From assembly GCA_016873715.1 (NCBI GenBank), contig VGWF01000047.1, positions 1-34,217 on the forward strand: DNA of 34,217 nucleotides, given 5' to 3'. Below are positions 1-34,217 of this stretch, piece by piece. The notes below the pieces were generated by a model. The model did not search any database. It saw only the letters and a list, made by a program, of their open reading frames with translations, and was not told where the DNA came from. Origin of the DNA: Lentisphaerota bacterium. Its GTDB lineage: Bacteria > Verrucomicrobiota > Kiritimatiellia > PWTM01. Numbering within the stretch: position 1 is the first letter of the stretch; every line of letters starts with the position of its first letter. The position numbers were made by a program, and so were the translations under genes.

Positions 1-303
1 CCCCCGGTAGTTCTCCGCCTCGCCGATCGAAAGGTAGGCCACCACCTTCCGGCCGGCCCGCCCGGACCGGATGGCCGCGAGGTCCTTTTCCGCCCACCGG
101 CCGTCGTCGTCGCCCTCGAAGAACGGATCCAGGATGATCCAGTCCCGTCCGCAGTCCGCCAGCCGCCGCACGACCTCGCCCCGCGTCTTGCCCAGGCCCT
201 CCGCCTGCAGCACGTACGCGAAGCTCCGCGGCGCCGCGGGCGCCCCCGCCCCGACCCGCCCCGTCGCACACAGAACCAGCCCCGCAACGGCCGCGATTCT
301 CAT
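1..303 (-). CDS. GH114 / TM1410-like secreted glycosidase, 5' fragment
   Basis: Only the first 101 codons lie in the window; the gene runs off the left edge. The protein begins with a signal peptide (hydrophobic stretch from MRIAAVAGLVLC, small residues to about position 22). It then shows the hallmarks of the TM1410/MJ1477 family, often annotated as endo-alpha-1,4-polygalactosaminidase (GH114): FAYVLQ near residue 28, an Asp in WIILDPFF, and VVAYLSIGEAENYR at the truncated end, which is a strongly conserved family block. The start lies 10 nt after the stop of the aldo/keto reductase, so the two are probably co-transcribed. The family fold is a TIM barrel and the export signal suggests it acts outside the cytoplasm. 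The exact substrate cannot be inferred from this fragment. Confidence 0.75.
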   Translation of the reverse strand, partial: MRIAAVAGLVLCATGRVGAGAPAAPRSFAYVLQAEGLGKTRGEVVRRLADCGRDWIILDPFFEGDDDGRWAEKDLAAIRSGRAGRKVVAYLSIGEAENYRG

Positions 304-313
304 GCCCCGCCCT

Positions 314-1384
314 TCACGCATTTCGTCTCCGAGCTCCGCCCTCGTCCGCACCCGTTCCGACGGGAGCCGATTCGCGGTTCCCCTCCCCCTCCGGCTCCAT
401 GCGGGAGACGTGCTCCCACGGATCGACGTTGCGGCCCATGAGGCGCTTCACGGGGGCGGTGATTCGCGACAGCTCCGCGACGAGGGCGTCGTCGAGATCG
501 AGATCCGCGGCGGCGGCGTTGTCGGCCGCCTGCGCCGCGTTCCGGGCGCCGGCGACGACGGAGGTCACGGCGGGCTGCCGCAGAAGCCACGCGAGCGAGA
601 GCCGCCCCATCGGGATGCCGGCGTCGCGGGCGAGGTCGCGGATCGCGGCGACGGCGGCGAAGGCCTCCGCCTCGCAGCCGGGCTCGCCGTGGCGCGTCAT
701 CGTGCGCGCCGACGAGAAGAGGCGCGTGCGCGCCCGCTTGTCGGGCACCTCGGCGGCGGAGGCGAACGTGCCGGCGAGCAGGCCCTGCGCGATGGGGCTG
801 TAGCAGAGGATGCCCATCCGGTGCTCGACGCAGAGCGGCTGGATGTCGAACTCGGCGCCGCGCCAGAGCAGGCTGTAGGGGAGCTGGTTGCTCTCGGCGC
901 GGCCGAGGGCGAGCTGCCGCCGCAGGAAGCCGGCGCCGAAGTTGGAGACGCCGATGTGGCGGATCTTCCCCTCCGCGCGCAGGGCCTCGAGCGCGCGCCA
1001 CGTCGGCTCGAGCGGCAGGGTCTTGCTGGGCCAGTGGATCTGGTAGAGATCGATCGTGTCGGTCCGCAGCGCGCGCAGGCTTCGCTCGCAGCTCGCGCGG
1101 AGGCGGTCCGGCTCCATGTCGGCGGGCGGGGCCTTGGACGCGACGACCACGCCGTCGCGCCGGCCGGCGAGCGCCTCGCCGAGGATCTCCTCCGACTCGC
1201 CGTTGCCGTAAGCCGGCGCGGTGTCGAAGAAGTTCACGCCGGCGTCGAGCGAGGCGTGGATCGAGGCGATGGAGTCGGCGCGGTCCTGGTGGTCCCAGAA
1301 CGTGTCGCGCGTCGCGACCGACCAGGTCCCCTGGCAGACCGCCGACACCTTCAGGCCCGTCGTTCCGAGTTCGCGATTTTGCAT
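314..1384 (-). CDS. Aldo/keto reductase, cytosolic
   Basis: A 356-residue NAD(P)H-dependent oxidoreductase of the aldo/keto reductase superfamily (TIM barrel). The catalytic tetrad is visible: Asp54 and Tyr59 (FFDTAPAYG), Lys84 (VVASK) and His117 (QIHWP). It starts MQNRELGTTGLKVSAVCQGT, the usual first strand of the family. A longer start at 1402 would add six residues, but the ATG at 1384 has GGAGG just upstream and a -10-like box ends at 1401, so 1384 is preferred. There is no signal peptide. The tail after about residue 330 is Gly/Glu-rich and unlikely to be folded. It is probably the first gene of an operon with the GH114-like gene. The substrate is unknown; sugar or keto-sugar reduction is only a guess. 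Confidence 0.88.
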   Translation of the reverse strand: MQNRELGTTGLKVSAVCQGTWSVATRDTFWDHQDRADSIASIHASLDAGVNFFDTAPAYGNGESEEILGEALAGRRDGVVVASKAPPADMEPDRLRASCERSLRALRTDTIDLYQIHWPSKTLPLEPTWRALEALRAEGKIRHIGVSNFGAGFLRRQLALGRAESNQLPYSLLWRGAEFDIQPLCVEHRMGILCYSPIAQGLLAGTFASAAEVPDKRARTRLFSSARTMTRHGEPGCEAEAFAAVAAIRDLARDAGIPMGRLSLAWLLRQPAVTSVVAGARNAAQAADNAAAADLDLDDALVAELSRITAPVKRLMGRNVDPWEHVSRMEPEGEGNRESAPVGTGADEGGARRRNA

Positions 1385-1400
1385 GCCGTCCTCCGCCGCC

Positions 1401-1429
1401 ATCCTACGCGGAGTGTCCAAGGCTTGGAA
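1401..1429 (-). promoter_or_regulatory. Candidate promoter of the AKR/GH114 operon
   Basis: Reading the minus strand, TTCCAA (1429-1424), a 17-nt spacer and TAGGAT (1406-1401) sit 16 nt before the ATG at 1384. The -10 box is good; the -35 is weak and coincides with one arm of a near-palindrome, which suggests an operator overlapping the promoter. Prediction by eye only. Confidence 0.35.
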
Positions 1430-1460
1430 GGCCGCGCACCGGGGTTGTCCAGGCCTTGGA
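1416..1460. repeat. Paired near-palindromes, 32 bp apart (copy 1)
   Basis: Two 13-bp imperfect palindromes, TCCAAGGCTTGGA (1416-1428) and TCCAGGCCTTGGA (1448-1460), lie between the FkbM-type gene and the AKR gene. Their centres (1422 and 1454) are 32 bp apart, about three helical turns. The same pair with the same spacing occurs at 32315-32359 inside a coding gene. Candidates are a dimeric-regulator binding site or a short dispersed repeat. Confidence 0.6.
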
Positions 1461-1473
1461 AGATCGTTCCGGC

Positions 1474-2268
1474 TCAGGGCCGCGCGACGACGGCGGGGGT
1501 CTCGGGGTCGGGCTGGACGCGGACGTCGGTGTAGCCGGCGTCGCGGAGGACCGCCCGGACCTCGTCGAGGGTCGGCGCGCCGCGGACGACGTGCGTCTCG
1601 ACGACGACGGCGGGGCGCAGGCGGCGCAGCGTCGCAAGGGCCCCGCGCAGCGCCGGCCCCTCGCTGCCCTCGATGTCCATCTTGATGAGATCGAGCCGCT
1701 GCAGGCCGAGCCGGGCGACCTCGGCGTCGATCGTCGTCACCGGGAGCCGGACCACCCGGTAGAGGTCGGGATGCTGCTGCACGTAGTCGGTCTCGCGGAA
1801 CGACGACGTGTAGTTCCCGCCCGCGTGGAACTCCAGCGCCCCCTCGGACTCCCACGCGCCCTTCTCGATCACGTCGACGTTGGCCGCGCCGTTGAGGGCG
1901 AGGTTGCGGCGGAGGACGTCGAGGTTGCCGGCGTCGGGCTCGAAGACGACGACGCGGCCGGCCGGGCCGACGCGGCGCGCGAGCCACGAGGCGACCGCGC
2001 CGATGTTGCCGCCGACGTCCATCGCCACGGCGCCCGGGCCGGGCGCGCCGGACGCGAAGTCGGACGCGAGCGGGGCGGGATCGAACTCGCGGACGCTGCG
2101 GACCTCGGTGCCGTCGGGCGTGCGCACGACGAACGCGCCGCCGCGCCACGCGCAGTCGGCGAGCGCGCGGCCGTACATGACGCGGTAGGCCGCCGCGGCC
2201 AGCCGGTTCCGCAGCGGGCCGTCCGGCAGCGCCGCGCGCACGGACCGGGCGAGGTTCTTCAGGCTCAT
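1474..2268 (-). CDS. FkbM-family SAM-dependent methyltransferase
   Basis: A 264-residue class I methyltransferase. The SAM-binding loop is AMDVGGNIGA (about residues 82-91), the acidic end of strand 2 is VVVFEPD (Glu110), and the FkbM-type block KMDIEGSEGPAL is at 197-208. Proteins of this family O-methylate sugars or polyketides and are common in polysaccharide and lipopolysaccharide loci; an envelope-glycan role fits the O-antigen ligase 1.6 kb away but is not proven. No signal peptide or membrane segment is seen. Its own promoter-like sequence lies between it and the upstream dihydroorotase, with a -10 box so close to the ATG that the mRNA may be leaderless; no Shine-Dalgarno is seen. Confidence 0.85.
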   Translation of the reverse strand: MSLKNLARSVRAALPDGPLRNRLAAAAYRVMYGRALADCAWRGGAFVVRTPDGTEVRSVREFDPAPLASDFASGAPGPGAVAMDVGGNIGAVASWLARRVGPAGRVVVFEPDAGNLDVLRRNLALNGAANVDVIEKGAWESEGALEFHAGGNYTSSFRETDYVQQHPDLYRVVRLPVTTIDAEVARLGLQRLDLIKMDIEGSEGPALRGALATLRRLRPAVVVETHVVRGAPTLDEVRAVLRDAGYTDVRVQPDPETPAVVARP

Positions 2269-2276
2269 GGCGGCGC

Positions 2277-2305
2277 AGTGTGGCCTTCCGCCGCGCTCGA
2301 ATCAA
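2277..2305 (-). promoter_or_regulatory. Candidate promoter of the FkbM-type gene
   Basis: On the minus strand TTGATT (2305-2300), 17 nt, CACACT (2282-2277), then only 8 nt to the ATG at 2268. This spacing predicts transcription starting at or next to the start codon (leaderless mRNA). Confidence 0.35.
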
Positions 2306-2321
2306 GGGGGCGCGAGAGGCT

Positions 2322-3590
2322 TCAGGGTCCGACGACGCGGCCGTTGTGAATCGTGACCGCGGGCCGCGCGTGGAGCGTCCATCCCGCGAACGGCGTGTTG
2401 CGGCTGCGCGAGAAGAAGGCGCTCGGGTCGACGGTCCATTCGGTGTCGACGTCGAGGATCGCGACGTTCGCCGGGACGCCGGGCGCGAGCGAGGGCGGGG
2501 GGCGGCGGAGGACGGCGGCGGGGCCGGTGGTCCAGCGGCGCAGCCATTCGAGCGGCGTCATGCGGCCGGAGCGGACGAGCCGGTCCCAGGTCACGCCGAC
2601 CGCGGTCTCGAGGCCGAGGATCCCGAACGGGGCGTGGAGGAAGCCGCGGGCCTTGGCCTCGGCGGTATGCGGGGCGTGGTCGGTGGCGAGGCACGTGATG
2701 CTGCCGTCGACGATCGCATCCTCGAGCGCCCGGCGGTCGGCGGCGGAGCGCAGGGGCGGGTTCATCTTGTAGCTGGGGTCGGGCTCGCGGATGTCGTCGT
2801 CGCAGAGGACGAGGTGGTGGGGCGTGACCTCGGCCGTCACGGGCACGCCCTCCGCGGCGGCGCGGCGGACGGCCTCGAGGGCGTCGCGGCCGGAGATGTG
2901 CTGGATGTGAAGCCGGCAGCCGGTTTCGCGGGCGAGGCGGATGTCGCGTTCGACGATGCGCGTCTCGGCGCCGGCCGGGATGCCGGGCAGCCCGAGCGCG
3001 CGCGAGCGGCCGCCCTCGTGCATGACGCCGCGGCGCTCGGCATCGTGGTCCTGGGCGTGGTCCATGACGGCGAGCCCGATCGCGGCGGCGCGGCGCATGG
3101 CCTCGCGCATGACGGCGTCGTCCATGACGGTCGATCCGTCGTCGGTGAAGACTCCGGCGCCGGCGGCCGCGAGGGCGTCGAGATCGGCGACTTCGTCGCC
3201 CTTCCGGCCCCGCGTCAGGCACGCGGAGGGCACGACGTCGGCGAAGCCGGCGGCGCGGGCGGTTTCGATCTGGAAGCGGACGAGGGCGGGATCGTCCAGC
3301 GGCGGCGTGGTGTTGGGCATGGCGACGACGGCCTGGAACCCGCCGGCGGCGGCGGCGCGCGTACCGGAGGCGATGGTCTCGGCGGCATCGTTGCCGGGCT
3401 CGCGCAGGTGAACGTGGAGGTCGACCAGCGCGGGGGCGACGAGCCGGCCGGATGCGTCGATCGTCTCCGCGCCGTCCCGCGGGAACGAGCCGGCCGGAAC
3501 GATTCGTCCGTCCGCGATCCAGACCTCGCCCGGCCCGTCGGTGCCCGCCGCCGGATCGAGAACCCTGCCGCCCGTGACAATCAGATGCAT
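2322..3590 (-). CDS. pyrC: Dihydroorotase (class I type)
   Basis: A 422-residue amidohydrolase catalysing the reversible cyclisation of N-carbamoyl-aspartate to dihydroorotate in pyrimidine synthesis. Zinc-ligand motifs are in order: DLHVHLREPG (His59, His61), FTDDGSTV (Asp150/151, the bridging acid in the Aquifex-type enzymes), His178, IQHISG (His231) and TDHAPHT (catalytic Asp304). MPNTTPP at about 91 is the family substrate loop. A GTG at 3611 would extend the frame by seven residues, but it overlaps the predicted -10 box; the ATG at 3590 has GGGGGA upstream. The family also contains allantoinase and hydantoinase relatives, but the HLREPG plus TDDGSTV combination favours dihydroorotase. 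A PyrB partner is not in the window. Confidence 0.9.
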   Translation of the reverse strand: MHLIVTGGRVLDPAAGTDGPGEVWIADGRIVPAGSFPRDGAETIDASGRLVAPALVDLHVHLREPGNDAAETIASGTRAAAAGGFQAVVAMPNTTPPLDDPALVRFQIETARAAGFADVVPSACLTRGRKGDEVADLDALAAAGAGVFTDDGSTVMDDAVMREAMRRAAAIGLAVMDHAQDHDAERRGVMHEGGRSRALGLPGIPAGAETRIVERDIRLARETGCRLHIQHISGRDALEAVRRAAAEGVPVTAEVTPHHLVLCDDDIREPDPSYKMNPPLRSAADRRALEDAIVDGSITCLATDHAPHTAEAKARGFLHAPFGILGLETAVGVTWDRLVRSGRMTPLEWLRRWTTGPAAVLRRPPPSLAPGVPANVAILDVDTEWTVDPSAFFSRSRNTPFAGWTLHARPAVTIHNGRVVGP

Positions 3591-3609
3591 GCGCCCGTCC
3601 CCCGCGCTC

Positions 3610-3637
3610 ACTGTACGCCGGCCGGCCGGCGGCGCAA
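3610..3637 (-). promoter_or_regulatory. Candidate pyrC promoter
   Basis: On the minus strand TTGCGC (3637-3632), 16 nt, TACAGT (3615-3610). Transcription would begin near 3604, leaving a short leader with GGGGGA before the ATG at 3590 and excluding the GTG at 3611 as a start. Confidence 0.4.
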
Positions 3638-3650
3638 AGGCGCGCGGTTG

Positions 3651-3818
3651 GATGTTCGGCGTCCGGCGTCAGATGTCCGGCGTCCGGCGTTGGATGTTCG
3701 ATGTTCGGTGTCGGGTGTTCGATGTTCGGCGTTGGGTGTTGGGCGTTGGATGTTGGGTGTTGGATGTTGGTGTTCGGTGTTCGGTGTTGGATGTTCGTTG
3801 TTCGGTGTTCGGCGTTCG
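3651..3818. repeat. Degenerate 7-bp tandem repeat, about 24 units
   Basis: Between the divergent pyrC and wzy-like promoters lies an array of about 24 heptamers that follow RRYGTYS on the plus strand (gatgttc, ggcgttg, ggtgttg, ggtgtcg and similar). The first 17 units keep one phase; a single-base shift follows, then the remaining units. The plus strand is rich in G and T, the minus strand in A and C. It is unlike the surrounding GC-rich DNA. The same heptamers occur in the opposite orientation inside the gene at 24297-27371. The array occupies most of the 273-bp gap; no gene is seen here. Confidence 0.85.
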
Positions 3819-3826
3819 CGACGGGC

Positions 3827-3855
3827 TTTGCTTCCCCGTCCGCCCCGGCTACGAT
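3827..3855 (+). promoter_or_regulatory. Candidate promoter of the O-antigen ligase-like gene
   Basis: TTTGCT (3827-3832), 17 nt, TACGAT (3850-3855); alternatively TTGCTT with 16 nt. Only 8 nt separate the -10 box from the ATG at 3864, predicting a leaderless transcript. It starts directly after the heptamer array. Confidence 0.4.
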
Positions 3856-3863
3856 GCCGGCCC

Positions 3864-5114
3864 ATGACACCGGACGGCAGGGCGGAGCCCGGCGGACGCG
3901 GCGGGCTTGCGGGCGCCGCGGGCTGGGTGCTTGTGCTGGTCGCGGCGTCGCTCCCGTTCTCCATCGCGCTGGCGCAGGCGGCGGCGGGCGCGGCGATGGC
4001 GCTGTGGGCCGCCGATTCCATCCGGCGCCGCGAGACCTCGCTGCGGCGAAACCCGTTCCTGGTCCCGGTCCTGGCGTTCTCCGCGATCGCCGCATGGTCG
4101 GCGTTCCAGGGCTTCCGGCCGGAGGTCTCGGTTCCGAAATTGCACCGGCTGCTGTGGTTCCTGCTGGCGTTCGCGATCCCCGACCTGGCGGTCCGTTCGG
4201 AGGCCGGACGCGTCGGCTTCGTCCGCCGGATCGTGCTGGCCGTCGTTGCGGGCGGCGTCGTTGCGGCGGTGCTGCACTTCATCAAGCTCGGCCAGGCCCT
4301 GATGAACGTTCCGCCGGACGTCGGCGCGTCGTTCTGGCTGTATCACCAGGGCAGCATGCGGTCGCCGCAGTTCCATATGACGGCGCTGCTCCTGCTCCTG
4401 GCGTCGGCCGGCGAAGGCTGGCTGGGGCTGCGGCCGCGGGTCGTCGCGGCGGCGCTTGCGCTGAACGCGGCCGGGCTGGTCCTCCACTTCAAGCGCGGCA
4501 TCTGGGGCGCCTTCGCGGGGGCGGCGGGCCTGCTGGGCCTGACGGGGCTGCGCGTGCGGGGGCGCACGACGGCGGCGGTGCTGGTCGCGGTCGCGGCGCT
4601 GGCCTGCGTGCCGCAGGTGCGGCAGAGGCTGATCGACGCCCCGCGCGATTTCATCCGGGGCGGCGGACGGTGGGAGCTGTGGACGCAGGCGACGCCCAAG
4701 CTGATGAAGCTCGCCCCGTACGGCCTCGGGTTCGGCGCGATGAAGAACGAGGACCTCCGCCACCTGGTCACCCCGCTCGAGGCGAAGATCTGCCACCTGC
4801 ACAACAACTCGCTCCAGGTGCTCGTGGAGATGGGCTGGGCGGGCCTCGCGGCGTGGACGGGCTGGATGGCGATGCTGCTCGTCGGCACGGCGCGGTCCGT
4901 CCGCCGGTTCCGCGGCGCCCCCGGCCACGGGCGCGCCCTGGCCCGGGGCCTTCTCGCCGCGACCGCCGGCCTGTTGCTGAACGGCCTGGTCGAGGTTAAC
5001 TTCGGGGCCGGGGCGATCCTGATGCTGTTCGCCCTGCTGATGGGGATGGCCGTGGCCCTTCGGGATGCGGCCGACGCCGGAGAAACGCAGAACACGGAGA
5101 GCCGGAAACCATGA
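3864..5114 (+). CDS. O-antigen ligase/polymerase-like membrane protein (Wzy_C type)
   Basis: A 416-residue integral membrane protein with about ten hydrophobic segments, beginning with GWVLVLVAASLPFSIALAQ near residue 14. The conserved Wzy_C/WaaL block is present: FKRGIW near 210 (the Arg is typical of the family), then a long periplasmic-type loop containing GRWELWTQATPK, GLGFGAMKNED and HLHNNSLQVLVEMGWAG (about 310-327). Such proteins join or polymerise O-antigen or exopolysaccharide at the inner membrane. No Shine-Dalgarno precedes the ATG, in keeping with the predicted leaderless start. The stop overlaps the next start as ATGA (5111-5114), so translation of the downstream reductase is probably coupled. 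Whether it is a ligase or a polymerase cannot be decided. Confidence 0.8.
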   Translation: MTPDGRAEPGGRGGLAGAAGWVLVLVAASLPFSIALAQAAAGAAMALWAADSIRRRETSLRRNPFLVPVLAFSAIAAWSAFQGFRPEVSVPKLHRLLWFLLAFAIPDLAVRSEAGRVGFVRRIVLAVVAGGVVAAVLHFIKLGQALMNVPPDVGASFWLYHQGSMRSPQFHMTALLLLLASAGEGWLGLRPRVVAAALALNAAGLVLHFKRGIWGAFAGAAGLLGLTGLRVRGRTTAAVLVAVAALACVPQVRQRLIDAPRDFIRGGGRWELWTQATPKLMKLAPYGLGFGAMKNEDLRHLVTPLEAKICHLHNNSLQVLVEMGWAGLAAWTGWMAMLLVGTARSVRRFRGAPGHGRALARGLLAATAGLLLNGLVEVNFGAGAILMLFALLMGMAVALRDAADAGETQNTESRKP

Positions 5115-6010
5115 ACGTGCACCGACTGGCCCGACGCGAGTTCCTCACCCGCACCGCCGCCGCCGTCACCGCCGCCTGCATGGCGCCTGCGCTGGTCTCC
5201 GCCGCCGCCGCCAAGCGCACGGCGACCGACATCGTCACCCTCGGCCGCTGCGGCCTGAAGCTCAGCCGCCTCGGCATGGGGACCGGCAGCAACAGCGGGA
5301 ACGTCCAACTCGGCCTCGGCCAGGAGACCTTCAACAAGCTGGTCCGCTTCGCCTTCGACCGCGGCATCACCTACTTCGACTGCGCGAAGGGCTACAAGAC
5401 CACGCCCTGGATCGGCGACGCCATCGCCCCCCTGCCCCGCGAGAAGGTTTTCCTGCTTTCCAAGATCGGCGGCAACCCCGAGAAGCCCGGCGAGGTCATC
5501 GACGAACTGCTCAAGGCCTACAAGACCGACTACATCGACTGCCTGCTCGTCCACTGCATGGTCAAGGACTCGTGGACGTCCGACCAGAAGCGGCTGATGG
5601 ACGCGATCGACGAGGCGAAGTCGAAGAAGAAGGTCCTCTCGAAGGGCGTCTCCTGCCACGCGCTCCCCGCGCTGCGCGTCGCCGCCGCGTCCGACTGGGT
5701 CGACGTCAACCTCGTCCGCATCAATCCGCAGGCGAAGCACGTCGACGGCGAGACGCCCAAGTGGGACGCCTCCGGCGCGACGATCGACCCCGTGATGGAG
5801 CAGGTCCGCATCATGGACCGCAACGGCCACGGGATCCTCGGCATGAAGATCATCGGCAACGGCGACTTCACCGCGGCCGACGACCGCGAGAAGTCCATCC
5901 GCTTCGCGATGGCGCAGCCCGAGGTCGACGCCGTCACCATCGGATTCAAGAGCGAGGCCGAGATCGACGAGGCGATCGGGCGCATGAACCGCGCCCTCGC
6001 CGCGGGCTGA
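5111..6010 (+). CDS. Tat-exported aldo/keto reductase
   Basis: A 299-residue protein with a twin-arginine signal (ARREFLTR at residues 7-14, then an Ala-rich hydrophobic segment to about 34) followed by an aldo/keto reductase domain. Tetrad residues are Asp90 and Tyr95 (YFDCAKGYK), Lys118 (LLSKIGG) and His148 (LLVHCM). The Tat signal predicts export of the folded, cofactor-loaded enzyme to the periplasm. Similar Tat-AKR proteins are frequent in PVC and Bacteroidetes genomes, often beside glycan genes. The start overlaps the stop of the O-antigen ligase-like gene by ATGA. It ends 3 nt before the convergent pgpA stop. The substrate is unknown. Confidence 0.85.
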   Translation: MNVHRLARREFLTRTAAAVTAACMAPALVSAAAAKRTATDIVTLGRCGLKLSRLGMGTGSNSGNVQLGLGQETFNKLVRFAFDRGITYFDCAKGYKTTPWIGDAIAPLPREKVFLLSKIGGNPEKPGEVIDELLKAYKTDYIDCLLVHCMVKDSWTSDQKRLMDAIDEAKSKKKVLSKGVSCHALPALRVAAASDWVDVNLVRINPQAKHVDGETPKWDASGATIDPVMEQVRIMDRNGHGILGMKIIGNGDFTAADDREKSIRFAMAQPEVDAVTIGFKSEAEIDEAIGRMNRALAAG

Positions 6011-6013
6011 GCC

Positions 6014-6517
6014 TCACATCAGCAGGTGCCGGACCGCCCGGACCGCCACGTGGGTGAAGGCCAGAGCGTAGAGGCTGGCGAAGACATCGTCGATCACGAT
6101 CCCGAGTCCGCCGCGGATCTTCTGCAGGCCGCGCGCGGGCCAGATCTTGACGATGTCGAAGAAGCGGGCGACGACGAAGGCCAGCGGCAGGATCCACCAC
6201 TCGGCGCGGTCGACCGGCAGGCCGATCATCACGAGCGGGAAGGTCGCGTACTCGTCGGCGACGATGCGGCCGTCGTCCTTCGTCCCGAACACCCGCTCCG
6301 CCGCGCCGCAGACCGGCACCGCCAGCAGCGTCAGCAGGAGGCCGACCGCGGCCTGGGCCGCGAGGTTGCCCGCCAACGCGGGCCAGGCCAACACGACGAC
6401 CGCCACGCCCGGCAGCGTGCCGAAGGTACCCGAGGCGACCGGCGCGTAGCCAAGGCCGAAGCCCGTGGCGAACACGACCGCCGCGCGATCCCTCCAACCC
6501 GTCGGGGTGCCTGTCAT
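6014..6517 (-). CDS. pgpA: Phosphatidylglycerophosphatase A
   Basis: A 167-residue membrane phosphatase that removes phosphate from phosphatidylglycerol phosphate to give phosphatidylglycerol. Family blocks are clear: SGTFGTLPG near 29, TKDDGRIVADE at 79-89, and ARFFDIVKIWPARGLQ followed by GGLGIVIDDVFAS at 136-148. Four hydrophobic stretches fit the usual topology. The length matches the family. It lies tail to tail with the Tat-AKR gene (3 nt between stops). The -10 box ends 6 nt before the ATG, so the transcript may be leaderless; the AGGAT in that stretch could otherwise be read as a Shine-Dalgarno. Confidence 0.9.
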   Translation of the reverse strand: MTGTPTGWRDRAAVVFATGFGLGYAPVASGTFGTLPGVAVVVLAWPALAGNLAAQAAVGLLLTLLAVPVCGAAERVFGTKDDGRIVADEYATFPLVMIGLPVDRAEWWILPLAFVVARFFDIVKIWPARGLQKIRGGLGIVIDDVFASLYALAFTHVAVRAVRHLLM

Positions 6518-6523
6518 GCCGCG

Positions 6524-6552
6524 ATCCTACCGCCCCGCGACCGTGGTTCCAA
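6524..6552 (-). promoter_or_regulatory. Candidate pgpA promoter
   Basis: On the minus strand TTGGAA (6552-6547), 17 nt, TAGGAT (6529-6524), then 6 nt to the ATG at 6517. Good match and spacing; it implies a leaderless mRNA. Confidence 0.45.
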
Positions 6553-6600
6553 GAGCCATGCCGGCTCGCACGATCCGCCCTGTCCCTCCCCGCCGCGCAT

Positions 6601-6690
6601 CACCAGGGCATCTCTGTCCCCATCCTTCCGGCCGTCTCTGTCCCCACTCACCACTCACCACTCACCAAGGCATCTCTGTCCCCATCCCGT
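6601..6690. repeat. GGGGACAGAGATG-type repeats with a short tandem
   Basis: On the minus strand the motif ATGGGGACAGAGATG appears twice (6609-6623, 6671-6685) and as a variant, GTGGGGACAGAGACG, once (6633-6647). The last two flank three perfect heptamers ACTCACC (6646-6666). GGGGACAG-type repeats are often seen near IS200-like/REP-associated transposase genes in environmental bacteria (from memory), so this may be a scar of such an element. No transposase is present here. Confidence 0.55.
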
Positions 6691-6856
6691 CACGCCCCTG
6701 CCGAGGCTAGGGGAATATTGCGTCTGGCGTAGCATCAAACATCATCGCCGTAACATATTATGCGCCGCCCGGCCCTTTGACGTGACCGGGGGCGCCTTGG
6801 AGGTCATGGGGCTGGACTTGGAAACGCGATTCCGCGTCCTTTTGTCACGAGAAGGT
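6691..6856. other. Non-coding, AT-richer stretch upstream of the hydrogenase operon
   Basis: No gene is seen. The segment around 6715-6765 is much richer in A and T than its surroundings (for example ATATTATG near 6755). It could hold an upstream activator site or a second promoter, but no clear -35/-10 pair or inverted repeat was found. Confidence 0.4.
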
Positions 6857-6886
6857 TGACTTCGCGACGGGGTATCCTCTAGGATG
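6857..6886 (+). promoter_or_regulatory. Candidate promoter of the hox hydrogenase operon
   Basis: TTGACT (6857-6862), 18 nt, TAGGAT (6881-6886): the best sigma-70-like match in the window. Transcription would start near 6893, giving a leader of about 80 nt before hoxF. Confidence 0.5.
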
Positions 6887-6975
6887 GCCCCGCCGGGCGG
6901 CTTGTGGTCCGTCCGCCGCGGGGACCGAAGAACCGGGAAACCCGCGTACGGGGCAGCGCACACGAGGGCAGGACC

Positions 6976-8790
6976 ATGAGCGAGCTTGAGCAGGGCATCC
7001 GGCAGATCTGTGCCACGTTCCACAACGACAAGTCCCGCATGATGGACATCGTGCAGGCGGTCCAGGCGCGGTTCGGCTGCGTGTCGAGCGTGGCGCTGGA
7101 CCTGATCGCGAAGGCGGTCGGGACGGCGCGGGTGGAGGTCGAGAGCACGGTTTCCTTCTACACCTTCCTGACGGACCAGCCGAAGGGGAAGATCGTGATC
7201 CGTCTGTGCAGCGACGTGATCGACGAGATGTTCGGCATGGGTCCGGTGGCCAGGGCCTTCGAGGACGCGCTCGGCATCAAGGTCGGCCAGACAACGCCCG
7301 ACGGCGCGATCACGCTGGAGTGGACGGCCTGCATCGGCATGTGCGACCAGGCCCCGGCGGCGATCATCAACGACACGGTCGTCACGTACCTCTCGACCGA
7401 CAAGGCTCGGGAGATCGTGGCCGAGCTGCGCAAGAGCGGCGATCCGCGGAAGCTGGTCCACCGCCTCGGCGACGGGCACAACGCGCACCCGCTGGTCCGC
7501 TCGATGGTCCACAACAGCATCCGGCGCAAGGGACCGGTGGTTTTCGCCGACCTGCCCCCCGGCTCGGCCCTGCGCAAGGCGCTGGCGATGAGCCCGGTCG
7601 AGGTGATCCGCGACGTGAAGACCTCGCGCCTGCGCGGCCGCGGCGGCGCCGGCTTCCCGGCGGGCATGAAGTGGGAGTTCACGCGGCAATCCGAGGGCGA
7701 GCGCAAGATCGTCATCTGCAATGCGGACGAGGGCGAGCCCGGGACATTCAAGGACCGCGTGATCCTGACCGAGTACGCCGACCTGCTCTTCGAGGGCATG
7801 GCGATCGCCGGCTACGCGATCGGCGCGAAGGAGGGCATCCTCTACCTGCGCGGCGAGTACGCCTACATGCGCCCGCTGCTGGACCACATCCTGCAGGTCC
7901 GGCGCGACGCGGGCCTGCTGGGCCGCGAGGTGTGCGGCAAGCGCGGCTTCGACTTCGACATCCGCATCCAGCTCGGCGCCGGCGCCTACGTCTGCGGCGA
8001 GGAGACCTCGCTGATCTCGTCGTGCGAGGGCCTGCGCGGCGACCCGAAGAACCGTCCGCCGTTCCCGGCCCAGAAGGGCTACCTCGGCTGCCCGACGAGC
8101 GTGAACAACGTCGAGACCTACTGCTGCGTCGCGCGCATCCTCGACCGCGGCCCCGGGTGGTTCGCCGAGATCGGCAGCAAGGGCAGCCCGGGCACGAAGC
8201 TCTTCAGCGTCAGCGGCGACTGCGCCAGCCCCGGCGTCTACGAGTACCCGTTCGGCGTGAAGCTGATCGAGCTGCTGCGCGACGTCGGCGCCGAGGACGC
8301 CGCCGCGGTGCAGGTGGGCGGCCCCTCCGGCCACCTCGTCGGACCGGCGGACTACAACCGGTCGCTGGAGTACGACGACCTCGCCACCGGCGGCTCGATC
8401 GTGATCTTCAACAAGGACCGCAACGTCGTGCACGTGGTCCGCAAGTACCTCGAGTTCTTCGTCGAGGAAAGCTGCGGCTACTGCACGCCGTGCCGCGTGG
8501 GCAACGTGCTTCTGCTGCAGAAGATCGAGGACATCCTCCACGGCCGCGGCACCCCCGCGGACCTCGCCTACCTCGAGCAGCTCGCGAAGACCGTCAAGGT
8601 CACGAGCCGCTGCGGGCTCGGCCAGACCTCGCCGAACCCGGTGCTCTCCCTCCTCAAGAGCTTCCGCCCGGTGCTGGAGGCGCTCGTGAAGCCGCAGGCG
8701 GACGAGTTCCTGCCGACGTTCGACATCCGGGCGGCGCTGGGCTCGACGGAAGACCTGATCGGACGCAAGTCGGTGGTGTTCACCCCGTGA
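6976..8790 (+). CDS. hoxF: NAD-reducing [NiFe] hydrogenase, diaphorase subunit HoxF
   Basis: A 604-residue flavoprotein that passes electrons between NAD(H) and the hydrogenase. Residues 1-160 are a NuoE/HoxE-like thioredoxin-fold domain; the rest is NuoF-like. FMN/NAD sites are GRGGAGFPAGMKW (221-233), CNADEGEPGTFKD (248-260) and GAGAYVCGEE. The [4Fe-4S] ligands are Cys500, 503, 506 (ESCGYCTPC) and Cys546 (SRCGLG). In the N-terminal domain Cys78, Cys119 and Cys123 remain, but the second Cys of the usual C-x4-C is Asp, so the [2Fe-2S] cluster is probably absent, as in Ralstonia-type HoxF. A longer open frame reaches back to 6904, but the ATG at 6976 has AGGA upstream and begins a standard HoxF N-terminus. 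First gene of the operon; hoxU follows after 19 nt. Confidence 0.93.
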   Translation: MSELEQGIRQICATFHNDKSRMMDIVQAVQARFGCVSSVALDLIAKAVGTARVEVESTVSFYTFLTDQPKGKIVIRLCSDVIDEMFGMGPVARAFEDALGIKVGQTTPDGAITLEWTACIGMCDQAPAAIINDTVVTYLSTDKAREIVAELRKSGDPRKLVHRLGDGHNAHPLVRSMVHNSIRRKGPVVFADLPPGSALRKALAMSPVEVIRDVKTSRLRGRGGAGFPAGMKWEFTRQSEGERKIVICNADEGEPGTFKDRVILTEYADLLFEGMAIAGYAIGAKEGILYLRGEYAYMRPLLDHILQVRRDAGLLGREVCGKRGFDFDIRIQLGAGAYVCGEETSLISSCEGLRGDPKNRPPFPAQKGYLGCPTSVNNVETYCCVARILDRGPGWFAEIGSKGSPGTKLFSVSGDCASPGVYEYPFGVKLIELLRDVGAEDAAAVQVGGPSGHLVGPADYNRSLEYDDLATGGSIVIFNKDRNVVHVVRKYLEFFVEESCGYCTPCRVGNVLLLQKIEDILHGRGTPADLAYLEQLAKTVKVTSRCGLGQTSPNPVLSLLKSFRPVLEALVKPQADEFLPTFDIRAALGSTEDLIGRKSVVFTP

Positions 8791-8809
8791 CGCAGGAAAG
8801 GACCGAGCG

Positions 8810-9532
8810 ATGAGCGACACAATCCCCTTCACGATCGACGGCGTGGCGGTCGAGGGCCGGCCCGGCCAGACGATCCTCCAGGCGGCGGACGACGCCGGCA
8901 TCTACATCCCGCGCCTGTGCGCGCACAAGGAGCTGCATCCGTTCGGCTCCTGCCGCGTGTGCACGGTCAAGGTCAACGGCCGCCCGCAGAGCGCCTGCAC
9001 GATGCCCTGCGCCAAGGGCATGGTCGTCGAGAACAACACGCCGGAGCTGCTCGAGCACCGGCGCGGTCTCGTCGAGATGCTCTTCGTCGAGGGCAACCAC
9101 TACTGCATGTTCTGCGAGAAGAGCGGCAACTGCGAGCTGCAGGCCCTGGCCTACCGGCTCGGCATCATGGCCCCGCGCTACCCGTTCCAGTTCCCGGACC
9201 GGAACGTCGACGCGTCGCACCCGGACGTGCTGATCGACCGCAACCGCTGCATCCTCTGCGCGCGCTGCGTGCGGGCCTCGCACGACCTCGACGGCAAGAA
9301 CGTCTTCCAGTTCGTCGGCCGCGGGTCGAAGAAGCGCATCTGGATCAACGCCGAGGCGAAGCTGAAGGACACGAACCTCGACGTCACCGACAAGGCCGTC
9401 GAGATCTGCCCCGTCGGCGCGATTCTGAAGAAGCGGCAGGGGTACGCCGTCCCCGTCGGACAGCGGCTCTACGACCACCAGCCGATCGGATCGGACATCG
9501 AGGCGAAACGGGCGGCCGCCGCCCAGGCTTGA
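8810..9532 (+). CDS. hoxU: NAD-reducing hydrogenase, diaphorase subunit HoxU
   Basis: A 240-residue iron-sulfur subunit, related to the N-terminal part of NuoG, linking HoxF to the hydrogenase dimer. It contains a plant-ferredoxin-type [2Fe-2S] site (first Cys in PRLCAHKE, then GSCRVCTVK and SACTMP), the His-Cys3 [4Fe-4S] motif in GNHYCMFCEKSGNCELQ, and a further cluster motif DRNRCILCARCVR completed by EICPVGAI. This is the expected HoxU set. It starts behind GGAAAGG and is separated from hoxF by 19 nt and from hoxY by 13 nt. The size is normal for HoxU, not for a full-length NuoG, which argues against a respiratory complex I operon. Confidence 0.93.
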   Translation: MSDTIPFTIDGVAVEGRPGQTILQAADDAGIYIPRLCAHKELHPFGSCRVCTVKVNGRPQSACTMPCAKGMVVENNTPELLEHRRGLVEMLFVEGNHYCMFCEKSGNCELQALAYRLGIMAPRYPFQFPDRNVDASHPDVLIDRNRCILCARCVRASHDLDGKNVFQFVGRGSKKRIWINAEAKLKDTNLDVTDKAVEICPVGAILKKRQGYAVPVGQRLYDHQPIGSDIEAKRAAAAQA

Positions 9533-9545
9533 GGAGACACCGGCC

Positions 9546-10091
9546 ATGGCAAAACCCAAGGTTGCAACGGCATCGCTCGCGGGCTGCTTCGGCTGCCACA
9601 TGTCGATCCTGGACATCGACGAGCGCATCCTTCAGTTGATCGAGCTCGTCGACTTCGACAAGTCCCCCGTCGACGACATCAAGGAGTTCACCGGCCGCTG
9701 CGCCGTCGGCCTCATCGAGGGCGGCTGCTGCAACGAGGAAAACGTCCGCGTGCTGAAGGATTTCCGGAAGCACTGCGACATCCTGATCTCCGTCGGCGAA
9801 TGCGCGATCTGCGGCGGCATCCCCGCGATGCGCAACACGATCCCGCTGAAGGAGTGCATGGACGAGGCCTACCGGAACGGGCCGAGCGTCTACAACCCGA
9901 CGGGCGTCTACCCGAACGACCCGGCGCTGCCGCTGGTCCTCAACAAGGTCTACCCGTGCCACGAGGTGGTGAAGATCGATTACCACCTGCAGGGCTGCCC
10001 GCCCCCGGCGGACACGATCTGGCAGGCGCTGGTCGCCCTGCTGACGAACAAGCCGATGGACCTCCCCTACGAGCTGATCAAGTACGACTGA
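9546..10091 (+). CDS. hoxY: [NiFe] hydrogenase small subunit HoxY
   Basis: A 181-residue small subunit carrying the proximal [4Fe-4S] cluster. Ligand Cys are visible in GCFGCHMS (near residue 16), GECAICGG (near 84) and YPCHEVV/GCPPPAD (about 138-153). The CDILISVGECAICGGIPAMR and VEGGCCNEEN-like stretches match the group 3d small subunits. It is compact, with no Tat signal and no C-terminal cluster domain, as expected of a cytoplasmic bidirectional hydrogenase. A good GAGGAG Shine-Dalgarno precedes the ATG. It forms the hydrogenase heterodimer with HoxH, encoded 13 nt downstream. Confidence 0.93.
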   Translation: MAKPKVATASLAGCFGCHMSILDIDERILQLIELVDFDKSPVDDIKEFTGRCAVGLIEGGCCNEENVRVLKDFRKHCDILISVGECAICGGIPAMRNTIPLKECMDEAYRNGPSVYNPTGVYPNDPALPLVLNKVYPCHEVVKIDYHLQGCPPPADTIWQALVALLTNKPMDLPYELIKYD

Positions 10092-10104
10092 GCCGGAGAC
10101 GAAC

Positions 10105-11559
10105 ATGAGCCACGCTTCCTCCCCCAACATGATCGTGATCGAGCCGGTGACCCGCGTCGAGGGCCACGGCAAGGTGACCATCCAGCTCGACGACGAGCGC
10201 AAGGTCAAGCAGGCCCGGCTGCACATCGTCGAGTTCCGCGGCTTCGAGCGCTTCATCCACGGCCGGCCCTTCTGGGAGATCCCGGTCCTCGTGCAGCGCC
10301 TCTGCGGCATCTGCCCCGTCAGCCACCACCTCGCGGCGGCGAAGGCGATGGACCGCATCGTCGGCGGCGAGAACCTCACCCCGACGGCCGAGAAGATGCG
10401 CCGCCTGATGCACTACGGCCAGATGCTGCAGTCGCACGCGCTGCACTTCTTCCACCTGTGCTCGCCGGACTTCCTCTTCGGCTTCGACGCCGACCCCGCC
10501 ATCCGCAACGTGATCGGCGTCGCGAAGAAGTTCCCGGACCTCGCCGTGCAGGGCGTCATGCTCCGCAAGTACGGCCAGGAGATCATCAAGGCCACCGCCG
10601 GCAAGAAGATCCACGGCACGGGCGCGATCCCGGGCGGCGTGAACAAGAACCTCTCGATCGCCGAGCGCGACGTCTTCCTGAAGGACATCGAGCAGATCGT
10701 GGCGTGGTCCGTCGGCGCGCTGAAGGTCGCGAAGGACTACACGGCCGCGAACCTGAAGGAACTGGCCGACTTCGGCACGTTCGACTCGAACCACCTCTCG
10801 CTCGTCCGCGCGGACGGCGCCATGGACCTCTACCACGGCAACCTGCGCGCGATCGACGCGAAGGGGAAGAAGATCTTCGACCAGGTCGACTACCAGAACT
10901 ACCTCGACTACATCGTCGAGGAGGTGAAGCCCTGGTCCTACATGAAGTTCCCCTTCATCAAGTCCGTCGGCCCGGAGAACGGCTGGTACCGCGTCGGCCC
11001 GCTGTCGCGTGTCAACCTGTGCGACTTCATCCCGACGCCGATGGCCGAGGCGGAGCGCAAGCAGTTCATGGCGCTGACGAAGGGCGCCCCGAACAACATC
11101 ACGATGGCGTACCACTGGACCCGGATGATCGAACTGCTGCACTCGGCCGAGGTGATCCGCGACCTGCTCCACGACAAGGATCTCCAGGGCACGGACCTCG
11201 TCGTGAAGGGCGAGCGCCGCCGCGAGGCCGTCGGCCTGATCGAGGCGCCGCGCGGGACGCTGTTCCACCACTACATCGTCGACGACAACGACCAGATCGT
11301 CCGCTGCAACCTGATCGTGTCGACCACGAACAACAACACGCCGATGAACCGCGCGGTCGAGAAGGTCGCGAAGGACTACCTCAGCGGCGTCGAGGTGACC
11401 GAGGGGCTGCTGAACCGGGTCGAGATCGCGATCCGCGCGTACGATCCGTGCCTGTCCTGCGCGACGCACGCGATGGGGCAGATGCCGCTCGTGGTCGAGG
11501 TCGTGGACGCGGCGGGCAAGGTCGTCGGTCGCGGCGAGCGCGGAACGCGGATCGGCTGA
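10105..11559 (+). CDS. hoxH: [NiFe] hydrogenase large subunit HoxH
   Basis: A 484-residue catalytic subunit that binds the NiFe(CN)2CO centre. The four metal-ligand Cys are Cys67 and Cys70 (RLCGICPVSHH) and Cys449 and Cys452 (DPCLSCATHAMGQMPL). The precursor should be cut after His455, removing a 29-residue tail (456-484), presumably by HoxW encoded next door. The N-terminal DEPVTR-equivalent is IEPVTRVEGHGK. The sequence, including EFRGFERF and SYMKFPF, points to group 3d (NAD-coupled, bidirectional, cytoplasmic). None of the hypA-F genes needed to build the centre is in the window; they must lie elsewhere. Confidence 0.95.
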   Translation: MSHASSPNMIVIEPVTRVEGHGKVTIQLDDERKVKQARLHIVEFRGFERFIHGRPFWEIPVLVQRLCGICPVSHHLAAAKAMDRIVGGENLTPTAEKMRRLMHYGQMLQSHALHFFHLCSPDFLFGFDADPAIRNVIGVAKKFPDLAVQGVMLRKYGQEIIKATAGKKIHGTGAIPGGVNKNLSIAERDVFLKDIEQIVAWSVGALKVAKDYTAANLKELADFGTFDSNHLSLVRADGAMDLYHGNLRAIDAKGKKIFDQVDYQNYLDYIVEEVKPWSYMKFPFIKSVGPENGWYRVGPLSRVNLCDFIPTPMAEAERKQFMALTKGAPNNITMAYHWTRMIELLHSAEVIRDLLHDKDLQGTDLVVKGERRREAVGLIEAPRGTLFHHYIVDDNDQIVRCNLIVSTTNNNTPMNRAVEKVAKDYLSGVEVTEGLLNRVEIAIRAYDPCLSCATHAMGQMPLVVEVVDAAGKVVGRGERGTRIG

Positions 11560-11572
11560 GGCGGGCGGGGCG

Positions 11573-12088
11573 ATGGGCGCGCCGACCCGGTTCCTCGTGA
11601 TCGGCTACGGCAACCCGGGCCGGCTGGACGACGGGCTCGGGCCCGCGCTGGCCGAGGCCCTGGAAGCGCGGGCGATCCCGGGCGTGACGGTCGAGTCGGA
11701 CTACCAGCTCGTCGTCGAGGACGCCGCGCAGATCGCCGAGCACGACGTGGTGGTGTTCGCCGACGCCGCGGTCGAGGGACGGGAGCCGTTCCTGGTGCGT
11801 CGGGTCGGGACGAAGCCCGTGCAGGGACTCGGATCGCACACGATCGAGCCCGAGGCGCTGATGGGCCTGGCGCGGGACGCGTTCGGGGCGGAGACGCGGG
11901 GGTTCGCCCTCGGAATCCGGGGATACGAGTTCAACGAGTTTGGCGAGAGGCTGTCGGAGCGGGCGCGGCGGAATCTTGACGCGGCGCTCGAGTTCCTCGA
12001 AGCTCGCCTGAGAAGCGGAACGTTCGACGGGGTGGAGACAGACGGCGGCCCGGCCGCCGCGGAATCGGAAAGCGAGGAGATGCGATGA
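11573..12088 (+). CDS. hoxW: Hydrogenase maturation protease HoxW
   Basis: A 171-residue nickel-dependent endopeptidase of the HybD/HyaD/HoxW family that trims the C-terminus of the large subunit after metal insertion. It opens with VIGYGNPGRLDDGLGP; the expected nickel ligands are an acid at 19/20, Asp64 (VVFADAA) and His89 (GLGSHTIEP). The C-terminal 25 residues are acidic and Gly/Ala-rich and look disordered. It begins 13 nt after hoxH and its stop overlaps the next start as ATGA (12085-12088). Its presence in the operon supports HoxH being synthesised as a precursor. Confidence 0.9.
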   Translation: MGAPTRFLVIGYGNPGRLDDGLGPALAEALEARAIPGVTVESDYQLVVEDAAQIAEHDVVVFADAAVEGREPFLVRRVGTKPVQGLGSHTIEPEALMGLARDAFGAETRGFALGIRGYEFNEFGERLSERARRNLDAALEFLEARLRSGTFDGVETDGGPAAAESESEEMR

Positions 12089-12468
12089 AGGACGGAAAGC
12101 ACGTGATCCTTTATGTCGACGACGACCAGGACTACCTCGACACCGTCCGGGTGATCCTGGAGTCCGGCGGCTTCGTCATGGTCGAGGCCCACTCCGCCGA
12201 GGAAGGCCTCAAGACCTACAAGGCCGTGAAGCCCGACCTGCTTCTCCTCGACCTGATGATGGAGGAGGTCGACTCCGGCACCGGCATGATCAAGGAACTC
12301 CGCCTGCTCAACAACAAGGCGCCGGTCTTCATCATGAGCTCGGCCGGCGACCAGTTGAACATGGTCACCAGCTACGCCGATCTCGGCCTCGACGGCATCT
12401 TCCAGAAGCCCGTCGACCCGAAGGTCCTCCTGCACACGCTGAAGGAGAAGCTCGTCAGGGCCGGCTGA
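12085..12468 (+). CDS. Single-domain response regulator
   Basis: A 127-residue CheY-like receiver domain without an output domain. The acidic pair is Asp12/Asp13 (VDDDQD), the phospho-acceptor Asp56 (LLLLDLMME), the switch Ser85 (FIMSSAG) and Lys108 (FQKPV). It overlaps hoxW by ATGA and ends the hydrogenase operon, so it is expected to be made with the enzyme. No histidine kinase is in the window. It might act through a phosphorelay or by binding a partner protein; a link to redox or hydrogen control is an inference from position only. Confidence 0.88.
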   Translation: MKDGKHVILYVDDDQDYLDTVRVILESGGFVMVEAHSAEEGLKTYKAVKPDLLLLDLMMEEVDSGTGMIKELRLLNNKAPVFIMSSAGDQLNMVTSYADLGLDGIFQKPVDPKVLLHTLKEKLVRAG

Positions 12469-12484
12469 TCGACACGGGACCCCG

Positions 12485-12526
12485 GAACGGGGCGCTCCCG
12501 GGATTCGTCCCGGGCGCGCCCCGTTC
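12485..12526. terminator. Strong hairpin between convergent units
   Basis: Arms GAACGGGGCGC (12485-12495) and GCGCCCCGTTC (12516-12526) pair perfectly. Inside, CCCGGG (12497-12502) pairs with CCCGGG (12509-12514) around a 6-nt loop, with one T/C mismatch between the two stems. It lies 16 nt after the response-regulator stop and 54 nt after the LTD/CotH stop on the other strand, so it may serve both. No T-tract follows on either strand. Confidence 0.65.
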
Positions 12527-12579
12527 GCTTGTCCCATCCCCGTGCCGCACGCGGGCCGCGGGCGGGCCCGGCGCGGGCT

Positions 12580-15500
12580 CTACTTCGGGACCAGCTGCAG
12601 GCGGAAGCGGTAGTACGCGCCCGGGGCCGGCGCGTTGGTGTGGACGGAGCGGGCCGTGACGCCGTCCCACTCGGGCACGCCGGCCGCGAGCGTCCAGTCG
12701 TTGGCCGCGAGGCTCGGGGACGTCTCCAGCCGGTAGCGGCGGGCGCGGTAGATGCGGTAGGCGTCTCCCGCCGGCGCGAACGTCTGGAGCCCGAGTTCCA
12801 GGCTGTCGCCGGCCAGGTGCCGGAGGTCGAGGGCCCACAGGTGGGCGTCCGGCACCGTCGGATCCGTGCCGCCGATGAACTCGCGCAGGTTCGAGACCCC
12901 GTCGAGGTCGAAGTCGTCCCCCGGCAGGACCTGGGCGATGTTCGTCAGGCCGGCGGAGGCGGCGAGGATCGCGCGCTCGACGTCGTCGGACATCCCGTCG
13001 AGATCGGCATCGAAGGCGGAGGCGTTCGCGAACCCGGGGGTGCCGCCTGCGGCCGAGGCGCTCCACACGTCGCCGCGGTCGTTGTCGCACCGCGGATCGA
13101 TCAGCTCCAGGGAAGCGCCGCCATGGGCCGGCCACGGCGGCGAGCGGCCGTAGGCCACCCGGTCGATGAGGTGCTCGCGCCAGTCGCGCAACTCGACGAT
13201 GGTGCCGTTGGTGGGCAGCGACAGGTTCGGGATCTCCACCACCCGGGTCGCATACTCCGACGCCGACAGCCACGCGATCGGCTCGTCCCACAACGGCGAT
13301 CCGGAGCAGCGCCGCACCAGGCCGGCGGCGGCCAGCGGCGCGAAGGCATTGGTCAGCGCCGTCTGCCGGTCGGAGACCACCAGCCGGGATCCGGGCGCCA
13401 TCATCGTTCCGTGGGGCAGCCGGTAGGATTCGTTGGAGGTCGACAAGCGCCAGTGGCTGAGGTCGACCGCCTGGGTGCCCGCGTTGAAGAGCTCGATGTA
13501 CTCCCCGCCCGGCAGCGGCTCGGGCATGATCTCGCTGATCACGATGTTCGACGGGTTGTAGACGTGCCCCGGCGCCCACAGCGCCGGATTCTTGTCGGCC
13601 CAGGTGCCGTTGTACAGGAAGTCGCGGCGGGCGTGGATGAACGCGCGGACCGATTCCGCCTGGTTGGTCAGGTGATGGAGCCCCGATCCGAGCTGCAGGA
13701 AGGCAGGCTTCAGGCCGTCCTCCATGGCGTTGAGGCGGGGAATGAGGTAGTCGGGGGCCAGCAGCGTGGAGGCGTGACGCCACAGTGCGGTCTGCTGGCG
13801 GTGGCGGAACGGCAGGGTGTGGATCGCCGAGCGGGGATGGAACAGGGTCTGCGCCAGAAGATTGCCGTTGGTGTCCGCCGAGAAGTACGGGGGGAATTCA
13901 TCCGTCGCGTAGTACGGGTGCAGGTTCGTGTACGCCTGCATGAATCCGATGTCCCAGTCCCACGGATAGTGCAACCACCGGCCGTCGTAGGCCCGGCGGT
14001 GCTGGAACATGTTGGAGGAAAGGGACTGGTCCGGGCCGCTCAGGGCGGACAGGAAGGACAGCACCTGCTGGACCGCTTCGTACCAGACGTGCAGGCGGAC
14101 CGCGGTCTCCGTGTTCTCGCCGGAGACGTTCTTCAGGATGGAGTACACCTCGTCGAAGTTGTCGAGCGCCGGGTTCCCGCCCACCATCACGCGGTCGGGC
14201 CGGGAATCCATCGAGACGTAGTCCCCGGGATCGATGTCGTTTCCTTCCAGGAAGGCCTCGTCGGGGTTCTCCAACTCGGTGGTGATGGTCGGCTCGCCGT
14301 TGATCCACAAGCACACATGGCGCCACCGCGGAGCCGGGAATCCCAGGTCGCGCTGGAGGGAGTACGCGAGGGGTTCGTTGAGGATGCGCCGGTAGTAGTA
14401 GCGCGAGGTGATGCCCCGATTCCGGAAGATCGGGTTGTCCCGCTTGCCGCCGAACCAGGCGTCCAGCGGGTTCCCCCGGTTCAGGCGGAGGGTGAACGCG
14501 GCATTCGTGTTCGGGTTGGCGTATCCCCGGTGCCGCATCCGGACGTCCGTGAACGTCTGGCCATCGGGGCTGACGGCGCAGACGTGGCGCGAAATGGGAT
14601 AGACCATCGGGGGACCGTCCGCCAGCAGGTGCCAGTTCGGCAGATGCGTTTGCGGCGAGACGCCCTCGACCCAGTACGCGTGGTCGGTATCGGGATCGTC
14701 GGGACGGGGACTCGAGGTCCGGAAACCCTCCGTCGTTTCGACCTCGACGCGGTACCGGACGAAGGTCCGGCTCCCGGGGATTCCCGGCAGGGTTGCGGCG
14801 AAGATTCCGTCGCCGGCCGTGGTGTCCGGTGCGGCGCCGTCGTCCCGCATCGCGTTGGTCGTATACAGCCCGTCGCAGAAGTCATAGGCGTTGTGTCCGA
14901 ACGACCGCCAGAGCAGCCGGACCGCGCCGGCGCCGGCCGCCGGGGTGACGTGCGCCCGGATCGTATTCCCCGTGCCGACCGGGGCGATCCGGTACTCGGG
15001 CTGCACCCATGCGACGCTGACGGGATTCGTGACCGTGGCCGCGCCGCTGGCCCGGCCGGGGGTTCCGTGGGCCCGGAAGTCCAGCCTGTTGGTGACCGCC
15101 CCCGCGGCGGCGAACAGGCGGCCGGCCAGGCCGGCGCGGCGGGCCCGCAGCGAGACTTCGTAGGTGCCGCCGGGCGTCACCGCGAGGGACGCCCCCTGCA
15201 CGACGTTGCTGACCGCATCGCCGTAAAGGTAGAACTCCGCGTCGGCCTGGCTGTCGACGACTCGCATCTCGCTGCAGGCGATCACCAAGGCCGGCGTACC
15301 GGCGGACCCCAGCCCGCTCTTCACGCGCGAGAGGTCGTGGTTTCCCCTGAGCGTCCACCCGTTCGTGCCGCCGTCGAACCCCCCGTTCGCGACCAGGTTG
15401 GTCGGGACGCCCAGCGGGCGGATCGCCACGTCGTCCACGACGCACTTCCCGTCGTAGTCGAGCCAGAGCGACAGGGGAAGGGACGCGCCGTCCACGGCCT

Positions 15501-18324
15501 GGGTCCAGGTCAGGACACGCCACCCGGTGTCCGAGGCGGACGACACCCAGGAGGAGCTGTCGCTGCCGTTCCCGGCCGGCAGCAGTCGCTCGAGGGACGG
15601 ACCGAAGCCGTCCGCCGCCGCGGGCCAGGGTTCGCGGTCGTTGTAGACGGCCTCGTCGACGATGCGGCCGTAGGCGTTGCGCAACCGCAGCGTCTCGCCG
15701 CCGTTCTTCAGAACGCCGGGCCAGTTGCCGACCGTGTTCGAAATGCCGTAGGCCGCCTGGACGCCCGAGGTGGAACCGCAGCACACAAGGTACCCGCCGG
15801 GAGCGAGGGTGACGCCCGCCGGGAGGACGAAGCCCGTGCCGTCCAGCCGCCATCCGCCGAGATCCACGGAGACCGCCGCGGGGTTGTGGAGTTCGACGTA
15901 TTCCAGCGGGGCCTCGTCCGCCGCGCCGGGATGGTACATGACCTCGCTGATCACCACCTCCTCGGGCGCCGGTCCGACAAGGTAGGCCAGCCAGTCATGG
16001 AGGGCCCGGGCGACCTGCCGCGTGCGGAACGACACCTGGCACACGTCGCCGACCGCCACGGAGGGCGTCAGACGGGCGCTCACGTTGTTGGTGAACCCGC
16101 TGCCGGCGGCGGCGGCGACGACGTGGCACGCATAGGTGCTGTCGTCGTCGAGCCACTCGCGGTAACTCGCCGAGTGATTCCCATTGGTCCACCAGACGCC
16201 ACCCAGCGGCGTGTCGAAGTCGACATCCTCCACGCGCTCCGTGCCGTCGACCGTGACCGACAGGTCGTCGACCAACGCTTCGCCCGCCCCGTTCAGGTAG
16301 AAGAAGAACGTCTTCGTGTGCGAGGCGATGCCCGAATAGGAGACCGTCTGCCACTCCGGCGCGGGCTGCACCGTGGTGGTCACCCCGCCCCCGGACATGC
16401 GCACGGTCAGCGAGGGGCATGGGATGTAGTCCCGATCGGACCCCGGCAGCTCGAGGAACCCCCCGTCGGCGAACCGCGCCTCGAACCGGTAGTGAACCCA
16501 CCGGCCCGACGGCTGCCCCGCGACGATGGCGGTGTACACCTGGTCGCCCGCGGTCCGGTCCCCCCCCGCGCCGTCGTCCCGCATCGAAAGGGATTCCACC
16601 GCGCCGCCGGTCTCAACGCGCAGCGTCACGTTCGTGGGCAACGCCCCGCGCGCCACGACGGCCACCGTGACCGTGGCCGATTGCCCCGCCGCCGGCGAGG
16701 CCGGCGCGACGGCCGGGTTCAAGAAACCGCCGAGCGCGGCGATCCCGGCGGACCCGCCCGGGGCGCCCGTGAACCAGTTGGTGGGGGAGTTCCCGAATCC
16801 GGCCTCCGTCAACCGCTCCAGCGAGGGGCCCCGCCCGTCCGGCGCCCCCGGCCAGAGATCCGAATCGTCGTAGTCGACCCGGTCGACCAGCACGTAGGGC
16901 ACGTGCCCCGTCCCCGGGTCCGGCGGATCGGGCTTGTACAGCCGCACGCTCTCCCCCGCGTTGTCCAGGCGTCCCGTCCAGGGGCCGAACACCGCCACGG
17001 CCGGCGGAACGCGGGCGAGGGCCCGGAAGGTCTCGAGGTTCGTCGCGCCGGTCACCAGCAGGCGCGCGCCGGCCGCGAGGGACACGTTGGTCGGGAAGTG
17101 GAAGTCGACCGCCTTCGACAACCGCCACGTGTTGCCGGCCGCGAGAGGATCGAAGAGCGGCACCGTGTTGGTGGTGACGTTCAGCAGCTCGATGTACTCG
17201 TGCCCCGGATCGTCGTCCACCGGGTGGTACATGATCTCGCCGATCACCAGCGGCCCGACGCGCGGCAGGCTGTTGGGCGCGCCGGCGCCGGTCCGGAAGG
17301 TCGCGACGTTGGGCGGATCGACGACGCCGAACGTCGGAAGGGCCATGGCGGTCAGGTCGCCCGGCGCGCCGTCGGGGTACCGGCCGAACGACACGCCGTT
17401 CTCCGCCGCCTCGAACGAAACCCGGTCGACCTGCCGCGTCAGCGTCCCGCCCGCCGTCGCCGCCGTCAGGTACACGCATTCCCCGAGCGAGGAGCTGAGC
17501 GCGAACGGCGTGTCGCCGGGCGCGGGCGACGCCGCGTTGAACTGGTACTCGTACACCACGGCGCGCCCGCCGGCCGCGATCACGCCGTGCGTCAGGCGGT
17601 GCTTCGTCCGCACCGCGGGATGGTCGCTGAGGTACCACCCGGTGACGTCGATCGGGTGGCCCGTGACGTTGCGCAGCTCGATCGCGTCCTCGTAGGGCGG
17701 ATCGGTGTGGGTCAGGACCTCGTTGATGACGATGTCGGCCGCATGGCAGGCGCCGGTGGCGCCGGGCGTCCCGTTGAACTCCGCGCTCGCGCACCAGTTC
17801 GTCGCGGCGTCGATCTCACCGTCCGGGGTGCGCAGGACCAGCGAACACCCCTCGCCATCCGGCCAATCCGGCCACGGTCCGCCGGTGCCGTACGTGACGG
17901 AACACAGCGTCGCCCCGCCGGCGCTCTTCAGCGTCAGTTTCTCCCCGCCGTTGGACAGGGACCCGGAGTAACTGCCGGCCACGGAGCCCGCGGCCGCAGG
18001 GTACCGGTTGGTGAAGGCGGCGCGGTTCCTGACGATCACGCGGGCGCTGCCGGGCGCCAGCACGGAACCGCCGGGGAACGTGAACGTGAGCCCGGCGCTG
18101 AAGGACGCGCCGCTCAGGTCCACGGACGTCGGGCCGGCGTTGCGGATCTCGAGAAACTCGTACTCGTCGCCATCCGACGGCGCGTTCGTCGCGTCGACCG
18201 GGTGGTACATGATCTCGCTGAACACCACGCCGGCGGCCGGCGCCGGGAGTTCCCAGCCAAGCGCCGCCAGCGAGAGCAGCACCGCTCCGCGTACTCGCGC
18301 CCCCATCATCTGGTTCACGGTCAT
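12580..18324 (-). CDS. Giant secreted LTD-repeat / CotH-like protein
   Basis: A 1914-residue exported protein (signal peptide to about residue 31). Five lamin-tail (LTD) domains start with the same strand: VVFSEIMYHP (33), IVINEVLTHT (196), VIGEIMYHP (357), VVISEVMYHP (about 787) and IVISEIMPEP (about 1590), each followed by a YxE-L-x-N block. A CotH-like region spans about 1285-1545 (GITSRYYYRRILNEPLAYSL, VCLWINGEP, YPWDWDIGF), though the kinase motifs look degenerate. Near 1780-1825 are calcium-binding-like repeats (DADLDGMSDD, DDFDLDGVSNLREF). The C-terminal domain resembles those of other large secreted PVC proteins. Such proteins are thought to be surface or extracellular; the ligand is unknown. 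The ATG at 18324 has GGAAGG 12 nt upstream; ATGs at 18309 and 18306 are alternatives. Confidence 0.85.
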   Translation of the reverse strand: MTVNQMMGARVRGAVLLSLAALGWELPAPAAGVVFSEIMYHPVDATNAPSDGDEYEFLEIRNAGPTSVDLSGASFSAGLTFTFPGGSVLAPGSARVIVRNRAAFTNRYPAAAGSVAGSYSGSLSNGGEKLTLKSAGGATLCSVTYGTGGPWPDWPDGEGCSLVLRTPDGEIDAATNWCASAEFNGTPGATGACHAADIVINEVLTHTDPPYEDAIELRNVTGHPIDVTGWYLSDHPAVRTKHRLTHGVIAAGGRAVVYEYQFNAASPAPGDTPFALSSSLGECVYLTAATAGGTLTRQVDRVSFEAAENGVSFGRYPDGAPGDLTAMALPTFGVVDPPNVATFRTGAGAPNSLPRVGPLVIGEIMYHPVDDDPGHEYIELLNVTTNTVPLFDPLAAGNTWRLSKAVDFHFPTNVSLAAGARLLVTGATNLETFRALARVPPAVAVFGPWTGRLDNAGESVRLYKPDPPDPGTGHVPYVLVDRVDYDDSDLWPGAPDGRGPSLERLTEAGFGNSPTNWFTGAPGGSAGIAALGGFLNPAVAPASPAAGQSATVTVAVVARGALPTNVTLRVETGGAVESLSMRDDGAGGDRTAGDQVYTAIVAGQPSGRWVHYRFEARFADGGFLELPGSDRDYIPCPSLTVRMSGGGVTTTVQPAPEWQTVSYSGIASHTKTFFFYLNGAGEALVDDLSVTVDGTERVEDVDFDTPLGGVWWTNGNHSASYREWLDDDSTYACHVVAAAAGSGFTNNVSARLTPSVAVGDVCQVSFRTRQVARALHDWLAYLVGPAPEEVVISEVMYHPGAADEAPLEYVELHNPAAVSVDLGGWRLDGTGFVLPAGVTLAPGGYLVCCGSTSGVQAAYGISNTVGNWPGVLKNGGETLRLRNAYGRIVDEAVYNDREPWPAAADGFGPSLERLLPAGNGSDSSSWVSSASDTGWRVLTWTQAVDGASLPLSLWLDYDGKCVVDDVAIRPLGVPTNLVANGGFDGGTNGWTLRGNHDLSRVKSGLGSAGTPALVIACSEMRVVDSQADAEFYLYGDAVSNVVQGASLAVTPGGTYEVSLRARRAGLAGRLFAAAGAVTNRLDFRAHGTPGRASGAATVTNPVSVAWVQPEYRIAPVGTGNTIRAHVTPAAGAGAVRLLWRSFGHNAYDFCDGLYTTNAMRDDGAAPDTTAGDGIFAATLPGIPGSRTFVRYRVEVETTEGFRTSSPRPDDPDTDHAYWVEGVSPQTHLPNWHLLADGPPMVYPISRHVCAVSPDGQTFTDVRMRHRGYANPNTNAAFTLRLNRGNPLDAWFGGKRDNPIFRNRGITSRYYYRRILNEPLAYSLQRDLGFPAPRWRHVCLWINGEPTITTELENPDEAFLEGNDIDPGDYVSMDSRPDRVMVGGNPALDNFDEVYSILKNVSGENTETAVRLHVWYEAVQQVLSFLSALSGPDQSLSSNMFQHRRAYDGRWLHYPWDWDIGFMQAYTNLHPYYATDEFPPYFSADTNGNLLAQTLFHPRSAIHTLPFRHRQQTALWRHASTLLAPDYLIPRLNAMEDGLKPAFLQLGSGLHHLTNQAESVRAFIHARRDFLYNGTWADKNPALWAPGHVYNPSNIVISEIMPEPLPGGEYIELFNAGTQAVDLSHWRLSTSNESYRLPHGTMMAPGSRLVVSDRQTALTNAFAPLAAAGLVRRCSGSPLWDEPIAWLSASEYATRVVEIPNLSLPTNGTIVELRDWREHLIDRVAYGRSPPWPAHGGASLELIDPRCDNDRGDVWSASAAGGTPGFANASAFDADLDGMSDDVERAILAASAGLTNIAQVLPGDDFDLDGVSNLREFIGGTDPTVPDAHLWALDLRHLAGDSLELGLQTFAPAGDAYRIYRARRYRLETSPSLAANDWTLAAGVPEWDGVTARSVHTNAPAPGAYYRFRLQLVPK

Positions 18325-18347
18325 TCGTATAGGCAGCCTTCCGGTTC

Positions 18348-18376
18348 AGGTTAGCCCAGTCAACAACACGGCGCAA
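18348..18376 (-). promoter_or_regulatory. Candidate promoter of the LTD/CotH gene
   Basis: On the minus strand TTGCGC (18376-18371), 17 nt, TAACCT (18353-18348). Transcription would start near 18341, giving a leader of under 20 nt whose first bases form the GGAAGG Shine-Dalgarno. Confidence 0.4.
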
Positions 18377-18405
18377 GAAAGGACGTTGAAAAGGCCCGCG
18401 GATGG

Positions 18406-18438
18406 GCGGATCTCCGATTCATAGGACCGGAGATGCGC
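18406..18438. repeat. Short inverted repeat, internally deleted copy of the 70-bp module
   Basis: GCGGATCTCCG (18406-18416) and CGGAGATGCGC (18428-18438) flank only 11 nt. The full 70-bp copies at 24168-24237 and 33965-34034 have the same arms around 48 nt, so this copy appears to have lost about 37 nt from the middle. Confidence 0.65.
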
Positions 18439-18483
18439 CCCTCCGGCCATCACCCTATGCATGATCGGCGGTGGCCGCCCATA

Positions 18484-18562
18484 GTAGTCATCACGCTCCG
18501 CGTGATGACCATCCGGATTGCGGAGATGTCCTCACGGTCCTCACGCGGAGCGCGAGAACTAC
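18484..18562. repeat. BIME-like double hairpin, degenerate copy
   Basis: Begins GTAG and ends CTAC. The left hairpin is intact (arms GTCATCACGC and GCGTGATGAC, loop TCC). In the right hairpin a 9-bp segment (GTCCTCACG) is duplicated and the second arm has two changes, so it no longer pairs fully. It lies in the 356-bp gap between the flavin reductase and LTD/CotH genes; the gap holds only repeats, a terminator and a promoter. Orientation is the same as the copy at 34080-34149. Confidence 0.8.
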
Positions 18563-18635
18563 GTTGGCTCCCGCCCCCGGCCGTCACCCCGCGCAGGACC
18601 GGAGATGCGACCCCGCGGATCCGCCGACGTCGCGA

Positions 18636-18676
18636 AACGGGCGTGGCGCCGCCGGGGATGCGGCGCCACGCCCGTT
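18636..18676 (-). terminator. Perfect 17-bp hairpin after the flavin reductase gene
   Basis: Arms at 18636-18652 and 18660-18676 are perfectly complementary over 17 bp (AACGGGCGTGGCGCCGC and its complement) with a 7-nt loop. It starts 4 nt after the stop codon of the gene on the minus strand. No T-tract follows, so it is either a U-less intrinsic terminator or an mRNA-stabilising hairpin. Confidence 0.7.
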
Positions 18677-18680
18677 CGCC

Positions 18681-19307
18681 TTAGCGGCCGTACCAGTCGC
18701 GGACGGCCTTGCGGACCTCGTCCTGCGCCGCGCCGACGATCGACTCCGGCGATCCCAGCGCGGGGTTGTTGACGCCGGAGGCCCACGCCCCCCGGACGTC
18801 CGAGAAGCCCATGAAGCCGAAGAGCTGCTTCGCCAGGCTCATGGCGTGATCCCAGCCGGCCATCGGCCCCTCGTAGCGGCCGCCGGACGCCATCAGGACC
18901 AGGGCCTTCCGCCCGGGCATCAGGCCCTTGAAGCCGTCCGGACCCATGTCCCACGTCTCGCCCTTCAGAATCACCGAGTCGAACCACGCCTTCACCGGGG
19001 CCGGAAGCGAGAAGTTGTGCATGGGCGTCGCCAGCACGACGATCTCCGCCCGCTTGAGCTGCGCCGTCAGCCGGTCCATGCCCGCCATCGCCTTCGCCTG
19101 GGCGGGCGTCAGGGCCTGCCCGAGGTAATTGCGGGCGACGTAGGCGTCCAGGCTGTCCGGCAGGAACACCGGCGGACGGTCCACCAACAGGTCGAGTTCC
19201 TCCGCCGCCACGCCCGCCGCCGAGCGGAACGTCTCGAGCAGCGCGCGTGTGTGCGAACGCCCGCCGCGGGGAAGATAGCTCACGATCAGGGTCTTGGGCT
19301 CGCTCAT
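18681..19307 (-). CDS. Flavodoxin-fold NAD(P)H quinone/azo reductase
   Basis: A 208-residue flavoprotein of the AzoR/NQO (Flavodoxin_2) family. The N-terminal strand and phosphate loop is LIVSYLPRGGRSHTRALL (7-24). PMHNFSLPAPVKAWFDSVI (95-113) is the family's FMN-binding and dimer signature. The glycine-rich loop MASGGRYEGP follows later. Such enzymes use NAD(P)H to reduce quinones, azo dyes or other electrophiles in the cytoplasm and often respond to redox or electrophile stress. It is monocistronic: repeats and a terminator lie downstream and an AT-rich promoter region upstream. The ATG at 19307 gives a complete domain. Confidence 0.85.
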   Translation of the reverse strand: MSEPKTLIVSYLPRGGRSHTRALLETFRSAAGVAAEELDLLVDRPPVFLPDSLDAYVARNYLGQALTPAQAKAMAGMDRLTAQLKRAEIVVLATPMHNFSLPAPVKAWFDSVILKGETWDMGPDGFKGLMPGRKALVLMASGGRYEGPMAGWDHAMSLAKQLFGFMGFSDVRGAWASGVNNPALGSPESIVGAAQDEVRKAVRDWYGR

Positions 19308-19324
19308 GGCTCGGGGTCTCCGTT

Positions 19325-19347
19325 GTCTATGTTATGTCTAAATATAC
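19325..19347 (-). promoter_or_regulatory. AT-rich promoter/operator region of the flavin reductase gene
   Basis: An isolated AT-rich segment with a direct repeat GTCTA at 19325-19329 and 19336-19340, 11 bp apart (one helical turn on one DNA face). On the minus strand TAACAT or TATATT could be the -10 box. It begins 18 nt upstream of the start codon. Weak evidence. Confidence 0.3.
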
Positions 19348-19376
19348 GCGATCCGGCCCGGCCGTCAAATGCGCGC

Positions 19377-22067
19377 TCAGAACGCGAGCGAGTACCGCCC
19401 GCCGGGGACGGTCTCGAACGCGCGGCGGCCGGCGCCGGCGTCGCGGACGGGCACGTCCCCGCCCTGCGCGTCCCGCACGGACCCCAGAGGCGAGGGCGCG
19501 CGGACGATGACCGCGCCCTTCTGCGTCGTGGCCAGCGTCGCCCCCGCGGGCTTGCCGCCGCGCCAGGCGGCGTCGACGGTCACCCCGCCGCGGGCCCGCA
19601 GGCCGCGGACGCTGCCCTGGCTCCACGCCGACGGCAGCGCCGGCAGCAGGTCGATTTCCGCCGCCACGCCCGTCCCGGCGGCGGGCACGAGCGACTGGAG
19701 CAGCATCTCGCAGACGCCCGCGCAGATGCCGTAGTTGCCGTCGAGCTGCATGGGCGGGTGGTTGCCGAAGAGGTTCGGAAGCGTGTTGTGCGCAAGCAGG
19801 TTCCGGATCATCTCGTGCGCGCGGTCGCCCTCGCGCAGGCGCGCCCAGAGCGCCGAGCGCCACGCCCAGGCCCATTCGCGCCGGCTGTCGCCGGAGGTTC
19901 CGCGCGCCTCGAGGGAGACGCGCGCGGCCTTCGCCCACTCCGGCGTGCGCTCGAAGGAGATCCAGCTTCCCGGGAAGACCGCGAAGAGATGCGACGTGTG
20001 CCGGTGCTGGTCCTTCGGATCGTCGCGGTCCTCCATCCACTCCTGCAACTGCCCCCAGCGGCCGACCTTCGGGCCGGCGAGCCGGTCGCGCAGCGCCACG
20101 ATCTTCCCGCGGAACTCCCGGTCCACGCCCAGGTCGTCGGCCATGCGCGCCGTGAACGTGAACAGTTCCCAGACGATCTGCTGGTCGTGCGCGACGCCGT
20201 CCTCCGTCGGCCCGTGCTCCGGCGACCAGCCGTTCGGCACCACCACCGTGCCGTCGGGCAGGGTCTTGAGGTGGTCGATCCAGAACTCGCAGACCTCCCT
20301 CGCCATCGGGTAGGCCGTGTCGCGCAGGAAGGCCTTGTCGCCGCCGAACGCGAACTGCTCCCAGAAGTGCAGCGCGTACCAGGCGCTCGACGGAAGGTTC
20401 CACTTCCAGCCGTGGCCGCCGAAGATGTTGTGCGACGTGCGGGCCGTCCATCCGCGCACCGTCCCGAACTCCGCCCGCGTCGCCACGCGGCTGGGCTCCC
20501 GCATCGCCATCACGAGGTCGAAGAACGGAAGCGCGCACTCGGCGAGATTCGCCGGTTCGGCGGGCCAGTAGTTCATCTGGACGTTGATGTTCGAGTGGTA
20601 GTCCGACGACCACGCCGGCTTGTTGCTGTCGTTCCAGAGGCCCTGCAGGTTGGCCGGAAGTCCCGGACGTCGCGACGAGGCCATCAGCAGGTAGCGTCCG
20701 TACTGGAAGAGAAGCGCCTCGAGCCCCGGATCGACTTCGCCCGCCTTGCAGCGTTCGAGCCTTCGGTCGGTCGGCAGCGCACGGACCTCATCCGGGCTCG
20801 CGCCCCACTCCACCGCCACGCGATCCATGAGCGCCCGGTGGTCCGCAACGTGCCGCGCAAGGAGCGCGTCGAACCCGCGCGCCGCGGCCGCATCGAGCTG
20901 CGCCGTCACGCGGGGGCCGGGCGCGGCGCCCCGCCAGCCGGCGGCGGCGTCCATCGCGTAGTCCGTGGCCGCCGCAAGCAGCAGCACCGCCCCGTCGCAG
21001 CCCGACAGCCGCACCGCGCCGTCCCGGACCTCGACCTTCCCGCCCCGGGCCAGCACGCGCACCCGCGCCTCGTACCTCAGCCCGTTCGGCAGCGCCCCGG
21101 CAAACGAAAGGCCGGACCCGTCCGCGGCCGCCGTCTCGTCGTGGGCGCCCTGGAGACGCAGCGTGCCGGTCACCGCGCCGGGCCGGTCCGCCGACCAGCG
21201 CAGCACGACGACCTGGTCGGGATGGCTCGCAAAGCTCTCGCGCAGGTGCACAGCCCCGCCGGAGCGGAACGTGACGCGGTGGACGCCGTCCGTCAGCGCC
21301 AGCGACCGCCCGTAGCCGTCCGGGGCCGGCTCCGCCGCGGCGGCGCCCGCGGACCCCGCGTCCCCGAGCCGGATCTCGCCGACCTGGAAATGCGAAACGC
21401 CGGGCGTGGGCTGGAACGTGAACCGGTAGGCGGAGAAGGCCGTCGCGTTCGTGAACGCATACGAGCGGGTCTCGTGGCGCCGGGCCCGCGGGGCCTCGCC
21501 GGCGCGCCGGTCGAGGACCGTCCATTCCACGCCGTCGGCCGATCCCGCCAGCTCCCAGGTGTGCGGATCCCGGAGCGGCGTGTCGTTCGCGCTGGTGAAG
21601 GCGTAGCGCGACACGGCCTCGGGGGCGGGGAGCTTGAGCAGCCAGACGACCGGCCGGCCGCGCGGCTCCACGCACCACTTGGTCTTCGGGTCGCCGTCGG
21701 ACGAGAACCCGACCGCCTCGCTGGGGTGGAAGGGCTCGTGGCCGCTGGGGCACGAGACCCCCGCCGGCGCCGCGGTTCCGGCGTCGAGATCCAGGAATAG
21801 GTCGCCGAAGTTCTGGTAGGCGCCCATCGTCTTGTAGTCGCCCGACGGGTTCAGGTCGCCGGTCCACAGGCTGTCCTCGTTGAACTGGACCCGCTCGCGC
21901 TCCACGCCGCCGAACACCATCGCGCCCAGGCGGCCGTTGCCGACGGGCAGCGCCTCGCCCGGCCACTTCCGGGCGGGACGGTCGTAGCGGAGCACCAGGT
22001 CGGCGGCCGGCGCGGAAACGGCCAGGCACGCGGGGAGTACGAGGCGGACGAGTTCCATGGCTCTCAT
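19377..22067 (-). CDS. GH95 alpha-L-fucosidase with inserted discoidin-like domain
   Basis: An 896-residue secreted enzyme (signal peptide to about residue 22) of glycoside hydrolase family 95, which removes alpha-L-fucose by inversion. Conserved blocks: LPVGNGRLGAMVFGGVERERVQFNEDSLWTG (40-70), YHSNINVQMNYWPAEPAN (the Asn pair of the active site), NGWSPEHGP (candidate general acid Glu) and DGNYGICAGVCEML (the Asp of the DGN motif). Between GDLFLDL (about 94) and YGRSLALTDG (about 252), inside the N-terminal domain, sits an extra 140-residue segment resembling an F5/8 type C (CBM32-like) carbohydrate-binding domain (YAFTSANDTP, WELAGSADGVEWT, YRFTF). The start at 22067 is chosen because a -10-like box overlaps the ATG at 22076; 22058 is possible. 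The sulfatase gene lies 128 nt upstream on the same strand. Confidence 0.88.
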   Translation of the reverse strand: MRAMELVRLVLPACLAVSAPAADLVLRYDRPARKWPGEALPVGNGRLGAMVFGGVERERVQFNEDSLWTGDLNPSGDYKTMGAYQNFGDLFLDLDAGTAAPAGVSCPSGHEPFHPSEAVGFSSDGDPKTKWCVEPRGRPVVWLLKLPAPEAVSRYAFTSANDTPLRDPHTWELAGSADGVEWTVLDRRAGEAPRARRHETRSYAFTNATAFSAYRFTFQPTPGVSHFQVGEIRLGDAGSAGAAAAEPAPDGYGRSLALTDGVHRVTFRSGGAVHLRESFASHPDQVVVLRWSADRPGAVTGTLRLQGAHDETAAADGSGLSFAGALPNGLRYEARVRVLARGGKVEVRDGAVRLSGCDGAVLLLAAATDYAMDAAAGWRGAAPGPRVTAQLDAAAARGFDALLARHVADHRALMDRVAVEWGASPDEVRALPTDRRLERCKAGEVDPGLEALLFQYGRYLLMASSRRPGLPANLQGLWNDSNKPAWSSDYHSNINVQMNYWPAEPANLAECALPFFDLVMAMREPSRVATRAEFGTVRGWTARTSHNIFGGHGWKWNLPSSAWYALHFWEQFAFGGDKAFLRDTAYPMAREVCEFWIDHLKTLPDGTVVVPNGWSPEHGPTEDGVAHDQQIVWELFTFTARMADDLGVDREFRGKIVALRDRLAGPKVGRWGQLQEWMEDRDDPKDQHRHTSHLFAVFPGSWISFERTPEWAKAARVSLEARGTSGDSRREWAWAWRSALWARLREGDRAHEMIRNLLAHNTLPNLFGNHPPMQLDGNYGICAGVCEMLLQSLVPAAGTGVAAEIDLLPALPSAWSQGSVRGLRARGGVTVDAAWRGGKPAGATLATTQKGAVIVRAPSPLGSVRDAQGGDVPVRDAGAGRRAFETVPGGRYSLAF

Positions 22068-22074
22068 GTCGCGC

Positions 22075-22103
22075 ATTCTCGGCGGAACCGCGTCCCGGGG
22101 GAA
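22075..22103 (-). promoter_or_regulatory. Possible promoter of the GH95 gene
   Basis: On the minus strand TTCCCC (22103-22098), 17 nt, GAGAAT (22080-22075), then 7 nt to the ATG at 22067. The -35 is poor; read-through from the sulfatase gene is an alternative. Confidence 0.25.
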
Positions 22104-22194
22104 GCCCGAATCCGGGGGGATGCGGTGGCCCTGGCCCTCGCCTCCCGGAGTCCCCCTGGGGTGTCCGCTGCCGCCGCCGTCGCCGCCCGCGGCC

Positions 22195-23682
22195 TCACCG
22201 GTCCGGCAGCGCCGCCTTCCAGCCGGCCTTGAGCAGCGCGGCCATCTCGGCCTTCGCCCCGGCATACGCGGGGTCGTCGACGACGTTCACCGTCTCCCAC
22301 GGGTCCTTCCCGAGGTCGAACAGCGCGGCGGGCATCTCGCCCTTCTTGAACTCCATGTAGCTGAACTTCGGCGTGCGCACGCCGTCGCCGTCCTCCGAAT
22401 CGCCCTCGCTGATGAACGCCGCCTTCTTCCACGGCCGCGACGGATCGGCGAACAGCGGTGCGAAGCTGACCCCTTCCTGCCCGCCCGGCGCCTTCACGCC
22501 GGCCAGCTCGCACAGCGTCGGGATGAAGTCGACGAACTCGACGATGCCCCCCGCCGCCTTCCCGTTGCCCGGGGCGCCGGGGACGCGGATCACCAGCGGC
22601 GCGCGGTGCGTGGGGGCGAGCATGGAGTACTTCGACCAGAACCCGTGGTCGCCGAGGTGGAAGCCGTGGTCGCCGAGGAAGACGACGATCGTGGACTTCG
22701 CCAGCCCGGTCTCCTCGAGCGCGTCGAGCATCATGCCGACGTGCGTGTCGACCATCGTGCAGCACGCGTAGTAGGCGGCGATCGCCTCGCGAGCCTGCTG
22801 CGGCGTCGGCTGCTTCTGCGTGAAGATGTCCGGGTTGCCCCCGGTCGCCCGCTTCATGTAGGGGAAGTTCTTCAGCGACGATACCGGGGCGGCCGGATCG
22901 GGGATCTTCGCCGGGTCGTACAGGTCGAGGAACTTCTTCGGCGCGGTCAGCGGGGTGTGCGGCTTCGACTGCGCGACGGAGAGGAAGAACCGCCGGCCGT
23001 TCTTCGCGTAGTCCTTGATCAGCGCGACGGCCGTGCAGGCCATCCGGTAGTCGCCATGGTCCTCGTGCGCCATGCCCGTGTCGCCGTAGCGATCGGAGTG
23101 GCGCCGCTTCCACTCGCGGTACTCGCGGCTCCTCTCATCCTTCGGGGCGGGATCGGGCTTCGGGTTCCGGGCCGGCGGGAACGTGAGGATCGGGTCCGGC
23201 CCCGTCCATCCCTGCGGCCGCTGGTAGTGCTCCAGCCGGTCGAAGGCCGCGTATTGCTTCTCGGCGTATTCGATCTTGTGGAACAGCTTCCCGATGTCGG
23301 AGAGGTGGAAGCCGCCGCCCTTCAGGATCTCCGGCAGCGTCAGCACGCCGGCCGGCAGGTGGTCGTCCATCACGTGCTGGTTCGACGTGATCCCGGTGGT
23401 CCGCGGGCGCAGGCCCGACAGGAACGAACTGCGGGAGGGATTGCACGCGATCCCCTGGACGTAGGCCGCGTCGAACCGGACCGCGCCCGCGCAGAACCGG
23501 TCGAGGTTCGGCGTCCTGCAGATCGTGTTTCCGTAGCAGCCGAGCGCCGACGCGTTGCAGTCCTCGATGTCGATCAGGAGGATGTTCATCCGGCTCGTGT
23601 CCGGAAGGCCGGCGGCCCCAGGTGCGCGGACGGCGGCACAAAGAAGGACGGCGGCACACAGCACGAACGCGATTCGCTTCAT
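22195..23682 (-). CDS. Secreted sulfatase, iduronate-2-sulfatase-like
   Basis: A 495-residue type I sulfatase with a signal peptide (to about residue 24). The C-x-P-S-R motif is CNPSRSSFLSG, with Cys80 to be oxidised to formylglycine by a separate maturase not in the window. Family landmarks: GCYGNTICRTPNLDRF (48-63), GDHGFHLGDHGFWSKYS (the Asp-His metal/sulfate ligands as in human iduronate sulfatase) and the C-terminal sub-domain with ALFDLGKDPWETVNV. At the N-terminal metal site the usual Asp-Asp is Glu40-Asp41 (LLIDIEDCN). It removes sulfate esters from a glycan. The neighbouring GH95 fucosidase suggests sulfated fucose-rich substrates, but this is inference. Confidence 0.88.
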   Translation of the reverse strand: MKRIAFVLCAAVLLCAAVRAPGAAGLPDTSRMNILLIDIEDCNASALGCYGNTICRTPNLDRFCAGAVRFDAAYVQGIACNPSRSSFLSGLRPRTTGITSNQHVMDDHLPAGVLTLPEILKGGGFHLSDIGKLFHKIEYAEKQYAAFDRLEHYQRPQGWTGPDPILTFPPARNPKPDPAPKDERSREYREWKRRHSDRYGDTGMAHEDHGDYRMACTAVALIKDYAKNGRRFFLSVAQSKPHTPLTAPKKFLDLYDPAKIPDPAAPVSSLKNFPYMKRATGGNPDIFTQKQPTPQQAREAIAAYYACCTMVDTHVGMMLDALEETGLAKSTIVVFLGDHGFHLGDHGFWSKYSMLAPTHRAPLVIRVPGAPGNGKAAGGIVEFVDFIPTLCELAGVKAPGGQEGVSFAPLFADPSRPWKKAAFISEGDSEDGDGVRTPKFSYMEFKKGEMPAALFDLGKDPWETVNVVDDPAYAGAKAEMAALLKAGWKAALPDR

Positions 23683-23702
23683 GACGGCTCTCCCGGGGCG
23701 GC

Positions 23703-23731
23703 AGTCTCCCGCGCCGCGGGGGTCCGGTCAA
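23703..23731 (-). promoter_or_regulatory. Candidate promoter of the sulfatase gene
   Basis: On the minus strand TTGACC (23731-23726), 17 nt, GAGACT (23708-23703). It gives a short leader that contains GGGAGAG before the ATG at 23682. Confidence 0.4.
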
Positions 23732-23801
23732 GACGCGCCGCGTCGGGCATTCCGGCGCATCTCCGGTCCTGCGAAGGGTGACGGCCGGGGGCGGGCGCAA
23801 A

Positions 23802-24122
23802 GTAGTCCTCACGCTCCGCGTGAGGACATCTCCGCAATCCGGATGGTCATCACGCGGACCGTGATGACTACCCTGCGGGGCCACCGCCGATCCTGCGCAG
23901 CGTGACGGCCAGGGGGAGGCGGGCGCAAAGTAGTCCTCACGCTCCGCGTGAGGACATCTCCGCAATCCGGATGGTCATCACGCGGAGCGTGATGACTACT
24001 ATGGGGGCCGCTGCCGATCCTGCGCGAGATGACGGCCGGGGGCGGGCGCAAAGTAGTCCTCACGCTCCGCGTGAGGACATCTCCGCAATCCGGATGGTCA
24101 TCGCGCGGAGCGTGATGACTAC
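23802..24122. repeat. Three tandem BIME-like double-hairpin elements
   Basis: Three 70-bp units (23802-23871, 23930-23999, 24053-24122), each starting GTAG and ending CTAC, separated by similar 53-58-bp spacers. Each unit has a left hairpin (arms GTCCTCACGC and GCGTGAGGAC, loop TCC), an 18-nt linker containing ATCCGGAT, and a right hairpin (arms GTCATCACGC and GCGTGATGAC, loop GGA). Unit 1 has one arm change; unit 3 has an A-to-G change that could still form a G-U pair. The array fills most of the 614-bp gap between the divergent sulfatase gene and the gene at 24297. A part-copy of the 70-bp module arm (GCGCATCTCCGGTCC) precedes it at about 23755. Confidence 0.9.
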
Positions 24123-24167
24123 CCTGCGGGGCCACCGCGGATCCTGCGCGGGGTGATGGCCGGAGGG

Positions 24168-24237
24168 GCGCATCTCCGGTCCCGTGCAGCGATGACGAAG
24201 GCGCCCGCAGGATCGGGCCCGTGAATCGGAGATGCGC
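24168..24237. repeat. 70-bp inverted-repeat module (copy 1)
   Basis: Arms GCGCATCTCCG (24168-24178) and CGGAGATGCGC (24227-24237) are perfect inverted repeats around a 48-nt middle. The whole element recurs as its reverse complement at 33965-34034. It sits about 45 nt after the BIME array and 59 nt before the start of the gene at 24297. Confidence 0.8.
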
Positions 24238-24296
24238 GCCGGGGCATTCCGGCGCCGGTTGACGGACGGGCGCGGGGCGTGCGAAGTGTTGTGGCC

Positions 24297-27200
24297 ATGA
24301 AGCTGACCCTGGCCGTGGCGGGGATCCTGGCCGTAGCGGGCGGATCCCGGGCGCTGACGCTGGAATCCGGCCCGGCCCGCATGACGCTGGACCCCGACAC
24401 CGGGGCGATCGTCTCCGTCGCGGAGGCGGACAGGGACGGCGCGATCCTCCGGGGCGGCGAGGACGGGGCGTGGTCGCTTGCGTTCCGCGACGGATCCACG
24501 CTGGCGGCCTCGTCCTTCCACGCGACGAACGCCTCCCGGCGTGTCGCGGTGCGGCCGGGCGCGGACGGCCGCTCGGCCGACCTCGCCTTCGAGTCCGCTG
24601 AAGCCCGCGTGACCGTCTTCGTGCGGCCCTCCGATTCCGGATTCGACCTCACCGCCGCCGTCGCGCCGGGTACCGGCACGGTCCTGGAACTCGCGCTGCC
24701 CGGACGCCTGCGGTTCGCGCCGGCGGACGTGAAGCGCTTCGTCGCGCCGTTGGATCCGCACAAGGGCGTCGGCGTCGCCTTCAACGGCGGATTCTTCGCC
24801 CGCCAGCCGGCGGACCGCCCCGCCGCTTGGGCACCCGAGCCGTCGCCGGGCCGCGGCATCACGATGATCCTGCCTTCGGGCCCGCGGATGCTGCCCCTCG
24901 ACGCGCCGCCGGTCGCGTTGCGCGCGACACCGGAGGGCGTCCGCATCCTCGGCACGAACCTCGCCGCGCGCTTCGGACGCGCGCGGGCCGAGGTCCACCG
25001 CCCGCCGCCCCCGGGCCAGGCCCCGGCCGTGCTGGTGGACTCCGACGCCGGGCCCCTCCTCTGCGCCCACCCGGTCGGCGACGGGTTCCTGTGGCGGCTG
25101 ACCGGCCGGCTGGAGGAGCGCGACGCGGGGCTCGTCCGCGACGCCGTCACGCGGATCCTCCGCGATGCCTCCGCGTCAACGCCCGGCCGCCGCCGCATCG
25201 CGCTGGTCTCGGTCCGTAACGGCCCGGAGGCCGGCGCCTTCACGAGCCTTTCCGTCGCGCAGTGGCGCGAAACGCTCGAGCGCGCCGCGCGGGAGATGAA
25301 CTGCGGGTTCGCCGAGCTGCCGACCGCCCAGGCCATCACCGATGCGGTGCGCGGCCAGGGCGACCTCGCGATCGTCAATCCGTACGGCGAGTGGCTCCCG
25401 GTCGCCGCGGACGACACGCTGACGAACGCCGTCGCGGCCGTCGCCCGGCACGTCCGCGCGGGCGGCCGCTGGTTCGAAACGGGCGGCTATCCCTTTCACG
25501 CCGCGCTCCGGCCCTCCGAGTTCCTCCGGTGCGAGAGCACGTACCCGCCGGTGTTCGCGGACTTCGTCCACCTGGAATCCGCCGCGGGCCGCGCCGCCGT
25601 TCACCGGGTGCAGCCGCGGACCTGGGCGCCGTGGGCCGGCGCGGGGAATCCCGCCGCGATCCTGATCCCCGGCCGGCTGGGTTTCGGAGGCGACGGGGGC
25701 GGCGGCCGGCTCGACCGCTCGTTCGCGGCCTTCGTTCCGCCCGGCGTTGCCTGGACCAGCCCGGTCGTCCGCATCGCGGTCGGCGGCTCCGCCGAGGCGG
25801 GCCTGGCCGCGTACGCCGCCGCCAACGGCATCGACCGCCCGCTGCGCGCGAAGATGAAGCCGGACGTCCTCGACCGCCTCCGCCGCGCGGTGCTGCTCAA
25901 GATCCACGGCGGCGCCCGCGACATCGCCGCGGCTCTCCCCCGCCTGCCGTCGCCGGCGATCCTGCACAGCTCGGGCTACCTGAAGGGCGGGTTCGACAAG
26001 GAGTACCCCGACCACCTGCCGCCCAACGCCGGGTTCGGAACGCAGGAGGAGATGCGCGAACTGCACGCGAAGGCGCGGGCCGCCGGCCACCTCGTGATGC
26101 CCTACACGAACCCGACCTGGTGGTGCGACCATCCGCGCGGGCCGACCTTCCTCGCGGCCGGGGAGGCGCCGCTCTCCGTCGGGCCCGACGGGAAGCCGTA
26201 CCGCGAGCGTTACTCGGACAACGACGGCTGGACCACCTGCTTCTGGCACCCGGCGGTGCGCTCGGCCAACCGCGAACTGCGGCGGCAGTTCCTGGAGGAC
26301 GTGCCGGTGGACATCCTCTTCCAGGACCAGGTCGGCGCGCGGCCGTGGCGCTGGGACTTCAACCCCGCCGCCCCGCGGCCGCACGCGTACGCGGAGGGGC
26401 TGCTGTCGCAGGCCGACGAGGACGCCGCGCTCGCGCCGCTGGGCACCGAGGACGGCTGGGACCGCGCCGCGCAGGTCGAGTCGATGCTCTGCGGCTTCAC
26501 CTTCACGCTCGTTCCCGGCCGCCGCCCGGCGTGGGCGCAGCCGTTCCGCATCACCTACCCGCCCGACACGTGGGAGCTCTGGCCGCTGGCGCAGCGCCTC
26601 GCCCACGACAAGTGCGCGTTCTACCACCACGACCTCGGCAAGTTCGTCGTGACGCCCTCCGACATGGCGTGGACGCTCGGCCTCGGCTTCAACATGAGCT
26701 ACTCGATGGCCGCGGGCGCCGCCTCCGACGCGCAGGTCATGGGCTGGCTCGCGTGGCTCGACCGGATCCAGAAGTCCGTCTGCGCCCGCTACACCGGCGA
26801 GCCCGTCGCCGCCTTCACCCACACCCGGGCGGGGGCGAACGCCGAACATCGAACGCTGAACATCGAACACCGAAGTGCGGACTCAACAGCCAACAGCCAA
26901 CAACCACCAACCAACACCCAATCCTCGTCGACCCTCGCCCCTCGTCCCCCGCCCCTTCCCGACGATGGCCTGATCCGGGCGCAGTACGGGTCCGTGAAGA
27001 TCGTCGCGAACCTCGGCCCGGATCCGCGCGAGGTCGACGGCCGCACCCTGCCCGGCTTCGGCTTCCGCGCGGCGGCGCCGGGGATGACGGCCGGCGTCCT
27101 GCAGCCGCCGCCGGGCGCGGCGGCGACGAACCCCGCGGCCTTCGTGGTGGAGGTGTCGTCCGGCCGCGCCGATGCGTGGTTCTTCGGATCTCCCGGCGCG

Positions 27201-27371
27201 GACGCCGCCGCCGACCTGCCCGCCGGCTTCGTTCCCGCCGCCGTCATCTTCGACGGCCGCGAGCCTGTTCCTGCGAGTCCCGGAGACGGCACCCTCCGTC
27301 TCACGCTCCCCCCCGCCCCCGGCGCCACGCCGCGCCTCTGGCACGCCACGCTCGTCCCCGCACCGGGATGA
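24297..27371 (+). CDS. Large secreted protein, possible glycosidase (DUF6259-like)
   Basis: A 1024-residue exported protein (signal peptide MKLTLAVAGILAVAGG to about 20). The first 500 residues look like a beta-rich super-sandwich. The middle (about 510-845) looks like a TIM-barrel catalytic region: AVLLKIHGG, LPNAGFGTQEEMRELHAKA, MPYTNPTWWCDHP, VPVDILFQDQVGARPWRWDFN (candidate catalytic Asp) and YHHDLGKFVVTPSDMAWTLG. It resembles the DUF6259 proteins of Verrucomicrobia, which are likely glycosidases, but I cannot name a family with certainty. Residues about 847-887 are encoded by a heptamer-repeat insertion that keeps the frame; the C-terminal beta domain resumes at GLIRAQYGSVKIVANLG. The ATG at 24297 is preferred over a GTG at 24279 because it begins the signal peptide directly. 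Confidence 0.7.
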   Translation: MKLTLAVAGILAVAGGSRALTLESGPARMTLDPDTGAIVSVAEADRDGAILRGGEDGAWSLAFRDGSTLAASSFHATNASRRVAVRPGADGRSADLAFESAEARVTVFVRPSDSGFDLTAAVAPGTGTVLELALPGRLRFAPADVKRFVAPLDPHKGVGVAFNGGFFARQPADRPAAWAPEPSPGRGITMILPSGPRMLPLDAPPVALRATPEGVRILGTNLAARFGRARAEVHRPPPPGQAPAVLVDSDAGPLLCAHPVGDGFLWRLTGRLEERDAGLVRDAVTRILRDASASTPGRRRIALVSVRNGPEAGAFTSLSVAQWRETLERAAREMNCGFAELPTAQAITDAVRGQGDLAIVNPYGEWLPVAADDTLTNAVAAVARHVRAGGRWFETGGYPFHAALRPSEFLRCESTYPPVFADFVHLESAAGRAAVHRVQPRTWAPWAGAGNPAAILIPGRLGFGGDGGGGRLDRSFAAFVPPGVAWTSPVVRIAVGGSAEAGLAAYAAANGIDRPLRAKMKPDVLDRLRRAVLLKIHGGARDIAAALPRLPSPAILHSSGYLKGGFDKEYPDHLPPNAGFGTQEEMRELHAKARAAGHLVMPYTNPTWWCDHPRGPTFLAAGEAPLSVGPDGKPYRERYSDNDGWTTCFWHPAVRSANRELRRQFLEDVPVDILFQDQVGARPWRWDFNPAAPRPHAYAEGLLSQADEDAALAPLGTEDGWDRAAQVESMLCGFTFTLVPGRRPAWAQPFRITYPPDTWELWPLAQRLAHDKCAFYHHDLGKFVVTPSDMAWTLGLGFNMSYSMAAGAASDAQVMGWLAWLDRIQKSVCARYTGEPVAAFTHTRAGANAEHRTLNIEHRSADSTANSQQPPTNTQSSSTLAPRPPPLPDDGLIRAQYGSVKIVANLGPDPREVDGRTLPGFGFRAAAPGMTAGVLQPPPGAAATNPAAFVVEVSSGRADAWFFGSPGADAAADLPAGFVPAAVIFDGREPVPASPGDGTLRLTLPPAPGATPRLWHATLVPAPG
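26836..26957. repeat. Heptamer-repeat insertion inside a coding gene
   Basis: Period-7 sequence in the coding strand: cgaacgc, cgaacat, cgaacgc, tgaacat, cgaacac, then aacagcc-type and ccctcgt-type heptamers. The first five units are the reverse complement of units in the array at 3651-3818. It encodes a low-complexity Asn/Gln/Ser/Pro-rich linker of about 41 residues between the barrel and the C-terminal domain, with no stop codon or frameshift. Codon use here is unlike the rest of the gene. Confidence 0.8.
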
Positions 27372-27497
27372 TCCCGCCGCTCCCGCCGCGCCCCGCGGCC
27401 GCGAACTCGGGGTCGCGATCGTGCGTTCGTTGCAGCGGTCGTGCCCGTGGAGGCACGGCAGGGAAGCCCGGGCCGCGCCGGCGGGCGTGCGCGCCGG

Positions 27498-30400
27498 TCA
27501 GCCCCCGTTCCGCGGGAAGCGGCGGCGGTCGTCCTGGATCTCGACGGGGCGGGGAACGAAGGACAGGTGGCGGGCGTCGACGACCCCGCGCAGCGCCGCG
27601 ACGAGCGCGTGCGACGGCGCGACGGACCATTCCGGGTCGGCCTCGACGGTGAAGTGCCGCAGCGACCACGCCGACGCCTCGATCTGGAAGAGGATCGGGC
27701 AGCGGCCCCGGTGGGCGCGGAAGACCCCCTGCAGGGCTTCCATGAGGCTCGCGTTCTCCATGTCGGCCTGGCGCAGCGCGATGACGAGACGCCGGACGCC
27801 GCCGGGCAGGACCGCGTCGACCTCCTGCACCTCGTTCGCGGCGATCGAGGCGCCCTGTCCGCGACCGCTCTGGGCGGATCCGCGGACGACGAGCACGCGG
27901 CCCTCCTTCAGCACGCCGGCGTACTTGTCGAGCGTGTCGGGATAGAGCACGACCTCGGCCTTGCCGGTGTCGCCGTCCTCCATCGCCAGGATCGCCATCT
28001 TGCGGCCGGCGGTGCGGCCCTTCTTGACGATGCGTTCGCGGATCTGCGCGACGGCGCCGCACAGCTGAACCGGCGTGCGGTCGGGCAGGGCGTCGAGCGC
28101 GCCGAGGTTCAGCGTCCGCGGCCAGCGCAGGCTGCGCGCCTCGACGGCGTAGTCGTCGACCGGATGCCCCGTGAGGCAGAACCCGAGCGTCTCGCGCTCG
28201 GCGGCCAGCACCATCTCCTGGTTCCACGGCGAAACGTCCGGCAGGCGCGGCGGGGGCGCGACCGCCCCGGTCTCCGCCCCGAAGAGCGACATCTGCCCGG
28301 CGGCGCGGTCGCGCGCGTCGGCCGCGGCGGCCGCCATCGCCTCGTCGAGCGCGGCGAGAAGCTGCGCGCGGTGGCCGCCGCCGCAGCGGTCGAAGGCGCC
28401 GCTGCGGATCAGGGCCTCGAGGGTCGAGCGGTTGACGGCCTTGCGGTCGACGGTGCGGCAGAATCCGTGGAGGTCCTGGAACGCGCCCCCCGCCGTGCGC
28501 GCGGCGAGGATGGACTGGACCGCGCCCTCGCCGACGCCCTTGACGGCGCTCAGGCCGAAGCGGACGAACTCGCCGTCGACGCTGAACTGGGTCTCGCTGA
28601 CATTGATGTCCGGCGGCAGCACGCGGACGCTGTCGCGCTTGGCGGCGCCCATGTACTGGCCCATCTTCTCGAGGTCGCTGCTTTCGAACGTCAGCGTCGC
28701 GGCCCAGAACTCGGCCGGGTGGTGGCGCTTGAACCACGCGGTCTGGTACGCGACGATCGCGTAGCCCGTCGAGTGCGCCTTGTTGAAGCCGTAGCCGGCG
28801 AACTTGAGGATCAGCTCGAAGAGCCGCTCGGCCTCGGCGGCATCGATTCCGTTCTTCCCGGCGCCCTCGATGAACGCGGGCTTCTCGGCGTTGATGACGT
28901 CCTTCTTCTTCTTCGAGATCGCCTTGATCAGCGTCAGCGCGCGGCTGAGCGGCAGGCCGCCGAGCAGGTTGAGCACCTGCATGACCTGCTCCTGGTAGAC
29001 CATGATGCCCATGGTCTCGGCGAGGATGCCGTCGACGAGCGGGTGGACCTTCTCGATCGTCTCCTTCCCCGCCTTGCGCTTGCAGTAGCTCGGGATGAGT
29101 TCCATCGGGCCGGGCCGGTACATCGCGTTCGCGGCGATGAGGTCCTCGATCCGGTTGGGCTGCATGTCGCGCAGAATGCCCTTCATGCCCTCGGATTCGA
29201 ACTGGAACACGGCGTCGGTCTCGCCGGCGCGGAAGATCGCGTAGACGGTGTCGTCCTTCAGATCGAGCGCGTCGGGGTCGATGTCCTTCCCGGTCTTGCG
29301 GCGCACGAGTTCGCGCGCGCGCTGGATCACGCTCAGCGTCTTGAGGCCGAGGAGGTCCATCTTCATCAGGCCGACCTTCTCGCAGGTCGGGCCGTCCCAC
29401 TGCGTGATGACGTCGGGCTTGTCGGCCTGGCGGCAGAGGGGGATGAGGCCCTCGAGGGGCTCGTCGCAGACGACGACGCCGGCGGCGTGGACGCCCGCGT
29501 GGCGCGCGAGGCCCTCGAGGCTGCGGGCGAGGTCGACGAGCCGGCGCGTCTCGGGGTTCGTCTCGTACTCGGCCTTCAGCTCGGCGGAGACGAGGCTCGA
29601 GTCGTCGTCCTTGATCCCCAGCGCCCGCTCGAGCGTCGCCTTCGGCCCTTCCGGGATCATCTTCGCGACGCGGTCGACCTGGTCGAGCGGCCAGTTCAGC
29701 ACGCGGCCGACGTCGCGGATCGCGGCGCGCGGCTTGAGGGTTCCGTAGGTGATGATCTGGGCGACGTGGCCGTACCTCTCGCGGACGTACTGGATGACCT
29801 TCTCCCGGCCGACCTGGCAGATGTCGATGTCGACGTCGGGATCCTCCTTGCGCTGCGGGTCGGTGAACCGCTCGAAGAGCAGCCCGTAGCGCACGGGGTC
29901 GACGTTCGCGATGCCGAGCGAGTAGCCCAGCAGCGTCGCGACGCCGCTGCCGCGGGGCGAGGCCGGGATCTCGTTCTGGCGCGCGAACTGGACGAAATCG
30001 TTCACGATCAGGAAATACGAGCTGTAGCCCTTGTCCTCGATGACCTTGAGCTCCCACTCGAGGCGCTTGCGGTACTCGGGCGGCGGCTCGACCTCGCCGA
30101 AGCGGCGGGCGAGGCCCTCCCACGCGAGGCGGCGCAGGTGCGACTCGGGCGTGGTGTCGGCGGGGGTGCGGAAGCCGGGCAGGTGCTTCTTCGAGAAGTC
30201 GAGGTTGAGGTTGCACATCTCGGCGATGCGCGTGGTGTTGGCGAGGGCCTCGGGCCACATGCCGAGGGTCTTGCCCATCTCGGCCGGGCTCTTGAGGTAG
30301 AGCTCCTCGGAGTAGTGCAGCGCGTTCGGATCGTCCAGCCGCTTCCCCGTCGAGATGCAGGTCAGCACGTTGTGCGCGGGCTTGTCGGCGCGGCGGAGGA

Positions 30401-31028
30401 AATGGACGTCGTTCGTCGCGACCAGTCCGAGGCCGAATTCCCTGGCCAGCTCGATCAGCAGCGGGTTGACGCGGTCCTGGTCGGCCTCGCCCTGGTTCTG
30501 GATCTCGATGAAGAAGCGGTCGGGCCCGAAGATGTCGCGGTACTCGCCGGCGATGCGGCGGGCCTCGTCGGCGCGCTCGCGGATGAACGCCTCGGGGATC
30601 TCGCCGCCGAGGCAGGCGGACGTGCAGACGAGGCCCTCGTGGAACTGCGAGAGCAGCTCGCGGTCGAGGCGCGGGCGGTAGTAGAAGCCCTCGAGGAACG
30701 CGCGGGAGCTGAGCTTGATCAGGTTGCGCCAGCCGGTCTCGTTCATCGCCAGCAGCAGCAGGTGGCTCGCGGCGTCGCCGATGCTCCGGCTCGTCTTCTC
30801 CGTCCGGTGCCCGGGCGCGATGTAGGCCTCCATGCCGAGGATCGGCTTGATGCCCGCCTCTTTCGCGGTCCGGTAGAACTCGATCGCGCCGTAGAGATTC
30901 CCGTGGTCGGTCAGCGCGAGCGCCTTCATGCCGTGCGCGGCGGCCTGCTTCACGAGACCCTGGATGCGGTTCCCGCCGTCGAGCAGCGAGAAATGCGAAT
31001 GCACGTGCAGATGGACGAAGTCCGACAT
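27498..31028 (-). CDS. dnaE: DNA polymerase III alpha subunit
   Basis: The 1176-residue replicative polymerase, of normal DnaE length. N-terminal PHP domain: HLHVHSHFSLLDG (6-18). Polymerase active-site acids are in DPDVDIDI (about 397-403), and the third in the KMDLLGLKTL region. The palm/fingers block YRPGPMELIPSYCKRK, the GYGFNKAHSTGYA motif and a C-terminal OB fold (LCGAVAQIRERIVKKGRTAGRKMAILAMED, shown here in part by CGAVAQIRE and KMAILAMED) follow. The open frame extends 19 codons upstream, but the ATG at 31028 has GGAGAGG before it and starts a standard DnaE. It is convergent with the gene at 24297. No other replication gene is near. Confidence 0.96.
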   Translation of the reverse strand: MSDFVHLHVHSHFSLLDGGNRIQGLVKQAAAHGMKALALTDHGNLYGAIEFYRTAKEAGIKPILGMEAYIAPGHRTEKTSRSIGDAASHLLLLAMNETGWRNLIKLSSRAFLEGFYYRPRLDRELLSQFHEGLVCTSACLGGEIPEAFIRERADEARRIAGEYRDIFGPDRFFIEIQNQGEADQDRVNPLLIELAREFGLGLVATNDVHFLRRADKPAHNVLTCISTGKRLDDPNALHYSEELYLKSPAEMGKTLGMWPEALANTTRIAEMCNLNLDFSKKHLPGFRTPADTTPESHLRRLAWEGLARRFGEVEPPPEYRKRLEWELKVIEDKGYSSYFLIVNDFVQFARQNEIPASPRGSGVATLLGYSLGIANVDPVRYGLLFERFTDPQRKEDPDVDIDICQVGREKVIQYVRERYGHVAQIITYGTLKPRAAIRDVGRVLNWPLDQVDRVAKMIPEGPKATLERALGIKDDDSSLVSAELKAEYETNPETRRLVDLARSLEGLARHAGVHAAGVVVCDEPLEGLIPLCRQADKPDVITQWDGPTCEKVGLMKMDLLGLKTLSVIQRARELVRRKTGKDIDPDALDLKDDTVYAIFRAGETDAVFQFESEGMKGILRDMQPNRIEDLIAANAMYRPGPMELIPSYCKRKAGKETIEKVHPLVDGILAETMGIMVYQEQVMQVLNLLGGLPLSRALTLIKAISKKKKDVINAEKPAFIEGAGKNGIDAAEAERLFELILKFAGYGFNKAHSTGYAIVAYQTAWFKRHHPAEFWAATLTFESSDLEKMGQYMGAAKRDSVRVLPPDINVSETQFSVDGEFVRFGLSAVKGVGEGAVQSILAARTAGGAFQDLHGFCRTVDRKAVNRSTLEALIRSGAFDRCGGGHRAQLLAALDEAMAAAAADARDRAAGQMSLFGAETGAVAPPPRLPDVSPWNQEMVLAAERETLGFCLTGHPVDDYAVEARSLRWPRTLNLGALDALPDRTPVQLCGAVAQIRERIVKKGRTAGRKMAILAMEDGDTGKAEVVLYPDTLDKYAGVLKEGRVLVVRGSAQSGRGQGASIAANEVQEVDAVLPGGVRRLVIALRQADMENASLMEALQGVFRAHRGRCPILFQIEASAWSLRHFTVEADPEWSVAPSHALVAALRGVVDARHLSFVPRPVEIQDDRRRFPRNGG

Positions 31029-31073
31029 GGCCTCTCCGAAATCCCGCGCCCGCATCCCGCGGGCGACGCTCGG

Positions 31074-31079
31074 AGCATA
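31074..31079 (-). promoter_or_regulatory. Candidate extended -10 box for dnaE
   Basis: On the minus strand TGCTATGCT places TATGCT at 31079-31074 with an upstream TG, about 45 nt before the dnaE ATG. No convincing -35 hexamer is seen. Confidence 0.3.
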
Positions 31080-31113
31080 GCACACCGGCCCCGGCGTCGC
31101 GGCCGCATGATTC

Positions 31114-31138
31114 GGGGGAAACCCCCGCAGGACGGGGG
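31114..31138. other. Mutually exclusive G5/C5 hairpins
   Basis: CCCCC at 31122-31126 can pair either with GGGGG at 31114-31118 (loop of 3) or with GGGGG at 31134-31138 (loop of 7), not both. It lies in the 230-bp gap between the isomerase-fold gene and dnaE, which otherwise shows nothing except the -10 box. It could be an end-of-operon structure; an attenuation role is speculative. Confidence 0.3.
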
Positions 31139-31258
31139 ACCGCCCGGTCGCGCAAGTCCTTCGCGCCGAACCGCGGAGAGGCGGCGCGCGGCCGGATCAA
31201 GCGGAAACGATGACCGAAGACGGCCCGGCTCCGTCTCCGCGCCGCCGCCGGCCGGGTT

Positions 31259-32101
31259 TCACGGCCCGAGAGCCGTCTTCCAGGCCTCGATTGAGCGCTT
31301 GAGGTTGTCGCGCTTGTCGCCGCCGACGCCGTAGAGCTGCAGGCAGAACGGCCCGGGGAAGCCCCGCCGCTGGAAGTTGCGCACGAGGGCGGCCCAGTCG
31401 TAGGTGCCCTTGTCCAGCGTCTGGATCAGCGCCCCCCAGCTCATGTCCGTCCCGGGCGTCGCACCGTTGACGGTCACGCAGTTCACGAGGGCGATGGACT
31501 CGTCCAGCCTGGCGTCGAGGTTGCCCCCCCCGGCGCGAAGCCAGTGGCAGAGGTTGAACGTCACGCCGAAGTTGGGTTTCGCCACCTTCTTGGCGACGCG
31601 GATGGCATCCTCGAACCGCTCGGTCCAGTCGCCGTGGTGCGGGTAGATCGACACCGTCAGGCCGGAGGCCGCGGCGCGCTCGGCGATCTGGCGGAGGAAC
31701 ATCACCGCGACCGGGTCGCCCTCCTCGGACGATTTCGGATAGTCCTTGCTGGTGATGTGGAGCCACACGATCGTGTCGTGGCCCTTGAGCGAGGCCAGGG
31801 TGGCATCGAAGCGGGCGTCGGTGACGAGGCTGGTCGCGGAGAGCACGGCGCCGCAGTAGATGGACGTCATCCGGAGCCCGCGGATCTCGCAATCGTTGGC
31901 GGTGTCCTTCGTGACGACGGGGTCGCCGAGCGTCCAGGCGATCCCGGAGTAGCCGAGCTCGCGGACGACGTCGAGCCGCTGTGTCGTGACCAGGTTCGGG
32001 ATCCCGAAGCCGGTGTCCATCGCCGTCAACCCCGGCGCCGCCGCCGCGGTCGAGGCGGCCGCGATCGCCGCCATGCATCCCGCCATCCAACGCTGTCTCA
32101 T
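31259..32101 (-). CDS. Secreted xylose isomerase-like TIM-barrel protein
   Basis: A 280-residue protein of the sugar phosphate isomerase/epimerase (AP endonuclease 2-like) fold with a signal peptide (residues 1 to about 22, ending AAAAP). Family features: LDVVRELGYSGIAW, GLRMTSIYCG, IVWLHITSK, LTVSIYPHHGDWTERFEDA (metal-site His region), FGVTFNLCHWLRAGG and FCLQLYGVGGDKRDNLKRS. Members rearrange or cleave sugars and inositols; exported versions are common in PVC glycan-degrading bacteria. The start at 32101 follows GGAGAGG. It lies 50 nt downstream of the beta-propeller gene on the same strand and is probably co-transcribed. The substrate is unknown. Confidence 0.8.
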   Translation of the reverse strand: MRQRWMAGCMAAIAAASTAAAAPGLTAMDTGFGIPNLVTTQRLDVVRELGYSGIAWTLGDPVVTKDTANDCEIRGLRMTSIYCGAVLSATSLVTDARFDATLASLKGHDTIVWLHITSKDYPKSSEEGDPVAVMFLRQIAERAAASGLTVSIYPHHGDWTERFEDAIRVAKKVAKPNFGVTFNLCHWLRAGGGNLDARLDESIALVNCVTVNGATPGTDMSWGALIQTLDKGTYDWAALVRNFQRRGFPGPFCLQLYGVGGDKRDNLKRSIEAWKTALGP

Positions 32102-32151
32102 CGTTCCATCCTCTCCGTGCTTTCCGGGCCCGGCCGACCGGCGCCCGGGGC

Positions 32152-33048
32152 CTATTTCCGCCCGGGATCCGCCGCGCCCGGCAGGTGGATGCCGTGGCCG
32201 ATCGGCATTTCCGCCTTGCCGTCGTGGCTCTGCCAGACGATCCGCTTCGTCCGCGGGTCCAGGACAAAGAACGGCACCGCGCCGCCCGCATTGCAGACGA
32301 AGACCGTCCCGTCGTCCAGGGCTTGGACGCCCGCGAACCACCGGATTCCAAGGGTTGGAAACTCGGCCGCGTCGAGCGACCACGCCGGGCGCGCGCCGCG
32401 ATCGAAGCCGATCATGCCCTGCTTCCCGCAGACCAGGGTCCCGCCGTCGGCCAGCCGGACCGCCGAGTAGACCGGAAACGGGGCGGGGAACTCGCGCACG
32501 AGGGCGCCGTCGGCCGCGTACTCGCGCGCCGCCTTCGCGCTCTCCTCGGCGACCAGGAACCCGCCGCCCTCCAGCGCCCGCGCGTTGCGCATGCACGAAT
32601 GGCCCGGGGCGTCCCCCACGCGGATCTCCCGCACGACCGCCCCGGCTGGCGAGACGACCAGCAGCTTCCCCTGGCTCGCGGCGCCGACGAGCGTCGAGCC
32701 GTCCGCCATCCGCTGGCAGCTGAAGACCTGGCCCGTGGTCGCGAACTGGAAGACCGTGCGGCCGTCCGGGGCCACCTCGCGCACACCGGACGGGTTGCCG
32801 TTGCTCCGGGCGTTGTAGTCCTCGTTGTACGGGAACAGGACGTTCCCGTTCGGCAGCATCCAGACGTCGCGGGCCATCGGCGCCGGACATTCCCACGCGA
32901 CGCGCCCGTCCGCGCCGAACCGCAGGATCTTCCCGCACCCCTCGGCCGCGAAGACGAAGCCCTGCGGGGGCGCATGCTGAAGCGCGGGACCCTCCGCGCC
33001 TCGCGCCGCCCACGCCGCCAGAACCATCAACGCCAGCCCGCGCTTCAT
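32152..33048 (-). CDS. Secreted beta-propeller (PQQ/WD40-like) protein
   Basis: A 298-residue protein with a short signal peptide (MKRGLALMVLAAWAARGAEG). Repeats of about 40 residues follow the propeller pattern hydrophobic-strand, DG or NG turn: FGADGRVAWECP, MLPNGNVLFPY, VAPDGRTVFQF, MADGSTLVG, LADGGTLVCG, LDDGTVFVCNAG, LDPRTKRIVWQS. No enzymatic motif is apparent; the fold usually binds ligands or partner proteins. The gene carries a pair of near-palindromes within its coding sequence (32315-32359), where codons ending in A or T replace the usual G/C-ending ones. It heads a two-gene unit with the isomerase-fold gene. The -10 box ends 8 nt before the ATG, and no Shine-Dalgarno is seen. Confidence 0.8.
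   Translation of the reverse strand: MKRGLALMVLAAWAARGAEGPALQHAPPQGFVFAAEGCGKILRFGADGRVAWECPAPMARDVWMLPNGNVLFPYNEDYNARSNGNPSGVREVAPDGRTVFQFATTGQVFSCQRMADGSTLVGAASQGKLLVVSPAGAVVREIRVGDAPGHSCMRNARALEGGGFLVAEESAKAAREYAADGALVREFPAPFPVYSAVRLADGGTLVCGKQGMIGFDRGARPAWSLDAAEFPTLGIRWFAGVQALDDGTVFVCNAGGAVPFFVLDPRTKRIVWQSHDGKAEMPIGHGIHLPGAADPGRK
32315..32359. repeat. Paired near-palindromes, 32 bp apart (copy 2, intragenic)
   Basis: TCCAGGGCTTGGA (32315-32327) and TCCAAGGGTTGGA (32347-32359; extendable to TTCCAAGGGTTGGAA) lie inside the propeller gene. Their centres, 32321 and 32353, are 32 bp apart, the same as in the pair at 1416-1460. About half of the 19-nt region between them also matches copy 1. 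Confidence 0.6.
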
Positions 33049-33056
33049 GACCGCGG

Positions 33057-33085
33057 ACTCTAGCGCCCCGCCCGGACCCCGTCCA
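33057..33085 (-). promoter_or_regulatory. Candidate promoter of the propeller/isomerase operon
   Basis: On the minus strand TGGACG (33085-33080), 17 nt, TAGAGT (33062-33057), then 8 nt to the ATG at 33048: a leaderless arrangement. Confidence 0.35.
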
Positions 33086-33169
33086 TCCCGCCGCTTCGCG
33101 ATCCTGCGTTCCGTTCGACGATCGCTACAAGGAATGCCGGGGGGGAGTGCGGGGCGCGCCGGGAGGCCC

Positions 33170-33198
33170 TTGCGCCGGGGGCGGGGGCGGCCTACGAT
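33170..33198 (+). promoter_or_regulatory. Candidate promoter of the DUF1080 gene
   Basis: TTGCGC (33170-33175), 17 nt, TACGAT (33193-33198). Transcription would start near 33205, giving a 34-nt leader with GGAGGAG before the ATG. The same -10 sequence is used by the candidate promoter at 3827-3855. Confidence 0.45.
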
Positions 33199-33238
33199 CC
33201 CGGCCCGGCGCGATCGACGCGCGCCGGAGGAGACGACG

Positions 33239-33907
33239 ATGAAGACGTGGATGGCGGTGCTCGGGGCGACGGCGGTCGGCATGGCGGCGTGGGCGGCGGG
33301 GCATCCGGACTCGTCGGCGTGGAAGCCGCTCTTCGCGGCGGACCTCTCCGACGCCGAGTTCCCCGCGGGCGTCTGGTCGGTCAAGGACGGCGAGATGACC
33401 GCGACCGAGGACCAGTGCATCTGGACGAAGGCCTCCTTCGAGAACTTCACGCTCGACCTCGAGTTCAAGACCGGCGAGGCGGCGAACAGCGGCGTCGTCA
33501 TCTACTGCACCGATGTGAAGAACTGGATCCCCAACTCGGTCGAGGTGCAGATCCTCGACGACTTCTCGCCGAAGTGGAAGGACGCCGCCCCGACGTGGCG
33601 CTGCGGCGGCATCTTCGGCCACCTCGCCCCGTCGAAATCCGCCGTGAAGAAGCCCGGCGAGTGGAACCGCATGACCATCACCGCCCGGGGGCCGATGATC
33701 ACCACCGTCCTCAACGGCGAGACCGTCTCCGTGATGGACATGCGCAAGTGGACCTCGGCCAAGACCAACCCCGACGGCTCCGAGATCCCGCCGTGGCTCA
33801 GCCGTCCGTTCGCCGAGCTCGCCACGAAGGGGCGCATCGGCCTCCAGGGCAAGCACGGCGGCGCGCTGATCACGTTCCGGAACGTGAAGATCCGATCGGA
33901 ACCGTAG
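33239..33907 (+). CDS. Secreted DUF1080 (3-keto-disaccharide hydrolase-like) protein
   Basis: A 222-residue exported protein (signal peptide to about residue 20, ending AWAAG). The rest is one DUF1080 (PF06439) concanavalin-like domain: WKPLFAADLSDAEFPAGVWSV, TLDLEFKTGEAANSGVVIYC, PNSVEVQILDD, CGGIFGHLAPS, GEWNRMTITARG, VLNGETVSVMDM and GRIGLQGKHGGALITFRNVKI, all in the expected order. Some members hydrolyse 3-keto-glycosides; others may only bind sugars. This family is greatly expanded in PVC genomes. The start is set by a strong GGAGGAG Shine-Dalgarno. It stands alone between two divergent/intergenic regions, with its own promoter. Confidence 0.88.
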   Translation: MKTWMAVLGATAVGMAAWAAGHPDSSAWKPLFAADLSDAEFPAGVWSVKDGEMTATEDQCIWTKASFENFTLDLEFKTGEAANSGVVIYCTDVKNWIPNSVEVQILDDFSPKWKDAAPTWRCGGIFGHLAPSKSAVKKPGEWNRMTITARGPMITTVLNGETVSVMDMRKWTSAKTNPDGSEIPPWLSRPFAELATKGRIGLQGKHGGALITFRNVKIRSEP

Positions 33908-33919
33908 GGCGGATCCCCG

Positions 33920-33941
33920 GGCCGGGAGGACCGCCCCGGCC
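33920..33941 (+). terminator. Possible terminator after the DUF1080 gene
   Basis: GGCCGGG (33920-33926) pairs with CCCGGCC (33935-33941) around an 8-nt loop, 13 nt after the stop. No T-tract. Confidence 0.35.
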
Positions 33942-33964
33942 GGACGCCCAAGCCGGCGCGTCGG

Positions 33965-34034
33965 GCGCATCTCCGATTCGTGGACCCGATCGTGCGGGCG
34001 CCTTCGTCATCGCTGCACAGGACCGGAGATGCGC
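33965..34034. repeat. 70-bp inverted-repeat module (copy 2, inverted)
   Basis: Arms GCGCATCTCCG (33965-33975) and CGGAGATGCGC (34024-34034) around 48 nt. The element is close to the reverse complement of the copy at 24168-24237, including the middle (GGCGCCTTCGTCATCGCTGC here). Confidence 0.8.
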
Positions 34035-34079
34035 CCCTCCGGCCGTCACCCCGCGCAGGATCGGCGGTGGCTCCGCAGG

Positions 34080-34149
34080 GTAGTCATCACGCTCCGCGTG
34101 ATGACCATCCGGATTACGGAGATGTCCTCACGCGGAGCGTGAGGACTAC
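34080..34149. repeat. BIME-like double hairpin, continuing past the window
   Basis: A complete 70-bp unit in the opposite orientation to the 23.8-kb array: GTAG, hairpin with loop TCC, linker, hairpin with loop GGA, CTAC. After a 58-nt spacer like those at 23.9 kb, a further GTAGTC begins at 34208, so another unit or a junction follows beyond the window edge. The final AAAA does not match the other copies. Confidence 0.85.
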
Positions 34150-34217
34150 TTTGCGCCCGCCTCCCCCTGGCCGTCACGCTGAGCAGGACCGGCAGCGGCC
34201 CTGCATAGTAGTCAAAA

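Follow-up and report, generated by a model that had tools for sequence, protein, structure and literature searches.

How REP sequences are dispersed remains a matter of debate, and REPs occur in some genomes with no RAYT gene next to them. The question is raised here by five paired hairpins, each arm headed by GTAG, which lie in a stretch of 34,217 nucleotides from a Lentisphaerota bacterium (contig VGWF01000047.1 of assembly GCA_016873715.1; this whole stretch is called the window below). Are these pairs mobile REP units in their own right, or do they travel inside something larger? The genome to which the window belongs amounts to 5.13 Mb in 289 contigs, is 97.6% complete and is apparently a member of the class Kiritimatiellia.

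Paired GTAG hairpins in the window and in the genome

All five units listed in a preliminary description of this DNA are present, and each has, as described there, a GTAG 5' of the hairpin on both strands; the stem is 9 bp long and the loop is TCC. The length of 70 bp that had been given for all of them holds for four (REP pairs 1 to 3 and the pair of element C, Table 1), but the fifth (18484-18562) measures 79 bp, with a spacer longer by 9 bases. The genome consensus pair reads GTAG-TCCTCACGC-TCC-GCGTGAGGA, a spacer of 20 bp, then TCATCACGC-GGA-GCGTGATGA-CTAC, and REP pair 2 matches it exactly. The window hairpin is denoted the GTAGTCMTCACGC hairpin, its single-stranded form being GTAGTCMTCACGCTCCGCGTGAKGA. 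One more GTAGTC begins at 34208 in element C, immediately before the contig end. No Rfam match was found in the window, so that an RNA family is not supported.

A scan of the whole genome with the hairpin pattern gave 157+159 strand matches, compared with 0 in the reversed control, which excludes chance; as a hairpin is matched once on each strand, these matches amount to about 160 hairpins. Direct reading of the fetched loci yielded 167 hairpins, namely 82 GTAG-outward pairs and 3 singles. The pairs are nearly always heterodimeric, made of one CC-type and one CA-type arm. A GTAG head is present in 66/82 CC arms and 77/82 CA arms (the remaining heads are mostly GTGG), and the spacer is 20 bp in 73/82 pairs. 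At 18 loci, 2 to 5 pairs form a tandem array, all in the same orientation, with a spacing that is normally 110 or 122-129 bp (two exceptions have gaps of 162-163 bp) and is 128 and 123 bp in the array of element B. The GTAG REP/BIME anatomy proposed earlier is borne out by these inverted, heterodimeric, high-copy pairs in a Verrucomicrobiota genome, and with about 167 hairpins in some 80 pairs the repeat is not limited to a few copies. It has the GTAG foot, the inverted pairing with a variable spacer, the high copy number and the mostly extragenic location of REPs and REPINs and, as in BIMEs, the REPs alternate in orientation and are often reiterated. One REP property was not found: a pair that moves alone has flanks unrelated between copies, and here the flanks are conserved over 50 and 117 bp.

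In alignments of the loci, identity is 98% for the hairpins, 84% for the spacer and 86-88% for the MITE flanks described below; aligned identities are preferred because ungapped column conservation underestimates the flanks. Among the 167 hairpins a paired stem change occurs at one position only (C-G versus A-T) and the other positions hardly vary, which indicates a constraint on the sequence and not merely on folding. Compensatory stem changes, put forward earlier as a mark of selection on the folded form, are not demonstrated by this single position, and the complementarity of the TCC and GGA loops, read in the same sense, is automatic from the inverted orientation. Judged from the sequences, the hairpins are more constrained than the remaining element and something apparently still reads them. 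This constraint could stem from a RAYT acting in trans, from another DNA-binding or host protein, or from gene conversion.

The pairs lie inside a MITE-like element

The repeated sequence exceeds the 70-bp unit. It runs outward for 50 bp on the CC side, to GGGCGCATCTCCGG (left), and for 117 bp on the CA side, to CGGAGATGCGCCC (right), and both boundaries are sharp at most loci. The whole is a non-coding MITE-like element with a consensus of ~237 bp and terminal inverted repeats of ~14 bp, GGGCGCATCTCCGR...YCGGAGATGCGCCC. At 43 of the 45 core loci the pair, or an array of 2-5 pairs, lies within such an element, and arrays are always enclosed by one single pair of terminal repeats. Only two core copies are without MITE ends: one is a degenerate pair (C29:4738), which came to light in a 400-kb control sample, the other a single arm (C6:2019). 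They suggest that the core has existed, or at times still exists, on its own. The window holds three of these elements, called A, B and C (Table 1); element A ends with GGGCGGATCTCCGA at 18404 and, on the minus strand, with GTCGCATCTCCGG from 18611.

Table 1. Positions of MITE-like elements, REP pairs and target-site duplications in the window
Feature	Positions	Strand	Remark
9-bp target-site duplication CCCGCGGAT, low side of element A	18395..18403	.	
MITE-like element A	18404..18611	-	one REP pair; right part shortened
GTAG hairpin, CA-type arm, element A	18484..18508	+	
GTAG hairpin, CC-type arm (mutated), element A	18538..18562	-	spacer 29 bp versus the usual 20
9-bp target-site duplication CCCGCGGAT, high side of element A	18612..18620	.	
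9-bp target-site duplication GGGCATTCC, left of element B	23745..23753	.	
MITE-like element B	23754..24241	+	single terminal-repeat pair around a three-REP-pair array
REP pair 1 of element B array	23802..23871	+	hairpins 23802-23826 + and 23847-23871 -
REP pair 2 of element B array	23930..23999	+	hairpins 23930-23954 + and 23975-23999 -
REP pair 3 of element B array	24053..24122	+	hairpins 24053-24077 + and 24098-24122 -
Element B right end module	24166..24241	+	resembles a stand-alone 74-bp core-less MITE elsewhere in the genome
9-bp target-site duplication GGGCATTCC, right of element B	24242..24250	.	
MITE-like element C	33963..34217	-	array truncated at the contig end; terminal repeat of the right side, GGGCGCATCTCCGA, at 33963
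REP pair of element C	34080..34149	-	hairpins 34080-34104 + and 34125-34149 -

The target-site duplications are 9 bp long. They match at 9/9 positions in 11 of the 25 two-ended copies and at ≥8/9 in 16/25. When the left flank of one copy was paired with the right flank of another, in 1000 shuffles with the boundary shift allowed equally, exact matches had a mean of 0.035 (maximum 1) and matches at ≥8/9 a mean of 0.63 (maximum 4). Terminal repeats together with 9-bp duplications imply insertion by a staggered double-strand cut. Staggered double-strand cuts are the action of DDE transposases, whereas target-site duplications would not be expected from a Y1 (HUH) transposase. The idea that the pair itself is the mobile REP unit is not supported, as the copies bear MITE ends and 9-bp target-site duplications.

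The ends also occur without the core, and with another one. Two core-less copies of 74 bp have the same ends and exact 9-bp duplications (L149, CTTCCAAGG; L151, ACATGATTC), and a core-less copy of 127 bp (L150, of a class of about 127-130 bp) has the exact 9-bp duplication CGCCGGTCC. Elements of ~201-226 bp share the MITE ends, and most of them hold a second GTAG pair, arranged tail-to-tail, of sequence GGCCGGGCC-AGC-GGCCCGGCC-CTAC..GTAG-GGCCGGGCC-GCT-GGCCCGGCC (loci L152, L155, L157, L158, L159, L160, L162 and L167); L166 and L150 have matching sequence without this insert. By comparison with these two pair-free copies, the tail-to-tail pair is bordered by the 7-bp direct repeat CGAACGG. The last ~74 bp of the element are missing at about 12 core loci (L026, L099 and about ten others). 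At two shortened loci a 9-bp duplication persists close to ...GACGGC or ...GGCCGGC, which suggests that the right end can also lie elsewhere. A 47-bp piece that corresponds to the left end of the element, with no REP pair and with an imperfect 9-bp duplication, was observed at L163:3941-3987 (G000:C53).

Position relative to genes

With gene orientation taken from a heuristic G+C-frame gene call, 17/33 loci lie between divergent genes (22/100 for control gaps taken from this genome; Fisher p 0.002) and 1/33 between convergent genes (20/100 for the controls; Fisher p 0.025). In other genomes, most REPs are situated between genes that converge or run in the same direction (PMC3733652). The excess between divergent genes fits MITE insertion and not REP behaviour. 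The preliminary description places the copies of the window only between genes; these copies and most of the loci are indeed intergenic, but 9/43 loci overlap a frame of the same G+C-frame call.

The same ends and the same hairpin in related genomes

Two of 97 relatives carry the window hairpin, G095 (37+43 strand matches) and G013 (4+3); they represent one other family of the same class, and the exact MITE end sequence is absent from both. A sample of 388 genomes of the phylum added merely scattered or variant hairpin copies. The G095 genome has about 12 RAYT matches (loci L057-L069), most of them flanked by a GTAG or GGAG hairpin family of their own, which makes it a rich case for RAYT-REP co-evolution.

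Exact MITE ends were found in two further families of the class, represented by G054 (17+17 sites) and G024 (2+2). The G054 copies are 123 bp long, with exact 9-bp duplications in 13/16, and their core is the outward pair GTAGGCCGGGGCTCTGTCCCCGGC / GTAGGCCGACCCTCTGCGGTCGGC, that is GTAGGCCGGGG..CCCCGGC / GCCGACC..GGTCGGCCTAC. The G024 copies are 113 bp long, and their core, GTAGAGCCGAT..ATCGGC, is an outward pair with a GTAG that is clear on one side only. At least four different GTAG REP or REP-like pairs are found in this MITE family, across three bacterial families. G054 also has a RAYT gene (L230:1499-2032; 98 bits, NF047646) flanked by REPs with a GTAGGCCG head and a CTCYG loop. These REPs are found outside the MITE as well as in it; since they occur both in the MITE and around the RAYT gene, the REP family of the MITE-borne pair in G054 has its own RAYT. 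Together with the occurrence of the window hairpin in G095 apart from these MITE ends, this speaks for the REP nature of the cores. A cognate RAYT flanked by the same REP was found for this sister core and not for the window core.

RAYT genes and the search for a transposase

The presence of a RAYT gene elsewhere in the genome, which the preliminary description had predicted, was confirmed: there are at least five RAYT-like genes (on contigs C170, C147, C11, C117 and C35), besides more distant Y1 genes (C8, C13 and C27). Six loci, L035 (C170), L036 (C147), L038 (C117), L039 (C35), L037 (C11) and L001 (C27), illustrate that one genome holds at least six Y1/RAYT-like genes. Those on C170, C147, C117, C35 and C27 are surrounded by dense repeats of their own, and copies of a short GGAG-type palindrome lie near that on C11. 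The foot of these repeats, read from the sequence, is GTAG at C117 and GGAG at C147, C170, C35 and C11; the GTAG hairpins among which the C117 RAYT stands differ in sequence from those of the window. The RAYT gene at L039/L040 (G000:C35:33355-34054) is expanded or broken by its own repeat, its C-terminal part being duplicated 2-3 times.

The prediction that a RAYT gene would be flanked by the window hairpins was not borne out. No such gene was found by searches with PF01797 and NF047646 and by a hairpin scan of loci L001-L004 and L035-L045, an absence that is not final in an assembly of 289 contigs. Searching with the MITE end sequence revealed no autonomous element in this genome, in the 97 relatives or in the species-wide genome collection; in this genome, the exact end sequences that could be placed belong only to short elements or isolated matches. 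DDE_Tnp_1, the DDE family searched, has no member in this genome or in G054.

How the pairs have spread

We consider it very probable that the REP pairs were captured by a MITE and spread as its cargo, so that the MITE, and not the pair, is the mobile unit. A DDE-type transposase supplied in trans would insert the MITE with a 9-bp target-site duplication; a REP pair would have been captured by the MITE and then multiplied in tandem inside some copies, and the hairpins would have changed very little as the remaining sequence of the element drifted. We infer the DDE transposase, this order of events and the cause of the hairpin conservation. MITE transposition alone does not explain that conservation. 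Both the arrays and the nearly fixed hairpins would be accounted for if a DDE enzyme spread the MITE and, in trans, a RAYT such as that of C117 copied or converted the pair inside existing copies. This two-layer model refines the MITE-cargo explanation and does not exclude it; the excess of hairpin identity over that of spacer and flanks is in its favour, as are the arrays, always within one pair of ends, and the GTAG with which the REPs of the C117 RAYT, of other sequence, also begin. We nevertheless regard it as rather unlikely, since there is neither an empty site for the window core nor any direct sign of REP insertion into the MITE, and purifying selection or ordinary gene conversion would give the same picture. 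A class-wide partnership, in which a DDE-type MITE repeatedly takes up GTAG REP pairs and RAYT-type recognition keeps the hairpins intact, can be proposed only tentatively. If it were true, REPs could disperse without a transposase of their own close by.

Other explanations dispense with MITE cargo. The hairpins might be an intrinsic part of the MITE and not REPs, for instance two-way transcription terminators or insulators under selection. They are strong, and the bias towards divergent gaps, with a single locus in a convergent one, could be read in this sense; yet core-less MITEs occur, different GTAG pairs lie within the same MITE ends, the same hairpin is present without the MITE in G095, and selection on a terminator would preserve structure and not exact sequence, all of which make this improbable. 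It is very improbable that the pairs are an ordinary REPIN or BIME population, with a RAYT recognising the GTAG hairpin and the similarity of the flanks being secondary. Such a population would have the GTAG ends, inverted heterodimers and tandem arrays seen here, in a genome with RAYT genes; its conserved ends and variable spacer are also the pattern of the identities given above, and two copies do lie outside MITE ends. The window hairpins, however, are at no RAYT locus, and MITE-derived flanks surround the core at 43/45 loci; at many of these the MITE ends are bordered by 9-bp duplications. Finally, the terminal repeats could belong to a Y1 transposase system, a RAYT flanked by terminal inverted repeats or 'TIRtron', the 9-bp duplications having another origin. 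RAYT genes with long flanking terminal inverted repeats have been described (PMC3733652), and one Y1/IS200-like gene of the present genome is flanked by repeats; against this, exact 9-bp duplications are found in three genomes and no RAYT gene was found flanked by GGGCGCATCTCCG, and we hold it to be extremely improbable.

Relation to known repeats

GTAG REPs were already known in Verrucomicrobia, where Opitutus terrae has several families (Di Nocera et al., 2013; PMC3733652). The present pairs resemble GTAG REP families in their GTAG foot, short perfect stem, short loop, pairing with GTAG outside, heterodimers, arrays and verrucomicrobial host; they differ in that the pair lies inside terminal inverted repeats with 9-bp duplications, often occurs where the neighbouring genes diverge, and is not accompanied by a RAYT (PMC3733652). 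REP pairs within longer palindromes have been reported in three species, with no mechanism given (PMC3733652). The nearest precedents are GTAG-15 of Anabaena variabilis and CGTC-1 of Halothiobacillus neapolitanus, with pairs in an outer palindrome common to many copies; REP-free outer palindromes were not found there, nor were target duplications described (PMC3733652, section 7). In contrast, core-less copies and 9-bp duplications mark the outer part as a MITE here, and the same ends enclose different pairs.

As in REPINs, a REP doublet in inverted orientation has a variable spacer and strongly conserved ends, but REPINs are thought to be moved by a RAYT (Bertels and Rainey, 2011; PMC3116915), whereas the dispersed unit here is the surrounding MITE. 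That MITE has the features of bacterial DDE-type non-autonomous MITEs, being short and non-coding, with terminal inverted repeats, a duplication of fixed length (9 bp) and core-less relatives; unlike the usual bacterial MITEs, it has GTAG REP pairs as cargo, expanded in tandem. REP-targeting insertion sequences likewise associate a transposon type physically with REPs, but there the insertion sequence inserts into the REP (PMC1525189), whereas here the REP pair is inside the MITE. No earlier report of REP pairs as MITE cargo with target duplications was found in the literature searched, subscription papers being mostly outside it. The route of spreading would be legible in the DNA, with REP pairs as MITE cargo and 9-bp duplications as the mark of insertion, and a repeated REP pair need not be the product of a RAYT. 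The recurrent association of a single MITE family with different REP pairs, whose hairpins are better conserved than their surroundings, allows tests of what spreads REPs and of what preserves them.

Neighbouring genes and other repeats in the window

The genes at 19377-23682 and 24297-27371 encode a family GH95 glycosidase, a sulfatase and a DUF6259 protein. Element B occupies a short stretch that separates the sulfatase gene from the DUF6259 gene; as these two genes diverge, their promoters must be within the MITE or adjacent to it. At 6904-12088, a group of genes encoding NuoE/NuoF-like domains and a NiFe hydrogenase large subunit has the look of a cluster for a bidirectional NAD-linked hydrogenase. 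Tandem repeats of the type TGTTCGGTGTTGGATGTT, imperfect in sequence, occur at 3632-3818 and 26835-26882 of the window and at about 2380-2500 of L004; present in several places of the genome, they apparently form a separate repeat family.
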